A stretch of DNA of 64,000 nt, taken from contig JAIMAU010000001.1 in assembly GCA_023511795.1 (NCBI GenBank), positions 264,384 through 328,383 of the forward strand, given 5' to 3'. Below the pieces are notes generated by a model. That model was not told the DNA's origin, made no database searches, and saw only the letters and a program-made list of their open reading frames with translations. Position numbers and translations under genes: made by a program. Below are positions 1-64,000 of this stretch, in pieces. Position 1 is the stretch's first letter; the number at the start of each line of letters is the position of its first letter. The stretch is from Armatimonadota bacterium (GTDB lineage: Bacteria; Armatimonadota; UBA5829; DTJY01).

Positions 1-398
1 GGTGGGGAAAGCGTGTCGTTTTCCTTATAAGGGTTTTTCTCGCCGTTGAAGACGGTGTCGGTGGATATGTGAACGAGGTGGGCGCCAATTTTCTCTGCGG
101 CGCGGACAATGTTAAAAGTTCCGATGACGTTGGATTCGAAAGCCGTGAGTTTATTTTGCTCGCAGAAGTCGGGTTTTGCTTGTGCGGCGGTGTGGATAAT
201 TGCGTTGGGCGAGGCGCTGGCGATTACCTCTAGCACTCGTTCGGCGTCCGAGAGCTCTAGTTGAACCGTTCGGCAGCCTGGCAGTTCGATGGCGTTTCGT
301 CTATACGAGGCCGTGACGTCCCAACCTTTTTCCGCCGCTTGAACGGCCGCATAGCTCCCGAGCATGCCGCTTCCGCCTGTGATGAAAAGCTTTTTCAT
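1..398 (-). CDS. RmlD-like sugar-nucleotide reductase, N-terminal part (cut by window edge)
   Basis: Reading from an ATG at 398 toward the left edge gives about 132 residues, open to the window end. The start MKKLFITGGSGMLGSYAA is a Rossmann nucleotide-binding loop of the GxxGxxG type used by extended short-chain reductases. Further on come AAQAKPDFCE, ESNVIGTFN and VHISTDTVFNGE, the pattern of dTDP-4-dehydrorhamnose reductases (RmlD/RfbD family), where the STD Thr/Ser lies in the active site. The catalytic YxxxK would lie beyond the window. The family reduces dTDP-4-keto-rhamnose for surface polysaccharide, but relatives act on other substrates. An intrinsic terminator separates it from the upstream ATPase gene, so it is probably its own transcription unit. 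Confidence 0.8.
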   Translation of the reverse strand, partial: MKKLFITGGSGMLGSYAAVQAAEKGWDVTASYRRNAIELPGCRTVQLELSDAERVLEVIASASPNAIIHTAAQAKPDFCEQNKLTAFESNVIGTFNIVRAAEKIGAHLVHISTDTVFNGEKNPYKENDTLSP

Positions 399-406
399 AG
401 GCTGTC

Positions 407-437
407 AAAAAGGGCCTCGGCATCCCACCAAGGCCCT
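407..437 (-). terminator. Rho-independent terminator downstream of the UgpC gene
   Basis: Inverted repeat AGGGCCT (411-417) / AGGCCCT (431-437) with a 13-nt loop. Read on the minus strand, the stem runs into TTTTT (406-410 region). It ends transcription of the ATPase gene 30 nt after its stop codon and before the RmlD-like gene begins. Confidence 0.8.
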
Positions 438-467
438 GTTTAATCCTCTAATCTTTTTGCAAAGGTT

Positions 468-1574
468 TTAATAAATTGCCGCCTCGGTTTCGGGATCGAA
501 GAGATGGCTTTTTTCCATGTCAAAGACGATTTCCATTTCGCTTGCTTCTTTTGCCTTTGTGTCGGCGTCAATTGTAGCGACTAGGTTGTGGTTTCCAGTC
601 GTGAGGTACATTGTGCAAACGGGGCCCATGGGCTCTATAACATCTACCAGGGCTTTGATAGTATTTTCCTCGGTGGGTTTCACTAGGGGGCTGAGGGCTT
701 TATCGAAGATGTCTTCTGGGCGAATGCCGAAGATAACCTTCCTACCGACGTATGATTCGAATTTACCATTTTTCGATTCGGGAATTACCACTTTGAAGCT
801 TCCGGCATCAACGACGTATCTGTCGCTAGCTTTCAGGAGCGTTGCTTCGATGAAGTTCATAGCCGGCGTACCGATGAAGCCAGCGACGAACATGTTTGCG
901 GGGTTGTTGTATAAGCCGAGAGGTGTGTCTACTTGCTGAACAACCCCGTCGCGCATGACGGCAATTCGGTCACCCATTGTCATTGCTTCGACTTGGTCGT
1001 GGGTTACATAGATAGTAGTTATTCCGAGCCGTCGGTGCAATTTGATGAGCTCGGCGCGGGTTTGGACGCGGAGCTTTGCATCAAGGTTGGATAGGGGTTC
1101 GTCCATGAGGAAGACTTTTGGTTCGCGGACAATAGCACGGCCAAGTGCCACTCTCTGCCTTTGACCGCCGGAAAGCTGCTTTGGCTTGCGGTCGAGCAGG
1201 TCGGTAAGGCCGAGCATTTGTGCGACTTCGGCGACGCGCTTCTTGATTTCTTGCTTGGGGACTTTGCGAAGTTTCAGCCCAAATGCCATATTGTCGTAGA
1301 CGCTCATATGTGGATAGAGCGCATAGTTTTGGAAGACCATGGCAATATCTCGGTCTTTGGGCGAAACGTCGTTTACGAGGCGGTCTCCGATGTATATCTC
1401 GCCCTCGGTGACTTCTTCGAGTCCCGCAATCATTCTAAGCGCTGTCGTCTTTCCACAACCGGAAGGGCCAACGAGGACAAGGAATTCCTTATCCTTTATT
1501 TCAAGATTCATATTTTTGACCGCGACGACAGTCTTAAAAGTCTTGGTTAGGTTCTTTAGTATGACGCCGGCCAT
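468..1574 (-). CDS. ugpC: ABC sugar-importer ATPase, MalK/UgpC type
   Basis: This 368-aa protein has every motif of the ATPase that powers carbohydrate importers (maltose, glycerol-3-phosphate and similar). Visible are Walker A GPSGCGKT (36-43), Q-loop around residue 82, signature LSGGQ (134-138), Walker B VFLMDEP (154-160) and H-loop His192. The C-terminal third (about 240-368) is the TOBE/OB regulatory part typical of MalK. No permease or binding-protein gene is adjacent, so it probably serves several importers as a shared ATPase, as MsiK does in actinobacteria (inference). The start ATG follows a GAGGAGG site. A consensus promoter lies about 50 nt upstream and a terminator follows, so it is monocistronic. 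Confidence 0.92.
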
Positions 1575-1622
1575 ATTATGGCGTACCTCCTCATGCTGTT
1601 TCAGGAAAATTTGCGATAATCA

Positions 1623-1652
1623 ATTATAGTTAAGGCCCTCACTTCTTGTCAA
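1623..1652 (-). promoter_or_regulatory. Sigma70-type promoter of ugpC
   Basis: On the minus strand TTGACA (1652-1647) and TATAAT (1628-1623) are separated by 18 nt, matching both consensus hexamers exactly. The predicted transcript start is near 1616, giving a leader of about 40 nt with an AGGAGGT site. Confidence 0.8.
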
Positions 1653-1709
1653 CGGATGCAGGTTAATAAGGGAATTGGAAATTGGGATAGCGGAAACCAT
1701 GACTGTGAG

Positions 1710-2033
1710 TTAAATGTGCGGCTGTATTTTTTCAACAATCTGATTTTTTGGCACTGCGCCCACAATTGTTTCAATGACATTCCCGCTTTTGAAGAGCATT
1801 AAGGTAGGGATGCTCATTATTCTGAATTGCGCGGCGACCAATGGGGACTGGTCTACATTAACCTTGGCAACCTTGAGCTTTTCCTCGTAATTTTGTGCTA
1901 CTTCTTCTACGATGGGTGCAATCATTCGACAAGGTCCACACCATGGTGCCCAAAAGTCAACAAGGACTGGGGTGGTGGATTGCAGAACTTCCTGCTCGAA
2001 GTCTTCATCGGTAACCTCTTTTACGTTGCTCAT
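1710..2033 (-). CDS. trxA: Thioredoxin
   Basis: This 107-aa protein is the canonical length for thioredoxin. The redox motif WCGPC places the active cysteines at 32 and 35, preceded by VDFWAPW. The buried Asp region (LVDFW) and the cis-proline motif SIPT (about 74-77) are present, followed by the usual TLMLFKSG strand. It reduces protein disulfides in the cytoplasm; there is no signal peptide. It has its own consensus promoter (2099-2127). Spacing from the AAGGAG site to ATG is long (about 14 nt), so initiation may be weak or the Shine-Dalgarno use atypical. The neighbouring genes do not suggest a specialised role. Confidence 0.95.
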   Translation of the reverse strand: MSNVKEVTDEDFEQEVLQSTTPVLVDFWAPWCGPCRMIAPIVEEVAQNYEEKLKVAKVNVDQSPLVAAQFRIMSIPTLMLFKSGNVIETIVGAVPKNQIVEKIQPHI

Positions 2034-2098
2034 TTTCTTTGTTATTTCTCCTTGCAGAATTGGTTGATGGAGGGGTGGCTAGGCTCACAGCTTGCGCT

Positions 2099-2127
2099 AT
2101 TCTATTGCAACTGTGTGAGGTTGTCAA
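2099..2127 (-). promoter_or_regulatory. Sigma70-type promoter of trxA
   Basis: On the minus strand TTGACA (2127-2122), a 17-nt spacer and TAGAAT (2104-2099) precede trxA, giving a leader of roughly 60 nt. Confidence 0.75.
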
Positions 2128-2378
2128 GAAATAAGATAGGTTTGTTTGCGAAAAATTTTGTCTTGGGTCAAAAAAGAAGAAAAAGCACATGCATCTTTTT
2201 GGCTTGGGAAAGAAGCTTTTGAGGTTGGCGGAGTGGCGAGTATGCTTTTGGTAAAAACATTTGCGGTTATTTTGGCATTGTTTTGGAGGGCGGCAGAGGC
2301 GGCAAAGGGCTGCTTACCACCGGTACTGGCGCTGGTTGGATTCTTGGCGCATTTTTACTTAGAAGCAAAGGGAAGAAG
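2128..2378. other. Intergenic stretch without a convincing gene
   Basis: Between the trxA promoter and the end of the lipoprotein gene there is no recognised RNA or regulatory element. One plus-strand frame (2146-2406, TTG start, 86 codons) is open and encodes a hydrophobic middle, but it has no clear ribosome site and overlaps the convergent lipoprotein gene, so it is not called. Confidence 0.5.
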
Positions 2379-3164
2379 CTATGGCTTTAGAGTTGCTCTT
2401 ATTTGAACTTTGATTATCACCAAAGCGGGATCGGTAATTGACAGTCCGGAATCTGTTGCATAATCAAGCAGTTTGGCTTCTATCTCCATTCCAGTGATGG
2501 ATTTCCTCCAGGTTTGTCCCTTCTTAGCATTTCTTGCAGTAATGCGGAAAATTGGTTCAATAGGTTTTGCTCTATCTCGAGCCACAAGATGTATTTCAGC
2601 GTCCGACCCTGCTTCGCCTGAGATGGTCATCGTCATAAAGCTAATGCCCTGCGTTCCCTCATTGGTCTCACGCTCTTTGAAATTGAGGCTGAACATTCGC
2701 GGAATGCGATAGGTTATAACAACTGGTGAGCCGTCAGTTGGCAGGTCGGGCCTGGGCCCTTCGATAAATCTAGGGTCTTCACTGTCAATATAGATCGCCC
2801 CAGGCGCTGGCTTTGGTGTGGGTTCTTGATGTGTCTTGGTTGGCTTTGGTTGAGGCTTTTCCTGAGATTTGGCTTTCAACGGCGTGCTTGGTTTTACTTG
2901 GGACTTTGCTTGAGGCTTTTGTTTTGGATTGGCATCGGCTTTGGCCTGTTTGGATTTAGGCGAGGTGGGAGCCTTGGGTGTTTCCTTTTGTGTTGATGAA
3001 GTGGGCTTTGCAACCTCTTTGGGCTGTTCTTTGGCTTGAGCCATGCCGATGTTTTCTGGAGTTGTTTTTGTTGATTCTTGGCGGCCACAGCCCGATGTGA
3101 ATAATGTCAGAAGCGAAAAAAGAGCTATTATGGACAAAATTGCAGCAATTCTTACCGAACGCAC
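2379..3164 (-). CDS. Putative lipoprotein with a Pro/Lys-rich linker
   Basis: The chosen GTG start at 3164 gives 261 aa. It sits 7 nt after a perfect AAGGAGGT and yields a basic-hydrophobic signal (VRSVRIAAILSIIALFSLL) ending in TSGC, a plausible though imperfect lipobox. Residues about 25-115 are a low-complexity linker of Lys, Pro, Gln and Thr, the kind that spans cell wall or periplasm. The C-terminal part (about 125-261) is a folded, beta-rich domain I cannot assign to a family. A consensus promoter lies directly upstream and the gene stands alone. A longer reading frame upstream is open but would overlap the ribosome site and the promoter. Function unknown; a surface-anchored structural or binding role is only a guess. 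Confidence 0.7.
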   Translation of the reverse strand: MRSVRIAAILSIIALFSLLTLFTSGCGRQESTKTTPENIGMAQAKEQPKEVAKPTSSTQKETPKAPTSPKSKQAKADANPKQKPQAKSQVKPSTPLKAKSQEKPQPKPTKTHQEPTPKPAPGAIYIDSEDPRFIEGPRPDLPTDGSPVVITYRIPRMFSLNFKERETNEGTQGISFMTMTISGEAGSDAEIHLVARDRAKPIEPIFRITARNAKKGQTWRKSITGMEIEAKLLDYATDSGLSITDPALVIIKVQIRATLKP

Positions 3165-3202
3165 TATAAGTACCTCCTTACCATCGGCGAGAACCTGACT
3201 TT

Positions 3203-3232
3203 GGTATAGCACTTGGGGGGAGGTTTTGTCAA
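3203..3232 (-). promoter_or_regulatory. Sigma70-type promoter of the lipoprotein gene
   Basis: Minus strand TTGACA (3232-3227), 18-nt spacer, TATACC (3208-3203). The spacer contains a run of six C. The leader is about 30 nt and holds AAGGAGGT, which supports the GTG start at 3164. Confidence 0.7.
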
Positions 3233-3271
3233 GGTACTCCTTTTAAGAATCATCCAGTGTTTGCCTATTTC

Positions 3272-4426
3272 CTACATTGGTGATATGGTTCTAAGTCTGT
3301 TAATAATATCAGGCAAAGCATTGATAACTGTATCCACGTCTTCCTCTGTATTCTCGCGGCCGAGGCTAAGCCTGAGAGAGGCATGGGCGAGCTCATGGGG
3401 CAAGCCGAGGGCGAGAAGTACATGGGAGGCTTCGAGCGTTCCGGAGGTGCAAGCGGAACCGCTTGACGAACAGATGCCCAACATATCGAGAGAGATAATC
3501 ATCGATTCGCCTTCGACTCCCTTGATGCTGACGTTTACAATATTGGGCAGGCGTTTTGTAGGATGCCCATTCAGTCGACTGTCGGGGATTCTTGTGAGAA
3601 TTCCCTGGGTGAGCTTATCTCTTAGCCGAGTTAGGTATTCTGCTTCCTCCGCCATGGTTTCCTTTGCGAGCTCCGCGGCTTTCCCAAGGCCAACGATGCC
3701 AGGCACATTGTGGGTGCCTGCACGCTTGCCGTTTTCTTGGCCACCGCCGTGCATGAAGTTTTCAATCCTAACGCCTTTCCGGATATAGAGCGCTCCCACT
3801 CCTTTGGGTCCGTAAAACTTATGCGCCGATAGCGAAAGCATATCTACTTTCAATTCGTTAACATTGATTGGAACCTTGCCAACAGATTGTGTGGCGTCTG
3901 TGTGGAAAAGAACACCTTTCTCGCGAGCAATTTCTCCAATTTCGGCTATCGGTTCGATTACACCAATTTCATTATTTGAGTGCATTATTGAAATTAAAAT
4001 TGTTCGTTCTGTAATTGCGTTCCTTACATCTTCGGGGTCTACTAAGCCATCCGAATCTACCGGCAGGAAAGTTATATCAAAACCTTGCTTTTTGAGAAAT
4101 TCGCAAGGTTCAATGACGGCATGATGTTCGATTGCACTGGTAATAATGTGGTTTCCTTTAGATTTAAGTGCAAAAGCAGTGCCTTTTATTGCCCAGTTAT
4201 CCGATTCAGTTGCGCCGCTGGTGAAGTATATCTCCTTTGTGTTTGCGCCAATTAGTGAAGCGACTTGCGCGCGAGCATCTTCGACTGCTTGCCGAGGTTT
4301 GCCTGCAAATGAATAAAGTGTCGAAGGATTTGCATATTCCTCGGTTAAGTAGGGTATCATCGCATTAAGTACTTCTGGGTGCATCGGAGTTGTTGCAGCA
4401 TTGTCCATATATATAAGTTTTTTCAT
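3272..4426 (-). CDS. Cysteine desulfurase, NifS/IscS family
   Basis: This 384-aa pyridoxal-phosphate enzyme takes sulfur from L-cysteine for Fe-S clusters and tRNA thiolation. N-terminal YMDNAATTP is diagnostic. His101-His102 fits the cofactor-stacking histidine, SAHKFYGPKG carries the Schiff-base Lys203, and SSGSACTSG carries the persulfide Cys326 on a long loop, as in group I (NifS/IscS) enzymes. The start follows AAGGAGG with a 5-nt spacer. No iscU, nifU or mnmA gene is adjacent. It is divergent from a D-cysteine desulfhydrase-like gene, so two cysteine-sulfur enzymes share one 142-bp intergenic region. Confidence 0.93.
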   Translation of the reverse strand: MKKLIYMDNAATTPMHPEVLNAMIPYLTEEYANPSTLYSFAGKPRQAVEDARAQVASLIGANTKEIYFTSGATESDNWAIKGTAFALKSKGNHIITSAIEHHAVIEPCEFLKKQGFDITFLPVDSDGLVDPEDVRNAITERTILISIMHSNNEIGVIEPIAEIGEIAREKGVLFHTDATQSVGKVPINVNELKVDMLSLSAHKFYGPKGVGALYIRKGVRIENFMHGGGQENGKRAGTHNVPGIVGLGKAAELAKETMAEEAEYLTRLRDKLTQGILTRIPDSRLNGHPTKRLPNIVNVSIKGVEGESMIISLDMLGICSSSGSACTSGTLEASHVLLALGLPHELAHASLRLSLGRENTEEDVDTVINALPDIINRLRTISPM

Positions 4427-4530
4427 GGATTCCTCCTTGAGCGAAGGGAAGAATTAGGGATTGATTTCCACCAATTGTCCCCACATTGAAACTATATTCC
4501 CCAATTCGCCAGTTCTCCCTTCCTTTTGCA

Positions 4531-4559
4531 TTGACTATACTTTTTTCAAAGGGTACAAT
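4531..4559 (+). promoter_or_regulatory. Sigma70-type promoter giving a leaderless or near-leaderless mRNA
   Basis: TTGACT (4531-4536), 17-nt spacer, TACAAT (4554-4559). The start codon of the next gene is at 4569, only 9 nt after the -10 box. A start site at the usual distance leaves 0-4 nt of leader, and no Shine-Dalgarno sequence is present. Confidence 0.75.
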
Positions 4560-4568
4560 TGCAATGCT

Positions 4569-5579
4569 ATGATACTAGACGACGTGCCACGAATCAAGCT
4601 TGCACATCTTCCGACGGCGCTTGAAGATGCGCCTCGTTTGGCAGGGGAAATTGGCATTAGCCGGCTACTTGTCAAGCGTGATGATGCCACAGGGTTTGCG
4701 CTGGGAGGAAACAAAGCTCGGAAGCTGGAGTACTTAATGGCTGAAGCCAAAAAGCTTGGCGCTGATGTTGTCCTAACATGTGGGGGACGGCAATCGAACC
4801 ACGCCCGAATGACTGCGGCGGCTGCTCGAAAACTTGGAATGGATGCAATTCTTTTTCTGAACGACCCAAAGCCTGACGAATTTCAGGGCAACCTTCTTCT
4901 TGACACCATCTTCGGTGCCGAAATTCGTTTCCTTCCAGGCGTAGGCGGTGTTCAACTTGAAGACGTTATGGCTGGAGAGGTGGAACGATTGAAATCTCAG
5001 GGCAAGAAGCCATACGTAATCCCTGTTGGCGGGTCTACTCCTGTTGGGGCGTTAGGTTATGTGAAAGCCGTTCAGGAACTTGCGTCTCAGTTGGATGATT
5101 TGGGTATTGTGAACCCCGACATAGTTTTAGCAGTTGGGTCGTGCGGAACAATTTCAGGGGTAGTTGCCGGATGCCACCTTTTCCTGCCAGAAGCTCGCGT
5201 AATAGGAATTTCGGTAAGTCGTTCAGCCGCTCATATCCGAGAACAAATGAGGAAGATTACTGCTGGTATTTGGGATCTTCTGGGGGCAGATGCTGAGCTA
5301 ACATTTGATGCATTTGAGATCTACGATGGGTATATTGGGGAAGCATATGGCGTTCCAACAGAAAGTGGCAAGCATGCGATACTGTTGGCTGCGAGGACGG
5401 AGGGTTTGATACTCGACCCTGTTTACACCGGGAAAGCGATGGCTGGTTTGATTGGTCTTGCGAGGGAAGGCAAGATTGGTAGCGAACGCCCAGTTCTCTT
5501 TTGGCATACTGGCGGTGCAGGGGGCCTTTTTGCGTATAAAGATATATTCTACGATGAGGCAGTTACCCTTAGTCAGTGA
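4569..5579 (+). CDS. D-cysteine desulfhydrase / ACC deaminase family PLP enzyme
   Basis: This 336-aa fold-type II pyridoxal-phosphate protein contains GGNKARKLEY with the cofactor Lys49, followed by the glycine-rich SxG region (CGGRQSNHARM) seen in 1-aminocyclopropane-1-carboxylate deaminases and D-cysteine desulfhydrases. The C-terminal FWHTGGAGGLFAY closes the family signature. Members break D-cysteine to pyruvate, ammonia and sulfide, or open the ACC ring; sequence reading alone does not separate them, though the bacterial desulfhydrase annotation is usual. The ATG at 4569 is preferred over an upstream in-frame start because family similarity begins here and the promoter -10 box is 9 nt upstream. 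It is cytoplasmic. Confidence 0.85.
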   Translation: MILDDVPRIKLAHLPTALEDAPRLAGEIGISRLLVKRDDATGFALGGNKARKLEYLMAEAKKLGADVVLTCGGRQSNHARMTAAAARKLGMDAILFLNDPKPDEFQGNLLLDTIFGAEIRFLPGVGGVQLEDVMAGEVERLKSQGKKPYVIPVGGSTPVGALGYVKAVQELASQLDDLGIVNPDIVLAVGSCGTISGVVAGCHLFLPEARVIGISVSRSAAHIREQMRKITAGIWDLLGADAELTFDAFEIYDGYIGEAYGVPTESGKHAILLAARTEGLILDPVYTGKAMAGLIGLAREGKIGSERPVLFWHTGGAGGLFAYKDIFYDEAVTLSQ

Positions 5580-5627
5580 ATAAGCAGGTTTTCGCTTGGC
5601 AGTAGGAGTTCCTTGCGGAGGCTAAAT

Positions 5628-6719
5628 ATGCTATTGCGCGATATTATACCAATACTTGAAGATATTGCTCCACCCGAGCGGATGTTGCCAGATGACCGAA
5701 TTGGATTAATGATTGGAGACCCAGGCCAGGATGTTCGGTCGATAGTCGTGACAGTTGATGTTACCCTTCCGTTATTGAAATCTAGGTCAGCTGATTTGAT
5801 TATCGCACACCACCCGCTAATATACAGTCCATTACGTTCAATTCGGCTAGATCAATACCCCCAGAAAATAGTCTATGCGTTAGTGAATGCAGGCGTGAGT
5901 CTCTATGTTATGCATACGAACTACGATTGTGCAGATGGCGGCATCAATGATGTTCTGGCAGACCGGCTGGGAATTGTAGAACCCCAGATTCTCAAGGTTA
6001 CTGGCGGCGAGAAGCTTTTCAAGCTTGCGGTATTTGTGCCAAATGAAGCTGTGGATGACGTTCTTAATGCTGTTTGCGAAGCCGGTGCGGGATGGATTGG
6101 AAATTATTCTCATTGCACTTTTCGCTCTCCAGGTACTGGAACTTTTAAACCGCTGGAGGGTGCAACACCGTATATTGGCCGTGTAGGTGAATTGGAGCAG
6201 ACAGCGGAGTTTAAACTTGAGACAATTGTTCCTGAAAAGCACTTGCATGATGTCTTGCGTGCTATGTTGGCGGTTCATCCTTACGAAGAAGTCGCGTATG
6301 ATGTTTACCCCCTTTGGAACAAAGGCAAGGAGTGGGGGTTGGGCAGGTATGGAAAATTGCGGGAGCCAACCACCTTTGGGGAATTTTGCTGTCTAGTTCG
6401 AGATGTGCTTAATAACGAGGTACTTCGCGTGTCTGGTGATTCCGCTGCGCCGGTCGAGACTGTAGCAGTCGTTGGAGGAGGCGGCAGCGGAGAGGTTGAA
6501 GGGGCGTATTCAAAAGGGGTGGATGTATTCGTAACTGGCGATTTAAGGCATGACCGGTTTGTGGAGGCCCGAACGCTTGGGTTGATGGTTATTGACGCTG
6601 GGCATTTTGAAACTGAACGGCCAGGAATGATTGTCCTTGCTCCTAGACTCCATGATATACTTTCGCCGCATGGGGTGACTGTAGAATATGTGGACGAGTT
6701 GATACTTGGCGCTGATTGA
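5628..6719 (+). CDS. NIF3-like dinuclear metal-centre protein with inserted PII-like domain
   Basis: This 363-aa protein belongs to the NIF3/YqfO family. Metal ligands are visible in IAHHPLIYSPL and MHTNYDCA in the N-terminal half, and GHFETERPG near the C terminus. Between the halves (about 130-245) is the extra domain found in YqfO-type members (VFVPNEAVDDVL to HPYEEVAYDVYPL). The family is often labelled GTP cyclohydrolase I type 2, but its biochemical role is not settled. ATG at 5628 follows GCGGAGG at 5615-5621. An upstream TTG at 5613 in the same frame would overlap this site, though it has its own weak GGAG. It follows the desulfhydrase gene by 48 nt, probably one transcript. Confidence 0.87.
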   Translation: MLLRDIIPILEDIAPPERMLPDDRIGLMIGDPGQDVRSIVVTVDVTLPLLKSRSADLIIAHHPLIYSPLRSIRLDQYPQKIVYALVNAGVSLYVMHTNYDCADGGINDVLADRLGIVEPQILKVTGGEKLFKLAVFVPNEAVDDVLNAVCEAGAGWIGNYSHCTFRSPGTGTFKPLEGATPYIGRVGELEQTAEFKLETIVPEKHLHDVLRAMLAVHPYEEVAYDVYPLWNKGKEWGLGRYGKLREPTTFGEFCCLVRDVLNNEVLRVSGDSAAPVETVAVVGGGGSGEVEGAYSKGVDVFVTGDLRHDRFVEARTLGLMVIDAGHFETERPGMIVLAPRLHDILSPHGVTVEYVDELILGAD

Positions 6720-6723
6720 AACT

Positions 6724-9186
6724 TTAATAGAAGGTTATTGTGCCTGATTCAGGCACACGAATTACTCGAATAATCTGCGAACCTGAAATTTCTGCACCAC
6801 TAATGCCAACTACAATTGCAAACTTTCCAATTTCTAACCCAGCAGGAGGCGGCGCAAGTACTTTCACGCCGATGTTGCCATATTGGTCGGTGAGGTGTGC
6901 CCCGTCGTCAATGTAAAAATGGCTGTTAGGAACTGCCGCTGTTACTTCCCCCCAGACTCTGACCTTTAGTCCAATATTATAGGGGCCATTGGCTTCAGAC
7001 ACGCTCGGTGTCGGCGGACCTGGGCTTATTCCTCCAAGGTTGCGATTGCAAATTCCAAGAGGACTTGGTATCTGTCCTGAGCTGCCTGATTTGTGTACTT
7101 TAACCGCTTCAATTTGCCGCTCAGCATTTGACGTAGAAAGCATTCCAGAGACAGTGACGACATCTCCTTCGGCAGGCATTGGGCCATTCCAATGTACTCT
7201 GATGCCTGAGCAACGGCTGGGTTCTTGGATGTAAAAATGATCGCTAAATTTCGCGGAGACGATTTTATTTGAGAGGCTTACCCATGAATTGTCTAGCTTG
7301 GTAAACAGGTCGCTAATATAATTTATTTCTTCTATTGTCTCTCCACCGGTCATTGTCTTTAAGATGGTTCCCATTGCTCCGACTGCCCATCCTATACGAG
7401 AATTTACAAAACAAACCGAACTAAGCGGGTTACTTGTTGGAGAGGTAAGTTTCAGCCAGCTGTCGCCTCCGTTTTGCGTTCGGGTAATCGCGCCCAAATC
7501 ACCAACACCCCAGCCATAATTGTTGTCAATAAAATCAAGTGCGTAAAGGGTGTTTGTTCCTACACCTGCGGGTATAGAAGACCAACTTGCTCCGCCACTG
7601 GTGGTTCTTAGTATCTGTGTTATTAGATCATCATCGAACAAGTTGCCAGCAATCCAAGCATGCGTTGAGCTCCAGCAGTCAACAGAGGTTAGCATCGAAG
7701 TTATACCGGTTGGCAATATAATCCAGCTTTCACCACCATCAATTGTTTTAAGTACAACGCCACTGTTTCCAACAATCCAGCCATTTAGCGCATCTGCGAA
7801 TCTGATGGAATTAAGAGTAGAAGTCGTTCCTGATGTTACGGATTGCCAGGTGTTGCCACCATTTGTTGTTTTTAATATTGTGCCGCTCTGGCCCACCACA
7901 AATCCCTTGTTCTCATCTAGGAAATAAACGCCTTTGAGCGTTAATGTTTTCCCTGATGATTGGGGAAACCAAGTTTCACCGCCATCTGTAGTGGCAAGTA
8001 TGGTGCCGCCTCTCCCTACTGCCCAGCATTTCAACTTGCTAATGGCATGAACACCAAATAAGATTTGCCCAGTGTTTGAATTCTGCATCGACCAAGTGGT
8101 TCCACCAGTAGTTGTGTGAAGTATGACCCCAGCATCTCCTACCGCCCAACCATTTTCCATGTCAACAAACCATACCGCATTCAACTTACCTATGCTCGAA
8201 CCGGCTTGTAAGTTCCATGTTAGTCCCGAATCTGTCGTTAAGAGAATTTTGCCTCCCGCGCCTACTACCCAACCGGTGCTGGAGTTTATAAAGAATAATC
8301 CGTTTAGTGAACTGTTGACGCCTGGCATGTTTCGCGGCTGCCAGTTGGCGCCACCATCGTCGGTATATAATATTTCGCCGCCTTGTCCAACTGCATAGCC
8401 TATGCTGTCGGATAAAAATTGCACAGAATTTAACATATTTGTGGTGCCAGACGTTTGGGGTACCCAAGTAGCTCCACCGTTTGATGTAGTTATAATTGTT
8501 CCATTGGCACCAACAGCCCAGCCATGTGTTGGGCTTACAAAGTATACAGAGATAAGCTCATAGTCTACGTTAGACGTTTGCTTTTCCCAATCCTGACCAC
8601 CATTGGTAGTGTGGCGAATTGTTCCTTGTCCAGTTTCAGGGTCTATTGCCCCGACTGCCCATCCTTCCTGAGAGTTGATGAAATAGATGGAATTTAGAAA
8701 CGGAGTGTTTGTGCTTGATAGCTGAACGGTCCAAGTTGCGCCAGAGTTGGTGGTCTTGAGTATTCCATCTCCTGCAACCCACCCAATGTTCTTGTCAATG
8801 AAGTATATAGAACTTGCTGCAATTGGGGATGACGGACTTGAATCGTTCCAACTAGAACCCGCATTTGTTGTTTTAAAAATCAAGCCTTCTTGAGAGCAAA
8901 TCCAACCGCTGACATTGTCAACAAAATGCACGCTTGTCAGATTGTTAACGGTTGGTGAGGACGTAACATTCCATGTAATGCCTCCATCAGTGGTTTTTAG
9001 GATTGTGCCGACATCGCCAACGGCCCAGCCGATGGAAGCGCTTACGAAGTGTACGTCGGCCAAGTTATTCCCCTGAGGCAGTGGGTTTTGCCAAAACCAT
9101 CCGGACAAAGCCGCGAATGCTGGCAAGGGGAAAACTGTCCCGATAACCCAAACTAATATGCACAGGGCTGTTCTGATATTCATCAT
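6724..9186 (-). CDS. Secreted YCF48-like beta-propeller repeat protein
   Basis: The 820-aa product starts with a Sec signal (MMNIRTALCILVWVIG ... AFA). It then carries about 13 tandem units of roughly 43-45 residues with the pattern GWxVGxxGxILKTTxGGxxW, the signature of YCF48/BNR-like propellers (about 30-610). The remaining C terminus (about 630-820) is different: two OB-like segments (DHFYIQEPSRCSGIRVHW and SHFYIDDG) of a type seen in secreted proteins, followed by a short tail. YCF48 homologues assist photosystem II assembly in phototrophs; here the protein is more likely a periplasmic or surface binding scaffold (inference). The start is uncertain: no strong ribosome site precedes 9186, and an upstream in-frame start at 9264 is possible but would spoil the signal peptide. 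Confidence 0.8.
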   Translation of the reverse strand: MMNIRTALCILVWVIGTVFPLPAFAALSGWFWQNPLPQGNNLADVHFVSASIGWAVGDVGTILKTTDGGITWNVTSSPTVNNLTSVHFVDNVSGWICSQEGLIFKTTNAGSSWNDSSPSSPIAASSIYFIDKNIGWVAGDGILKTTNSGATWTVQLSSTNTPFLNSIYFINSQEGWAVGAIDPETGQGTIRHTTNGGQDWEKQTSNVDYELISVYFVSPTHGWAVGANGTIITTSNGGATWVPQTSGTTNMLNSVQFLSDSIGYAVGQGGEILYTDDGGANWQPRNMPGVNSSLNGLFFINSSTGWVVGAGGKILLTTDSGLTWNLQAGSSIGKLNAVWFVDMENGWAVGDAGVILHTTTGGTTWSMQNSNTGQILFGVHAISKLKCWAVGRGGTILATTDGGETWFPQSSGKTLTLKGVYFLDENKGFVVGQSGTILKTTNGGNTWQSVTSGTTSTLNSIRFADALNGWIVGNSGVVLKTIDGGESWIILPTGITSMLTSVDCWSSTHAWIAGNLFDDDLITQILRTTSGGASWSSIPAGVGTNTLYALDFIDNNYGWGVGDLGAITRTQNGGDSWLKLTSPTSNPLSSVCFVNSRIGWAVGAMGTILKTMTGGETIEEINYISDLFTKLDNSWVSLSNKIVSAKFSDHFYIQEPSRCSGIRVHWNGPMPAEGDVVTVSGMLSTSNAERQIEAVKVHKSGSSGQIPSPLGICNRNLGGISPGPPTPSVSEANGPYNIGLKVRVWGEVTAAVPNSHFYIDDGAHLTDQYGNIGVKVLAPPPAGLEIGKFAIVVGISGAEISGSQIIRVIRVPESGTITFY

Positions 9187-9409
9187 TTCTAATCGTTTTA
9201 ACGATGGATTTGCAATAAGTAATGAGATTAAGATCTTGGAGTAAAGCGATATTGTGTACACCAAAGAAGAAATATGTGATAGGATAATTCGGCTGGCGAA
9301 AACTATCCGTGGTATCTTTGAATTAAAGCGGAAAAATCACAAGGGATTTTATTACCCATCTATACGAAAAGCACCAGCTTGTTTATTATAACTTGTTATG
9401 GCTACCTAG

Positions 9410-10447
9410 TCAACTACTACTGCAAAAAACTGGTATTTCTACGGGGTTGTTTGTTCTTGCTGATTGTTCAATCGCTTGGATAATTTGAGTTACTATGAGG
9501 CCGTCTTCGCCTGTTACCCTAGGTTCCCGGTCATGTAGGACGCAATCGATGAAGTGGCGAATGCTTTCTGCGGCAAAACCCATCTGCGCGCCGTATATCT
9601 GAGGCATAACTAGAACATCGGGGTAGGAAGCCTCGGTTTCTGTATACTTTTCCAAAATTCGTGCATGACTTGTATCAAGGTACAGCGCGCCTTTGCTGCC
9701 AATAATTTCGCATTTGAGGTCAATGATATTTGGTGTTGTCTTTGGGAGAATCCAGGAGTTTTCGACATGTGCTGTTGCTCCTGAATCGAATTCCAGAGTA
9801 ACTTGATAAAAGTCTGGGGTATTGATGCCCATTTTTGTTAGAACACGCGATCTTGAGACAGCGTATACTCGTCGAACTTCATCTTGGAGCAACCAGCGGA
9901 TGGTGTCTATTGAGTGGGTGCCTATGAACCATTCCACCGTAGACTTTTCTGCCCAGGTAAGCATCGTTGTTGGTACGTAGATTGTGTCGTTAAGGCGGTA
10001 GTAAACATGCTGCGGCTCACCGATATCACCTCGGCGGATTGCTTCCCATGCTTTGTAGAATGGTGGGCTCCAGCGATTGTGAAAATCAACCATTAATTTT
10101 ACATTTGAGCGTTTGGCAGCATCAATGATTGCTTGACATTCTTCGACTGTCATAGCTAGGGGTTTTTCGACGAGAATATGTTTGCCTGCTTCCGCTGCCG
10201 CAAGAGCAATTTCCGCGTGCGCGAAGTCAGGCGTGACGATGGAGACTGCGCTAATAGCTTCATCTGCAAGAAGCTCAGTGTAATCTTTATAGTGCACCGC
10301 ACCATACGCTTGCGCAATTGACTCGGCACGATGCTCAATTAAATCACACACGCCGGCGAGAATTACGTGGGGCGAGGAGGCATACACCCTTGCATGTAGC
10401 TCTCCCCATTGTCCAGCACCAATGATTCCGAAACCGACTTTTTCCAT
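9410..10447 (-). CDS. Gfo/Idh/MocA family oxidoreductase
   Basis: This 345-aa protein has an N-terminal Rossmann domain (GFGIIGAGQWGELHARVY) and the conserved EKPLAM segment (about 94-99) carrying the substrate-binding Lys. The C-terminal part is the alpha/beta dimerisation domain. The family oxidises or reduces sugars, inositols and related polyols with NAD(P). Substrate cannot be read from the sequence. ATG at 10447 follows GGAGG with 8 nt spacing. The next gene upstream is pcrA, 51 nt away on the same strand. A second, shorter member is at 23759. Confidence 0.88.
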   Translation of the reverse strand: MEKVGFGIIGAGQWGELHARVYASSPHVILAGVCDLIEHRAESIAQAYGAVHYKDYTELLADEAISAVSIVTPDFAHAEIALAAAEAGKHILVEKPLAMTVEECQAIIDAAKRSNVKLMVDFHNRWSPPFYKAWEAIRRGDIGEPQHVYYRLNDTIYVPTTMLTWAEKSTVEWFIGTHSIDTIRWLLQDEVRRVYAVSRSRVLTKMGINTPDFYQVTLEFDSGATAHVENSWILPKTTPNIIDLKCEIIGSKGALYLDTSHARILEKYTETEASYPDVLVMPQIYGAQMGFAAESIRHFIDCVLHDREPRVTGEDGLIVTQIIQAIEQSARTNNPVEIPVFCSSS

Positions 10448-10498
10448 TTCTTGTTCCTCCAGGGGATATCAAGAAGCAAGTAATCGAGTTGCTTAATT

Positions 10499-12658
10499 CT
10501 AAACTTCTACCTTTTCAAGCGGCGCAAACGAAAGCATTAGCTTTTTTATGCCAATTTCTTCGAAAGCAACCGTGATTTGTACGTCTTTATCGTCCGATTT
10601 AATATCAATCACTATTCCCAAGCCAAAAACGCTATGTCTTACATAGTCCCCAATTTTGAATGCTATCGTCGGTCCTCTTTGTTTTTCAGAGCTCACCCAA
10701 AGCTGTGAAGTTGGCATATCAGATCGTGTCATCGGCTTATGGGTAATGAACATTTCGGGCGGAATTTCCCTAATAAACCGAGATGGAACCATGCGCCTGT
10801 GCTCGCCGAAAAGAGTTCGAGTATGTGCATAACTTAAGCAAAGTTCGTCTTTAGCTCGCGTCATTCCGACATAACACAGCCTGCGTTCCTCCTCAAGCTC
10901 TTCCCTACTTTGCATAGAGCGGCTGTGAGGGAATATGCCTTCTTCCATGCCAACCATGAAAACTACAGGAAATTCTAGTCCCTTTGCTGAGTGAAGGGTC
11001 ATAAGCACAACCGCATTTTCGTTTTCTTCATAGCTGTCAATATCCGACATTAGTGCCATTTCTTCGAGGAACTTGGCTAGCGTTGGATTCTCGCTTGTTT
11101 CCTCGAACTCTTTTATTACTGAGAAAAGCTCCTTGACGTTTTCTACCCTTGCTTCTGCTTCGTGAGTCCCCTGTTTTTGAAGCTCTGTTATGTAATTGGT
11201 GTTCTCCACAATCTCGATTAGTAGTTTACCCACAGAGTATTCCTCTTGTTTAGAATGGAGAAACTCGATTAGCTTGGCAAGTGCGTTCAACTCACGTCGT
11301 GCACGAGGTACTTCTATTTCTTCTAGGCGGTGCAATGCCTCGAAGAGGCTTATGCCCTCTTTTTCAGCGAAGTCTCGTATACGCTCGATGGTGATGGGCC
11401 CGACTCCGCGTGGAGGAACGTTAATAATACGCAGTAGGCTTACGGTGTCTGAGGGATTGTAAGCAAGGCGGAGGTAGGCCAGCAAATCTTTGATTTCTTT
11501 GCGCTCGTAGAATCTGAAGCCTCCAATAATCTTGTATGGCACGCGATAGTTGCGGAGAACGTCTTCAAACACACGTGACTGAGCGTTTGTTCGGTATAGC
11601 ACCACAAAATCGGAATAATCCCTTTCACCTGCCAAAACCTTGTCACGCATCCGGTTAACTACTTGCGATGCCTCGTCGTGCTCGTCCGAAGCCTCAATTT
11701 TGTCGAGGGGCACTCCTTCCCCGCGTTCCGTCCAAAGCTTTTTCTCAGCGCGTGTAGAGTTTTTTGAGATAACGTGATAGGCTGCGTCGAGAATATTCCG
11801 AGTTGAGCGGTAATTTTGCTCAAGCTTCACAACTTTTGCATCTGGAAAGTGCTTTGTGAATCCTAGTATAATTCCCACATCTGCGCCACGCCATGAATAA
11901 ATGCTTTGGTCGTCGTCTCCAACCACGCAAATATTCCGATGTTCTTCGGCAAGTAGTTTCACAAATTGAAATTGAGACTGATTAATGTCTTGATATTCAT
12001 CTACTAGAATATGCTTGAACTTTTGTTGGTAATGTTGGCGAACGTCTGGGCATTCTCGGAGCAACAACACGGTATATAAAATTAAGTCGTCAAAGTCAAG
12101 TGCTCGATTTTCAAGAAGCTTCTTCTGATAGAGTGGGTAAACCTTTCCGATTTGATTCTCCAGAGCACCTTTGTAGACATTGACATATTCTTCTGGCATA
12201 ATCATTTGTTCTTTAGCATGACTGATATGCCATTGTATTTGCCTTGCAGGGTAAACCCTTTCGTCAATGTTTAGTTGCTCCAGGCATTCGCGGATAAGCG
12301 TGAGTTGATCTTGTTCATCGAATATGACAAAGTTCCTATCCAAACCAATTCGATCGCCTCGTTCTCGAAGCACTCGGGCGCAGACGGAGTGGAAAGTGCC
12401 AACCCACATCTGCTCGAGCATTCGGCTTCCAACTAAACCTTTTATGCGCTCTTTCATTTCCCGTGCGGCTTTATTGGTAAAGGTAACTGCAAGGATATTG
12501 GAAGGCCTTACACCCTTTGCACCAATCAAATAAGCCATTCGGTAAGTAAGAGCACGAGTCTTGCCGCTTCCTGCTCCTGCAAAAATCAGGAGAGGACCTT
12601 CTGAGTGGCATACGGCTTCCCTTTGGGCGGGATTCAAGTCTTTGAGGATATGTTCCAT
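10499..12658 (-). CDS. pcrA: UvrD/PcrA/Rep-type superfamily 1 DNA helicase
   Basis: The 719-aa length and motif set fit PcrA/UvrD, a 3'-5' ATP-dependent helicase in nucleotide excision repair and replication fork clearance. Visible are motif I AGAGSGKT (near residue 28), motif II VDEYQDIN, motif III DDDQSIYSWRGAD, motif IV EQNYRST, motif V TLHSAKGLEFP and motif VI YVGMTRAK. The last 55 residues (KIGDYVRHSVFGLG onward) form the Tudor-like C-terminal domain that binds RNA polymerase in PcrA. No Shine-Dalgarno precedes the ATG, but a TATAAT lies 13 nt upstream, so it may be expressed from a very short leader. An orphan small gene under a c-di-GMP riboswitch lies 70 nt upstream. Confidence 0.93.
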   Translation of the reverse strand: MEHILKDLNPAQREAVCHSEGPLLIFAGAGSGKTRALTYRMAYLIGAKGVRPSNILAVTFTNKAAREMKERIKGLVGSRMLEQMWVGTFHSVCARVLRERGDRIGLDRNFVIFDEQDQLTLIRECLEQLNIDERVYPARQIQWHISHAKEQMIMPEEYVNVYKGALENQIGKVYPLYQKKLLENRALDFDDLILYTVLLLRECPDVRQHYQQKFKHILVDEYQDINQSQFQFVKLLAEEHRNICVVGDDDQSIYSWRGADVGIILGFTKHFPDAKVVKLEQNYRSTRNILDAAYHVISKNSTRAEKKLWTERGEGVPLDKIEASDEHDEASQVVNRMRDKVLAGERDYSDFVVLYRTNAQSRVFEDVLRNYRVPYKIIGGFRFYERKEIKDLLAYLRLAYNPSDTVSLLRIINVPPRGVGPITIERIRDFAEKEGISLFEALHRLEEIEVPRARRELNALAKLIEFLHSKQEEYSVGKLLIEIVENTNYITELQKQGTHEAEARVENVKELFSVIKEFEETSENPTLAKFLEEMALMSDIDSYEENENAVVLMTLHSAKGLEFPVVFMVGMEEGIFPHSRSMQSREELEEERRLCYVGMTRAKDELCLSYAHTRTLFGEHRRMVPSRFIREIPPEMFITHKPMTRSDMPTSQLWVSSEKQRGPTIAFKIGDYVRHSVFGLGIVIDIKSDDKDVQITVAFEEIGIKKLMLSFAPLEKVEV

Positions 12659-12671
12659 GGGCGTCTATGAC

Positions 12672-12701
12672 ATTATAGCCCATCGTCTACCTTTCTGGGA
12701 A
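12672..12701 (-). promoter_or_regulatory. Candidate pcrA promoter with very short leader
   Basis: Minus strand TTCCCA (12701-12696), 18-nt spacer, TATAAT (12677-12672). The -10 box matches exactly, the -35 at four of six. The pcrA ATG is 13 nt downstream of the -10 box, leaving a leader of about 6 nt with no ribosome site. Confidence 0.5.
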
Positions 12702-12728
12702 GGTACAGTGTTTGCACTTTGAGTTTAA

Positions 12729-12959
12729 TTATCCCCGCAAACCGTATTTAGCAAAAAAATCTTGGATTGTAAGGCGTTTGAGGTCGCTGTTTAGAAGGAC
12801 AATAAAGCGGCGTAATTCTGGTCGAGACATACGCTTAGGTGCCATATAGATCTTGTGGCCAAGCCTGCGGTCTGTGAGAAAAACTGCATCTCCGCCTAGT
12901 ACTTCGACCTTGAACCTTTCGATGGCAGGTTTGGCAAGTTCGGATTCCGCAAGGTCCAT
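12729..12959 (-). CDS. Orphan 76-aa protein downstream of a c-di-GMP riboswitch
   Basis: I do not recognise this protein. It is 76 residues long, charged and soluble, with no signal peptide or membrane segment. The N-terminal half ends in a short beta-like stretch (RFKVEVLGGDAVFLTD). The C-terminal half is basic (MAPKRMSRPELRRFIVLL, then KRLTIQDFFAKYGLRG), which could form two helices suited to binding protein or nucleic acid. The ATG at 12959 is preceded in frame by a stop 24 nt upstream, so this is the only reasonable start; the ribosome site (GGGG, 9 nt away) is weak. The riboswitch aptamer lies 120 nt upstream on the same strand. Its product is therefore a candidate c-di-GMP-regulated effector (inference). 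Confidence 0.55.
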   Translation of the reverse strand: MDLAESELAKPAIERFKVEVLGGDAVFLTDRRLGHKIYMAPKRMSRPELRRFIVLLNSDLKRLTIQDFFAKYGLRG

Positions 12960-13005
12960 AGTGTTGTGCCCCGACCCTGTTTAGGAAACGCAAAAATAGG
13001 CGCCG

Positions 13006-13035
13006 TTAAGCGCTGTGGTTACTGCGGGATTCCAT
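13006..13035 (-). CDS. Possible 9-codon leader ORF after the riboswitch
   Basis: ATG at 13035 is preceded by TTTTAGGAGGCACAA, the best ribosome site in this interval, and encodes MESRSNHSA before TAA. It lies between the riboswitch and the 76-aa gene in a different frame. CCATTT upstream can pair with AAATGG, which holds this start codon, leaving the GGAGG in the loop. It may be a leader peptide through which the riboswitch acts on translation or transcript stability. Confidence 0.35.
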   Translation of the reverse strand: MESRSNHSA

Positions 13036-13078
13036 TTGTGCCTCCTAAAATGGGAAAATGGTTGCCCCGCGGTAATCA

Positions 13079-13175
13079 GCTAACTTCGGCAGCCTGGCAG
13101 TCATGTCTCCTAATCGTTGGGAGAGTTAGACCCAGCGGCTTTGCGTCCCCGCCTTTCGACGAGTTTGCCTTTTTC
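13079..13175 (-). ncRNA. Cyclic-di-GMP-I (GEMM-I) riboswitch aptamer
   Basis: The minus-strand RNA contains the hallmark elements in order. AGGCAAAC is followed by a CUCGUC-GAAA-GGCGGG hairpin whose GAAA loop docks in a receptor, then the near-invariant GGGACGCAAAGCC. The second hairpin begins CUGGGUCUAA, pairs through UCUCC/GGAGA, and returns with ACAUGACUGCCAG, the tetraloop-receptor side. It closes with GGCUGCCGAAG, where GGCA/UGCC forms the basal helix. A G (not A) precedes GCAAAC at the position I align with Vc2 G20, which argues for c-di-GMP rather than 3',3'-cGAMP; that alignment is from memory. It lies 120 nt upstream of the orphan gene at 12959 and after the GHL10-like gene. I see no strong terminator, so translational control is more likely. 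Confidence 0.9.
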
Positions 13176-13233
13176 GGTTGCTCGTTACCAATATAATTAT
13201 TGGTACAAGAATATGAGCTTTTACCCCGTAAAA

Positions 13234-15912
13234 TTACTGGCATTTCTCTTCAGGCAAGGTAATAAGAGTTAGATAGTCCATTTTGCGTTTCCCAGCGGCG
13301 GTAAGGTCAACCACTATGCCTTTATCCGCCAAAGGCTGGACGCTGCCAAAACTCGGAGACCGCAAGCTAATTATGGTGTTTACAAAGCGTGCAGTTCCCA
13401 CTCGCTCTGTTGCTCTAACGATAGGAATTATTTCGAAATCCTTATTGGGGTATCCGTCTTCGTCTGTTGAATATGGGGCGAACGTATGTATAATTCCTTG
13501 AATGCGCTTCTTGAACCCCGAGAGGTCGTGTGATGGCCTTTCGATTCCAAATGTGTCTATAAGCCAGACAGGCGAATTTATCTTCGATGAGTCCCATCTC
13601 CTGAGGAGCGAATCTAGCAAATTATCGCATGCTGTTCTGTACAGCAGTTCCCATTGACCTTGGAGCTCAGTGCATGCGGAGACTATCTGTTGGAGTGGAA
13701 GCCAATCTAGATTGCGAATTGGAGCTTCGGGTATGTCAATGGAATCCACTCCAAACTCAATGAAAAACTCCCGCCGCATAACATCGTTATGGCCAGGGTT
13801 CCCAGTTGGATTTGGCAGGGTACTACCATATCTCATACTTCCTCTTGGCGTCGGGATAAGCATTGACGTATAGTCGAGAGCTAGTCCATCAACCTCATAA
13901 GTAGAAAGCTCGTCAAGCAGGGTACGAAGCCTAGCGCGGACTTCAAGATTTGCTGGGTTGACTGCATCACCTGTGGTTCCTTCGCCGTAGTAGAATTCCG
14001 AATCGGCTAAATCGGCGTCGCTAATCTTTGTCGCGCCAAGGCTTTCGGACCTTGTTCGGCCAAAAATATCGAAATCAAGCAACCCAGTTTCTTTTCTGAC
14101 CCAGTTCTTATTCGTCCCATCTGGCCAGCGAAGAACGTCAAGCACAACGAAAACTTTAATTCCTTGATTGTGCGCTGCGGCGATTGTCCTTTTAAAATAA
14201 TCTTGGTCTAAACCTTGCATCATCGGAAAGGTCCTACTCGGAAACGCAGTATATCCAGAGGTAAAAACTCGAAGGAATAGGTTGTTAAACCCATGCTCCT
14301 TAAGCGATTTGGCTATAAATTCGGGTGATTCACCTGCGGTGGGCTTCCAAATGCAGGCGCGCATTGGCGAATTTAAAACTACACGAGTGCCTGGCTCAGC
14401 ATCTTTAAAAGATGCAATCCGGTCGTAGGAGGTATTCCTGATAGGGAATATTTCAACTCCCGCGACTCCGCCGGGTGCTTCCCATGACAGCTCAACTGGC
14501 CCGAGATTTTGGAAGTTGAAGGTAAGTTTAACAACGATGTTTGGGATGACAGATACCAACTTTCGGTCAGCCGGCAGTGAGCCTCGACCTTCTGCAGTAA
14601 TCAGCTCTTTCTCGATGAAGGCTTTCTGAGTTGGTTTGATTGAGTCCCAAGTAAGCCCTCCAGTGGCATCGTTCAGAACCAAAGATTCTAGTTGTTGATT
14701 GTCTAATTTAAAACGTCCTGTTAGATCAAGAGGCAGCATTGTCAAAATATTGTGCCGCTTGATTGAATCATAGGTTTTGTTATCAGTGTTTTGTTGGTCA
14801 GCCGTGAGTTTATTTTGAAGTTCACGATATCTGGCAGCTATTTGGCCGATGCCCATTAGGTCAACTGAGAATATGTATCCATCCTCAAAGCGGCGCCATG
14901 TTCCCGTCGTTGCCAAGGCAACCGCTTTTAATAGCTGGCCTGCAGGGAAACCTCGACTTTGGACATAAAGCGGAATATTGTTTGAGCCTGGGCTTGCATA
15001 AAGCTTGATACCTGTGCTATTGGAAATTACCGACGAAAGTTCACTAATGGTTGTTGTACCTGATAGTTGAATTGGTTTGTTGAGGGCTTCAAGAGAGAAA
15101 TTCAGGTCGGATTCTTTTACACAGTTGTCTATTTGCTTTGGCTCCCACGGTGGAGGCGTCCGTCTTAGTCTATATCCACCTTCATCTCTGATGCGTAAGT
15201 CGGCAAGAATCCATCCCGCCTTGCTCCTTGGTTGGGTGCAATTTATGTTGAAGTATGAACCAAACGGATAGCGCCGGTCTTCAGACTGTGGACCTTGGAT
15301 GGTTAAGTAATCTACCGAAAGGCGCGCAGTCAGGTAGCAATTCTTAATATCCAGCTTTTCGGCCGGTTTTGCCTTGGAAAGGTTTGCATTTTGCCCAGGT
15401 TCCACTAGAACAACAGCTCTTGGTCTTGAGAAAATTTCAGCCATAATTTTTTGCTGGTCGGTTGTAAGCTCAGAAAATGGTAGTCCATTTTGCGAGCCAA
15501 GTAGACGAAGTTGATGATTGGTCATACCGAAAACTAATTGGTTTATAAGCATTGATAGTGGCTTTATCGGTTTTGCTCGCCCTTTCGCCAAGTCCGTCAA
15601 ATCAGGTCTTTTCGCAGGGGCAAGAACGAAAATGCCGTCCTGCTGAAAGAGCCTCAGGCAATACAATGATGCAAGTTTTTCTAGAGGAAGCGATTTGGCG
15701 TCTTTATGAGCCTCCTGGTATTGTTTCTCGCTGGGAGTAGTTCCTTCGGCCGATACAATCGGCTCCGAACTTTGGCCATAATTATCCTTCAAATATTGGA
15801 AAAGCGAGGGTACGGTGCTCCATTCATCCTGCGCGAAGGTACATCTTGCGAGCAATAGTAGCATGACAAGACTGAAAATATTTTTGCTAGCCCTGGACAA
15901 ACCAAACCTCAT
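13234..15912 (-). CDS. Secreted GHL10-like glycoside-hydrolase-type protein with STN-like region
   Basis: An 892-aa exported protein with signal MRFGLSRASKNIFSLVMLLLLARCTFAQ. Residues about 270-360 resemble a secretin/TonB short N-terminal (STN) fold (LSGTTTISELSSVISNSTG ...). Residues about 510-850 form a TIM-barrel-like domain of the glycosyl-hydrolase-like 10 family (DUF187/FenI type): RACIWKP, HGFNNLFLRV, AAAHNQGIKVFVVLDV, and DGLALDYTSM, a strand end that in this family carries acidic residues. A catalytic role on polysaccharide is plausible but unproven. GGAGGC 8 nt before the ATG supports the start. It is the last minus gene before a 311-bp divergent region shared with a barrel-like protein gene. 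Confidence 0.65.
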   Translation of the reverse strand: MRFGLSRASKNIFSLVMLLLLARCTFAQDEWSTVPSLFQYLKDNYGQSSEPIVSAEGTTPSEKQYQEAHKDAKSLPLEKLASLYCLRLFQQDGIFVLAPAKRPDLTDLAKGRAKPIKPLSMLINQLVFGMTNHQLRLLGSQNGLPFSELTTDQQKIMAEIFSRPRAVVLVEPGQNANLSKAKPAEKLDIKNCYLTARLSVDYLTIQGPQSEDRRYPFGSYFNINCTQPRSKAGWILADLRIRDEGGYRLRRTPPPWEPKQIDNCVKESDLNFSLEALNKPIQLSGTTTISELSSVISNSTGIKLYASPGSNNIPLYVQSRGFPAGQLLKAVALATTGTWRRFEDGYIFSVDLMGIGQIAARYRELQNKLTADQQNTDNKTYDSIKRHNILTMLPLDLTGRFKLDNQQLESLVLNDATGGLTWDSIKPTQKAFIEKELITAEGRGSLPADRKLVSVIPNIVVKLTFNFQNLGPVELSWEAPGGVAGVEIFPIRNTSYDRIASFKDAEPGTRVVLNSPMRACIWKPTAGESPEFIAKSLKEHGFNNLFLRVFTSGYTAFPSRTFPMMQGLDQDYFKRTIAAAHNQGIKVFVVLDVLRWPDGTNKNWVRKETGLLDFDIFGRTRSESLGATKISDADLADSEFYYGEGTTGDAVNPANLEVRARLRTLLDELSTYEVDGLALDYTSMLIPTPRGSMRYGSTLPNPTGNPGHNDVMRREFFIEFGVDSIDIPEAPIRNLDWLPLQQIVSACTELQGQWELLYRTACDNLLDSLLRRWDSSKINSPVWLIDTFGIERPSHDLSGFKKRIQGIIHTFAPYSTDEDGYPNKDFEIIPIVRATERVGTARFVNTIISLRSPSFGSVQPLADKGIVVDLTAAGKRKMDYLTLITLPEEKCQ

Positions 15913-16223
15913 TTACTTGCCTCCTATGCTGTCGAATTCTTATTCAGTAATAGGACGCGACTTGATATGCAAATGTTGAAGATGTGTTCACTCTATGATA
16001 AACATAATGTCATTTCAAAGTTGTTTGTATTAGTTACCGCGAGTTGAGCAAGCTGATATCAGAAGGAATGCTGTTTTGATTTTATTAACTTCTCGACGAT
16101 TAATATTACAACACTGTTGATACAAAATCTTGCTTTTTAAGTTTTCACTCTCATGTATACGAAGCAAATCGCCGAGTATTACCATTGGGGGAGGACGACT
16201 TGCCTGAGCGGAGGAGGTGAAAT
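15913..16223. other. Divergent intergenic region
   Basis: This AT-rich region separates two divergent exported-protein genes. I see no confident promoter pair, terminator or RNA motif. It ends in a GGAGGAGGTG ribosome site for the plus-strand gene. Confidence 0.5.
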
Positions 16224-16859
16224 TTGCGCAGATTAAAATATGTTTTTGCGCTCAGCCTTGTCTGTATATGCCTGGGGAATAGCTATTGCTCACCAACAGG
16301 TCTCAATATAATCCCGACTGCTGACGTCCTTGAAAAGGATGTCTTTATGTTGGAGACCCCATACTCTGGGGGGATGCGCTTTGGCCCCGACGGGGATTCT
16401 TATGTGCTCCTCCAGATTGGAGCGGGTAGCGGTGTAGAGGTCGGGATAGACCAGAGAGTAGAAGATGGACACCTTGATGCTTGGATGAACGCCAAATGGA
16501 GATGCTTGGAGGAGGATGGCGGTCGTCCAGCAGTTGCTATAGGCGTCCAAAACTTCTCCCATAATACGGAGAAACAGCCTTACCTGGTAATGAGCAAAAG
16601 CTTCAAGCCTGCTCGACTGCATGTCGGGGTGATTAAAATGGAGGGTGTTTCCAGCGTGATGCTTGGATTTGACAAGACCTTCAGCCCGAAGTTTGCAGTC
16701 CAAGCGGATTATATCTCAGGCGAAGAGAATGGATTAACAGCTGGATTTAGGTTGCAAATAGGGAAAACGGCCACCTTGTGGGCGGCGCACAGCTTTCCAA
16801 ATAGTTCTGCAACAAAACCAGACTACTTCGTCAGACTTGGCTGGAACGCAACCTTCTAA
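16224..16859 (+). CDS. Small outer-membrane beta-barrel-like protein
   Basis: The 211-aa product begins with a signal peptide (MRRLKYVFALSLVCICLGNSYC). The mature part alternates hydrophobic and polar residues in short strands (VGVIKMEGVSSVMLGFD, GLTAGFRLQIGKTATLWAA) and ends in VRLGWNATF; a terminal aromatic residue is the signal for barrel insertion into the outer membrane. No family was recognised with certainty. The TTG start at 16224 follows GGAGGAGGTG. A strong terminator follows, so it is monocistronic. It supports a diderm envelope for this organism. A porin-like or assembly role is inference. Confidence 0.7.
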   Translation: MRRLKYVFALSLVCICLGNSYCSPTGLNIIPTADVLEKDVFMLETPYSGGMRFGPDGDSYVLLQIGAGSGVEVGIDQRVEDGHLDAWMNAKWRCLEEDGGRPAVAIGVQNFSHNTEKQPYLVMSKSFKPARLHVGVIKMEGVSSVMLGFDKTFSPKFAVQADYISGEENGLTAGFRLQIGKTATLWAAHSFPNSSATKPDYFVRLGWNATF

Positions 16860-16889
16860 ACGAAGCCTACCAGGCAGTCTTTACCCCGT

Positions 16890-16933
16890 GCCCTCCTTCA
16901 TTGGCCAATGTTAGATGAAGGAGGGCATTTTTT
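16890..16933 (+). terminator. Strong Rho-independent terminator
   Basis: GCCCTCCTTCAT (16890-16901) pairs with ATGAAGGAGGGC (16915-16926) across a 13-nt loop, followed by ATTTTTTT. It ends the plus-strand barrel gene. Confidence 0.92.
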
Positions 16934-17020
16934 AACGCACAAGGTTTGCTCTCTCGAGCTTTACGGACTAAAACCCTGTTTGCTTTTCTAGCTTCCCTGG
17001 TTATGAAGCTCGAGGATAGG

Positions 17021-17503
17021 CTATTTCAACTTCATAGTGTACCTAATTGATTGAAAAAAGGAGCGAAATCCTACCTTTTCGTACGCAGCACGGGCGGCGG
17101 CATAGGCCTCGTCAAGACCAGTTTCAACCTCGACGTATCGACAGCCTTTTTCGCGCATTAAGTTGAGCACATGTTTGTAAAGTGCCTTTCCTATGCCTTG
17201 CCCTTGAAATGCTGGGTCTACTGCGTTATTCCCAATCTCTCCAAGCTCATCGCCATGCAGGATATATGTAACGAATCCAACAATCTTGCCATTGAATTCG
17301 GCAACCCACACGCAATCAGGACGGCTTCTGAGCGTATTTCGAATTTCTTCTGCCTTTTGCTGTTGCCACGTGATGCCGCCTAAGATGCCATATAACTTTT
17401 CTCTTCTTGCATGAATAGTTGATTCGCCGAAAGCAGCCACTATAATCTCGGCTAGCCTCTCCTCATCTTCAAGCCGTGCGGGGCGAATTGCCAAATTGTC
17501 CAT
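17021..17503 (-). CDS. GNAT-family N-acetyltransferase
   Basis: This 160-aa protein has the GNAT layout. N-terminal LAIRPARLEDEERLAEI is followed by a central VWVAEFNGKIVGFVTYI strand pair. The acetyl-CoA site is GNNAVDPAFQGQGIGKALYKH, matching the Q/RxxGxG/A pyrophosphate loop. It ends with AYEKVGFRSFFQSIRY. Substrate unknown; the family acetylates amines on small molecules, proteins or antibiotics. The start used is the internal ATG, because the in-frame upstream TTG overlaps the end of the gamma-glutamyltransferase gene. The two genes are nearly contiguous on the same strand, so they are probably cotranscribed. Confidence 0.85.
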   Translation of the reverse strand: MDNLAIRPARLEDEERLAEIIVAAFGESTIHARREKLYGILGGITWQQQKAEEIRNTLRSRPDCVWVAEFNGKIVGFVTYILHGDELGEIGNNAVDPAFQGQGIGKALYKHVLNLMREKGCRYVEVETGLDEAYAAARAAYEKVGFRSFFQSIRYTMKLK

Positions 17504-17514
17504 TTTTAATACCC

Positions 17515-19095
17515 CTATTTCGGGCGCCAACTAGCAGAAATTATCCGTTCGGCATCGAGATCTAGTTGAATGCCAACTAGTTCTGCGCTACCTTGGCAAA
17601 CATCAAACCCCAATGCCCTAAGATATTCCTGGGTTTCTGTGGGAGCGCACTCGATGAATACTTTGCCGCGTGTCTCAAAGTGAATCCTAGGAGAAAGAAA
17701 TGCTTCTCTTACGTTAAATCCCCTAGCAATGTGAACAAGCGCGCTGTGCATATTGCCAATGATTTTTCTGCCGCCCGTTGCTCCAATTGTAATAAATGGT
17801 TCTCCATCTTTTAGTATAATCGTTGGCGACATGTTGTTGAGCGGTCGCTTCTTTGGGGCAGGGGAATTCGCTTTGCCTGGGGCGGGGTCGAACAAGAACA
17901 TGCCGCCGCTCATAACCATTCCGGTGCCAGGAATCACAACTGCCGAGCCCAATCCAAGGCCATGGGTTAGCGTGAGAGATACAAGATTACAATCCTTGTC
18001 AACTGCAGAAATATGAACCGTGCCTCCTTGGCCGGCTTGGCTTTCTGGCCCCAGGTTCGTTGGTTTCTGGTTTAGTACATGCTTGACTCTGAAAGCTAGT
18101 TCCCCAACATAGCCGTTTTCAATTAGGCTAAGATAAGGGAATGATACAAAAGTTGGGTCGCCAAGGTGGTCGAAGCGGTCCCACCAAACCAGGCGCAAGA
18201 CTTCTAAACGTGCACGAATTTCCTCCGGACTGTTTGGTTCGAGGTCAATCATTTTGCTAAGTTGGTCAGAAACTAAGGTTGCCTGCAGCGGGCTTATCCC
18301 GCCCGCCGGGGGAGGCGCCGTCATAATCGTCAGATGACCGACTGTGGCTTCGATTGCCTGAGGAGTTCGAGGGCGATAGGCAGCCATGTCTTCAAAGGTA
18401 AGTATTCCACCGTGTTGTTGAACATGTTTTGCAATATGATGCGCAATTTCTCCCTTATAGAAAGCATCTGGCCCATTTTTGGCTATTGCTTTGAGGACCT
18501 CCGCGGATTCGAGGTTTGGTACTATTGTGCCCTCTGGAAGTGGTTCTCCATTTGGGTAGAACATGGCTTTTGTGCCAGGATATTGCATAAACGTCTGCGC
18601 TTGGTTTTTGAGGAGTCCGGCTAAGTAAGCGTCTATATCAAAGCCCTCATAACAAGCTTGGATAGCGGGTTGGATAAGGTCTGAAGGGCTCATTGTGCCA
18701 AATTTCTCAGCGGCATGCGAAAGTCCGGCAACTGTACCGGGCACCGATATACATAGATATCCTCGTTGGTTTGCCTTGTTTGCATCTACATAGCGGTAAA
18801 GTGCATTGGGGTCTTCTACAAGCGAATACATATTCTCATGTGCTGCGGCCGGGGCTTCAGTATCGAAATCTATGCAATGCGTTTGCTTTTCATTGGCAAA
18901 GTGAATAACAATAGCACCACCGTATCCACATATTCCGTTTTGGTCTGGTCGCACAACCGCTGAGACCCATGCGGCTGCCACTGCGGCATCAACTGCGTTT
19001 CCGCCTTCCGCGAGCACGCGTTTTCCAGCTTCTACCGCCCTAGGATGTGGTCCGATAACTTCTCCAGTTTTTATGCTTTTGCATTCGTTATCCAT
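17515..19095 (-). CDS. Gamma-glutamyltransferase-family Ntn hydrolase without signal peptide
   Basis: A 526-aa member of the gamma-glutamyltranspeptidase family. These proenzymes self-cleave ahead of a Thr that becomes the nucleophile; here GQGGTVHISAVD places it at Thr359, giving large and small parts of about 358 and 168 residues. NGICGYGGAIVIHF and PPPAGGISPLQ are conserved large-subunit segments, and LNNMSPTIILKDGEP plus GATGGRKI mark the small subunit. Unlike E. coli GGT, the protein starts directly with the folded domain and has no Sec signal, so it is predicted cytoplasmic. Related bacterial enzymes act on glutathione, gamma-glutamyl amides or cephalosporins. A GNAT gene follows immediately. 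Confidence 0.85.
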   Translation of the reverse strand: MDNECKSIKTGEVIGPHPRAVEAGKRVLAEGGNAVDAAVAAAWVSAVVRPDQNGICGYGGAIVIHFANEKQTHCIDFDTEAPAAAHENMYSLVEDPNALYRYVDANKANQRGYLCISVPGTVAGLSHAAEKFGTMSPSDLIQPAIQACYEGFDIDAYLAGLLKNQAQTFMQYPGTKAMFYPNGEPLPEGTIVPNLESAEVLKAIAKNGPDAFYKGEIAHHIAKHVQQHGGILTFEDMAAYRPRTPQAIEATVGHLTIMTAPPPAGGISPLQATLVSDQLSKMIDLEPNSPEEIRARLEVLRLVWWDRFDHLGDPTFVSFPYLSLIENGYVGELAFRVKHVLNQKPTNLGPESQAGQGGTVHISAVDKDCNLVSLTLTHGLGLGSAVVIPGTGMVMSGGMFLFDPAPGKANSPAPKKRPLNNMSPTIILKDGEPFITIGATGGRKIIGNMHSALVHIARGFNVREAFLSPRIHFETRGKVFIECAPTETQEYLRALGFDVCQGSAELVGIQLDLDAERIISASWRPK

Positions 19096-19304
19096 AGGAT
19101 TTGCAAGCCTCCCCGCGATTGTCTTTCTTAACCAGTTTTCGTCTAGGAACTATAAAATTCCTATTGTTGCTATGTTAAATATAGGTTACCGGCGAATGCT
19201 GTTGTGATTGGCATTAGGCATAGAAAGAAGTGTTTTCTTAATGGCGGATTATTTAATTAACCTTCGATATGTACCACAAAAAATACACGAGATAGGGGTG
19301 TTTG

Positions 19305-20964
19305 TTATTGGCGCTTAAGTAATATCTCAACTGGCGACCAGCGGTCGCTTAGGATTGGTCCCGTTGGGGCGAAAGTCATCTGTTCTGCAAGACAGCTGAC
19401 TATGTGTCGCATGTCTATACCGGTATTGGGCGGTAGTTTGATTTTTTTTGCCGCTTTGGCCGCTTCCTTTGCAGTAAAAGATTTGCTCCGGCCATTTTGG
19501 GCGACAAGGATTATGTTGCCACTGCGATGTCCAATAAAGGAAGTTGCATTCCCGAAAATTGCATGAAGCGTGCGTGCTTCACAACCATAAAGGTCATCTG
19601 TAACAGCAAGGTTAGATGCTACCACGCCGTTAGGAGCTAGCGCACGTTTTACTATATTGAAGAATTCAACAGTGGTGAGATGAAACGGCACATAATCGTC
19701 GCTGTAAGCATCGAGTATTATCCAATCGTATTTCGGTTTCTTATTTGTAATGCAACAACTCAAAAACCAACGGCCATCTCCGATATATATGCGAGTGTTC
19801 TTGCTTGGTCGCCAATAAAAGTACTTCTGTGCTAGTTGTACAATTGTGGGGTCTATTTCTACTGCATCTATCTTCACGCCGGGAACACACAACTCTAATG
19901 CTCGAGGGATAACTGCTCCTCCTATTCCGATAATGCAAACCCGTTTGGGCTTGGGTTGGTAAAGCATTGCGGCAAATGATAGCATTGTATACTCAGAAGA
20001 AATGGTATCGGAGATCTCGCATATCAATGACACTCTGTGGCGAGCGGAATTGGGCTTTTCCAAATACCAGCTTACGTATAGGTCCTTCTTGATAGATGTG
20101 GATGTGGTGATAAGGTGTTTCTCGCTCAAAGATTGTAGTCGCGGGCATTTGCATAAACTTTTCTGCTTCCTTGCGTGCCTCTGCTTGCGCTTTATCTAAA
20201 ATTGGGCGCATTTCCGAAGGAGGAGTATTGCTAAGGAGATAGTTATGTAGTGGATACTGGTATGCCTTAAGTGCGTGCCAAGATGAATCGTTATGGCGAC
20301 ATCCTAATATTACCGCAACCACAGCCAATGTCGCAGTTAGCCCAATAACCAGGAGAATTCTCTTTAATATAACAAGAGCAACAATTAGAGCGATTGCAGC
20401 CAGTGTTACACCGGCAAACACCGTAATTGCTGTTAATGGGAGCATTGGTATTAGGTAAAAGGCAGTAACCAGGCTTCCGCCGAAGCTCCCAACTGTGGAG
20501 ATGGCATATAGCAAGCCTGCATGGTGGCCAGCTTCAGTGTGCACCTTGGTTGCTAATTGAATGCAGTATGGAGATACGCTTCCAAGTAGAACCATGGGTG
20601 GTCCATACAAAATTGCAGACGCTAATAGCGCTCCCCATTTTAGCTCAAGCCCCGTTTTGCAAAGCCATCCGGAAAGCAAATCTTGATAAAGTGGTGTGCA
20701 GGCGACATACAAACCTGCTACTGCGGCCGAGGTTATGGGAACGAAAGCCGAAATTGATTTTCTAGTTAGCCGACCTCCAAAAGCATAGCCAATTGCAAGC
20801 GTGACTAAGAAAATAGCAATAACACTACCCCATACGTAAATGCTGTTGCCAAAATAGGGAGCTAGGACGCGTGCGGCTACCAATTCTGTAAGCATTACGA
20901 ACCAGCCAGTTGCAAATACCAGGAGCCATATTGATATACTATATAGATTGCCTGCAAATATCAT
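19305..20964 (-). pseudogene. Fused MFS-like membrane / spermidine-synthase-like gene, interrupted by a +1 frameshift
   Basis: Two overlapping minus-strand frames form one protein. The first, from ATG 20964 (behind AAGGAGAG), has about seven membrane helices and the start of the spermidine-synthase-like part (TPYHHIHIYQEG, SVIDMRD), then hits TGA at 19995-19993. The second frame, offset by one base, continues with SEYTMLSFAAMLY, the binding loop IIGIGGAVIPRALE, DAVEIDP and the acidic DAYSDD, ending at 19305. Joining the frames around 19995-20030 gives a protein of about 550 residues with the spacing expected between D and EYT in this family. One extra base explains the break. It is either a true mutation, a programmed shift or an assembly error. 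Confidence 0.8.
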
Positions 20965-21036
20965 TAATGCTCTCCTTTTTATTTGCTGGCTCTTCTTCTT
21001 AGCCTTTCTTTTATTAGCATAAGCGGTTATTGAACA

Positions 21037-21065
21037 ATTCAAACACTTATCCAGTATATTGTCAA
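21037..21065 (-). promoter_or_regulatory. Candidate promoter of the spermidine-synthase-like gene
   Basis: Minus strand TTGACA (21065-21060), 17-nt spacer, TTGAAT (21042-21037). The -35 is perfect and the -10 matches four of six. It overlaps an upstream in-frame start at 21042, which supports the internal start at 20964. Confidence 0.5.
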
Positions 21066-21225
21066 TCCTTGGTTTTAAACAGTTTTTCGTTTGTTTTGGC
21101 CTGTAAAATTTACCTAAAGATGGCTAAGCAAACTGCCGAAAATCGAATTGAAGAAGTAGGCTTTTTTATGAAATGAAAAGCATTTTTGTCGGATATTTGC
21201 AAATTAAGTGTGGGAGGGATTTGAA

Positions 21226-23496
21226 TTGCGCAGACGAACGGTATGCGCCACATTGGCTCTAGCGTTTGCGCTCCAGATGGTTGTCGTAGTCAGTTTGCCT
21301 GTCTATGGGGGCACAACGGGTATAATTTCCGGGGTGGTGGCTGATTCGGCAACCGGCGAGAAGCTGGCTGGAGTCAATATCATTGTTGAAGGCACGAATT
21401 TAACGACGGTAACAGATTCCAATGGTTACTATGTCATAACAAACGTGCCTCCTGGGGATTATAAGGTAACGGCTAGCCTAGTAGGCTATTCCGACGCGCG
21501 GGCAGAAAAGGTGTCGGTGCTTATGGATGTTACTGCTACCGTCAATTTCTCGATGGAGCAGGCTGTGGCTGAAGAGGAAGAAGTTGTCGTTACCGAGTCA
21601 AGGCCGATGATTCAAAAAGATATGGTTCCCACAATGTATGTGGTTGACCAACACCAGGAGAAGATGGTCAGAAGTCAACCCCAATTTCTTTATCAAGCCC
21701 CAGGACTAGTGGCAACCCAGCCAGGAGTAGTATCTGATGCCGAGGGTTATCCCCACATTCGAGGTGGGCGCGTGAACCAGGTGAATTGGATGATCGATGG
21801 CATTCCAATTACCGAACCGCTTACAAACTCCTTTGGTACAAACGCTGTAACTGTTGGCATGGATAAGATGGAAATCTACACAGGTGGATATAGACCTGAG
21901 TATGGGAACGCAATCTCCGGCGTATTCAACCAGGTGGTAAAAAGCGGTCGCAACTTCCCTGGCGTGTCCCTTGAGGTAATCGGCGGGTCGAATGCTTTCA
22001 AGGCTGTTTATCCTGAGATCGGTGGAGCAACTCCAAATGGACTTGACTACTATGTCGGTGCATATCTTTGGCATTCGGAGTTTGAACGACTGCAATACAA
22101 CGAAGCCGACTGTGCCGATATGATTGGCAAGTTTACCTACCCAATGAACAATAGGAATAAGCTTACACTGCTAGTGGCAAACGGTTCGGCTAAATATCAG
22201 TTTCCTTCTGTTCATACTTATACATATGGCACAAGCGGACTTGTTGAGATTCCGCCTGAGCGTGACCACCAACACCAGTCTTATTCACTTACAGCGCTTA
22301 CCTTTAACCATACTATTAACTCGAAATCATTTTTTACTCTCAGGCCCTATCTATTGACCAATAAGTGGCAGGTTGATGCAATTTCCGATGACATCGGATA
22401 TTGGTGGGATGCCAAGTCGGAGACGTTCGGCCTACAGTTTGATTACACTAATCAGCTCTCACCAAAGCATCTGCTTAAGGCAGGTGCGATTCGCATGGCG
22501 AGCGACAACAACTACTGGGCGACTGTGCCGGCTTATGGCGATTATGAGTATACCGCCAATACCGATACAGTGCAAACGGGCCTTTATCTTCAAGACCAAA
22601 TGACACTTAACGACCGGTGGTCTGCCGAAGTCGGCTTGAGGTATGACCGCATGAAGTATGACAAGGTCGTCAACCCTGATACTTCTGAATCACAGCTCAG
22701 CCCGAGATTGGGACTTGCCTACGTTGTTGACCCAAAGACGCGACTACGATGCTCTTGGGGTAAGATGATTCAGTTTGTTTACACGCAAGCTATCGAGCGC
22801 AACTATACGAATCCTGTTTGGAATGAGTGGTATGGGCTTGGAAACGCTGACCTGAAACCAGAGCGCAGTTCACAGTTCGACATTGGTTGGGAACGCGAGG
22901 TTGCAAAGGATTGCTTGCTTCAGGTAACGCCATTCTACAGGAAGTTCGTTGACCTTCTTCAAGTGCGGTCTATCAACCCTGAAGACCCAACCGCACCTCC
23001 ATTCGTGTATGATAATCTCGGCGAGGGAACTAGCAAGGGAGTCGAAATTATGTTCAAAAAGCGCCCGAGCAATAATTGGTCGGGTTGGCTAGCATACACC
23101 TGGTCTGTATCTAAAGCCCAGGCTAGCAATGATAGAGAAACCGTCACGCCTGGTGTAATGCAGTATGTGGATTGGGACCAGAGACACACTGCCGTGCTAG
23201 TGCTAAATTACATGAATAAGGGTTGGAGCTACAGTCTCATGGGAGAGTACGGTAGTGGACTTCCCTATAACCTTGCCGACGAGCCAGTGAATTCTCGCCG
23301 TGTTTCGCCCCATTTGGTTTTCAATTTAAGCATAATGCGCGAGATTACCGGCGGATGGCTACCCCAGGGACAGATGTACTTGCATATCGGAAACCTATTC
23401 AATGTTGGGGGAGCCCTGGATAAGGGCGAAGACGGCGAACCGACAGCATGGATTTCGCCAAGGTTTGTAAGCATGGGATATGTAAGAAAGTTCTAA
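21226..23496 (+). CDS. TonB-dependent receptor with N-terminal carboxypeptidase-regulatory-like domain
   Basis: The 756-aa product starts with a long signal peptide (LRRRTVCATLALAFALQMVV ...). Residues about 35-120 are a CarboxypepD-regulatory-like domain (GVVADSATGEKLAGVNI, DSNGYYVITNVPPGDY). The plug follows (RSQPQFLYQAPGLV, IRGGRVNQVNWMIDGIP), and the rest is a beta-barrel rich in aromatic girdle residues ending in MGYVRKF. Such receptors take up glycans, siderophores or cobalamin using TonB energy; the substrate is not evident. TTG at 21226 follows GGGAGGG with 7 nt; the upstream GTG at 21208 overlaps that site. A strong terminator follows, so it is monocistronic. Neighbouring Gfo/Idh/MocA genes would fit sugar use (inference). 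Confidence 0.88.
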   Translation: MRRRTVCATLALAFALQMVVVVSLPVYGGTTGIISGVVADSATGEKLAGVNIIVEGTNLTTVTDSNGYYVITNVPPGDYKVTASLVGYSDARAEKVSVLMDVTATVNFSMEQAVAEEEEVVVTESRPMIQKDMVPTMYVVDQHQEKMVRSQPQFLYQAPGLVATQPGVVSDAEGYPHIRGGRVNQVNWMIDGIPITEPLTNSFGTNAVTVGMDKMEIYTGGYRPEYGNAISGVFNQVVKSGRNFPGVSLEVIGGSNAFKAVYPEIGGATPNGLDYYVGAYLWHSEFERLQYNEADCADMIGKFTYPMNNRNKLTLLVANGSAKYQFPSVHTYTYGTSGLVEIPPERDHQHQSYSLTALTFNHTINSKSFFTLRPYLLTNKWQVDAISDDIGYWWDAKSETFGLQFDYTNQLSPKHLLKAGAIRMASDNNYWATVPAYGDYEYTANTDTVQTGLYLQDQMTLNDRWSAEVGLRYDRMKYDKVVNPDTSESQLSPRLGLAYVVDPKTRLRCSWGKMIQFVYTQAIERNYTNPVWNEWYGLGNADLKPERSSQFDIGWEREVAKDCLLQVTPFYRKFVDLLQVRSINPEDPTAPPFVYDNLGEGTSKGVEIMFKKRPSNNWSGWLAYTWSVSKAQASNDRETVTPGVMQYVDWDQRHTAVLVLNYMNKGWSYSLMGEYGSGLPYNLADEPVNSRRVSPHLVFNLSIMREITGGWLPQGQMYLHIGNLFNVGGALDKGEDGEPTAWISPRFVSMGYVRKF

Positions 23497-23524
23497 GATA
23501 TATTGCCAAGTTTTTATAAGCTGA

Positions 23525-23560
23525 AAAGGCGGGGCTAGACGCGGCCCCGCCTTTATTTTT
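23525..23560 (+). terminator. Strong Rho-independent terminator
   Basis: AAAGGCGGGGC (23525-23535) pairs with GCCCCGCCTTT (23544-23554) around an 8-nt loop, followed by ATTTTT. It ends the TonB receptor gene. Confidence 0.93.
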
Positions 23561-23758
23561 CTAATGCCAGCACAAATGTTGCAAAAGTTTTTGGTGGAAG
23601 GCTTTTTGTTCTTTTGCAAATTTCGCTCGCAAAAGTTCACTCATTAGAAGGAATAGTGCTTTGGTTGCGGAAATGAGAATTTGGTGATTATACTTCAATC
23701 GCCAGTTTTGCCCTTAGCTATTCGTCTTTTTAGCTTATAAGTTTTCGGAGGTACTACG

Positions 23759-24646
23759 GTGATTAAGGAGTTGCAAGTAGCTTTAATCGGTTTAGATACC
23801 AGCCATACAATTGAGTTTGCAAGAAGGATGCAGTCACCAGATTGTGCACCAGAGCAAAGGGTTGTTGGAATGAAGGCTGTCACTTGTCTCAGGTTCGAAA
23901 CGCCCTTCCAAGACGAGGAAGGCTTGAATAAGAGACAGGAACAGTTGGAGCAGTGGGGAGTAAAGGTTACAACCGACTTTGAAGAAGCAGTTGCCAACTG
24001 CGATGCGATAATGCTTGAAATAAACGATCCTGCTTACCATTTGGAGTATTTCACCAAATGCGCAGACCTTGGCAAACCCATATTCTTGGATAAGCCACTG
24101 GCTGACACAATCGAAAACGGCAGGAAAATCTACGAATTGGCGAAAGAGAAAAATGTCCGAGTTTTCTCGGCGTCTTCTTTGCGCTTTGTGCCCCAGTTAA
24201 TTGAGGCTTGTAAAACAATACCTGTGCCGAAATTTGTTACTGTGTATGGCCCGCTCGGTAAGGCGCCAGCAGGAAGCTCGATTGTATGGTATGGCGTCCA
24301 TGCTTTCGAAATGCTCGAACGTGCGATGGGTCGAGGAGCAATTGCAGTTACAGCTCGGTGCGATGGTGCGGGCGTTGTTGCGATTGTGGATTATCCTGAG
24401 GGCGTGCGCGGCGTTGTCGAATTGAATGAAGGTTCGTGGATTTATGGCGGTTGTCTGCGGACAAAGGACAAAGCTGAGCCCTTTGTTGTAAATATGGCTA
24501 GGGCTTACTCAGATGAGCTTGAGCTCGTGGGGAAATTCTTCCAAGGCGGCGACGCACCTGTCGAAATGGAGGATACACTAGAGGTAATGGCAATGCTGGA
24601 CGCCGCAGAACGCTCTGTACAAAGTGGAAAAACCGAATCGGTTTAA
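23759..24646 (+). CDS. Gfo/Idh/MocA-family oxidoreductase, short form
   Basis: This 295-aa protein has an N-terminal NAD(P)-binding-like fold (LQVALIGLDTSHTIEFARRM), a variant Rossmann loop that lacks the classic GxGxxG. It also has FLDKPLADT, equivalent to the EKP motif, with the Lys. The C-terminal half (KFVTVYGPLGKAPAGSS, VWYGVHAFEML) fits the substrate domain, where His of YGVHAFE is typical. The altered nucleotide loop (GLDTSHT) marks a subfamily often found near secreted glycosidases in soil and sediment bacteria. GTG at 23759 follows GGAGGT with 8 nt. It stands alone between a terminator and a promoter. Confidence 0.8.
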   Translation: MIKELQVALIGLDTSHTIEFARRMQSPDCAPEQRVVGMKAVTCLRFETPFQDEEGLNKRQEQLEQWGVKVTTDFEEAVANCDAIMLEINDPAYHLEYFTKCADLGKPIFLDKPLADTIENGRKIYELAKEKNVRVFSASSLRFVPQLIEACKTIPVPKFVTVYGPLGKAPAGSSIVWYGVHAFEMLERAMGRGAIAVTARCDGAGVVAIVDYPEGVRGVVELNEGSWIYGGCLRTKDKAEPFVVNMARAYSDELELVGKFFQGGDAPVEMEDTLEVMAMLDAAERSVQSGKTESV

Positions 24647-24681
24647 GTGTAGGTGGACCCCATAAATAGCATACAAAGCTA

Positions 24682-24710
24682 TTGACCCACCTTGTTTATC
24701 TTGCTATACT
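24682..24710 (+). promoter_or_regulatory. Sigma70-type promoter of the RsbW-like gene
   Basis: TTGACC (24682-24687), 17-nt spacer, TATACT (24705-24710). Predicted leader about 18 nt, without a Shine-Dalgarno sequence before ATG 24735. Confidence 0.7.
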
Positions 24711-24734
24711 TCCGCACATATAGCAAACGTTTCT

Positions 24735-25208
24735 ATGCATTCTAGAGAAGTTAGGAATTCCATTGCTTTCGATTGCCGACTGGAGTGTTGCGAAGTGAGA
24801 CCAGACGAAATTGGTTGCTTTGTTGAAATGCGAGTTCGCCCGCATGCTTCTGAATGTTCCAGGATTCGGCGAATTGTATCATTTCTAGCGTTCCATAAAC
24901 TTCATAATTATGCTGCTACCTATGACCTTGAACTCGCTGTAGGCGAGGCGTTCAGCAATGCAATAAAATATGGAGGTGGCGACAATATCTTCCTAGTAGT
25001 AAATGCCACGTCTTCTAGAGAGTTAGTGGTCGAGTTTTATTACAAGGGAGAAAGCTTCGACACAGCGATTGAGTTTCCTAATGATTGCTTGAGTGGCAAT
25101 GGCGGCTTTGGTAGATATATCATGAGCGAGGTTCTCGATGATATAGAATATCTATTCCTTGATGGTTACACACGCCTTCGCATTGTAAAGCGAGCCTTTG
25201 ACTACTAA
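24735..25208 (+). CDS. RsbW/SpoIIAB-like serine kinase (anti-sigma-type ATPase)
   Basis: A 157-aa protein with a HATPase_c_2 fold. The N-box ELAVGEAFSNAIKYGGGDN binds ATP-Mg, and the G-rich lid segment SGNGGFGRYIMSEVLDDIEY follows near the C terminus. This family phosphorylates a Ser on STAS-domain antagonists and can hold sigma factors. It faces, tail to tail, a SpoIIE-type phosphatase 100 bp away, the opposing enzyme of the same switch. A STAS protein is encoded at 34031, 9 kb away. No sigma factor gene is in the window, so the output is unknown. It has its own promoter but no clear ribosome site. Confidence 0.82.
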   Translation: MHSREVRNSIAFDCRLECCEVRPDEIGCFVEMRVRPHASECSRIRRIVSFLAFHKLHNYAATYDLELAVGEAFSNAIKYGGGDNIFLVVNATSSRELVVEFYYKGESFDTAIEFPNDCLSGNGGFGRYIMSEVLDDIEYLFLDGYTRLRIVKRAFDY

Positions 25209-25308
25209 AATCCTCTTTCCAATAAGCCAGCTTTGCGGAACCGAAACTATCTGTATTATTGATGAGAATTGATGTTGGTTTATCAACGGCCGCCAACCAT
25301 TGCGGATG

Positions 25309-27360
25309 CTAGCCAATGGTTCGCTCGATAACTATGAGTGCAATGTCGTCGGAAAGCTGGCCTCCAGTCCAATTGTTGATGGCTTTGAGTATTGCGTCCA
25401 ACAGATACTGGCAAGAACGAGCGCCGAATTTATGAATGATTTTTTTGAGTTCTTCTGCCCCAAAGAAGCTTAAATCGTGCCGGGCTTCAATGATTCCATC
25501 CGTATAAAGGATGAACTTGTCATTGGGGTTTAGCCTAGTTGAGTGCTCTTCAAACTCTAACCTCTCTAAAACACACAGCGGCGGTTGGCCGAGCAAGAGG
25601 GTTTCTACTTCGCCAGTCGTTCCCCTGCGTACCAAAGGCGGAGGTTGTCTTGCGATTGAGTATCCTAACTTTCCCGTGTCAAGGTCCAGAATGCCCAGGA
25701 ATAATGTTACAAACGAACCAGAGGTATAACCTTGGTTGATAAGGACGGAATTCGTGTGGCCAAGGGTTGTAGCTGCACTTGATGTTTCGTATGCGAAAGC
25801 TCTGGCTGTGCTCCGGGTCGAAGCTGCAAGTGCCGCTGCCTCAATTCCTTTGCCGGATACATCGCCTATGAGAATTCCAATTCTTCCCGATTCCGTAGGG
25901 AAAACATCGTAGAAGTCGCCGCCAATCTCTGCTCTTAGTGCTGGAATATATTTGGCTGCTACGTTATACCCCTTACCTATAGTTGGTTTTGGTGGCAATA
26001 GAGCTTTTTGCAATTGTGCTAATTGCTGTTGAGCCTCAAGGCGTGCTTCTGCTTCTCGCCTAGCCGCTTCGCGTTGCGCCTCATAAAGCCGCGCATTTGC
26101 TAGTGCAAGCGACACCGAATCACCAAGCCTTCGGGCAAAATTAACTTCCTGGTCCGAAAAGCCAATGGGTTCCTTTTGGCGAATAAAGAAGAGAATACCT
26201 ATCACCTCGTTTCTTATAATGAGAGGAACAAGCATAATTGATTTAGCGTTAAAGACTTTTGCGGCGGATGTAATAATTGTCTCTTTTGAAACATCACTTA
26301 TCGCTAAGGGTTCTCGGCTTGCGGCAACCAACGCAAAAGCAGGATTTTCCTTGTCGCTAATTCGCAGCCCCCAAATGCTCTCGGGCAGATTGTGCAGATA
26401 CTTGACCACCCAAGAGTAATCTTCACGCACGCATACCCCAACTGCGTCGGCGCCCACTAATCTGCTGGCTTCTGCGACGACACGTCGCATTATCTCATCG
26501 TAGTTGAAAGTCGATATAAGCGCAGTAGTTATTGTGCTAAGTACTGCATTTAGTTCTTCAATCTGCTTTCGCTGGGTAATGTCCCTCGCAACTATAATTG
26601 CCCCTATTATTGCTCCTTCTTCGTTTCTTAACGGTGATATGCTAGTTTCCGCGTGAAAATGGGACCCGTCTTTGCGAACTAGAATGTGCTCGGTGTGCAC
26701 AGTTTGTCCTTCTTCGGAAACTAGGAGGGCAGTTTCTCTCGCCCGAGGCTTGTCCTCTGGAGCAACCAAATCAATGACGTTCATCCCCAGAAGCTCTGTG
26801 GCAGAATAGCCTGTTATCCCACGCATTTTAGCGTTGGACATCGTGATTATTCCATTAAGGTCTGTTACAGTTATCGAGTCGGGAGAGGTTTCCATTAGGG
26901 TGCGATATTTCTGTTCGCTATCTTTGAGGTTATTCTCAGTATTCTTCCGCTCAGTAACGTCAAGGCAGAAAACCGAAATAGAGTTTATTTCTTTTGTGCG
27001 GGAATTGATGTTTGGAATAGCAATGACATCAAAGTACATAGTGCGCCCGCCAATGTTGAGTTTTAAGTTCTCTGTCTTGAGTATTTCGGCAGTTTCCTTG
27101 AGGTGGTCTAATAGCGGTTTTAGTTGTTTTAGTTCGGATGATACTTCCCAAGGGGTCTTGTTTAGTGCATCCGCAGGTTCTTTAAGCCCCAAGTTTTTGA
27201 CTAGCGAAGTCATACGGTCATTTAGAAAAATAATTTGGTAGTCTGTGGATGATAAAATGAAGAATAAACAAGGAATCTTTGCAAGTGTGGCAACTAGTAT
27301 TGAATGAAGGTCTTCCTGCGGTATGCTTGATAGTATTCCATTGGCAAGGCTAGCAGCCAT
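25309..27360 (-). CDS. PAS-PAS-GAF-SpoIIE (PP2C) serine phosphatase
   Basis: A 683-aa soluble sensor phosphatase. Residues about 30-135 and 150-265 are PAS domains (the second has the typical YRTLMETSPDSITVTDLNG start and DGSHFHAETSISPL core). Residues about 285-430 are a GAF domain, about 430-465 a charged helix linker rich in EAARREAEAR. The C-terminal 210 residues are the SpoIIE/RsbU phosphatase domain with GGDFYDVFPTESG, GDVSGKGIEAA, and FILYTDGIIEAR, holding metal-binding aspartates. Such enzymes dephosphorylate STAS antagonists in response to stress or small ligands. It is convergent with the RsbW-like kinase gene. Confidence 0.88.
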   Translation of the reverse strand: MAASLANGILSSIPQEDLHSILVATLAKIPCLFFILSSTDYQIIFLNDRMTSLVKNLGLKEPADALNKTPWEVSSELKQLKPLLDHLKETAEILKTENLKLNIGGRTMYFDVIAIPNINSRTKEINSISVFCLDVTERKNTENNLKDSEQKYRTLMETSPDSITVTDLNGIITMSNAKMRGITGYSATELLGMNVIDLVAPEDKPRARETALLVSEEGQTVHTEHILVRKDGSHFHAETSISPLRNEEGAIIGAIIVARDITQRKQIEELNAVLSTITTALISTFNYDEIMRRVVAEASRLVGADAVGVCVREDYSWVVKYLHNLPESIWGLRISDKENPAFALVAASREPLAISDVSKETIITSAAKVFNAKSIMLVPLIIRNEVIGILFFIRQKEPIGFSDQEVNFARRLGDSVSLALANARLYEAQREAARREAEARLEAQQQLAQLQKALLPPKPTIGKGYNVAAKYIPALRAEIGGDFYDVFPTESGRIGILIGDVSGKGIEAAALAASTRSTARAFAYETSSAATTLGHTNSVLINQGYTSGSFVTLFLGILDLDTGKLGYSIARQPPPLVRRGTTGEVETLLLGQPPLCVLERLEFEEHSTRLNPNDKFILYTDGIIEARHDLSFFGAEELKKIIHKFGARSCQYLLDAILKAINNWTGGQLSDDIALIVIERTIG

Positions 27361-27526
27361 AAAATATCCACTTCCCTGGCAGATGTGGTTCCTGCCTTTA
27401 CATTGTTATTGGAGCTAGCGACCATGATTTTATAAAATTTTTGTATTTAGAAGCTTAAGATGCCTGCTTTGTTGTACCATTAAATGCAAAGCAGTGAAAC
27501 ATGATTAAATATCTTCGCGCTGAGGC

Positions 27527-29098
27527 TTAATTTTCAGACCATGTTTTCTGTTCGTCACGTGTCATATGGCGCTTGTCGCCGTAAGAGAATACTCGGATTG
27601 CGGCAGAGGGTTGGATGGGGCATTTTGCTTCGCAAATTCCGCACCCGACGCACTTCTTTTCATTAACAAACGGGCGGTTGTTTCCATCAACTACCTTCCA
27701 GTAAATGGCTTTGTAGGAGCAGTGTTCGTCACAGACTAGGCATTTTTTATCAGCATACCAGGCAATGCATTTGCTTCGGTCAATGCAGGCTGTACCAATA
27801 AAAATGTGCTTCTTTTCTGCCGTGCCGAACGGTTCGATTGCATTAGTTGGACAGATACTGCCGCAGATATTACAGTCTTCCTGACAGTATCCAATTCTTG
27901 GCATGAGAATTGGAGTCCAGAAGCCTTCAATTCCTGCTTCGTGGAAGGCTGGTTGTAAGCCATTCGTGGGGCAAGCTTTCATGCACATTCCACACCGTAC
28001 GCATCTGGCTATGAACTTATCCTCAGCTACCGAACCAGGCGGGCGGATGAGAGTATCACTGCTCAGCTTAATAGGCATTTCGCCATTAATGGCGAGCTTG
28101 CGAGCGGGGTCTACTTTGACTAATGCGGCAAAAGCCAGCCCGATTCCCGCACCTTGAAGTACATGTCTCCGTGAGATATCAAGCGCTGTTTCTTTATGAC
28201 GTTCAGACTTCAATCGAATACCAAAGCTCACGGTGTTTTGGGGACATATCTCTACACAATCAAAACACACAATGCACTCGGTAGCTTGTGTAAGCCTGGG
28301 GGTTTTTGGTATTGCATCCATTTTGCAGTCAGTTGTGCAACGTGAGCATTCATTACACTTTATTCCGACTTTTCGTTTGAGTATGGGAGACAATGAAAAT
28401 AGGCCTAAGAGCGCACCGAGTGGACAGAGGTTTCGACACCAGAAACGGCGGGATATGCTATTAAGCCCAATAATGGTGGCGAAGATGGCAAAAACTATAA
28501 GACTACTTCGGAAATAAACTTGGGTGTTCGAGATGAAAGGCCGCATTCCTAGGAAGCTGCTTATTTTTGTTCCTAGCCAAATAGTTGGTTCGAATGTACC
28601 TGACGACCAAGCGGTACCAAGTTCGTTTAACCACTTAAGCATCATTTGCACAGGCGCTATGAATGCGAGAACGACAGTTCGTGTGAATAGGCACATTGGG
28701 TCAAGCAAGTAAATTGCCTGAGTGGAAAATAGGGCAGTCATAAATAATCCAGATAGAATATAGTACTTAATTTTGCGAGGCGAATTTGAAGCCTTTTTAC
28801 GTCGATTTTGGAAGAAAAGTACGTCGGATATATCAAGGGTTGTGCCTAAGGGGCAAATCCATCCACAGAATACCCTTCCTAGGATTATGCTCAGCACGAT
28901 GATGATTAGGGAAAAGCTAATGGCTTCCCAAATTAAAGTTCGCGAGGCAATGCTCGCTCCTAAAGCGACCAGGGGGCTTAGTTGGACAAAAAAGTCGGTC
29001 GCAAGGTTATGCTCGAATGGGTAGGCGGTTATAAGTATCAGCACTAGGAAAAAGGCAAGAAAGATAATTTGGCAGATTCGGCGAACAGTCTTTGTCAT
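27527..29098 (-). CDS. Membrane polyferredoxin: NapH-like domain fused to NapG/MauM-like domain with internal Tat motif
   Basis: The 523-aa protein has four to six membrane helices in residues 1-215, with the NapH cluster CGWICPLGT (78-86) and a second CRNLCPLGA (221-229). Two ferredoxin-type motifs (CNECSRCTTDC, CIVCFDCVEICP) follow by 285. At 309-330 lies SRRHVLQGAGIGLAFAALV, a twin-arginine motif plus hydrophobic stretch, exactly where a separate NapG/MauM protein would begin. After it come CVRCGMCMKACP, CQEDCNICGSICP, CLVCDEHC and CVGCGICEAKCP. NapH and NapG pass electrons from menaquinol to periplasmic reductases; here the two are one chain. Two Tat-type DUF362 genes lie directly upstream on the same strand, suggesting one redox unit. 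Confidence 0.82.
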   Translation of the reverse strand: MTKTVRRICQIIFLAFFLVLILITAYPFEHNLATDFFVQLSPLVALGASIASRTLIWEAISFSLIIIVLSIILGRVFCGWICPLGTTLDISDVLFFQNRRKKASNSPRKIKYYILSGLFMTALFSTQAIYLLDPMCLFTRTVVLAFIAPVQMMLKWLNELGTAWSSGTFEPTIWLGTKISSFLGMRPFISNTQVYFRSSLIVFAIFATIIGLNSISRRFWCRNLCPLGALLGLFSLSPILKRKVGIKCNECSRCTTDCKMDAIPKTPRLTQATECIVCFDCVEICPQNTVSFGIRLKSERHKETALDISRRHVLQGAGIGLAFAALVKVDPARKLAINGEMPIKLSSDTLIRPPGSVAEDKFIARCVRCGMCMKACPTNGLQPAFHEAGIEGFWTPILMPRIGYCQEDCNICGSICPTNAIEPFGTAEKKHIFIGTACIDRSKCIAWYADKKCLVCDEHCSYKAIYWKVVDGNNRPFVNEKKCVGCGICEAKCPIQPSAAIRVFSYGDKRHMTRDEQKTWSEN

Positions 29099-29188
29099 CG
29101 TAGTAAAAATATGGAGCGATGTACCATTGGTTTTTGGCTCTCCGCGAAATTGGAAATCTCGATTATACTCAAGCCTTCAACCATATAT

Positions 29189-30109
29189 TCATACTTTCTT
29201 AATCGTTACTTTTTTCAGATTTATTTGACCTAAACCATGGGCAGCGGCTGCGGTGATATGGCCTATGCTTGATGGTTCTTTGCCCAAAAGTGTTGCGGCA
29301 TATGCATCAATTGCAACTGGGTCGGTGGACGCAATCACCTGGCCAACATCTTTTGTCTCCCCCGGCCCCTTTGGGCCACGGGTTAGCAGTATGCGGACGG
29401 CGTCTAATATAATTAGGTCGGGCTTCACGGCAGTGGAGTAGTCGGCGATGCATTGGTCGAGGCCGTTTTGATGCCATGCCTGTCGGTTCCAATTTGTGCC
29501 CATCATGTTTTTTAGGCTCGCTGTTATTCCTGCGCCGCCGTGAACTTTAGCAATGGGTACATTGATAAAGCAATCAGCATCCAGTATGAGTTTCGCGCAT
29601 TCGTCGGATTTCAAAATCTTGCCTTTCGGAATATTGATTTTCTTGTATAGGCTTCTGCTGTGGCCAGAAATAAGTTGAACGCCTAAATCAGATGCGACTT
29701 TTGCGGCGCCGCTAGCTTTGAATGCTGCTGGTCCGTTATCGCAGCTGTGATCAAATACTGTGATGGAGCTTGCGCCAGCAGCTTTACACAACTTAATTAT
29801 GCCAGCAAGTACCTGCGGGTTTGTGTTTGCGGCGGTTTCTGGAGTTCTAATCCACGCAAGGTTGGGTTTGATGAGAACCTTGCTTCCTTTTTTTACGAAC
29901 TTTCTAATTCCGCCGAGTCCATCAATTGCTTTTTTTACAAGGTGCTCCGGAGACCCCTTGGATGCAATGCTCAATGTTGGTTGCCTGGCGGCTTTGGCTT
30001 CTTCTAAGATGTCGAGGAGCTCATCACCTGCTAAAAGAAATCCGCAGGTTGATGCACCTACTATGCCTGCACGCCTTAAGAATTCCCGACGACTGTATTT
30101 GTTTTCCAT
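29189..30109 (-). CDS. Tat-exported DUF362 protein (first of pair)
   Basis: This 306-aa protein begins MENKYSRREFLRRAGIVG, a clear twin-arginine signal. The DUF362 domain follows: KVLIKPNLAW, ASSITVFDHSCDNG, LDADCFINVPIAKVHGGAG, ITASLKNMMGTNWNR, DLIILDAVRILLTRGP. DUF362 proteins are widespread near ferredoxins, but their chemistry is not established. ATG 30109 follows ATGGAGGATAAA; the ATG at 30121 is part of that ribosome site. It lies between the polyferredoxin gene and a second DUF362 gene with gaps of about 90 and 54 nt, consistent with one operon. Confidence 0.83.
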   Translation of the reverse strand: MENKYSRREFLRRAGIVGASTCGFLLAGDELLDILEEAKAARQPTLSIASKGSPEHLVKKAIDGLGGIRKFVKKGSKVLIKPNLAWIRTPETAANTNPQVLAGIIKLCKAAGASSITVFDHSCDNGPAAFKASGAAKVASDLGVQLISGHSRSLYKKINIPKGKILKSDECAKLILDADCFINVPIAKVHGGAGITASLKNMMGTNWNRQAWHQNGLDQCIADYSTAVKPDLIILDAVRILLTRGPKGPGETKDVGQVIASTDPVAIDAYAATLLGKEPSSIGHITAAAAHGLGQINLKKVTIKKV

Positions 30110-30163
30110 TTTATCCTCCATAATACTTAATAACTAATGGAGAATTCAGCTTACCCGCATTCG

Positions 30164-31216
30164 CTAGACATTAACAACTTTTCTAATTATTTCCATCTTG
30201 GTTGGGTCATTTGTGCCTAGCCCCTTTGAAGCGGCGGTTTCGATGAATTTTGTTGGACGCCCTTCCTGTGCTAGTGGCTTTCGGTCAATTTCGGCACGCC
30301 TTTTTTCGATTATTTGCCAGCCCATAAAGTCAAGAGCCACGGGATCAGCAGCAAAAAGAAGCGATTTGTATTCCCAAACAAAATCGGGTCTGTATCCAGG
30401 TCCGCCGTGGCATTGGGGCTTAATTGCATCACAGACGATAAGCCTTGTTTTCTCTCTGATTGCCGGAACAGAGTTTAAGTCAGCCAAATAGGGGTCACAG
30501 CCGTTTGCATGATGGTCGCCAGGGTTGTTATGCGACCCATAGTGGTTTTTCATTGCACAAGTAATGCCAGAGATACTATGGTCTTTGAGGATTGGTACGT
30601 TAATTAGTGCGGTAATCTTTTGCGTTAATATTTTGCTCAAGCGGCCGTTAAAACTGCCCATTTGTGTTGGCTCATCTTCATAGTTGCCTTCTGTTCCATA
30701 ACATTGGACGCCTGAACCGCTATTATTGATAACAAAGGCGGCGCTCTTCATTTCTCGATTGTTGCGGTCCCATACGATGATGTTTGCCGCTGGAATACCT
30801 GCACTTCGAAGGCCAGCTATTAAAGATGCCACCACTTCTGGATGGGTGGATGCGCCAACTGAAAATAGGCAGTTGACTTTTATTCCAACGATATCATTAG
30901 GCTTAAATAGCTTTTTCCATGCACCCGACTCTGTCTTCTCCCCAGTAAATGCTTTGATACCCTCTGCGACCATTGAGTTTAAAACCTTCTGGTCGAGGCT
31001 GGGGTCAACTTCGCCTACTGATTCCATTCGGAGTTTTGATGGAGTGTTGGTGTTTTTGTCTCTATCCACGATGATGTTTGGGCTTGTAACGATGACAATG
31101 CGGGATTTCTTGGAAGTTTCTTCTGCAATGGCTCCAAGAGATGGTGAAGCTGCGCTGTATATGCCGATTCCAGCGGCAGCTCCTTTGAGGAATTCTCTGC
31201 GTGTAAGTTTCCACAT
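30164..31216 (-). CDS. Tat-exported DUF362 protein (second of pair)
   Basis: A 350-aa protein starting MWKLTRREFLKGAAAG, a canonical TRREFLK twin-arginine signal. The DUF362 core is visible (VGIKVNCLFSVGAS, ITALINVPILKDHSISG, CAMKNHYGSHNNPGDHH, RLIVCDAIKPQCHGGPG, LLFAADPVALDFMGW). It is diverged from the neighbour at 29189, and the cysteine/histidine-rich stretch around KNHYGSHNNPGDHHANGC could bind metal (inference). The start follows CAGGAG with 9 nt spacing. It is the first gene of the probable DUF362-DUF362-polyferredoxin transcript. Confidence 0.83.
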   Translation of the reverse strand: MWKLTRREFLKGAAAGIGIYSAASPSLGAIAEETSKKSRIVIVTSPNIIVDRDKNTNTPSKLRMESVGEVDPSLDQKVLNSMVAEGIKAFTGEKTESGAWKKLFKPNDIVGIKVNCLFSVGASTHPEVVASLIAGLRSAGIPAANIIVWDRNNREMKSAAFVINNSGSGVQCYGTEGNYEDEPTQMGSFNGRLSKILTQKITALINVPILKDHSISGITCAMKNHYGSHNNPGDHHANGCDPYLADLNSVPAIREKTRLIVCDAIKPQCHGGPGYRPDFVWEYKSLLFAADPVALDFMGWQIIEKRRAEIDRKPLAQEGRPTKFIETAASKGLGTNDPTKMEIIRKVVNV

Positions 31217-31330
31217 TGTACACACTCCTGAATGATTTTACCTAATATTGGGCGCCTGCGATATTAACCTTAAGAGGCTGGTTCTAAAGACAAAGCAAGC
31301 CATCTTTTAGCTGGGGTTCCGACTGGAAGG

Positions 31331-31747
31331 TTACGGCAGTATTTCCTCTGGTTTGAACCAGATTGCAATCTCGGCCTCCGCATTCTCTGGAGAATCAGAA
31401 GCGTGCAACAAGTTGTATGTTATGCTCAAGGTATAATCGCCTCGAATCGTGCCTGGCTGTGCTTTGCAAGGCTCGGTTGCTCCGGTCATTGTTCGCACAA
31501 TTTCAATTGCATTTTCACCTTCTAATAACATTGCAACTACAGGACCGGAGGTTAGGAAGCTTACCGCTAGCTCATAAAACGGTTTGCCCCTATGAGCTGC
31601 ATAGTGGCGCTCAGCCAGCTCTCTGGAAGGCCGTATGAGCTTTAGGGCCTTGATTTTAAAAGTGCGATTTTCAAATCTGCTAATAATTTGGCCAACCAGC
31701 CTGCGCTCAAAAGCATCCGGCTTGATTAGCACGAGTGTGCGTTCCAT
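31331..31747 (-). CDS. ndk: Nucleoside diphosphate kinase
   Basis: A 138-aa enzyme of the usual bacterial length. MERTLVLIKPDAFERRLVGQI is the N-terminal ATP-site strand and helix. The phosphorylated His115 lies in NLLHASDSPENAEAEI, the family active-site motif. It equalises NTP pools by phosphate transfer from ATP. No strong Shine-Dalgarno is visible near ATG 31747, but a consensus promoter lies 37 nt upstream. Its promoter is back-to-back with that of the NiCo-controlled metal exporter. Confidence 0.96.
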   Translation of the reverse strand: MERTLVLIKPDAFERRLVGQIISRFENRTFKIKALKLIRPSRELAERHYAAHRGKPFYELAVSFLTSGPVVAMLLEGENAIEIVRTMTGATEPCKAQPGTIRGDYTLSITYNLLHASDSPENAEAEIAIWFKPEEILP

Positions 31748-31783
31748 CTGTTCACCAGATTATTTTTTTCCTGAAACGCGGAA

Positions 31784-31812
31784 AGTATAGCAAACAAGGG
31801 TAAGTGTGTCAA
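31784..31812 (-). promoter_or_regulatory. Sigma70-type promoter of ndk
   Basis: Minus strand TTGACA (31812-31807), 17-nt spacer, TATACT (31789-31784). It is divergent from the promoter at 31839, with 26 bp between the two -35 boxes. Confidence 0.8.
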
Positions 31813-31838
31813 GAAACATTTGGAAGTAAGATTTTGCC

Positions 31839-31867
31839 TTGACTTGATTATGTAGGTTGCCTATAAT
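31839..31867 (+). promoter_or_regulatory. Sigma70-type promoter of the NiCo riboswitch-CDF unit
   Basis: TTGACT (31839-31844), 17-nt spacer, TATAAT (31862-31867). The predicted start near 31874 places the riboswitch aptamer about 25 nt into the transcript. Confidence 0.85.
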
Positions 31868-31898
31868 ATTATCGAAAAATCTCATAAATGCGAAAACA

Positions 31899-31978
31899 TA
31901 TCGTTAGAACAGGCGATCCCATTAAAGGGATGGTGCCGGGCTTGTGTTAACAAGCAGCAGGTTGAACCTGCGGGACTA
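31899..31978 (+). ncRNA. NiCo (czcD) riboswitch aptamer
   Basis: The RNA shows the conserved order of this Ni2+/Co2+-sensing class. AACAGGC is followed by the GAUCCC/GGGAU hairpin, then GCCGGGC, a CUUG/CAAG hairpin, GCAGCAGG, and GCGGGAC near the 3' end; the consensus has CAGGC, GCCGGGC, GCAACAG and GGGAC at these places. It stands between a strong promoter and a cation-diffusion-facilitator gene, the usual target. The last stem (GCAGG 31957-31961 with CCUGC 31967-31971) shares its 3' strand with the following terminator, so metal binding should prevent termination and switch the exporter on. Confidence 0.88.
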
Positions 31979-32006
31979 CTTCATCATTTGTACCCGCAGG
32001 TTTTTT
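31967..32006 (+). terminator. Riboswitch-controlled terminator
   Basis: CCTGCGGG (31967-31974) pairs with CCCGCAGG (31993-32000), followed by TTTTTT. The 5' strand is also needed for the last aptamer stem, so terminator and metal-bound aptamer exclude each other. Confidence 0.88.
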
Positions 32007-32035
32007 GTTTGAAAAATGATGGAAAAAGTTTCTAC

Positions 32036-32902
32036 ATGAATAAAACTGGTGCGGCGAGACTATCAATAATATCGAACGTCTTGTTGGTGCTGGCGAAGGG
32101 AGCCATAGGCATCCTTGGTGGGTCAATGAGCATCCTTGCTGAGGCTGTGCACTCGGCAGTGGACCTAATTGCCGCCATTGTTGCCTATATTGCGGTGCTT
32201 TTTGCCGACCGACCTGCAGACGAAGCGCATGCATATGGCCATGGTAAATTTGAAAACCTTTCGGGCACGGTTGAGGCCCTTTTGATTATTGTAGCAGGCG
32301 CATACATAGTGTATGAAAGCATCAAGCGTATTATAACTAATGCTCCAGTGGAGCGTCTTGACCTTGGCATGGCTATAATGTTGGTCTCTGCTGTGGCGAA
32401 TTTTCTTGTGTCAGCAAACCTTTTCCGTGTCGCCAAGCAGACAGATTCGATTGCACTTGAAGCTGATGGCCATCATCTTAGACTTGATGTATATACTTCC
32501 TTAGGCGTGCTTTTGGGTCTGATTCTGGTTCGTTTGACCAATTTCGTGATTCTCGACCGCTTAATTGGTCTGTGCGTTGCCCTATGGATTGGTTGGATTG
32601 GCATCCAGCTTTCAAGGAAAGCTGTTGGGCCTTTGATGGATTCCCGACTTCCAGCGGCTGAAATGGAGCGAATCGTTGAAATTATCAAATCAGAACCCGG
32701 AATCCTCGATTTTCATAAACTCAGAACGCGAAAAGCAGGCGCCCAGCGCCACATAGACGTTCATTTACTAATGCCTCGCGATATGAGCCTCATAACCGCT
32801 CACGAGCTAGCTGAAGAGGTGGAGGATAAAATTCGGTCTGAGCTCGAAAATGTTACAATCGTTACCCATGTTGAGCCTGCTGAAGAAGACAGTAACGCCT
32901 AA
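32036..32902 (+). CDS. Cation diffusion facilitator metal exporter (CzcD/FieF family)
   Basis: A 288-aa inner-membrane antiporter with about six helices. The two metal-binding motifs of the transport site are visible: AEAVHSAVDLIAA in helix II and EADGHHLRLDVYTS in helix V (HxxxD type). The C-terminal part from about 205 is the cytoplasmic dimer domain (SEPGILDFHKLRTRKAGAQRHIDVHLL). An upstream in-frame start at 31988 would lie inside the terminator hairpin, so ATG 32036 is used, although its ribosome site is weak. Control by the NiCo riboswitch predicts export of Ni2+ and Co2+ (established logic for this class); Zn or Mn export cannot be excluded. Confidence 0.9.
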   Translation: MNKTGAARLSIISNVLLVLAKGAIGILGGSMSILAEAVHSAVDLIAAIVAYIAVLFADRPADEAHAYGHGKFENLSGTVEALLIIVAGAYIVYESIKRIITNAPVERLDLGMAIMLVSAVANFLVSANLFRVAKQTDSIALEADGHHLRLDVYTSLGVLLGLILVRLTNFVILDRLIGLCVALWIGWIGIQLSRKAVGPLMDSRLPAAEMERIVEIIKSEPGILDFHKLRTRKAGAQRHIDVHLLMPRDMSLITAHELAEEVEDKIRSELENVTIVTHVEPAEEDSNA

Positions 32903-32905
32903 AGT

Positions 32906-32934
32906 TTGATTTCCCATCAATATGGATATATTAA
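32906..32934 (+). promoter_or_regulatory. Candidate promoter of the hairpin RNA
   Basis: TTGATT (32906-32911), 17-nt spacer, TATTAA (32929-32934). The predicted start near 32941 falls 11 nt before the first base of the long RNA stem. Confidence 0.45.
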
Positions 32935-32940
32935 AATAAG

Positions 32941-33062
32941 CAGGAGGCTGGCAGCATTTGCCGGACCTCGTGTATGGTAACTCACTGACTGCCCGCCCAT
33001 GTCGAGTGGGCGGGCAAGAGAAGTGAGTAAAACCTGAAGCACGGGGTCCGGCAGATGCTGGT
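32941..33062 (+). ncRNA. Unassigned structured RNA candidate (long hairpin with central bubble)
   Basis: A 21-bp basal helix pairs 32952-32972 with 33040-33060 with only G-U interruptions. Above it lies an asymmetric bubble (about 8 and 12 nt, with a possible GGU/ACC pairing inside). A 6-bp helix follows (32981-32986 / 33022-33027), a small internal loop, and a 9-bp GC helix (32991-32999 / 33007-33015) with a 7-nt loop. The architecture resembles 6S RNA, but it is shorter (about 120 nt) and I do not recognise its conserved bases; it is not SRP RNA, which needs a GGAA loop. There is no U-run after it. It could be an independent RNA, a leader for the SIMPL gene, or a palindromic repeat. Confidence 0.5.
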
Positions 33063-33252
33063 AATTTATAGTTGCTGATAGAAGGTATCCTACGTCTGCT
33101 TTTGTTCCTGCCTTTTTGTTTTTGCATTGGTAAACCTGAGGAAAATCTGCATCCGGTACGGATTGGTTTAAGAAGCACCGAAGCAGGGGATGAAACTTTT
33201 GGTATCCTCCCCATTCGCAAATTTTCGCACCCAGCGGAAAGGCTGACCGACT
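33063..33252. other. Gap between the RNA candidate and the SIMPL gene
   Basis: No confident feature. One TTG-started frame (33072-33260) encodes a short hydrophobic N terminus but lacks a ribosome site and overlaps the next gene start, so it is not called. Confidence 0.4.
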
Positions 33253-34005
33253 ATGTCTGAAACGTTTGTTAACAAATCGCTGGTTTCATGCTTTATTATT
33301 GCTCTAATATTATTAGCGTTGTTAGCGCCTTCATGTTGTTGGTCACAGCTTACTTCCGATAGGCAGCCTCCTTTGTTAACGGCATCTGGCAATGCCGAAG
33401 TGAGGGTTCGCCCCGATCTTGCGATTGTTCGGCTTGGCGTGGAGAGCGAGGCAAAAACTGCTGCCAAAGCTCGAGAAGAGAATGCGAAGAAGGCAAATGC
33501 CATAGCTGCTGCTCTTAAAACACTTCGCATTCCGGCCGCGAATATTGAAACATCTACGTTTCAGATTTCGCCAGTACGTCGCTTTCCCGAGGGAAGCTCT
33601 CAGCAAGGTCAGCCTCCAATTGTGGGCTATAGCGTTACCAATATCGTGACTGTTAGAACTGGACAACTTGATCTTGTCCCGAGAATAATCGATGACTCAG
33701 TCGTGGCGGGAGCTAACGAAGTCCAAGGTGTGGATTTTGTTTTGCAGAATGATTCTGTTGCCAAACAGCAAGCCCTAAAAGCAGCTGTTGCAAATGCGAG
33801 AGAAAATGCTCGTACCATGGCAAACGAACTTGGGTTAAGACTAGTACAGGTACGGTCTATTCAGCAAGGCGGTGTGGGGGTCGTCCCACCTCCCATTTTC
33901 TATAGGCTTGGGGCTGCTGCTCCCACTGCAACCACACCAACGCCTATTTTTCCTGGGGAGGTTACCATAAATGCTTCGGTAACACTTACTTACTCAATTC
34001 GATAG
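33253..34005 (+). CDS. Exported SIMPL-domain (DUF541) protein
   Basis: A 250-aa protein with a Sec signal (MSETFVNKSLVSCFIIALILLALLA) followed by a SIMPL domain: LTASGNAEVRVRPDLAIVRLGV is the family start, KAREENAKKANAIAAALKTL the first helix, GYSVTNIVTVRTGQL and LVPRIIDDSVVAGANEV the middle, and ALKAAVANARENARTMANELG the second helix. E. coli YggE is the best-known relative; the function is not settled (stress protection, envelope oligomers). The Cys-Cys near the signal end does not form a good lipobox. The STAS gene follows by 25 nt, likely on the same transcript. Confidence 0.85.
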   Translation: MSETFVNKSLVSCFIIALILLALLAPSCCWSQLTSDRQPPLLTASGNAEVRVRPDLAIVRLGVESEAKTAAKAREENAKKANAIAAALKTLRIPAANIETSTFQISPVRRFPEGSSQQGQPPIVGYSVTNIVTVRTGQLDLVPRIIDDSVVAGANEVQGVDFVLQNDSVAKQQALKAAVANARENARTMANELGLRLVQVRSIQQGGVGVVPPPIFYRLGAAAPTATTPTPIFPGEVTINASVTLTYSIR

Positions 34006-34030
34006 CTGCTTGCGAAGATTGGAGGTTAAG

Positions 34031-34474
34031 ATGACAAGTAAGGAAATATTTCAAATTGGGGTAAACGAGATTGGGACGACCAGAGTACTCAGGCTAATAG
34101 GAGATCTTGACTCTTATACAAGCCGCCGCCTCTTGTTTGCAGTGGATTCGTGGATTGATAATGTAGAAAAGCTTCTTGTAAATCTGGACCAAATTGAATA
34201 CATAGACAGCACCGGCCTTGCTGCACTTGTCGCAATTTGGGTCGAAGCTGAAAAACGAGGCGTTCGCTTTATATTGTCGTGCAAGAACTCGCGAGTATAC
34301 AGGATTTTGGAGATCACCGGTTTATTGAACCTGTTTAATTTAGCCGAGGGAAGCACCACATCTATGCCTACAGTTGGGGGAGCGCCACCAATTATAAGCT
34401 CAAAAAGAGAACAAAAGACACCACCAATTGGTGGACCGACGTCGTTTATGCGAAACAAGCGGGTAGGCGGCTAA
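34031..34474 (+). CDS. STAS-domain anti-sigma factor antagonist
   Basis: A 147-aa protein. Residues 1-105 form a STAS domain with VLRLIGDLDSYTS and the phosphorylation loop YIDSTGLAALVAIW, whose Ser is the target of RsbW-like kinases and SpoIIE-like phosphatases. The last 40 residues are an unusual Pro/Gly/Ser tail (TVGGAPPIISSKREQ, TPPIGGPTSFMRNKR), probably disordered. ATG 34031 follows GGAGGT with 6 nt, better than the in-frame start at 34010. The kinase and phosphatase of a partner-switch are encoded at 24735 and 25309, so this is a plausible middle component (inference). Confidence 0.87.
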   Translation: MTSKEIFQIGVNEIGTTRVLRLIGDLDSYTSRRLLFAVDSWIDNVEKLLVNLDQIEYIDSTGLAALVAIWVEAEKRGVRFILSCKNSRVYRILEITGLLNLFNLAEGSTTSMPTVGGAPPIISSKREQKTPPIGGPTSFMRNKRVGG

Positions 34475-34497
34475 TGTCGAATGATGCATTTTCCGAG

Positions 34498-35292
34498 TTA
34501 TGTGCCAATGTGGAAAAATTGGCGTAGGCGGCTCATTAGCCCTCGTTTTGGTTTTGCGGTTTCCATTTTTCCAGCGATTCGGCCAGTTTCGTCGCACTGA
34601 ATACTCCGGAAAAATTGCTCGATTAGGTCCTCTTCGTTCGCAGATTTCTCAGGTGACCGTTCCAATTTTGTAGCTTCGCTTTGCTCTCCTGTTACCTCCA
34701 AAGCTTTGCTTGTATCTTCGCTTGAGACCGTCTCTGCTTCGTTTTGGGCTTGAGCGTCTTTAATCTCACGCTGCTCTTGAGCATTTATACTTGTTTTATT
34801 TGAAGTCAATGTCTCCGTAAATTTCACAGATTCCAGGGGCTCTTCTTTAAATATGCCGCGCGTGATTTCATTTTGTACTTCTGTTGCGAGCTTACGACTC
34901 TTCTCAAAAAGCTCGTTGACTTTGGCAACCGTTTCTTCCCACTTCGGGTCTTCTGGCTCGGGGAGTTCGCCTTTAAGTTGTTTTAATTCACCTTCTATTG
35001 CCAAATTAGTGTCCTGAAGTTGATGAAGAACAGAGCTTGCACGGTGAAGCATATAATTGACCTCTCGCTGGCGTTCAAGCAGCTCGTATGCTATGTGATT
35101 CATTACTTCTTCACGCCTGCGAAAATCATCTATCTGTTGCTGGAGCTGCTTTGTTCTTTCCGTCAGCACAGCCTTGGCTTTCAGTGCGCGAGCCAATTTT
35201 TGTTGGAGAACTTCAGGGGTAATCTCGTTCTTCATAGTGTGCATCACCAGCGAGACGTTAAGATTATCGGACTTTCGCTGCTTGTTCTTCAT
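34498..35292 (-). CDS. Coiled-coil protein of unknown function
   Basis: I do not recognise this 264-aa protein. From about residue 25 to 105 it is a heptad-like coiled coil (LQQKLARALKAKAVLTERTKQ, RRREEVMNHIAYELLERQ). Residues about 150-225 are acidic, Ser/Glu-rich and likely disordered. The last 20 residues are basic (KPKRGLMSRLRQFFHIG), which could be an amphipathic membrane-binding helix. No signal peptide is present. The start is uncertain: the frame is open to a GTG at 35322 and several Met codons lack ribosome sites. It stands alone between a convergent STAS gene and a tandem nucleoside-hydrolase-like gene 51 nt upstream. Confidence 0.55.
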   Translation of the reverse strand: MKNKQRKSDNLNVSLVMHTMKNEITPEVLQQKLARALKAKAVLTERTKQLQQQIDDFRRREEVMNHIAYELLERQREVNYMLHRASSVLHQLQDTNLAIEGELKQLKGELPEPEDPKWEETVAKVNELFEKSRKLATEVQNEITRGIFKEEPLESVKFTETLTSNKTSINAQEQREIKDAQAQNEAETVSSEDTSKALEVTGEQSEATKLERSPEKSANEEDLIEQFFRSIQCDETGRIAGKMETAKPKRGLMSRLRQFFHIGT

Positions 35293-35343
35293 AGGCGGTG
35301 TGTCTTGATTAAAGTGTATCACTTTTGTGAAATAAAGTAAAAC

Positions 35344-36573
35344 CTACTTTTTTTTAGGCGATAAAGATGGGTGGAACGATATGTATAAAGCAGCTAGTGC
35401 CTCCCGCATAGCCTTTTGATTTGTTTCAGGGTCACCTCGTTCGTAAATTTCGAAATTTGATTTTTCTTTTGTTTTCTCAAATGTAAAGATGCCGTCCTCG
35501 CGCACTTTGATTTTGCATGAAAGCAGGTTATTTGGCAGAACAATATCACCTGGTTTTATCTCAGACTGGGGGATAAGACGGTATGTCCCGTCTGCACGCT
35601 GGACTAGCTTTCTGCGAGAAACTTGCGCCCATAAAGCGGTTTCCCAAACATTGTGCCGACGAATGCAAATTCGGTTCAGCACTTCCAAAGGTAAATCTTC
35701 TTCAAGGAAGTTGATGAAGTCAGGCCGGGTTAATCGTTCAAATGAATATGCCGCATATCTTTGCAATTTAGAATCCATTTGTTTTATGAAATTTAGGTTC
35801 TCAAGTAGATAATAGCTGTTGTTTGGACCGAGATCGAATGCACCTTTGCCTGTACCGCATGGGTAAATAGCGATTGGAAGGTCGGAGCTTAAGAGGCATA
35901 CAATGGCTTTCGGGTCTAGCATCACATTCCATTCCAAGAACTCTGGCGAGGATGAACCTGCCGAAAGATGGATTTTTCTGACTTTTTCGCGCAATAACTT
36001 AGGCTCGCGATTGTATGCAGCCGCCAGCGGTCTCGCTGAACCAAAAGAAAGAATTTCGACCTTTTGTTCTGACTCTTTGAGAACTTTGAGGATAAGCTCA
36101 ACCCCAAATTGTTGAAACTTTGGTACGTCGAGCATCTTATCATCCGGCGACTTCATGCGGGTAAATGGCGCAATGCCGAAGGGAACATTGCGATTGAATA
36201 TATAATTGAGTTGCATGACGGGGATGATTCCAGGATCGCGCGGACCAGTTTCATCACGATATTCGGATTTTTGTCGGGGATCACTGGGTTTTCGATACTC
36301 GTCTGTGACGTCGAGGATTACTGCTTTTAAGTCAACTTCGGGCAATCCATATGCGGCAATCAAGTCAAAATTATCTCCTGGGTCCTGGTATGGATGGTAA
36401 AGGTCGGTGATATCTATGATTGGAATTTTGCTTGTTGAGGCTGAGTAATTGGATGAACCAGCTGATAAGCTATTCCGGCGAAACATTCCAGCTGCTACTC
36501 CCGTGCTAATTATGCTAAAAGCCTTTAAAAGTGTTCGTCGGCCGATGCGGCGGTGTCCAAGTTTGTTTTTCAT
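35344..36573 (-). CDS. Exported nucleoside-hydrolase-like protein
   Basis: A 409-aa protein. ATG 36573 follows AGGAGG and gives an N terminus with RRIGRRTLLKAFSIISTGVAAG, a twin-arginine-like export signal. The mature part begins IPIIDITDLYHPYQDPGDNFDL, which resembles the DTDxxxDDxxA metal loop of inosine/uridine nucleoside hydrolases but is altered. VEILSFGSARPLAAAYNREP and VRKIHLSAGSSSPEFLEWNVMLDPKA match later family segments. The changed Asp cluster means catalysis is uncertain. Natural role may be ribonucleoside or glycoside scavenging outside the cytoplasm (inference). Confidence 0.6.
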   Translation of the reverse strand: MKNKLGHRRIGRRTLLKAFSIISTGVAAGMFRRNSLSAGSSNYSASTSKIPIIDITDLYHPYQDPGDNFDLIAAYGLPEVDLKAVILDVTDEYRKPSDPRQKSEYRDETGPRDPGIIPVMQLNYIFNRNVPFGIAPFTRMKSPDDKMLDVPKFQQFGVELILKVLKESEQKVEILSFGSARPLAAAYNREPKLLREKVRKIHLSAGSSSPEFLEWNVMLDPKAIVCLLSSDLPIAIYPCGTGKGAFDLGPNNSYYLLENLNFIKQMDSKLQRYAAYSFERLTRPDFINFLEEDLPLEVLNRICIRRHNVWETALWAQVSRRKLVQRADGTYRLIPQSEIKPGDIVLPNNLLSCKIKVREDGIFTFEKTKEKSNFEIYERGDPETNQKAMREALAALYISFHPSLSPKKK

Positions 36574-36859
36574 CTTTGTTTTCCTCCTAAAATCGGATGC
36601 CAAAATCAAGCGGTATAGTACCGAGGAAACTATCAGCCTCATATTAGCCGAAAGGGAGAAAGTGTGAAAATAGTAGATCGAACATAATAGCGCAAAGTAT
36701 GCAATCGAACAACGGTTTATTCGAGAGCTTGTGGAGCTCAGCAAATTAATCAGTGTGTTTACTTAAATGTTTTTGTAACCAACCAATGCCAGGAGTAGCA
36801 AGTCTGATATTGTGGATGAAGGAAGAAGCAATCCATGAATCTAACTCCACAAATGGAAG

Positions 36860-37828
36860 ATGAGCAAGCTTACCATTGGAATTGACATTGGTGGAACAAA
36901 AATTGCGGGCGGCCTTGTTACCCGGCAGGGCAACGTTATCCGACTATTGGAGAGGCCGACGAATGCGGCTGAGGGTGGCAAAGCGGTCATGGAGCGCGTT
37001 GCGGAGCTCATTGCTGAACTGGTCTCGTCATCGCAAGCCGGAATCGAAGGCATTGGAGTCGCAACGGGAGGACAAATCAATCCGGAAACTGGCGTTGTTT
37101 TCTCAGCCACGCCTCTTCTCCCGGGTTGGGTTGGGATGCCAATTAAAGGTATTCTGGAGGGACGTTTCTGTCTTCCTGTGCGAGTAATTAATGATGCAAG
37201 CGCATCAGCATTAGGCGAGTGGATGTTCGGGGCTGCTCGTGGGTCGAGGAATTTTGTTCTTTTAACAATCGGTACAGGCATCGGCGGCGGGGTATTCTGC
37301 GATGGCAAGCTTGTTCAAGGAGCAATGGGTGCTGCAGGGGCAATTGGCCATATGGTTATTGACTGTGATGGCCGGTCTTGCAACTGCGGAAGTCATGGAT
37401 GTTTAGAGGCATATGCTTCTGGTACAGCAATGGCGAATCGTGCACTTGAGTTAGCAGAAGAGAGAAAGCTGGACACCCAGCTTATTCGCATGATTCGCTC
37501 AAATCACAAGATGGGAGCATTTTTCCTAGCGCAATCAGCGTTGGCTGGAGATGGATTTGCTACTGAGGTTATCCGTGAAGCCGGCGAATATCTCGGCTGG
37601 GGATTAGTGAGTTTGCTCAATCTCTTCAACCCAGAGCTTGTTGTTGTTGGCGGAAGCGTGGCGGAGATGGGTGATCTACTGCTTCAGCCTGCTTGGGAGA
37701 TTGCAATGAAGCATAGCCTAAGACGCGAGAAAGATCCAGTTCGTATAACTAAAGCACAGCTGGGAAATAACGCGGGGCTTCTTGGGGCTGCAAGCCTAAT
37801 ATGGCATGAAAAGAATGCAAATGGCTGA
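36860..37828 (+). CDS. ROK-family sugar kinase
   Basis: A 322-aa ROK protein. The ATP phosphate loop is GIDIGGTKIAGG, the sugar-binding catalytic Asp lies in VINDASASALGEW, and GTGIGGGVF follows. The zinc motif CNCGSHGCLEAYAS is the ROK signature. With these, glucokinase (glucose to glucose-6-phosphate) is the default call; N-acetylmannosamine or allose kinases are alternatives. No N-terminal helix-turn-helix is present, so it is an enzyme rather than a ROK repressor. Its last 23 bases overlap a PfkB kinase gene, so the two are translationally linked. A short out-of-frame ORF (36835-36885) overlaps its start. Confidence 0.88.
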   Translation: MSKLTIGIDIGGTKIAGGLVTRQGNVIRLLERPTNAAEGGKAVMERVAELIAELVSSSQAGIEGIGVATGGQINPETGVVFSATPLLPGWVGMPIKGILEGRFCLPVRVINDASASALGEWMFGAARGSRNFVLLTIGTGIGGGVFCDGKLVQGAMGAAGAIGHMVIDCDGRSCNCGSHGCLEAYASGTAMANRALELAEERKLDTQLIRMIRSNHKMGAFFLAQSALAGDGFATEVIREAGEYLGWGLVSLLNLFNPELVVVGGSVAEMGDLLLQPAWEIAMKHSLRREKDPVRITKAQLGNNAGLLGAASLIWHEKNANG

Positions 37829-38756
37829 GTTTGATGTAATCTGCCTTGGATACAGCGCAACGGATTATCTTGGAATTGTGCCTCATTATCCTGAAGAAGA
37901 TACGAAGATTGAACTTTTGCAGTTCAGCAAGCAAGGAGGTGGCCCCGCTGCGACTGCGGCCGTTGCGCTTGCACGGCTTGGCGCACAGGTTGCGTTTTTG
38001 GGCAAAGTTGGCGATGATGACTTTGGAAAATTCATGTTGGCCGAGCTTGCAAAAGAAGGAGTTTGCACTGAGCACGTCATAGTCCAAAAGGGCGTTAGTT
38101 CTCAGTTCGCCTTTATTGTTATTAACCGTCATACGGGAAAGCGGACAATATTCTGGACTCGCTCGGGTGTTGCGCCTCTGCGGCCAGAAGAACTTAATAG
38201 CAGTGTACTCACCTCCTGCCGTGTATTGCTAACCGACGGACACGACACTTGGGCCGCTGTGAAAGCAGCTAAATTGGCGAATGAGGTAGGCATACCAGTT
38301 GTTTATGATGCAGGCAGTGTTCGTGAAGCATCTGTGGAGCTTGCGGAACACACAGATGCTTTAATTGCCTCCGAGCGTTTTGCACGGGAATATACTGGCA
38401 AGAAAGATCCTCACGAAGCTGCGCAGGTTATGCTGTCTGGGCGAAGGCGTTATTCGGTTGTAACCCTTGGAGAGCGCGGCTGTGTATATGCAACCAATGA
38501 AGGTACGTTTCACCAGCCAGCATTCAAAGTAAATGTAATTGATACAACAGGAGCTGGCGATGTTTTTCACGGCGCATTTGCCTTCGGAATTCTTAGCAAT
38601 TGGCCATACCGCGAGATAGTCGAGTTCTCAAGTGCTGTGGCCGCAATGAAATGTACTAAGCTAGGTGGTAGGCCGGGGATTCCAACGCTTATAGAGGCAC
38701 TTTCTTTCTTAAGGGAGCGATCAGAGAACTCGTTTTGGCACTCTATCAATAAATAA
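37806..38756 (+). CDS. PfkB-family carbohydrate kinase (ribokinase-like)
   Basis: A 316-aa kinase. N-terminal DVICLGYSATDYLGIVPHY and the di-glycine stretch KQGGGPAATAAVALARLGA give the sugar site. GKVGDDDFGKFMLAEL follows, and DTTGAGDVFHGAFAFG carries the catalytic Asp and anion hole near the C terminus. Substrate may be ribose, fructose or a 2-keto-3-deoxy sugar; it cannot be decided here. It overlaps the ROK kinase by 23 bases, so both probably act on one sugar pathway. Either ATG 37806 or one of two close in-frame ATGs could start it. A bidirectional terminator lies 4 nt after the stop. Confidence 0.87.
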   Translation: MKRMQMAEFDVICLGYSATDYLGIVPHYPEEDTKIELLQFSKQGGGPAATAAVALARLGAQVAFLGKVGDDDFGKFMLAELAKEGVCTEHVIVQKGVSSQFAFIVINRHTGKRTIFWTRSGVAPLRPEELNSSVLTSCRVLLTDGHDTWAAVKAAKLANEVGIPVVYDAGSVREASVELAEHTDALIASERFAREYTGKKDPHEAAQVMLSGRRRYSVVTLGERGCVYATNEGTFHQPAFKVNVIDTTGAGDVFHGAFAFGILSNWPYREIVEFSSAVAAMKCTKLGGRPGIPTLIEALSFLRERSENSFWHSINK

Positions 38757-38792
38757 AAAAGCGGCCTCTTGCTCGGGAGAGGCCGCTTTTTT
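38755..38792. terminator. Bidirectional Rho-independent terminator between convergent genes
   Basis: GCGGCCTCT (38761-38769) / AGAGGCCGC (38778-38786) with an 8-nt loop, flanked by A6 on the left and T6 on the right, so it works on both strands for the kinase operon and the 38801 gene. Confidence 0.93.
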
Positions 38793-38800
38793 AACCCAGC

Positions 38801-40048
38801 CTAATTCTTTTTGCCTTTGCCGACACCTTTTTCTTTGTTATTGCTCTTGCCTTTGTCCTTTTCTCTTTCTTCATCGTTTTCCAAGCGATATCTGGCTTTC
38901 TCGCGCAGTTCCTCTCGAGTTCTAATCCATTCTCGCCATCTTGCTTCTAGCTCTTCGGGTTTATCTTTATAATGAATATTCCACCACACGACGAAGTCTT
39001 CACGATCTTTAGGGTCAAGAGCCTGATAACGGTCTATCCAGATTCCGGTTATCCTTTTTCTTAGGTTGCCTTTGCCAATGTACCAGCCCTTGTGGAGACC
39101 TTGGTCATGACGTTCGGTGGTGATTATATCGCTTCTAAATCTGTTTCCGAGAACATCTTCAAGAGGGTGGTATATTGGCTTTAATTTGTACCAGTCAGCT
39201 TGGCGTTCTCGGATTCTTTGCTGGTCGGCTATGCTTGTGTCAATCAGTGCTGTTACCCCAACGCCGGCGATACGCTTTATCTTTAGCGGACTGGTAGAAT
39301 CCGATGGGACAAAAATCTTGATTCTGAATTTACCATTGTCGAAGATTTCTTCATACTGATAGCAAGCCTTCACTGCCTTTACTTCCTTGCTTGGACCGGA
39401 AACCTGCACGCCGCCGATATATGCTTTGTCGCCAATAGTGGCAATAGGAACAACCTTTGTGTTGGAATCTAGACCTTTGGTAATTGAGTTTATTGCCTTG
39501 TTGAGCGGGTCCGCGGCAGCATTGATGGCAATTGCCACGACTCCTGCTTTTAGGATTTCGCCAGGCCCTACGCCTCGACTGATAGTTTGACCTTTCCACT
39601 GTCCGTCAAGCGAAACATCAATGATTGCAGAAATTCCAACCTTCTGCGTGCGTTTGAGTTCCAGTGGATTCAAACTACTAGTTGGCACGTAAACCTTCAG
39701 TCTAAACTCATTGTTGCTGAAGTTGTCTTCGTAAAGCCATACTGCCTTTGTGCTTTTTACATAAGAATCCGGTCCGGCTACTTGTGCGGCACCAACATAT
39801 CCTTTTTCGCCTACGCTTAGGATGGGCACGACTTTTGTTGTCGTTCCAACCGGGACACCATTGTTAAACGTTACAGTACGAATAAATTTGTCTAGTTGTA
39901 GGGCTGCAGCGTCTACTGCAAGACCAATTGCAGCAGCACGGAAGATTTTTGTAGTGAACTCTGCGCCATACGCCCGCACGCTAATTGTCAAATTCCAGCA
40001 TGATAGCAAGAGAATTGCAAGCAAAATGGTTGGGAGTTGTCGCTTCAT
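38801..40048 (-). CDS. Exported protein with a tandem duplicated domain
   Basis: A 415-aa protein with signal MKRQLPTILLAILLLSCWNL. Two copies of a domain of about 115-130 residues follow. Copy 1 (about 30-155) has KIFRAAAIGLAVDAAALQLDKF, TTKVVPILSVGEKGYVGAAQV and RTQKVGISAIIDVSL. Copy 2 (about 165-285) has EILKAGVVAIAINAAADPLNK, NTKVVPIATIGDKAYIGGVQV and RIAGVGVTALIDTSI. A region rich in Trp and Arg follows (290-390), ending in a Lys/Glu/Gly tail. No family was recognised. The duplicated unit may be a lipid- or pigment-binding fold, but this is guesswork. ATG follows AAGGAGG. Confidence 0.65.
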   Translation of the reverse strand: MKRQLPTILLAILLLSCWNLTISVRAYGAEFTTKIFRAAAIGLAVDAAALQLDKFIRTVTFNNGVPVGTTTKVVPILSVGEKGYVGAAQVAGPDSYVKSTKAVWLYEDNFSNNEFRLKVYVPTSSLNPLELKRTQKVGISAIIDVSLDGQWKGQTISRGVGPGEILKAGVVAIAINAAADPLNKAINSITKGLDSNTKVVPIATIGDKAYIGGVQVSGPSKEVKAVKACYQYEEIFDNGKFRIKIFVPSDSTSPLKIKRIAGVGVTALIDTSIADQQRIRERQADWYKLKPIYHPLEDVLGNRFRSDIITTERHDQGLHKGWYIGKGNLRKRITGIWIDRYQALDPKDREDFVVWWNIHYKDKPEELEARWREWIRTREELREKARYRLENDEEREKDKGKSNNKEKGVGKGKKN

Positions 40049-40247
40049 TTAATGCCTCCTTATTTGTGCAGAACAAGTCCTAAATAAATTATACCTTATT
40101 CAGCGATGGAATCACATACTTGGTTACTGAGTTAGTTGGTTTGAAAGTCATTTTAAAATAATACGCTTCTTGCACGCATAATGTTTCAATAGATTGCTGA
40201 GTTTTGTTCTACTGTCAGAATGGGAGAGCTGATATGAGGTTGCGAGG

Positions 40248-40991
40248 TCACATACTGGAGGCGGCTGTAAAATGACCGGCCACGAAACCTGCTATGCCGG
40301 CAAGAGCTGCAATGCCGAGCATTTCAAGCCCGCTCTTTATTGGATTGAGCCGAGTGTAAATTGTTTTTGCCGCACCTACGGCAAATAATGTTATAACCGT
40401 CCCAATAATGGAGACTACGAGTGCAAAGTCATGTGGGAAACAAGCATACGGCAAGACCGGGAATATTGCTGCCAAGATATATGCCATAAAAATCCAAAAT
40501 GCCCTCCACATGGGGTTCTTTAGCTCTTTTGGCGAGATTCCATATTCATGAGCTGCCATTTCCTCCATTAGAAAATTTGGGTTGCGAGTGACAGCTGACA
40601 CACAAATTCTGAGTTCTTCAGGCGTCATGCCATGTTGACGATAGTATTCTATAAGTTCTGCTCGCTCATGTTCTGGGTGCTCTTTGATGCTTTGGGCTTC
40701 CTCTTGGAGCTGTCGTTGGAGGACTTCAATTTCAGATTTGACGCCGAGGTAATTACCGGCTGCCATCGAGATTGCCCCTGAGATGGCGCCAGCTGTGCCA
40801 GCTAGTAGAACCACCTGCGAGCTTGTAGTTCCAGCAGCTACGCCTGTTACAAGGCCGAGAATGGAAACGAGGCCATCTTCTGCACCAAATACTAGCTCTC
40901 TAATAGCGCTCTTGAGGTTTTGCTTTTCCTCTGCGCCACCTTGAAGTTTATGTGGACGAGCTTCCTGCGTGGCGTCATTTCCTATGCTCAT
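40248..40991 (-). CDS. VIT1/CCC1-family metal transporter
   Basis: A 247-aa membrane protein of the VIT1/CCC1 family (Fe2+/Mn2+ transport). Diagnostic are FGAEDGLVSILGLVTGVAAG in helix 1 and AISGAISMAAGNYLGVKSEIE, followed by a cytoplasmic Glu/His-rich helical segment (residues about 85-150) including EHPEHERAEL and FLMEEMAAHEYG, typical of metal binding. Three to four further helices close the protein. Cytoplasmic Fe2+ or Mn2+ efflux or storage is the expected role. It is separated by 55 nt from the threonine aldolase gene on the same strand. Confidence 0.85.
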   Translation of the reverse strand: MSIGNDATQEARPHKLQGGAEEKQNLKSAIRELVFGAEDGLVSILGLVTGVAAGTTSSQVVLLAGTAGAISGAISMAAGNYLGVKSEIEVLQRQLQEEAQSIKEHPEHERAELIEYYRQHGMTPEELRICVSAVTRNPNFLMEEMAAHEYGISPKELKNPMWRAFWIFMAYILAAIFPVLPYACFPHDFALVVSIIGTVITLFAVGAAKTIYTRLNPIKSGLEMLGIAALAGIAGFVAGHFTAASSM

Positions 40992-41046
40992 ACATATCTA
41001 CTTCCGTGCTATTAGGAGAATTAAACATTATCGGTAGATTTCTAAT

Positions 41047-42087
41047 TTATCGCCTTAGTCGCTCGTCTATTAGCATTTCATGGACTCTTCTTGCAACTTC
41101 CAGAATGTCTTTTCGAGTAATTCCCAGATGTGTTACTGCACGGACGCGGTTGTCTTTATATGCACCCATTCGAACTTCTCGCTCGCGCATTTTTTGTGTA
41201 AACTCTACAGCAGTCATGCCAATGCTGTTGGTTTGGAAGAAGAGGATGTTCGTTTCGACGTCGTCAGGCTTGATATCAATCCCCTCATCCGCTAGGCGTT
41301 CGGCAAGGAGCTTAGCGTTTGCGTGGTCCTCAGCCAGCCGGTCAACATGGTGTCGGAGAGCATAGAGTGCCCCAGCGGCAATTATCCCGGCTTGTCGCAT
41401 TGCTCCACCGAATACCTGCTGGTAGCGGCGCGCTTCCTTAATGAAGTCCTTTTCACCTGCAAGAGCAGCTCCAACTGGCGCTCCTAGCCCCTTTGAAAAG
41501 CACAGTGTAACCGAATCTACTGGGTATGCATATTCTTTCGCCGAGATGCCGCTTGCGACGACGGCATTCATTAGGCGTGACCCATCCATATGTACAGATA
41601 AGCCATGTTGCTGCGCAATGTCAGCGACTGCCATCAACTTCCCCAATGGCCAAATTGCCCCGCCGCCAAGGTTCTGGGTTTGCTCAACCGAAACCAGCTT
41701 GCTTCTCGGCGCATGGGGGTCGTCTGGCCGCAGCGCGGCAAGAACGTCTTCCTCGGTAAAGATGCCCCGTTCGCCGTGGAGTGGATATATTGACACGCCG
41801 GAAAGAAACGCTGGTGCGCCGCCTTCAAATTGGATTGCATGCGAGCGCCAATCCATGATTATTTCATCACCTGGTTTGGTGTGGGTTTTGAAAGCAATTT
41901 GATTTGCCATAGTTGCAGAAGGCAGGAATAGCGCGGCTTCCTTGTCCAAGAGTTCACATATGGCGTCCTGAAGGGCATTGACAGTTGGGTCCTCGCCTCG
42001 CTGCGAATCGCCCACTTCCGCTTCCGCCATTGCCTTTCGCATTTCGGGAGTGGGTAATGTAACGGTGTCACTTATCAAGTCAATCAT
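41047..42087 (-). CDS. ltaE: Low-specificity threonine aldolase
   Basis: A 346-aa fold-type I PLP enzyme cleaving threonine and allo-threonine to glycine and acetaldehyde. [34 protein letters not shown] and [13 protein letters not shown] are the family N terminus, [13 protein letters not shown] holds the PLP Asp, and [17 protein letters not shown] carries the Schiff-base Lys. The C-terminal [11 protein letters not shown] is also typical. ATG at 42087 follows GGAGGC; an upstream GTG/ATG in the same frame overlaps the ribosome site. It is cytoplasmic. Together with hom and thrC at 61.6-64 kb it gives both synthesis and breakdown of threonine. Confidence 0.9.
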
Positions 42088-42215
42088 CTTTTCGCCTCCG
42101 GGCAATTTCATCCTTCATAGTATACCCCATTCATCCTAAAATGGTGAACTCCAAACAATATTACCGCTTGCATGTAGTTCTTGAACGTTTTGGGCATTTA
42201 CATGAGAGCAATACA

Positions 42216-42244
42216 TTGCCAAGAAGGATGGAATATGTTATAAT
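42216..42244 (+). promoter_or_regulatory. Sigma70-type promoter of the rpmE-prfA-tsaC operon
   Basis: TTGCCA (42216-42221), 17-nt spacer, TATAAT (42239-42244). It drives an operon of five genes with a leader of about 83 nt. Confidence 0.78.
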
Positions 42245-42252
42245 AACGGCGT

Positions 42253-42297
42253 TCCACGGGGCTTAGAACTTGGTTCCGCGGCCCGGTGGATTTTTTA
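42253..42297 (+). promoter_or_regulatory. Attenuator-like hairpin in the rpmE leader
   Basis: Two paired blocks, CCAC/GTGG and GGGC/GCCC around a G-G mismatch, join 42254-42262 to 42281-42289, followed by TTTTTT at 42291-42296. It has the shape of a terminator but lies within the leader, between promoter and rpmE. Ribosomal-protein L31 leaders are known feedback sites in several phyla, so L31-dependent attenuation is plausible. Confidence 0.6.
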
Positions 42298-42333
42298 CGA
42301 TAGTTTACGACAACTTTTTAAGGGGAGATAAGA

Positions 42334-42576
42334 TTGAAGAAAGGAATACATCCTGAATACAGGCCCTGCAAAGTGATTTGTGCATGTGGCAACACGTTTG
42401 AAACTCGGTCAACGATACCCGAAATTCGGGTTGAGATTTGCTCGGTATGCCATCCGTTCTTTACAGGCCGCCAAAAAATAGTTGATACCGAGGGTCGTGT
42501 AGACAAATTCCTTCAGAAATACGGCATGAAGTCTGAAGAAAAGTCAGAAGAGAAGAAGGAAAAGGTAGAGAGCTAA
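42334..42576 (+). CDS. rpmE: Ribosomal protein L31
   Basis: An 80-aa protein, long for L31. The zinc-type motifs CACG and CSVCHPFF identify the C-positive form. [13 protein letters not shown] at the N terminus is typical. The last 15 residues are a highly charged Glu/Lys/Ser tail beyond the usual end. The TTG start at 42334 follows GGGGAG. It opens the translation operon and its leader contains an attenuator-like hairpin. Confidence 0.93.
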
Positions 42577-42580
42577 ACCC

Positions 42581-43624
42581 TTGGCAGAGCAGAAAAATAA
42601 CGTTCAATATGGTGGGCAGGCGGTTATCGAGGGCGTTATGATGCGAAGCCCCCGGTTTTTTGCCGTGGCCTGCCGCAGGATGAATAGGGAAATAGTCGTC
42701 CAACAGGAGAGTGTGGAATCCTTACTTCGCAGGTTCCAATGGCTAAACAAGCCTTTCCTCCGCGGCACTTTGGCGCTTATAGATGCTATGGTTCTTGGGA
42801 TAAAATCGCTTATGTATTCTGCAAATGTAGCAATGGAGGACATTGAGAATGCAAATCCCAAGAAACAAAAGGGAGGACAAGGGACAATGGCCGGGCTATT
42901 TGGTGTACTGAAAAGCATCGTCCTATCGAGCGCTTTATTCCTTGTAGGAGCGGCTGGCGAAAGCGAACTAAAAAAGAAGAGCACGGTAAATGATATCGCT
43001 ATTGGAGGAACGCTTGTTCTCGGTCTTGGGCTTGGAGTAGGCTTGTTTGTTATCCTTCCACATGTTGTAATTGGCTTACTTGAAAAAGCTGTCAAGAGCA
43101 GTCTGCTACTAAATCTTGCTGAAGGGATTTTCCGCTTTGCGCTTTTTGTGGGCTATGTGGCTACTATTTCGTTGATGAAAGATATTCGCAGGGTATTCGA
43201 ATATCACGGCGCGGAGCACAAAGTGATAAACACCTTCGAAGCCGGGCTTGAGCTTACTCCTGAGAACTTCGCAAAGTATGGAACAATTCACCGGCGATGC
43301 GGAACAAGTTTTATACTCCTTGTGCTGGTATTGAGCATTTTTCTTTTTGCATTTCTGGGCTGGCATCACATCTGGTATCTTAGAATTATCTCTCGGCTAG
43401 CCCTCTTGCCAGTTCTTGCAGGCTTGGCATATGAAGCTATAAGATATGCAGGGAGGCATAAGGATTCGAAAGTTGTTAATTTCTTCCTTGCACCAGGCTT
43501 GCTGCTTCAAAAACTAACAACTCGCCAGCCTTCGGATGACCAGGTTGAAGTCGCACTGCGGGCGCTCGAGGCAGTTCTGGATAAGGAGCGTGAGTCTGGC
43601 TCTCCAGTTCCACAGGCGGCTTAA
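42581..43624 (+). CDS. DUF1385 membrane protein (YqhQ-like)
   Basis: A 347-aa inner-membrane protein. The start VQYGGQAVIEGVMMRSPRFFA is the DUF1385 signature, and the central RRVFEYHGAEHKVINTFE plus HRRCGTSFILLVL are conserved. About five hydrophobic helices are visible (around 105-155, 180-200, 240-285). The family is unexplained but sits next to prfA in many Firmicutes, Thermotogae and related phyla, as here. TTG at 42581 is 4 nt after the rpmE stop. Genes prfA and prmC follow within the same operon. Confidence 0.9.
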   Translation: MAEQKNNVQYGGQAVIEGVMMRSPRFFAVACRRMNREIVVQQESVESLLRRFQWLNKPFLRGTLALIDAMVLGIKSLMYSANVAMEDIENANPKKQKGGQGTMAGLFGVLKSIVLSSALFLVGAAGESELKKKSTVNDIAIGGTLVLGLGLGVGLFVILPHVVIGLLEKAVKSSLLLNLAEGIFRFALFVGYVATISLMKDIRRVFEYHGAEHKVINTFEAGLELTPENFAKYGTIHRRCGTSFILLVLVLSIFLFAFLGWHHIWYLRIISRLALLPVLAGLAYEAIRYAGRHKDSKVVNFFLAPGLLLQKLTTRQPSDDQVEVALRALEAVLDKERESGSPVPQAA

Positions 43625-43658
43625 TAATCAACTCGTGGGAAAAATTGTGTAGCTGACT

Positions 43659-44735
43659 ATGTTTGAACGCCTACAAGAAGTAGAACAACGATACGATGAG
43701 CTAACTGATAAGCTAAGTGATCCGCAGTTGCTGGCTGACCCAAAGGAGTACCAGCGGATAGCCAAGATGCACGCTGACCTTACCGATATTGTGACTAAGT
43801 ATCGGGAATATAAACGCACGCATCAGGAAAAGCTAGATACTGAGGAGCTCCTCCGCGAACAACTCGACGAGGAAATGCGCAACCTGGCGCAAGCCGAATT
43901 GGATAGGCTTAAAGAGAAAGAGCGTCAGTTAGAGCAAGAACTCCGCATCATGCTCCTGCCGAAGGACCCTAACGACGAAAAGAACGTCATTATTGAAATC
44001 CGAGCTGGAACAGGTGGCGAGGAAGCTGCGCTTTTTGCAGGCGACCTGCTTCGCATGTATTCTCGGTATGCTGAGCGAAAACATTGGAAAACTGAGCTTT
44101 TGAGCGCTAATGAAACTGGTATCGGTGGTTTTAAAGAAGCGATAATGGCGGTCGAAGGAAAAGGCGCATACAGTATGCTTAAGTTTGAAGGCGGTGTTCA
44201 CCGCGTCCAGCGCGTTCCTCAGACGGAAAGTGGCGGACGCATTCATACATCAGCAGCGACTGTAGCCGTCTTGCCAGAGCCAGAAGAAGTTGAAGTTGAG
44301 ATAGACCCAGACGACCTTGAAATAGAAACCTACAGGTCTTCTTCCGCTGGGGGACAAAATGTTCAAAAGAACGAAACCGCCATCCGCATTACCCATAAGC
44401 CTACCGGCATCGTAGTTACCTGCCAAGATGAGCGTTCTCAGCTCCAAAACAAGGAAAAGGCAATGCGCATGCTACGCGCACATCTTCTCGAACGCATGAC
44501 TCGTGAACAACAAAATGAAATTACCGAGACGCGGCGGAGCATGGTAAGGTCCGGAGATAGAAGCGATAAAATTCGCACTTATAATTTCCCTCAGGGACGC
44601 GTAACAGACCACCGAATTGGCTACACAATTTATCGGCTTGATAGCTTTATGGATGGCGACATCCAGGAAATGGTAGACCAGCTGATTAGCGCAGATCAAG
44701 CTGAGCGCCTGAAGGGTGAAGAAGAAGCAGCTTAA
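43659..44735 (+). CDS. prfA: Peptide chain release factor 1
   Basis: A 358-aa class I release factor reading UAA and UAG. The GGQ catalytic loop lies in [12 protein letters not shown]. The N-terminal helical domain, [20 protein letters not shown], and the C-terminal [16 protein letters not shown] are classic. The stop-codon recognition region lies in [19 protein letters not shown]; the PxT-type motif appears as PQT, read as PxT. The gene is followed after 4 nt by its modifying methyltransferase gene prmC, the usual pairing. Confidence 0.97.
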
Positions 44736-44739
44736 GCTA

Positions 44740-45630
44740 ATGCAAACTGAAACTACCTTCAAGCCAACAATCAAACAAATCCTCACCAAAGCCGTTGCCG
44801 TTCTCGAAAAAGTCGAAGTAGATACTCCTCTACTGGATGCCGAGGTTATGCTTTCAGAATTATTGGGTGTGCCAAGGTCATATCTATTTGCCCATCCAGA
44901 GGAACTTCTTGATTACGTAGTTGTCGGCCATTTTGAGTCTTGGCTTCGCCTTCGCGAACAAAGGGTTCCGCTTGCTTACATAATTGGTCATAAAGAATTC
45001 TATGGACTTGACCTTGAGGTCACGCCGGCAGTTCTAATTCCTCGGCAGGAAACCGAAGTCCTGGTTGAGACTGCACTTTCAGCTCTTAGAGGCATTGCGT
45101 CACCAATGGTCGCCGAGATTGGAGTAGGAAGCGGCGCAGTTGCAATCGCATTGGCGAAGTCAGTTCCCGATTCGATGGTTTTTGGTACGGATTCATCCGA
45201 GCAAGCACTTGAGGTTGCACACAGAAATGTGGAAAAACACGCTTTGGCACAGAGAATCAAACTTCGGCTGGGAAACCTTCTCGAGCCATTGGCAGGTCTG
45301 ACCTTTAGTGTCATTGTTTCAAACCCGCCATACATACCTACCGACGAGATTCCAAATCTTCAGCCAGAAATTTTTCGATATGAGCCACTGGTGGCGCTAG
45401 ATGGAGGGCCCGACGGCCTTGAGTACCACAGGAGAATTGCATGTGAGGCACCATCATATTTGGAACCGGGTGGTCTGCTGATTTTGGAGGTCGGCTTCGG
45501 GCAGTCAGATGCCGTGAAGGCAATACTAGCCTCAGCAGGATTCACACATATACGTTCAATATGCGACCCGGGTGGCTTGGAAAGGGTGGTGATTGGTAAA
45601 TACAATGCGCACACTTGTGTTAAAAACTAA
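44740..45630 (+). CDS. prmC: Release-factor glutamine N5-methyltransferase
   Basis: A 296-aa SAM-dependent enzyme that methylates the GGQ glutamine of release factors. The SAM loop is VAEIGVGSGAVAIALA and the catalytic VSNPPYIPTDEI contains NPPY. GTDSSEQALEVAHRN gives the acidic ribose-binding strand end. Upstream of the core is the N-terminal helical domain that docks onto RF1. The ATG at 44740 is 4 nt after the prfA stop; an in-frame GTG at 44716 would overlap prfA and is less likely. It overlaps the next gene by 26 bases. Confidence 0.94.
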   Translation: MQTETTFKPTIKQILTKAVAVLEKVEVDTPLLDAEVMLSELLGVPRSYLFAHPEELLDYVVVGHFESWLRLREQRVPLAYIIGHKEFYGLDLEVTPAVLIPRQETEVLVETALSALRGIASPMVAEIGVGSGAVAIALAKSVPDSMVFGTDSSEQALEVAHRNVEKHALAQRIKLRLGNLLEPLAGLTFSVIVSNPPYIPTDEIPNLQPEIFRYEPLVALDGGPDGLEYHRRIACEAPSYLEPGGLLILEVGFGQSDAVKAILASAGFTHIRSICDPGGLERVVIGKYNAHTCVKN

Positions 45631-46240
45631 TCCAGAGAGTCCCGACCCGCAGGTGATTCTCCAAGGGGCACAGGCAATCAGACGAGGCGAGCTAGTGGCT
45701 TTCCCGACGGAAACAGTCTACGGATTAGGTGCTGATGCCTTCAATGAGAGGGCAGTGGAACGGGTTTTTGAGGTCAAGGGGCGTCCTAAAAATAATCCAC
45801 TGCCAGTGCAAATAGCAGCTGTTGAAGATATTTCTTCGCTTGCTGTAGAGATTTCAGATATAGCGAAGCGGCTTATGAAGCACTTCTGGCCTGGTCCGCT
45901 TACATTGGTACTGCGCGCATCTCCTCGGGTATCTAAGCTCATAACTGCTGGAACAGGTAATATCGGCGTGCGCATTCCAAACCACCCGGTTGCGCTTGCT
46001 TTAATTAAAAGGGCGGGGACGCCAATCGTAGCCCCAAGTGCTAATACTTCCGGCGAACCTCCTCCAACAACCGCGGAGCAGGTGCTGACCTATTTAGAAG
46101 GAAAGATTGAGCTTGTCATTGATGCTGGTCCCACCGAAATTCAGGTTTCGTCAACCGTCCTTGATGTAACGGAAACACCACCTCGGGTGCTTCGCATAGG
46201 CAGCATCACTTGGGAAATGCTCCAGCCATATATAGAATAA
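45605..46240 (+). CDS. tsaC: L-threonylcarbamoyladenylate synthase (Sua5/YrdC)
   Basis: A 211-aa enzyme making the carbamoyl donor for the t6A37 tRNA modification from threonine, bicarbonate and ATP. FPTETVYGLGADAF and KGRPKNNPLPVQIA form the substrate site, and PIVAPSANTSGEPPPTT the SxN element. The length matches the short YrdC/TsaC form without the Sua5 C-terminal extension. ATG 45605 lies within the end of prmC (overlap 26 bases), so it is translationally coupled. It closes the rpmE operon. Confidence 0.93.
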   Translation: MRTLVLKTNPESPDPQVILQGAQAIRRGELVAFPTETVYGLGADAFNERAVERVFEVKGRPKNNPLPVQIAAVEDISSLAVEISDIAKRLMKHFWPGPLTLVLRASPRVSKLITAGTGNIGVRIPNHPVALALIKRAGTPIVAPSANTSGEPPPTTAEQVLTYLEGKIELVIDAGPTEIQVSSTVLDVTETPPRVLRIGSITWEMLQPYIE

Positions 46241-46266
46241 CCTAGCATGCTAGCGTAAGCTGGCCA

Positions 46267-46296
46267 TTGACATGCGCCTGGTTCAATAGCTATACT
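46267..46296 (+). promoter_or_regulatory. Sigma70-type promoter of the leader ORF / DUF6785 gene
   Basis: TTGACA (46267-46272), 18-nt spacer, TATACT (46291-46296). Predicted start near 46303, giving about 100 nt before the main start codon and 30 nt before the leader ORF. Confidence 0.75.
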
Positions 46297-46331
46297 CTAT
46301 TCATATCCTCTTCGAAAGGAACCACGATATT

Positions 46332-46406
46332 ATGGCCCCTGTCGAGGGAATGATTATTTCCTTCTACAATTGGCGCCTGGATTACGTCTGCGAGAAAACA
46401 TGGTAA
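46332..46406 (+). CDS. 24-aa leader ORF coupled to the DUF6785 gene
   Basis: ATG 46332 has an AAAGGA site 11 nt upstream and encodes MAPVEGMIISFYNWRLDYVC followed by four more residues. Its TAA (46404-46406) overlaps the next ATG as TAATG, the standard stop-start coupling. The main gene lacks a good ribosome site of its own, so it may be translated by re-initiation. No similarity recognised. Confidence 0.45.
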   Translation: MAPVEGMIISFYNWRLDYVCEKTW

Positions 46407-48412
46407 TGGAAGCAAACAGGGAGGAAATTAGGCGACAGGCGAATACCAGCGTGTCGGAATACCAAAGCGGGCGGATTGGTATATCTTTTCGAGCGCTCAT
46501 GATTGGCCTTACATTGGTTGCCGCCACTTGTTTTGTGGTTTCATATGCCGAGTTGGTTATCATGCGCATCCAAATTGGTTTTCTTCAAATGCCGCCTGCT
46601 GTTATCGGTATATTCTTTTTCATAGTTTTGCTCAATAAAGGAATGCAGAGGCTCCGAAGAAAATTTGGCTTGTCCGCCGGCGAGTTGATGATGATTTACT
46701 GTATGATGCTGGTTGCCTCGATGATTTCCTCGCGCGGCATAATGGAGAAGATTATTCCTTTATTAGTTACTCCAAATTATTTTGCAAACTCAACTAATAG
46801 GTGGCAGGAACTATTCTACCCTTATATCAAGAAGTGGGTTGTACCATTTGACCCCCAGGGTGAAGCAAAACAGTTTGTGGCATTGCGTTTCTACGAGCGG
46901 CTTAGAGCTGGAGAAGCTGTCCCATGGGATGCATGGATTACGCCATTTCTTGCTTGGGGTGTCCTTGTACTTCTTGTCATTTTTGCATTCCTTTGTTTGG
47001 CAACAATTCTTAGAAGACAGTGGGTGGACAACGAGAAACTTTCATTCCCACTCGTCCAGCCACCTCTTGAGCTTGTTAAGGAAGATCAGTCGCGGCCATT
47101 GCTTAAGAATAAACTCTTATGGGGTGGAATTGCGCTGCCGGTGTTGGTATTCGGATTTAATGGCTTGCATAATTGGTATCCGAACGTGCCGGAAATTCCG
47201 TTGCATAAAACTCTAAACGAATATCTTGTAAATCCGCCATGGACGGAAATGTATTTTACGCCCGTATATTTCTCATTTGCAGCGATTGGTTTTTTCTTCC
47301 TGTTGCCATCGGATTTGCTCTTCGCGCTTTGGGTTTTCGCAATTCTTGCACGTATTCAAGGAGTTATTGCGGCGTCGTTTGGCATGGATTTGTATAGAAT
47401 GCCAATGTACGGTACCCACCTCTTCGTGGGCTACCAAGTTGCGGGCGCATATGTTGTTCTGGCGGGCTATCTATTTTATGTTGCTATCCCTCACCTCAAG
47501 AAGGTTGTTCAAGCGGCAATAGGCCCTGGAAAGGTGGATGACGGCGATGAACTGATGCCTTACTCAGTAGCTTTTTGGGGATTGTTGATTAGTTTCGCGC
47601 TAATCATCGGTTGGTCTTATTTAGCTGGAATGTCGTTTTGGATAGCACTTCTCGAATTCGGCGTTTTCATTTTTGTAATTGCGCTCGTAATGGCGCGGAG
47701 TACAGCAGAAGCTGGCATGCTAATGACTGAAACCTCCTTTAGGCCTGTTGATTTCTACCGTTTGTTTGCGCCTGTCCACTCCCTAGGCCCCGGAAATATG
47801 ACAATGCTTGCTTTCTTTGACGCAGCATTCCTGCGCGACCAGCGTGGGTTACTGCTAACCGGCTTCCTCGATGGTTTGAAAATTTCCGATGGTGCGAATG
47901 TTCGGCGTAGGGCATTCTTTCCTGTATTTGTCATCGCAATCCTCGCGGCGCTCGTAATTGCCGGGGTTATCCAGCTGTGGTTGCCGTATTCCAAGGGCGC
48001 ACTCACCATGTATTGGTATACATACCAAGGCAACCCAGTTTGGGCGTTCTCCGAATATCAGAGCCACATGGCGAACTCAATCCCAGGAACATGGCAGGCG
48101 CCTGTATTCTTCATTGTTGGCGTAGTTTTCACTATATTTCTTGCTTACATGCGTGCTATGTTCTATTGGTGGCCATTTCATCCACTTGGCTATGCCCTAT
48201 GTATTTCATGGACTATGACTGTTTTTTGGTTTTCTTGCTTTGTTGCATGGCTTATCAAGACCGTGATTCTTCGCTATGGTGGAATGCGCCTATATGTCAG
48301 GGCTAGACCCTGGGTTTTGGGAATGGTACTGGGTGAGTTCGGTATGGCTGTAATTTGGACCCTTATTAGCGCTTTGACTGGTGCCCCCACTCCCGAATTT
48401 CCTTGGCCTTAA
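46406..48412 (+). CDS. DUF6785/DUF6784-type multipass membrane protein
   Basis: A 668-aa protein with about 12-14 hydrophobic helices and no signal peptide. It resembles the DUF6785 and DUF6784 families (ELMMIYCMMLVASMISSRG near residue 100, RQWVDNEKLSFPLVQPPLEL, MLMTETSFRPVDFYR, ALCISWTMTVFWFSCF). These are common in Armatimonadota and Planctomycetota and loosely resemble OPT-type oligopeptide transporters; the transport substrate is unknown. ATG 46406 is favoured because it forms a TAATG overlap with the leader ORF; 46400 is the alternative. Its promoter is at 46267. Confidence 0.72.
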   Translation: MEANREEIRRQANTSVSEYQSGRIGISFRALMIGLTLVAATCFVVSYAELVIMRIQIGFLQMPPAVIGIFFFIVLLNKGMQRLRRKFGLSAGELMMIYCMMLVASMISSRGIMEKIIPLLVTPNYFANSTNRWQELFYPYIKKWVVPFDPQGEAKQFVALRFYERLRAGEAVPWDAWITPFLAWGVLVLLVIFAFLCLATILRRQWVDNEKLSFPLVQPPLELVKEDQSRPLLKNKLLWGGIALPVLVFGFNGLHNWYPNVPEIPLHKTLNEYLVNPPWTEMYFTPVYFSFAAIGFFFLLPSDLLFALWVFAILARIQGVIAASFGMDLYRMPMYGTHLFVGYQVAGAYVVLAGYLFYVAIPHLKKVVQAAIGPGKVDDGDELMPYSVAFWGLLISFALIIGWSYLAGMSFWIALLEFGVFIFVIALVMARSTAEAGMLMTETSFRPVDFYRLFAPVHSLGPGNMTMLAFFDAAFLRDQRGLLLTGFLDGLKISDGANVRRRAFFPVFVIAILAALVIAGVIQLWLPYSKGALTMYWYTYQGNPVWAFSEYQSHMANSIPGTWQAPVFFIVGVVFTIFLAYMRAMFYWWPFHPLGYALCISWTMTVFWFSCFVAWLIKTVILRYGGMRLYVRARPWVLGMVLGEFGMAVIWTLISALTGAPTPEFPWP

Positions 48413-48446
48413 ATATAAAAAATTACAATTTGTGATTTAAAGATAC

Positions 48447-48475
48447 TTGACTAAAGTAAAGAGATGCGATAAAAT
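48447..48475 (+). promoter_or_regulatory. Sigma70-type promoter of the cold-shock gene
   Basis: TTGACT (48447-48452), 17-nt spacer, TAAAAT (48470-48475). Leader about 45 nt. Confidence 0.75.
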
Positions 48476-48484
48476 TATTTAACC

Positions 48485-48504
48485 CTGGGCGGTTGCTTGC
48501 CCAG
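48485..48504 (+). promoter_or_regulatory. Leader hairpin just upstream of the csp ribosome site
   Basis: CTGGGC (48485-48490) pairs with GCCCAG (48499-48504) around an 8-nt loop. The AAGGAGGT site begins 8 nt later. Its position suggests a temperature-responsive or stabilising structure, as found in many csp leaders. Confidence 0.5.
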
Positions 48505-48527
48505 CAAGATGCAAGGAGGTATGAGAT

Positions 48528-48728
48528 ATGCCTGTTGGAAAGGTAAAATGGTTTAACGACGCCAAGGGTTATGGTTTCATCGAAACCGAGGAAGGCAGGG
48601 ATGTCTTCGTTCACTACTCCGCAATTAGCATGGACGGCTACAAAAGCCTGTCCGAGGGGCAAACTGTGCAGTTTGACATCGTGGATGGTGCGAAGGGACC
48701 ACAAGCAGCTAACGTTTCTCCTCTTTAA
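48528..48728 (+). CDS. Cold-shock domain protein
   Basis: A 66-aa single cold-shock domain, the normal length. [20 protein letters not shown] holds the RNP1-like aromatic patch and [10 protein letters not shown] the RNP2 motif. These proteins bind single-stranded RNA and DNA and act as RNA chaperones. ATG follows a perfect AAGGAGGT with 7 nt. The gene has its own promoter and a hairpin in the leader, so it is a typical monocistronic csp unit. Confidence 0.96.
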
Positions 48729-48871
48729 GTTGCTTTGTTAAGATCCTAAAGGGCTGATCTTTGTGCAGGTGCTGATGTTAGGCCAAATACTGAGTCGGAG
48801 TTCCCGATAATAATAGTCCTGGCAGCGTACAGAGCGTATCTACTTCTAGCTGTTACTGGTCAGCCCCTTCC

Positions 48872-50470
48872 TTAGTCGGCGGTTACTGGAAACTTTGAGA
48901 CTGCTATTTGTTTCACGGCTAGGTCGCCATCGTGCACTACGAGCCGGAAGTCAGAGTTGCAATTCTGCCGTCCTGCGAACATCGCATCTTCAAGAACGAA
49001 TGTCTCGCGCTTCCAGATACCGCTCCCCATTAACCGGACGGTTTTGCCTGCATCTTTATATGCCCCATTAAAAGGTTCTGTATTTGCCATAGAGTCGTAT
49101 TGTAATGAAAATGACCCTTGTTTCCCATCATAGTAGTCAACAATTATGTAAGTTTTTCCGCTTACGGGTATATTGTCACTCACCCCAAAATATATATACC
49201 GAGTTGCGCTAAAGGGATTAGGCATGGTCTGACGGCAAGCGGTTTCCCCAATTATTTTCGGCTCGCTCAGCCCGTCGTCGCATTTGTTCATCCATAAGCC
49301 CCGAGTTTCCGAGGTTGTTCCAAGCGTTAGCACCACCTCTGCCACAGTCCTGAGTCGCACTGGATGCTCATCTACGGATATACTTATCCAGGTCGAGCGT
49401 TGTCTTAGTTCGTCACCTTTCGGACGGATATATGTAATGTAAAAGCTGGCTTTCTGATAAAAGCTGATGGTCTTTTTCTCCTGATTTAGCGATAGATTAA
49501 CTGGTAAAAATGGCGAAATAGTAACGTCTTCCATTCTTTGTTTTGGAAAGGCATTTTTAAGCTCAATTTTGGCTAAAAGCTTTTCAGGTGTTGCTTTGAC
49601 AATTGTTTGCCTTATCGTGAATGGATCCATAATTTGCACTTCAAAGGGATAATTTAACTTGATTTGGACACCGTTGTGTTCAAACGATAGTTCCCCAATG
49701 ATTGGGAAAACTCTTGGCCTATAGAGGCTATTTCTTGGAGCCTTAATGTTATAAGCAAACTCCGCTGACTTGCCAGGACTGAGGTTGGCTATTAAGCTAG
49801 GTGATGCATCAAGCTCACATGTCCACTCATCTGGCACTGACAATCGGACATTTGGCTTTATTATATTCTCCCTTCCAAAATTATGGATTGTGCACTTTAC
49901 TCCGAATTTTCTACCTGCGAATATCTTATAATCTGCGTTAGTTTCTGATGGGTAATCCATCTCAACTTTAAATTTAATGGACAAAAGGGCGCAATATGCT
50001 TCCGTCAACAAGCGTTTATTATAGGCGAGCGATTCATTGAAGCCCGACTCAAGCCCCGCGTTGATCTCACTTATCTTTTGCCGCAATATCTCATGCTTCT
50101 TTTTATAGCTCAAGTCAGAGGGGTCTTGAGCACACAATGAGCGAATTATGTTATTAACGAAATCGGAAGCCTCTATTATTTCATAATTCGTAAGGGGTTT
50201 TGCTAGGATAGTAATGCTTGATTTTGTGGTCTGAGCTTGAATTTCCTTTAGGTGTTTATTCTCACGACCCAATTCAAATACTAGAGGATTATTGCAAATG
50301 CGTGGCAAGGTAATCTTGCTTGGCTTTGAGTTGAAATGGGTCAGTAAGTGCCCATTGCCATAGCGCTTTAAGTCGTAGATAGGTTGTAATTCGGATGAGT
50401 GGATGGAAGAGCAAGTAACTGTGGCTAGAGCCACTAAAATTAAGATTCCGAATGTCTTTTGTTTATGCAA
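48872..50470 (-). CDS. Exported protein of unknown function with Ig-like (NEW3-type) middle region
   Basis: The 532-aa product starts at TTG 50470, whose ribosome site GAGG lies inside the end of the upstream phosphatase gene; the two genes overlap by 8 bases. The N terminus (KQKTFGILILVALATVTCSS) is a signal peptide, possibly a lipoprotein signal. Residues about 190-290 resemble Ig-like NEW3 domains (FGVKCTIHNFGRENIIKPNV, LSPGKSAEFAYNIKAP). The C-terminal half contains alternating strands and an aromatic segment (SATRYIYFGVSDNIP) like carbohydrate-binding beta-sandwiches. Overall function not recognised. The overlap implies coupled translation with the inositol-monophosphatase-like enzyme. 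Confidence 0.6.
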   Translation of the reverse strand: MHKQKTFGILILVALATVTCSSIHSSELQPIYDLKRYGNGHLLTHFNSKPSKITLPRICNNPLVFELGRENKHLKEIQAQTTKSSITILAKPLTNYEIIEASDFVNNIIRSLCAQDPSDLSYKKKHEILRQKISEINAGLESGFNESLAYNKRLLTEAYCALLSIKFKVEMDYPSETNADYKIFAGRKFGVKCTIHNFGRENIIKPNVRLSVPDEWTCELDASPSLIANLSPGKSAEFAYNIKAPRNSLYRPRVFPIIGELSFEHNGVQIKLNYPFEVQIMDPFTIRQTIVKATPEKLLAKIELKNAFPKQRMEDVTISPFLPVNLSLNQEKKTISFYQKASFYITYIRPKGDELRQRSTWISISVDEHPVRLRTVAEVVLTLGTTSETRGLWMNKCDDGLSEPKIIGETACRQTMPNPFSATRYIYFGVSDNIPVSGKTYIIVDYYDGKQGSFSLQYDSMANTEPFNGAYKDAGKTVRLMGSGIWKRETFVLEDAMFAGRQNCNSDFRLVVHDGDLAVKQIAVSKFPVTAD

Positions 50471-51398
50471 TTGAAAGTTCCTCCATTCGTGATTCGATGG
50501 TGGAGAGTATAACTTCATGTAGTCGAGGGTTCGATGTTGCAATGCAACTGCGAATATTTGACTCAGATGCATTTAATAGCAATGTATCATCGAGTTTGTT
50601 TCCATAAGCATCTGTTACGGTGCAACCAGCAGTTTCAGCAATTAACACCGCTGCTGCGATGTCGTAAGGGAATAAACCCATCACGGTTCCCATTCCGGCT
50701 TGAATGAAACGATTGCGTGTCTCTGGGAAATCACGGAAAATTCTATTTCCTACGTCGACTACTGCGCTCAACTGACCTGTTAGAAGCCGTGTTAGAGAGT
50801 ATGCAGTGCTACTAAAAACGAAGACCCCCCCTCTCAGGGAGGATTTGTCTATTAATGGCGATAGGACATCAGTCACTAGTTCGATTGGCCGACCTGCAAG
50901 CTCGAAGGTCCAAGCCATCTTGTCTAACTCCTCATTTGTCGAAAGCGTCACCGGTAGTTCACGCTCGCCTTCACGAATGCTTGCAAAGCCCTTTCGGCTA
51001 GCCGTAAATAATCGGTCATTTTTAATTTCAAGAATGCAGCCAAAAACTACGTCGGAGAGGCGAATATCCTCTGAACATGGAGCAAGCGCGATGGAAACGA
51101 CGCAACTTTCGAAACCTGCCATTGCTGGGCGAGTGCCGTCAATTGGGTCGATGATTAAGACGTGTTCAGGTTTTCCAAACTTCACTAGCCCACGGTCTTC
51201 TGAATAATATGCCACCTGAAGCTCGTGCTTTCGTATGAAGTCGTCTATAGCTTGTTCTGCAATTTTATCTATTTCAAATGCCTCGTCGCCACTAACTGAC
51301 TTCCCTTTCACCAACCTCGATGTTTGCAAGCCAATATGGGGTCGTACTGTTGCGCGGATAGCATATGCAAGCTCGATCAACGTTTTCGGTAGTTCCAT
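50463..51398 (-). CDS. Inositol-monophosphatase-family enzyme
   Basis: A 311-aa member of the Mg2+/Li+-sensitive phosphatase family (inositol monophosphatase, fructose-1,6-bisphosphatase, PAP phosphatase). The metal motif DPIDGTRPA matches DPxDGT, preceded by EDRG in place of the more usual Glu-containing strand (YYSEDRGL). The second motif near the C terminus is PYDIAAAVLIAETAGC (WDxxA-type). Substrate cannot be fixed. A promoter with TTGACG-18-TATACT lies about 60 nt upstream. Its last 8 bases overlap the next gene. Confidence 0.87.
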   Translation of the reverse strand: MELPKTLIELAYAIRATVRPHIGLQTSRLVKGKSVSGDEAFEIDKIAEQAIDDFIRKHELQVAYYSEDRGLVKFGKPEHVLIIDPIDGTRPAMAGFESCVVSIALAPCSEDIRLSDVVFGCILEIKNDRLFTASRKGFASIREGERELPVTLSTNEELDKMAWTFELAGRPIELVTDVLSPLIDKSSLRGGVFVFSSTAYSLTRLLTGQLSAVVDVGNRIFRDFPETRNRFIQAGMGTVMGLFPYDIAAAVLIAETAGCTVTDAYGNKLDDTLLLNASESNIRSCIATSNPRLHEVILSTIESRMEELSIA

Positions 51399-51456
51399 AG
51401 ATTACAATCTCCGGGGCATTCCAAGCGCTGAACTGGCAAGATTTAATTACATGCAA

Positions 51457-51486
51457 AGTATATAGGTTCAATCTCTCGGCCGTCAA
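51457..51486 (-). promoter_or_regulatory. Sigma70-type promoter of the phosphatase gene pair
   Basis: Minus strand TTGACG (51486-51481), 18-nt spacer, TATACT (51462-51457). Leader about 52 nt to ATG 51398. Confidence 0.72.
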
Positions 51487-51678
51487 CTTTGTTGCGCATT
51501 ATTCGTTGGAGTTGCTGGGTTTATTTTTTTCAGCGCAGGGCAGAAAAAGTAGCCTAAACATATGGAAAAATATGCTGTTAATGCGCTCTGCAATACTTGA
51601 ATAATTGACACTCGCAGAAGGAGACCATAAAGTGTATAATTAATTTACTAATGAAAAAGTTCAACGTCCAGGAAGACC

Positions 51679-52071
51679 ATGGCAAAGCATAAGAAGAATC
51701 AACAAAAACTTCAAAATCAATCAAAACCGATAAAAGAGCCAAAGCGCACATATGCAGGGTTTCTTGCGTCGCTAATCGCCATTATACTTGGTTTCATCGC
51801 TCAAATGGTGATGGCAGTTATCGTTTACCCTCGTCTTCCCGAACAGATACCATCAGGTTGGGCAGGCTCGGCTACTCCATATAACACCATTCCCTCGTGG
51901 ACTGTTTTCCTCCTTTTTCCTGGTGGCCAAATTGGCATGCTTATACTAATCATGTTTGTCCACCGGGATGAGCAAGGACGGCGTGTATTAGATACAGGCA
52001 ATGCCATTTTTCTGATATTACTCTCGGCATTATTCACAGTTCTACAGGCATCTGCATTCCGTCTTCACTGA
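51679..52071 (+). CDS. Small membrane protein resembling DUF1648
   Basis: A 130-aa protein. After a basic, disordered N terminus (MAKHKKNQQKLQNQSKPIKE) come three hydrophobic helices (about 28-50, 75-95 and 108-128). Between the first two lies YPRLPEQIPSGWAGSATPYN, close to the Pro-rich signature of DUF1648 domains (SdpI/YhdP-type). The function is unknown. TATAAT occurs upstream at 51635 but its spacing to TTGACA is 24 nt, so the promoter is uncertain. It stands alone. Confidence 0.6.
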   Translation: MAKHKKNQQKLQNQSKPIKEPKRTYAGFLASLIAIILGFIAQMVMAVIVYPRLPEQIPSGWAGSATPYNTIPSWTVFLLFPGGQIGMLILIMFVHRDEQGRRVLDTGNAIFLILLSALFTVLQASAFRLH

Positions 52072-52235
52072 GTTTTCTTATATCTTCATAAGTGTTTGCA
52101 AAGCATAGCTGACGTGGGCAAATCTTCGCAAAGGATATAGCATGGTTTGCCAAAGGATTTCTGGGGAGCCCTGCGGAACTTAGGAAATAAACCATGTGCT
52201 AAACTTTACCTCAGTATTCTTAGGGAGGTTCACAA

Positions 52236-53747
52236 ATGGTATCAAAGGCTGCCCTTGTGTTAGCTATGTTCCTCAACGTAATTATTTGCCAAGCTGCGCT
52301 TGACATCTATCCCCAAGTTGAATCAATCTGTCGCCTTTGGGAAGGGGAAACTAAACAGGTGAACGCGCTTTGGGGTGAGAACCCAAAGGAAGTGCAGTTT
52401 GGCGAAGGGCGAAGCAAAGTCATAATTGCTGATTTGAAGGGGCCGGGGATCATTACAATGATTCACTTTGCACTTCCGCAGGCGATGAAGTTGAATCGCG
52501 ATGCAATACTAAGAATTTATTGGGATGGCGAGAAAAATCCTAGTGTTGAGACACCGCTTGTAGATTTCTTCTGTGACCCCAATGGTGCTCTTGAGCGTGT
52601 GGAATCAGCTCTTGTTAACAAGAAGCGTGGGTGGAATTGCTATTTCCCAATGCCATTCGCCAAGTCGGCCCGAGTTGAGGTCGAAACGGACAATCCGCGC
52701 TATCCAAACGGTTCGTGGTCGGCAAACCCGTGTTATAGCTATGTTATCTACCGCACGCTTAAGTCATTGCCCCCGGATGTCGGATATTTTCATGCTAATT
52801 GGCGGCAGAAGACGCTCCTTCTTGGCAGGGAAGATTACAAGGTTTTCGAAGCACAAGGTAGGGGACAATTTGTTGGTTGGAATGTTACCATTCGGCATGT
52901 TGGTAATCCATCGGGAGGATATCCAGTAGATGAAAATGTTAAATTCTACATCGATGGAGAAGCAGAACCATCCATTGAATGGCAAGGTCTAGAGGATTCA
53001 TTTGGCTTTAGCTGGGGATTCCCCGAGCATGCGAATAGCTTTGCGTATACTGGATACCAGCCGTTTCTAAACGGTGCGGCGGCGTATCGTTTTACTCTCA
53101 ATGACCGCATTTCATTTAAAAATTCATTAAGGATGACAGTCGGCTTCGGCAAGAACGAAGCGCCTTTCTTCCGTGAAGAGTTCTCTAAATCTGAGAACCC
53201 CCTCCAAATTTCAAGCGTGGCATATTGGTATCAGAAAGAGCCGCATATGCCGTTTTCTCCGCTGCCGCCAGCAAGAAATCGCCGGCCTTTTGTAGCGCCC
53301 CAAGCCAAAACCGAGCCACCTGAGCCCGGAGAGACTTTTGTCGTGCATTGCGGCAGATTACAGAATGAAGATGAATACCTCGCAGAGGGCTGGGATTTTG
53401 TTTTAAAGAAGGGCTATTCATTCTCGGGTTCACCTTGGCCAGGTCCTGTTAATTACTGCTGGGCTGATTTTGATTCGCTTGAATTCGACATCATTTGTCC
53501 AAAAGGGGTTTCAGGAACATTGCGCATGTTCATTATCGACCCTGACAATTTTGTTGGTGGTCGGAAACAATCAATCAGGGTAGCAGGACGGTTAATAGGG
53601 GAATATGAGGGTTTTCAATCAGGTAGGTGGATCAAGGTTCCAGTTGCCGCAAGCGATACTTCAACCGGGCGCATACCAGTTGTGATGAAGAACCTCAAGC
53701 CTGGGGGGAATGCAGTTGTGTCTATACTGCGCTTTCGTGTGAGGTGA
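52236..53747 (+). CDS. Exported DUF2961 protein
   Basis: A 503-aa protein with a signal peptide (MVSKAALVLAMFLNVIICQA). The DUF2961 domain follows: LADLKGPGIITMIHFAL-type strands, LRIYWDGEKNPSVETPLVDFF, WNCYFPMPFAKSARVEVE and GQFVGWNVTIRHVG. DUF2961 proteins include fructan and other polysaccharide-active enzymes such as D-arabinan- and difructose-type hydrolases in recent work; substrate here is open. The C-terminal 130 residues form a separate beta-domain. ATG follows GGGAGG. A Tat aldo/keto reductase gene begins 4 nt later, so the two are one operon. Confidence 0.75.
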   Translation: MVSKAALVLAMFLNVIICQAALDIYPQVESICRLWEGETKQVNALWGENPKEVQFGEGRSKVIIADLKGPGIITMIHFALPQAMKLNRDAILRIYWDGEKNPSVETPLVDFFCDPNGALERVESALVNKKRGWNCYFPMPFAKSARVEVETDNPRYPNGSWSANPCYSYVIYRTLKSLPPDVGYFHANWRQKTLLLGREDYKVFEAQGRGQFVGWNVTIRHVGNPSGGYPVDENVKFYIDGEAEPSIEWQGLEDSFGFSWGFPEHANSFAYTGYQPFLNGAAAYRFTLNDRISFKNSLRMTVGFGKNEAPFFREEFSKSENPLQISSVAYWYQKEPHMPFSPLPPARNRRPFVAPQAKTEPPEPGETFVVHCGRLQNEDEYLAEGWDFVLKKGYSFSGSPWPGPVNYCWADFDSLEFDIICPKGVSGTLRMFIIDPDNFVGGRKQSIRVAGRLIGEYEGFQSGRWIKVPVAASDTSTGRIPVVMKNLKPGGNAVVSILRFRVR

Positions 53748-53751
53748 AAAA

Positions 53752-54609
53752 ATGTCTCCTAAGATAACTAGACGTGAATTTTTGACTGGTGCCATAGCTA
53801 CTGCATATTCACCTAAGTTGCTTGCCAATTCAGAGCGAAAACTTGCATCGCTAACCGACCGTGTAGTACTAGGCAAAACCGGCATCAGGGTTTCCTATCT
53901 CGGCTTTGGTACGGGTACAAAAGGCTGGGACAAGCGTTCAAATCAAACCAAACTCGGAACGGTTAGGTTTTCTCGCTTAATCAATTATGCTTATGACCTT
54001 GGGGTGAACTATTTCGACGTCGCAGATATCTATGGTACACACTCGTATGTCCGCGCTGCTCTCAAGCGAATACCTCGGGAAAACTATGTTATCCAAACTA
54101 AGATATGGTACCGCACGTGCAAAGACGCTCAGCAGGATTTGAATCGGTTTCTTTTAGAGCTCGGTACCGACTATATAGATATTCTCTTGGTTCACTGCGT
54201 AACTGAGGGCACATGGGCTGCTGACCAGCGCGAAATTATGGATGTGCTTTCGGCGGCGAAGGAAAAGAAGATTATCCGAGCACATGGAATTTCAATCCAT
54301 TCGCTTGAGGCAATGAAGTCAGCGATTGAGAACTCATGGGTAGATCTTGCCCTTGTTCGTGTTAACCACAAGGGCGCGAAAATGGACGGCCAACCTTCCG
54401 AGGTAGTGCCGGTTATAAAGAAACTGCATAACACAGGGAAGGCCGTAGTTGGGATTAAAATTCTAGGCGAGGGGACAATAGCTGAGGAGCGTGATGCTTC
54501 GCTTAAGTATGTACTTGGCCTCGATTGCATTGATTCCATAATTGTCGGCTTTGAATCAACCGAGCAAATCGATGATATCCTGAAGCGTGGTAAGAGTATT
54601 ATGCCTTAA
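53752..54609 (+). CDS. Tat-exported aldo/keto reductase
   Basis: A 285-aa protein beginning MSPKITRREFLTGAIATAYS, a twin-arginine signal, followed by an aldo/keto-reductase barrel. The catalytic set is visible: Asp and Tyr in FDVADIYGTHSYV, Lys in YVIQTKIWYR, His in DILLVHCV. The C terminus ends early (DCIDSIIVGFESTEQIDDIL), so the NADPH-binding tail may be abbreviated. Export with a bound nicotinamide cofactor is unusual for the family, but Tat carries folded proteins. It follows the DUF2961 gene after 4 nt. Confidence 0.83.
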   Translation: MSPKITRREFLTGAIATAYSPKLLANSERKLASLTDRVVLGKTGIRVSYLGFGTGTKGWDKRSNQTKLGTVRFSRLINYAYDLGVNYFDVADIYGTHSYVRAALKRIPRENYVIQTKIWYRTCKDAQQDLNRFLLELGTDYIDILLVHCVTEGTWAADQREIMDVLSAAKEKKIIRAHGISIHSLEAMKSAIENSWVDLALVRVNHKGAKMDGQPSEVVPVIKKLHNTGKAVVGIKILGEGTIAEERDASLKYVLGLDCIDSIIVGFESTEQIDDILKRGKSIMP

Positions 54610-54711
54610 GACTCGCTATAATTGACAAGCCAAACAAAGCCTTGCCAACAAATATTGGCAGCCTCTCGTATTAATATACAGCAGCGGTGATTCCACGAAG
54701 GGATGCTGAAT

Positions 54712-55842
54712 ATGGATATATTTGAGAAACTGAACAAAGCCTTCGCTGGTTGGTATGAATCCTGGTTTGGCAATGCAGAAAGCGATATTCGGCCAAGAGA
54801 TGTTCTGCGAAAAATCATCAATGCAATGGAGGATAACCGCAAGGAGGGGATTGATGGCAAAGTTTATGTGCCGAATAAATATGTACTTGAGCTCAACTTT
54901 GAAAGCGACGAGGAAAGAGACTACCTTCTGGCATTTCTAGATAAAGCAGAGCTCGAATCAGCCCTCCGCAAGTATATGGCGCAGAATAAGTACTACCTTC
55001 GTGGACCGCTGGATTTTACCATTGAAGAATTATCCGTTCAGGAAGGCAAATCTCAGCTAGAGAAACTAAGGGTAAAGTGTAAATGGGATGTTCGTCCTGC
55101 TGAGAAGGAAATTGAAATGTCCAATCAAATTTGTCTACAAATGCCTTATAAGCTCGAGGAGGAACACACCGTACCCGCCGTCGAGACATGGGATGACGCA
55201 ACGATTGCACCCCCAACTCTTATTGTTAATCATGTTGATGGGAGAGTCCAACAATTTACGCTGAATAAGCCCGACATTTTAATCGGGAGGTCAAAGCGGC
55301 TGGACAACGATTTGGTTCTTGATAAGGATGGAATGGTTTCGAAAAGGCATGCTCGAATCACCCTTGGCGAAGAAGGCTTCACGATTAGAGATTTGAACAG
55401 CACAAACGGCGTTTGGGTGAATGACGAACGCATTGAAAGTCACTTACTCAGAGATGGCGACCGCATCAGGCTTGGCGCAACACAAATGGTTTTCAAAAGC
55501 TTGGCAGCCGAACTGAAGATTTCGCCGCTTGCTACTTCTCGTGCAAGGCGCCCACGACTGCTACTTAAAGCTCCATCCGGAACCGAAGAATTTCTGTTGG
55601 CATCAGAGGTCATTATTGGCAAGTCCCTGACTTCCGATGTTCGCATTATGGATACCGGCGTAGAAAGTAACCATGCCAGGGTGTTCTCGCCTGACGGGAT
55701 AATTTTTTACTTGGAGGATCTCGGTAGCCGTGGCGGAACCAGAATCAATGGCGAGCTAGTCCCTGCATACTCGCCGGTGAGGCTTCTGCCAGGCGATAAG
55801 ATAATTATAGGGAAAGTAGAGATTGGCTTTGAAATGGATTAG
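54712..55842 (+). CDS. FhaA-like adaptor: DUF3662 domain with two FHA domains
   Basis: A 376-aa cytoplasmic protein. Residues 1-115 are the DUF3662 domain (MDIFEKLNKAFAGWYESWFG, VYVPNKYVLELN), as in actinobacterial FhaA. FHA domain 1 (about 180-255) shows ILIGRSKRLDNDLVLD, SKRHARITL and DLNSTNGVWVNDE. FHA domain 2 (about 285-365) shows VIIGKSLTSDVRI, NHARVF, and EDLGSRGGTRINGE. FHA domains bind phosphothreonine, so it should recruit targets of the kinase encoded at 57340. ATG 54712 lies 9 nt after GAAGGG. A small membrane ORF begins inside its last codons. Confidence 0.9.
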   Translation: MDIFEKLNKAFAGWYESWFGNAESDIRPRDVLRKIINAMEDNRKEGIDGKVYVPNKYVLELNFESDEERDYLLAFLDKAELESALRKYMAQNKYYLRGPLDFTIEELSVQEGKSQLEKLRVKCKWDVRPAEKEIEMSNQICLQMPYKLEEEHTVPAVETWDDATIAPPTLIVNHVDGRVQQFTLNKPDILIGRSKRLDNDLVLDKDGMVSKRHARITLGEEGFTIRDLNSTNGVWVNDERIESHLLRDGDRIRLGATQMVFKSLAAELKISPLATSRARRPRLLLKAPSGTEEFLLASEVIIGKSLTSDVRIMDTGVESNHARVFSPDGIIFYLEDLGSRGGTRINGELVPAYSPVRLLPGDKIIIGKVEIGFEMD

Positions 55843-55942
55843 TCTCTTCAGTTATACCCTAGGGATATTAAAATATGTGTTTTTGGCATGCCTCACGTTG
55901 TTTGTGGTGTATGTGATAGGCTTGCTGAAGAGAGATTTATAA
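55829..55942 (+). CDS. 37-aa single-helix membrane protein between FHA and PP2C genes
   Basis: A TTG-started frame overlaps the last five codons of the FHA gene in a different frame and ends 9 nt before the PP2C start. It encodes KWISLFSYTLGILKYVFLAC and continues with LTLFVVYVIGLLKRDL, a single transmembrane helix with Lys/Arg at the C-terminal end. Overlap on one side and a 9-nt gap on the other suggest coupled translation. It is too short for standard gene callers. It may anchor or regulate the kinase/phosphatase machinery, but no homolog is recognised. Confidence 0.5.
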   Translation: MKWISLFSYTLGILKYVFLACLTLFVVYVIGLLKRDL

Positions 55943-55951
55943 CAGGTAGAT

Positions 55952-57313
55952 ATGGCTATCCCGACCATAAGTTCGTCATACAAGACTCACAAAGGAAAGC
56001 GGTTTTCAAATGAGGATGCTTGCCTAACTGTTCCATCTGAACAACTCAAAGGGGTACTCGATGGTCTATACATTGTTGCAGATGGCATGGGTGGAAGGTC
56101 TTCTGGTTCAATAGCAAGCGTCATGGCTGTTAATACCATCCGGGATGTGCTCCTTGCAGAACTAGTCAGTGGAATTATGGATATCAGAGGAGCGTTGGCG
56201 CACAGTTTTAAAGCGGCAAATGATGCCATTTACAGGCAGGCGGCATCTAGCCCCGAACTTCAAGGCATGGGGACAACTTGTGTCGTTGCCGCAGTCAAAG
56301 GTGAACAGGTTTACTTGGGGCACATGGGTGATAGTCGCGCTTACCTTTTTCGCAACGGAGAGCTTCGCCGTCTAACAGAGGATCACTCGTTCGTTGCTGA
56401 GAAAATCAAGGCAGGCGAAATAACCGAAGAGCAAGCGCGCAAAAGTCGGTTCCGCAATGTGGTAACTCGTGCGGTAGGTATAGAGCCAGATGCAGAGCCT
56501 GAGATAAGCTCTGCCGACTTGAAACTTGGCGATATTCTTCTTCTCTGCACAGATGGTTTGACAGTTCCTGTTTCTGAGGTTGAAATAAAATCTATCCTAG
56601 CTAGTGCGTCCGGTCCTGTGGAGGCATGCGACGAGCTTGTGAATGCGGCGCTGAGGAATGGTGGTTCGGATAACATAACCGCTGTTGTTGCAGCCTATGG
56701 AGAGGATAAGAGCATTACACCAGCCATCCCCAGGAATAAACGCAGCTTCTCGATATTCATTGGTATAATTGCCTTGCTTTTGGGAATCGCGATTGGGGTT
56801 TGCGGAAGCTGCTTGCTTCCGTGGAGGCACCTAAAGCCGCCGTCTATTAAGAAAGTCCAGACGCGGCATATAAACCTTGCAAATATCGAGTACGATGAAC
56901 CCGTCTCACTTAGCCATGTGCCGCTCCAGGGCAGAATTCTTTTGCTCAATCGGCACGGGTTAATACATGTTGTTGATAGAGAGGGCCGTTTGCTTAGGCT
57001 GGATTCTTCTGGCGCTATTCTTGGCTCCCTGGCGGCTAGCGACTTGCTGAAACCTAAGCCATCTATGGCATCGTTTATGATTGCTTCAGATTTTCAAGGT
57101 AATCTTTATATCTCCAATCCTGTCGGAAAGCAAATCGTAAAGTTTGCGCCCGATGGTCTTTTCCTAACAACGATTGGAGAGGGCAAGCTTGTTGCTCCTG
57201 AAGCACTCGCGGTAGACAAGGACGGGAACATATTCGTAATTGATAGTGGGCGGCTGAAGGTAATCCGCGTTAAAGCTCAAAGTGAAGTGTCTAATGGTCC
57301 ACAGCCTAATTAA
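55952..57313 (+). CDS. PP2C-family Ser/Thr phosphatase with membrane helix and outer repeat domain
   Basis: A 453-aa protein. The cytoplasmic PP2C domain (about 5-245) has metal-site motifs GLYIVADGMGGRSSG, GMGTTCVVAAV, YLGHMGDSRAYLF, LLLCTDGLTV and GGSDNITAVV. A transmembrane helix follows at about 262-285 (FIGIIALLLGIAIGVCGSC). The C-terminal 150 residues lie outside and contain two NHL-like strands (ASDFQGNLYISNPVGKQIVK, AVDKDGNIFVIDSGRLKVI). This Stp1/PstP-type enzyme should reverse the kinase encoded next. An extracytoplasmic propeller-like sensor on the phosphatase, rather than on the kinase, is unusual. Confidence 0.9.
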   Translation: MAIPTISSSYKTHKGKRFSNEDACLTVPSEQLKGVLDGLYIVADGMGGRSSGSIASVMAVNTIRDVLLAELVSGIMDIRGALAHSFKAANDAIYRQAASSPELQGMGTTCVVAAVKGEQVYLGHMGDSRAYLFRNGELRRLTEDHSFVAEKIKAGEITEEQARKSRFRNVVTRAVGIEPDAEPEISSADLKLGDILLLCTDGLTVPVSEVEIKSILASASGPVEACDELVNAALRNGGSDNITAVVAAYGEDKSITPAIPRNKRSFSIFIGIIALLLGIAIGVCGSCLLPWRHLKPPSIKKVQTRHINLANIEYDEPVSLSHVPLQGRILLLNRHGLIHVVDREGRLLRLDSSGAILGSLAASDLLKPKPSMASFMIASDFQGNLYISNPVGKQIVKFAPDGLFLTTIGEGKLVAPEALAVDKDGNIFVIDSGRLKVIRVKAQSEVSNGPQPN

Positions 57314-57339
57314 ACACCAATTATTCAGTATCAATAACC

Positions 57340-58935
57340 ATGGCGCTAGGAAAAATTGGGAAATATGAAAAGCTCGATGTGCTTGGCCATGGAGTTTCGG
57401 GCATTGTATATCTTGCATGGGATACCCTCCTTGGCAAACATGTTGCTTTAAAGGAGATAAGTCTCCAGGCTGCAGATGAGGCACGGTTTATTGAGGAGGC
57501 GCGCGTGCTCGACCGCTTGCGCCATCCTAATATAGTGCAGGTGAACAGTGTTGACAAGATAAACGGGCACTTCGTAATTGACATGGAGTACGTGAAAGGA
57601 ACAAACCTTCACGAGTACATGCGCCGTCGGGGAAAACTTTCGCCCAAAGAGGCATTGAGCATCGCCATTGAAGTATGCGATGCGCTTGATTTTGCCCATA
57701 AGAATCATATTGTCCACCGTGACGTTAAGCCGGCTAACATTCTGCTTTCTGAGAATGGAAAAGCGAAAATAGTGGATTTTGGCCTCGCGGAGATTTTGGG
57801 AAGCGGTTCTTATGCAGGTGGTGCAGGAACCTACGCATATATGGCGCCAGAGGACTTCGAGGAAAAAGAGCATTCGGACCATCGGTCAGATATTTGGTCG
57901 GTCGGCGTTGCTCTCTACGAAATGCTTACTGGACAGCGCCCTTTCCAAGCAGCAAAGCCCAAGGACCCATTCTCGTGGAAGCGAGCGGTCGAGGAAGACA
58001 CGCCAATTCCAATTACCGAACTCGAACCATCTTTACCGGGTGGTTTGGAGCAGGTTATCTGCAAAGCACTGGCGAAGGATAAATATGACCGCTACCAGAG
58101 TGCAGCTGAGTTACGGGATGACTTAAAGTTTATCCTAGGGCGCATTGATAAGTCGGTTCCGCAAGCAGACTCTAAACATTTCGAGAATCTGCCTGCGTCA
58201 AATAAAGAAGAGTTCAAGAATCCAGAAATTGAACTCTCGCTGGACGAATTGAACTTTGGCAAAGTTCGCCAGGGGGAAACAAAGAGCCTGAAGCTCCGAG
58301 TTCGCGCACCGGGGCGAGGAAAAACAAAAGGGAGAGTTGCTTCTCAGCCGGGATGGCTAAGTGTCAGCCCACGGGTTTTCAACAGCCGCAAGCAGAGTCT
58401 GTTTCTGGTTGCTGAAGGGGGAAATGTTTGGCGGCCTGGCATTTATGAGGACCATCTAACATTGGAAATAGATGGCCAAGCGATTACTATTCCGGCGGTT
58501 GTGGAAATTCTGCCGGCGAGAAGGCAGTTTGAAGAAGTATTTTGGTGGTATGTACCGCTTCTTGTCATGTGCATGCTTCCACTTTTGCCTGCAGTGATGG
58601 GAAAGGGCGGAGTAATTGGGGTAGGATTAATTATAGCAGGCCTTCTTGCCGCCATGCTCTTTATCATTAGCATGGCTGCTGATTTGGGAATTCTCGAGAG
58701 GTTTGTTCCTGGAGTAATTGCTGGCGTTGGCTTAGGCGCTATCATTGGCATAGTGAAGTCTTTTGCGGAAGGTAATTCGGCGCTTGGAGCTGGCCAGATT
58801 ATAATCACATTGGCAATTGGTACGGTGTTGTGCTTGCTAATCGTAGCGCAATTACTAACAGCATCGCGCTGGCGGCTGTGGGCGATTGCACTACTCTTTA
58901 TTTCGCTTGCATCTTTTGCGATACTATTAAGGTAA
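57340..58935 (+). CDS. Ser/Thr protein kinase (PknB-like) with Ig-like and multi-TM C-terminal parts
   Basis: A 531-aa Hanks-type kinase. Motifs: GHGVSG (16-21, glycine loop), catalytic Lys38, Glu52, HRDVKPAN with Asp128, DFG 146-148 and APE 169-171, ending near 268. Residues about 290-385 form an Ig-like beta domain (LSLDELNFGKVRQGETKSLK), of the kind called DUF11/ASPM-like. Residues 395-531 contain about five helices (PLLVMCMLPLLPAVMGKGGV onward). PASTA repeats, usual in PknB, are absent. The kinase would therefore be membrane-anchored with its Ig domain on the cytoplasmic side. It forms a cluster with FHA, PP2C and HEAT genes. Confidence 0.9.
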   Translation: MALGKIGKYEKLDVLGHGVSGIVYLAWDTLLGKHVALKEISLQAADEARFIEEARVLDRLRHPNIVQVNSVDKINGHFVIDMEYVKGTNLHEYMRRRGKLSPKEALSIAIEVCDALDFAHKNHIVHRDVKPANILLSENGKAKIVDFGLAEILGSGSYAGGAGTYAYMAPEDFEEKEHSDHRSDIWSVGVALYEMLTGQRPFQAAKPKDPFSWKRAVEEDTPIPITELEPSLPGGLEQVICKALAKDKYDRYQSAAELRDDLKFILGRIDKSVPQADSKHFENLPASNKEEFKNPEIELSLDELNFGKVRQGETKSLKLRVRAPGRGKTKGRVASQPGWLSVSPRVFNSRKQSLFLVAEGGNVWRPGIYEDHLTLEIDGQAITIPAVVEILPARRQFEEVFWWYVPLLVMCMLPLLPAVMGKGGVIGVGLIIAGLLAAMLFIISMAADLGILERFVPGVIAGVGLGAIIGIVKSFAEGNSALGAGQIIITLAIGTVLCLLIVAQLLTASRWRLWAIALLFISLASFAILLR

Positions 58936-58994
58936 GCAAAAGAAAAATGAATAAAGAATGATTTCCCAAGTTGGATTAGTTAGGAGTGGATAAG

Positions 58995-60425
58995 TTGAAT
59001 AAGAAAAAACTATTCTGGAGAATTTTGATTGTCGGAGTAATTCTTTATGGTATTACCAAAGGTATTACAAATCACGTGGAGATGAGTAGATTGGCTCACG
59101 ACCTTCGCTATGGCACTCAACAACAAAAGGTTGCCGCCGCTAGGGAGCTCATGGAGCGTGATCGATTATTTGATACAATGCAAGAAATGACGCGGCTTGA
59201 GCGCATAAACATCATACGCACGGTTATCCGACGCATGCCTGGGCCAATGACGGTAAAGCAGTGCTTGGTTCTCCTCAAAGACCCAAGGGTTACAGTTCGC
59301 AACAGAGTTGCAGCAGCACTTGTCGTACTAGGCAGGGACCATATAGATTTGCTTGTGCCCGCGTTAAAAGATTCCGACGAAAACGTGCGCAAGGGTGTTT
59401 CAAATGCACTTGTTGCAATTGGGCCACCAGCAATCTCCAAGGTTAAGGAAGCTGTGCGAGCTCCTGAAACAAGGGTAGCGGCAAGCGATGTATTAATTCG
59501 GATTGGCGAGCCGAGTGTTCCGGCGTTCGTTGAGCTGCTCAGAGATAAAGACCAGGATGTGCGAATGACCGCGGCTGTATGTCTTGGTAAGATAGGCAGC
59601 ATGAAGGCAACGCCTGCTCTAATTAAAAGCACCCGTGACATTGCAGCCGTGCGCCGGGTGGCAATCAGTTCTTTGTGCACGATATGCGACCCAAGAGCGA
59701 CAGACATATTTATAGAGGTTCTTGGCAATCCCAACGACGATGGTGAAGTGCGCGCACGTGCTGCCAGGTCGCTAAGCGTCGTTGGCGGGGAAAAAGCAGT
59801 TAAAGCTTTGGTTGCGGCATTAACAGATTTTGACTTGAAAGTTAGGACTTCGGTTATCTCCAGCTTGCAGAGAGTTGGAGCGCCGGCGGTAGGACCAGTA
59901 GTTGCTGCCATGTCAGGCCCGCGAGACTTGAGAAGAGCAGCAGCGGCCGTGCTCGAGAAGATTGATTCGCCCGAAGCTGCAAAGGTTTTGCTAGTACTTG
60001 CTAGCGATCCTGACCCAGTAATACGCCTATCAGCTGCTAAGGGACTTGGTGAGCAGACTGCAACTCTTGAGCTTGAACCGCTTGTAAAATTACTGGGAGA
60101 TCCAGACGGAAGAGTAGCAGAGGCAGCAGTTGATTCTCTTGCTTATATAGGTGACAAAGCTGTTCCCAAGCTGGTTTCAGTGCTCAGTTCAAATGCTAGC
60201 GATGTGGTCAAGTACCGCGCATGTCGCGCATTGGCAGTGATTGGCGCAAATGCAACTCCTGCGTTGCTTAAGGTGCTTGCTTCGGGAGGTGCTTCATCAA
60301 AATGGGCGGCTTATGCGCTGGGACTTATTGGAGACTACCGAGCAAAACCAAGCTTGGAAAAAATGGCAAAGACAGCGGCCCCCGACCTGCGCTGGACCAT
60401 CGAACGTGCCCTCCAGCGTCTATAA
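58995..60425 (+). CDS. Membrane-anchored HEAT-repeat protein
   Basis: A 476-aa protein with one N-terminal helix (KKLFWRILIVGVILYGITKG) and then about 11 PBS-lyase-type HEAT repeats of 30-32 residues with the pattern DPDPxVRxxAAxALGxIG (for example LLKDPRVTVRNRVAAALVVLG, LLGDPDGRVAEAAVDSLAYIG). They form a protein-binding solenoid. TTG 58995 follows AGGAG with 8 nt; the GTG at 58986 is too close to that site. It lies 59 nt after the kinase gene, so it is likely the last member of the signalling operon and may be a substrate scaffold (inference). Confidence 0.87.
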   Translation: MNKKKLFWRILIVGVILYGITKGITNHVEMSRLAHDLRYGTQQQKVAAARELMERDRLFDTMQEMTRLERINIIRTVIRRMPGPMTVKQCLVLLKDPRVTVRNRVAAALVVLGRDHIDLLVPALKDSDENVRKGVSNALVAIGPPAISKVKEAVRAPETRVAASDVLIRIGEPSVPAFVELLRDKDQDVRMTAAVCLGKIGSMKATPALIKSTRDIAAVRRVAISSLCTICDPRATDIFIEVLGNPNDDGEVRARAARSLSVVGGEKAVKALVAALTDFDLKVRTSVISSLQRVGAPAVGPVVAAMSGPRDLRRAAAAVLEKIDSPEAAKVLLVLASDPDPVIRLSAAKGLGEQTATLELEPLVKLLGDPDGRVAEAAVDSLAYIGDKAVPKLVSVLSSNASDVVKYRACRALAVIGANATPALLKVLASGGASSKWAAYALGLIGDYRAKPSLEKMAKTAAPDLRWTIERALQRL

Positions 60426-60428
60426 AGG

Positions 60429-60659
60429 TTATTCCTTTTTCTCTCCATGGTTGAGCAGTTCGCCGTTGTCCTGGGCTGTAGCTGCGGCTTCTATGTTCTC
60501 AGCCGTTACTTGCTCAAGAAGCTCTTTCCTGTAAATTGAAACGTTCTTGGGTGCTGTGATCCCCAAGCGAACTTGCTCGCCACGGATCTCTACCACAGTG
60601 ATCTCTATGTCACCGGCGATGACGATTCGCTGGCCAACTTTTCTGGCCAAGACTAACAT
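60429..60659 (-). CDS. csrA: Carbon storage regulator CsrA
   Basis: A 76-aa RNA-binding dimer of the usual family, slightly longer at the C terminus than E. coli CsrA (61 aa). MLVLARKVGQRIVI is the first strand pair with RNA-contacting Leu4 and Arg6, and RLGITAPKNVSIYRKE contains the second RNA-contacting Arg. It blocks GGA-containing ribosome sites. ATG 60659 follows AGGAGAGGT, itself a GGA-rich site, so autoregulation is possible. An upstream in-frame start exists but overlaps the ribosome site. It is convergent with the HEAT gene, 3 bp apart. No flagellar gene is nearby. Confidence 0.93.
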   Translation of the reverse strand: MLVLARKVGQRIVIAGDIEITVVEIRGEQVRLGITAPKNVSIYRKELLEQVTAENIEAAATAQDNGELLNHGEKKE

Positions 60660-60789
60660 TTGGCTACCTCTCCTGAGGCGGCTCAAGCGCCTCGAGGTAA
60701 TGGCATGTGCTTTACCCCTGACAGTTTGGGTTATGCAAAATACCAGCCAGCCTAGTAAAATTGCCAGGTTTATTCACTAGCAATTGGTA

Positions 60790-60797
60790 TTATCGGC
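60790..60797 (-). promoter_or_regulatory. Sigma28-like -10 box upstream of csrA
   Basis: On the minus strand GCCGATAA, the exact FliA (sigma28) -10 consensus, lies 131 bp upstream of csrA. The matching -35 (TAAAGTTT) is weak (TGTGTTTT at 11 nt spacing), so this is only a candidate. Confidence 0.3.
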
Positions 60798-60880
60798 TAA
60801 TCTCACATAAAACACAAGTTTTGTTTCAAACATTTACTGTTTATGCTCTATCTTTTTCAACTTTTTAGCGTTGTGTCAAA

Positions 60881-60909
60881 TTGACATGCTGGGCTCTGGA
60901 TGTTATACT
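60881..60909 (+). promoter_or_regulatory. Sigma70-type promoter of accB
   Basis: TTGACA (60881-60886), 17-nt spacer, TATACT (60904-60909). The leader is about 80 nt. Confidence 0.82.
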
Positions 60910-60997
60910 TAGCCATCACATCAGTGAAAATTAGAATATCAAAGCGCAAGCATACAAAGTAGCAAGAACGAATGCTTGGTAAAAGGACTGCCTGCCC

Positions 60998-61486
60998 ATG
61001 AGCTCAAATATTGATTACGAAAAGCTGGAAAGATTGGTTTCATTAGTGGAAGAAAACAACCTTACAGAGTTGACGATTGAAGAAGAAGGCTTTAGCGTCA
61101 CAATCAAGGCCAAGGAAGACCACGCCGTTACTTTAATGCCTAGTATTGATCTTACAACTGTTGCCGAATTACCTAAGGAGGAGGGTCCAGCTGAGGTCGA
61201 AAGTATTTCTCTAGAAGAGGCTGTTTCTGAGGAACACCTATACCAACTGAGATCTCCTATGATTGGTGTGTTCTATCGCTGTCCTTCTCCCGATTCTCCA
61301 CCCTATGTAGAAATTGGCGACATCGTTGAGCCAGGGCAGACAGTAGGATTAATCGAAGCCATGAAGGTGTTTAGCGAGATACCAACTGAGCAAGGTGGCA
61401 AGGTAGTCGCGATTTTTGTTGAGAACGCCAAGCTTGTCCAGCAAGGTGATATTCTGATGACGATAGATACCTCATTAACTGAGTGA
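60998..61486 (+). CDS. accB: Biotin carboxyl carrier protein of acetyl-CoA carboxylase
   Basis: A 162-aa protein with a helical N terminus (YEKLERLVSLVEENNLTELT) and an acidic linker. The C-terminal biotinyl domain is RSPMIGVFYRCPSPDSPPYVEIGD through the biotinyl Lys123 in EAMKVFSEI. A Val replaces the more common Met or Leu after Lys. It carries CO2 between biotin carboxylase and carboxyltransferase. accC is not adjacent, which is unusual; the next gene is homoserine dehydrogenase after 95 nt. It has its own promoter at 60881. Confidence 0.95.
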   Translation: MSSNIDYEKLERLVSLVEENNLTELTIEEEGFSVTIKAKEDHAVTLMPSIDLTTVAELPKEEGPAEVESISLEEAVSEEHLYQLRSPMIGVFYRCPSPDSPPYVEIGDIVEPGQTVGLIEAMKVFSEIPTEQGGKVVAIFVENAKLVQQGDILMTIDTSLTE

Positions 61487-61581
61487 GGGCATATACAATT
61501 TGGTAGGAAACATGGTACCGTCGGTACTTTTCACTCCTTACCCCCAATTATGGGCATTTTGATAATGTTTGGGAGGAAAGG

Positions 61582-62868
61582 TTGAAGCCTCTAATTAAGG
61601 TCGGACTTATTGGATTCGGGACAGTCGGTACGGGGACAGCCAAACTTCTACTAGAGAATGCAGAAGAAATTTGTCGCAAAGTTGGTTCGAAAATCGAACT
61701 TTCCGTAATCTGCGATCTTGATATTTCCACACCACGAGCTGTCAAAGTTGACCCCAGCTTACTCACTACCAATGTCTCCAAAGTTATCGATGACCCGGAG
61801 GTAGATATCGTCGTAGAATTGATTGGAGGCGTAAAGCCAGCTGGCGATTTTATTCATCGTGCTCTCAAGAACGGCAAGCACGTTGTTACTGCGAACAAAG
61901 AACTAATCGCAAAGGAAGGGCGGACACTTCTTGCTGAAGCTCAAGATAGCGGTCTTGATCTTTACTTCGAAGGTAGTGTCGGTGGAGGCATTCCAATCAT
62001 TAGCCCTCTACGCGTGTGCCTGGCCGCAAACCAAATCACCGAGGTTATGGGAATTGTCAACGGTACAACTAACTATATTCTCACCAAGATGGATAATGAA
62101 GGCAAAGATTTTGCCGAAGCACTTGCAGAGGCGCAAAAGGCAGGTTATGCTGAGTCGGACCCAACCAATGACATTGAAGGTTATGATGCGCAGTACAAAA
62201 TCGCCATTCTGGCATCGCTTGCATTCGGTTCGGTAGTTGATGTTCGCCAAATATACACCGAAGGGATAACCAAGGTGGCGCAGCGCGATATAGAATACGC
62301 AAGGGAGCTGGGCTATGTAATCAAACTGTTGGCGATAGCGCGTGCAAATTGCCAAAGCATCCAGGCTAGAGTGCATCCAACATTGATATCCGCAAAGCAT
62401 CCGCTTGCTTCGGTGAGCGATGTGTACAATGCAATCTATGTCCGCGGTGACTTCGTCCAGGATGTGATGTTCTATGGCCGTGGTGCTGGCTCGTTGCCAA
62501 CAGCAAGCGCTGTTGTTGGCGACATAATGGAAATTGCGCGTAACATCAATGCAGGTTCAAATGCCCGCCTGCCTTTTCCGTTCCAAGACGAAAGGCCGGT
62601 TCAAGGGATAGAAGCAATCCAAGCGCGTTACTATGTCAGGATGCTAGTTGCTGATCGTCCGGGCGTGCTAGCTGCGTTGGCAAAGGTCTTTGGCGATAAT
62701 CAGGTGAGCATTGCATCTGTTGTACAGAAGGATTCACAGGGTGACAAAGCAGAGATTGTTCTAATAACACACGTAGTTGCCGAGCGCAACTTCCGCAAGG
62801 CAATGGAAGAGATGGGCAGACTCCAGGAAGTGTCGGAAATTTGCAATTGGATTAGGGTGGAGGAATAA
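61582..62868 (+). CDS. hom: Homoserine dehydrogenase
   Basis: A 428-aa enzyme reducing aspartate semialdehyde to homoserine. NAD(P) loop GLIGFGTVGTGTAKLL, then VTANKELIAKEG, GSVGGGIPIISPLR and NGTTNYILTKM, and the catalytic Lys/Asp region DPTNDIEGYDAQYKIAIL, all follow the family order. The last 85 residues are an ACT domain (YYVRMLVADRPGVLAALAKV) for feedback inhibition by threonine. TTG start behind GGGAGG. Threonine synthase begins 2 nt after its stop. Confidence 0.95.
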   Translation: MKPLIKVGLIGFGTVGTGTAKLLLENAEEICRKVGSKIELSVICDLDISTPRAVKVDPSLLTTNVSKVIDDPEVDIVVELIGGVKPAGDFIHRALKNGKHVVTANKELIAKEGRTLLAEAQDSGLDLYFEGSVGGGIPIISPLRVCLAANQITEVMGIVNGTTNYILTKMDNEGKDFAEALAEAQKAGYAESDPTNDIEGYDAQYKIAILASLAFGSVVDVRQIYTEGITKVAQRDIEYARELGYVIKLLAIARANCQSIQARVHPTLISAKHPLASVSDVYNAIYVRGDFVQDVMFYGRGAGSLPTASAVVGDIMEIARNINAGSNARLPFPFQDERPVQGIEAIQARYYVRMLVADRPGVLAALAKVFGDNQVSIASVVQKDSQGDKAEIVLITHVVAERNFRKAMEEMGRLQEVSEICNWIRVEE

Positions 62869-62870
62869 AC

Positions 62871-63953
62871 ATGGTTCTTGACCAACAAACGGATATTTTT
62901 CGAAGAGTCGGCGTCATTGAGAGATATCGGCATTACTTGCCCGTAACCGAAAAGACCCCCATTATCACGCTCCTGGAGGGAAGCACACCTTTAATTCGAG
63001 CGGAAAATTTGGCTCGTAAAATTGCGCCAAACCTCAAGATATACCTGAAATATGAAGGACTGAATCCGACTGGCTCGTTCAAAGACCGCGGGATGACAAT
63101 GGCCATCTCTAAAGCCGTCGAACAGGGAGCTAGGGCGGTTATGTGCGCATCAACTGGCAATACCTCGGCATCCGCCGCAGCTTATTGTGCACGAGCAGGA
63201 ATTGATTGCATTGTACTGATTCCCGAGGGAAATATCGCACTAGGGAAACTTTCACAGGCGATGATTCATGGGGCAAAGGTTTTACAAATCAAAGGGAACT
63301 TTGATGATGCCCTAAATTTAGTAAAGGAAATCACTTCTAATTACCCGATAACTCTTGTGAACTCGATTAACCCTTATAGAATTGAAGGACAGAAGACAGG
63401 CGCATTTGAGATATGCGATGTTCTAGGTGGACCACCGGATTATCATGCAATTCCAGTAGGCAATGCGGGCAACATCACTGCATACTGGAAAGGTTATAAG
63501 GAGTATCTAGAACATGGGAAGATTGACCGACTGCCCAAAATGATTGGTTTTCAGGCGGTGGGTGCGGCACCAATTGTTCTCGGGCATCCCGTCGAAAAGC
63601 CAGAGACAATTGCAACTGCCATTCGTATTGGCAATCCAGCAAGTTGGAAGCAAGCAGTTGCAGCGCGCGACGAATCTGGCGGCTTAATTGATATAGTCAC
63701 CGATGACGAGATTTTGGAAGCATACAAAATGCTTGCTAATCTTGAGGGAATTTTCTGCGAACCTGCGTCGGCTGCTTCTGTTGCAGGCGTTTACAAACTA
63801 TCTAGACAGGGCTACTTTACTGAACCAGCGACCGTCGTTTGTGTTCTTACAGGCCATGGGCTGAAAGATCCTGACCGTGCCATTAAGGTTGCTACGACTC
63901 CCATAATCATTGAACCCAATCTTAAAGCGATTTTAAAGGCAATTGGATACTAA
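62871..63953 (+). CDS. thrC: Threonine synthase
   Basis: A 360-aa PLP enzyme converting O-phosphohomoserine to threonine, class I-type. The Schiff-base Lys71 is in GLNPTGSFKDRGM, with ASTGNTSASAAAYCARAG, PVGNAGNITAYW (PLP phosphate site) and EPASAASVAGVYK following in family order. The start ATG is 2 nt after the hom stop behind GTGGAGGAAT, so the genes are coupled. No homoserine kinase (thrB) is seen before the window edge; a GGAGGA site at the window end suggests another gene follows, possibly thrB. Confidence 0.95.
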   Translation: MVLDQQTDIFRRVGVIERYRHYLPVTEKTPIITLLEGSTPLIRAENLARKIAPNLKIYLKYEGLNPTGSFKDRGMTMAISKAVEQGARAVMCASTGNTSASAAAYCARAGIDCIVLIPEGNIALGKLSQAMIHGAKVLQIKGNFDDALNLVKEITSNYPITLVNSINPYRIEGQKTGAFEICDVLGGPPDYHAIPVGNAGNITAYWKGYKEYLEHGKIDRLPKMIGFQAVGAAPIVLGHPVEKPETIATAIRIGNPASWKQAVAARDESGGLIDIVTDDEILEAYKMLANLEGIFCEPASAASVAGVYKLSRQGYFTEPATVVCVLTGHGLKDPDRAIKVATTPIIIEPNLKAILKAIGY

Positions 63954-64000
63954 TTTGCTTGATTTTCTACTTTATTAAATAAAAAATATTATTTGGAGGA
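63954..64000. other. Start of next intergenic region
   Basis: AT-rich 47 bp ending in GGAGGA at the window border. It probably is the ribosome site of the next gene in the hom-thrC operon. Confidence 0.4.

Follow-up and report, generated by a model that had tools for sequence, protein, structure and literature searches.

Positions 32936-33062 of the window, i.e., the whole 64,000-nt stretch of Armatimonadota DNA under study, likely constitute an independent gene whose product is a discrete non-coding RNA about 125 nt long; this RNA would belong to a new family, be expressed from a sigma-B-type promoter and probably act in trans by protein binding. As far as searched, the family appears to be restricted to one class of the Armatimonadota, and we regard the explanation as a whole as likely. 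Sequence comparison supports a rod-like fold, a single copy per genome, an own promoter, independence of the neighbouring genes and the absence of a protein-coding frame. With its conserved fold and a promoter resembling those read by the bacterial general-stress sigma factor, the hairpin is more probably a stress RNA than a repeat or a 6S RNA. The features of the locus are compiled in Table 1.

Table 1. Position of the hairpin RNA, its substructures and the adjacent elements within the window.
Feature	Position	Strand	Remarks
Cation diffusion facilitator (Cation_efflux + ZT_dimer), upstream gene	31988..32902	+	behind a NiCo riboswitch at 31895-31980
-35 element GTTTGA, sigma-B type	32904..32909	+	begins 2 nt past the stop codon of the efflux gene
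-10 element GGATAT (family consensus GGGTAT)	32924..32929	+	14-nt spacer; conserved in the family; GGA here, not GGG
Structured small RNA, ~125 nt	32936..33062	+	predicted 5' end, based on the spacing to the promoter; 3' end uncertain, genus without U-run
Basal helix, 5' strand	32952..32973	+	predicted to pair with 33039-33060, 22 bp
Conserved core, 5' side	32974..32988	+	AUGGU-A-ACUCACU-GA; columns near-invariant in alignments A4/A5
3-bp helix	32976-78 / 33032-34	+	predicted fold
7-bp helix	32980-86 / 33022-28	+	predicted fold
Apical arm, 10 + 2 bp	32989-33000 / 33006-33018	+	predicted fold
Apical hairpin	32989..33018	+	loop GUCGA (family loop YNHAG-like); double changes in 8/10 pairs
Conserved core, 3' side	33016..33034	+	AAGAGAAGUGAGUAAAACC; most conserved stretch of the family
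Basal helix, 3' strand	33039..33060	+	predicted fold
Possible downstream terminator tail, TCCTGCC-TTTTTGTTTTTG	33106..33124	+	pairing with GCAGGA 32940-32945 not preserved in sister species
SIMPL-domain protein (DUF541), downstream gene	33253..34005	+	190 nt downstream of the RNA
STAS-domain protein (anti-sigma antagonist type)	34010..34474	+	follows the SIMPL gene

Fold and covariation of the hairpin RNA

The + strand between 32890 and 33080 folds at -96.6 kcal/mol, compared to -53.0 +/- 4.4 kcal/mol for 200 shuffled sequences, none of which was as stable (z = -9.96), and a folding z of -10.7 was obtained for the minimal element (32938-33062). An earlier note, drawn up from the sequence alone, had described a structure far beyond chance, which is borne out by these values. 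The helices of 21, 6 and 9 bp given there came close to those measured, without matching exactly the 22, 3, 7 and 10 + 2 bp found here. In all 12 homologues the + strand folds better than its complement and many of the preserved pairs are G-U, so that the + strand is the right one. Across the family, hardly any variation is seen in the loops around GGU-n-CUCnC / nGAG-UAAA-ACC and AAGWGA.

Strong compensatory changes, whose absence the earlier note had named as counting against the RNA, were found in two alignments. In alignment A4, which was fitted to the structure of the covariance model, 26 of 38 pairs were doubly changed, among them 12 of the 14 consensus pairs of the basal helix, the 12 sequences being related so that the counted changes do not equal independent events. 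The covariation score of 0.522 was matched in 0 of 500 shuffles (0.235 +/- 0.019) and fell to about 0.09-0.17 when the pairing partners were slid. From the structure-blind MAFFT alignment A5, RNAalifold derived the same fold, with double changes in 23 of 34 pairs. Between the two species of the genus, only 2 of 114 positions differ within the RNA, both in the apical loop, compared to 11 of 117 in the adjacent flanks (Fisher p = 0.019; p = 0.0008 with the apical loop left out). Family and fold are well supported by these comparative data.

After the helix, a U-rich tail with 6-7 T in 8 nt is present in 10 of 12 members and absent in the genomes G000, to which the window belongs, and G003. The earlier note had rightly recorded no U run directly after the hairpin (GGTAATTTATAG), and the genus of the window has lost the U-run.

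Distribution within the Armatimonadota

BLASTN within the class identified a copy of 95% identity in the sister species (L005). It also identified diverged copies, in G011, G012, G025 and G026, which have ATGGTnCTCACTnACGG...AAGWGAnGnGAGTAAAACC in common. A covariance model built from six sequences (R1) was run with strict filters, which may overlook weak members. Of the 28 class genomes, 12 had a match, a single copy in every case (E 1e-14 to 1e-32), and, under the same strict filters, no homologue was found in 263 Armatimonadota genomes outside the class. The same 12 genomes were recovered at E 5e-26 to 8e-39 by a model built from 12 sequences and run with permissive filters (R2), which additionally returned a weak match in G013 (L172:1508-1640). 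As it agrees with the family in promoter, 5' part including the leader, basal helix and location ahead of murA, this match was kept as a variant; it also shares the U-rich tail and has a different apical domain (tip). No further copies were found with the variant's own sequence. Weak R2 matches in G019 and G022, which are without the family's conserved sequence, were dropped, and a match in G002, located inside a coding ORF, is due to chance.

An exact motif scan of one genome per species (GTDB; 84,980 species) matched 8 contigs, six of them labelled Armatimonadetes/Armatimonadota and two, labelled 'bacterium', taken as the class members G025 and G026; no match occurred outside the Armatimonadota, exact-motif searches being bound to miss members with changed cores. 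The sequences originate largely from metagenome-assembled genomes. The full motif had no match in viral contigs, and a 14-mer scan of these contigs was unspecific and set aside.

A sigma-B-type promoter precedes the RNA

The promoter-like pair mentioned in the earlier note is present ahead of the stem and is a better match to the sigma-B type (GTTTGA-N14-GGATAT, 32904-32929) than to sigma-70. The sigma-B consensus of B. subtilis is GTTTAA-N14-GGGTAT (PMC9847131) and that of S. aureus GWWT-N14-17-GGGWWW, a promoter of which kind is carried by RsaA (PMC3861533). All 12 upstream regions tested (11 members and the G013 variant) contain GTTTnn-N14/15-GGRWA, with little variation in its distance to the core; GTTT-N16/17-GGRWA was found in 0.3% of background 60-nt windows. 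Likewise, all 12 agree with a degenerate form of the GTTTAA-N14-GGGTAT consensus (N13-17), the -10 element of the window being GGATAT. A sigma-70 scan does not list the promoter of the hairpin RNA. Reading it as a sigma-70 promoter (TTTGA..TATAAA) gives a poorer fit: most members lack the last T of the -10 hexamer, whereas GTTT and GG are invariant.

The promoter is, by its sequence, predicted to be read by a general-stress (SigB/F/G) sigma factor. A sigma factor of this type (TIGR02980, above the curated cut-off) is encoded in 24 of the 28 class genomes, including all 13 with the RNA. The four genomes without it also lack the RNA, and 11 of the 15 RNA-less genomes possess it, an association that agrees with the prediction but is not significant (p = 0.10). 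Among matches to GTTT-N13..19-GGGTAT in two genomes, the RNA's own spacing of N16 was enriched (27/111, p = 0.003; 0.006 without the RNA itself). As the motif was overall not more common than its reversed control in these genomes (62 vs 74 and 49 vs 61), the claim of a regulon is weak. No such promoter was clearly found within 1.5 kb upstream of the sigma genes that would indicate autoregulation.

Proposed mode of action

A general-stress sigma factor reading this promoter would lead to accumulation of the RNA under stress or in stationary phase. The RNA may then, more speculatively, act in trans via its asymmetric internal loops, in which the sequence hardly varies (UnACG / CAAGWGA, and n / UAAA beside GGU-ACC). 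Since invariant loops in a freely covarying rod are characteristic of a protein-binding platform more than of pairing with mRNAs, we favour, as a matter of judgement, that the RNA sequesters or scaffolds a putative partner protein; naming its molecular target would be a guess. A wider version, which is tentative and which we rather doubt, would be a class-wide general-stress RNA of the Armatimonadota whose invariant internal loops serve to sequester or scaffold one specific protein, including the version with the exchanged tip in G013. If true, 6S or CsrB-type RNAs would have in it a counterpart under a stress sigma factor, and its fold would be new.

As the chief competing mechanism, it is also possible, albeit short of probable, that the product of the same stress-induced RNA gene base-pairs with mRNAs, as S. 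aureus RsaA does, via the unpaired CAAGAGA, UAAAACC or 5' GAGAGG. Conserved unpaired segments do exist, and known sigma-B-dependent sRNAs act in this way (PMC3861533). However, the conserved segments of the hairpin RNA are confined to short loops inside a highly stable rod and do not lie in open tails or large loops.

Neighbouring genes and independence of the RNA

In the window the RNA lies between the cation diffusion facilitator and the SIMPL-STAS genes, whereas murA-mreB (an EPSP-synthase-fold protein and MreB) are the neighbours in the family f5, and ABC transporter, SpoIVB-peptidase/propeller, BsuPI-domain or radical-SAM and AAA_26-DRTGG proteins in others, in either orientation. That the neighbouring genes differ between families argues for a stand-alone RNA gene. 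The element had also been suggested to be a leader of the SIMPL-STAS genes, and a cis-acting leader or attenuator of these genes (or of murA elsewhere), through which the stress promoter might, in this genus, also drive the STAS anti-sigma antagonist, would be consistent with SIMPL being located on the same strand 190 nt downstream of the RNA, with a core-to-murA distance of 265-465 nt in f5, and with the lack of a U-run right after the hairpin in the genus of the window. Against this, the neighbours change between families and are sometimes encoded on the opposite strand, a terminator-like U-run follows the helix in relatives, and G001 keeps the CDF-SIMPL pair without the RNA. In addition, murA of f5 has its own strong sigma-70 promoter (TTGACA...TATACT) between the RNA and the gene. 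We therefore consider a leader function unlikely.

Several further elements were observed around these genes. A NiCo riboswitch (window 31895-31980, +) is located directly ahead of the cation-efflux gene and occurs also in the sister species (L142), and a c-di-GMP-I-GGC riboswitch (68 bits) was found at 13084-13178 of the window (-). A protein-based GTDB scan for SIMPL relatives found none. In L174, L175, L182 and L183, the stretch from the RNA to murA contains another conserved DNA motif (~TATACCTTTTG...GCGTTATTA), which is kept also in G016 and G017, genomes without the RNA. The murA-like matches in G000 (L190, G000:C8:2376-3638) and G003 (L191) each contain one in-frame TAG, those in G019 and G020 one TAA each.

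Relation to 6S RNA and remaining alternatives

Some bacteria carry two 6S RNAs, and the rod-like outline of the element, which had been called 6S-like, could suggest a second, divergent 6S RNA sequestering RNA polymerase. A search of window positions 32800-33300 against Rfam 15 (4227 families) returned no match at E<=10 to any family, including 6S, and the homologues also miss; SRP, RNase P and Ro/Y RNA families were covered by the Rfam scans of the element itself. The 6S family is defined by a closing stem, a large central bubble and a terminal stem (PMC3847290). The hairpin RNA falls below the covariance-model threshold of RF00013 and does not have this layout: a central bubble of 6S size is absent, and both the family consensus and the MFE fold contain only small asymmetric loops, in which the conserved sequence resides. 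A canonical 6S RNA is encoded elsewhere in the same genome (G000:C2:143182-143376, 90.5 bits), so that the element does not have to stand in for a missing 6S RNA, and 6S was found in 24 of the 28 class genomes; among these are 11 of the 13 genomes with the hairpin RNA. Thus, the 6S likeness is not supported and a second 6S RNA appears quite improbable, while the new RNA family that the earlier note had also considered gains support from the lack of an Rfam match together with the strong covariation. In three genomes of the family (G001:C90, G002:C5, G004:C123), the genes for 6S RNA and for the SigB/F/G sigma factor are about 4.5 kb apart.

The start of the promoter 2 nt past the efflux stop codon may also point to a 3' end or terminator hairpin of the cation-efflux mRNA, which is very improbable, as the homologues do not follow efflux genes and every tested member has its own conserved promoter. 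The long inverted repeat is hardly that of a palindromic repeat or MITE, the former already raised in the earlier note, as the genome-wide check for repeat copies refuted this by detecting one copy only in the 3.09-Mb genome, and one copy per genome, covarying helices and a conserved promoter were found throughout. A gene for a small protein, with the conserved AUGGU as its start, has equally negligible probability, since, despite an open 31-codon frame in G025 and an AUGG-to-conserved-ACC spacing of 60 nt in most members, the frame is refuted by stops within the RNA in most members (G000, G003, G009, G011, G018, G023, G027), and the helices covary.

Significance and comparison with known systems

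In the literature available for searching, small RNAs of Armatimonadota were not described in any paper found, and the hairpin RNA provides this phylum with an RNA family that is backed by covariation and has a conserved promoter. The predicted controlling sigma factor makes the general stress response of an uncultured lineage testable, and the invariant loops in a covarying rod are a ready bait for the partner molecule.

Among known systems, 6S RNA (RF00013) is likewise rod-like and present in one copy per genome with its own promoter; the hairpin RNA differs in being shorter, in lacking a covariance-model match and a central bubble, and in occurring in genomes that have a genuine 6S RNA. With the Rfam 'motif' families, i.e., candidate structured RNAs from comparative genomics, it shares the definition by covariation and conserved loops, but it matches none of the 4227 families of Rfam 15. 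The sigma-B-dependent sRNAs of Firmicutes (RsaA/RsaD/RsaF and SbrA-C of S. aureus, and the sigma-B-dependent RNA of L. monocytogenes) are alike in the GTTT-N14-GGGTAT type of promoter and in the SigB-type sigma factor encoded in the genome. In contrast to these, the hairpin RNA matches no Rfam family, forms a rod with invariant internal loops and is conserved over several families of an Armatimonadota class.
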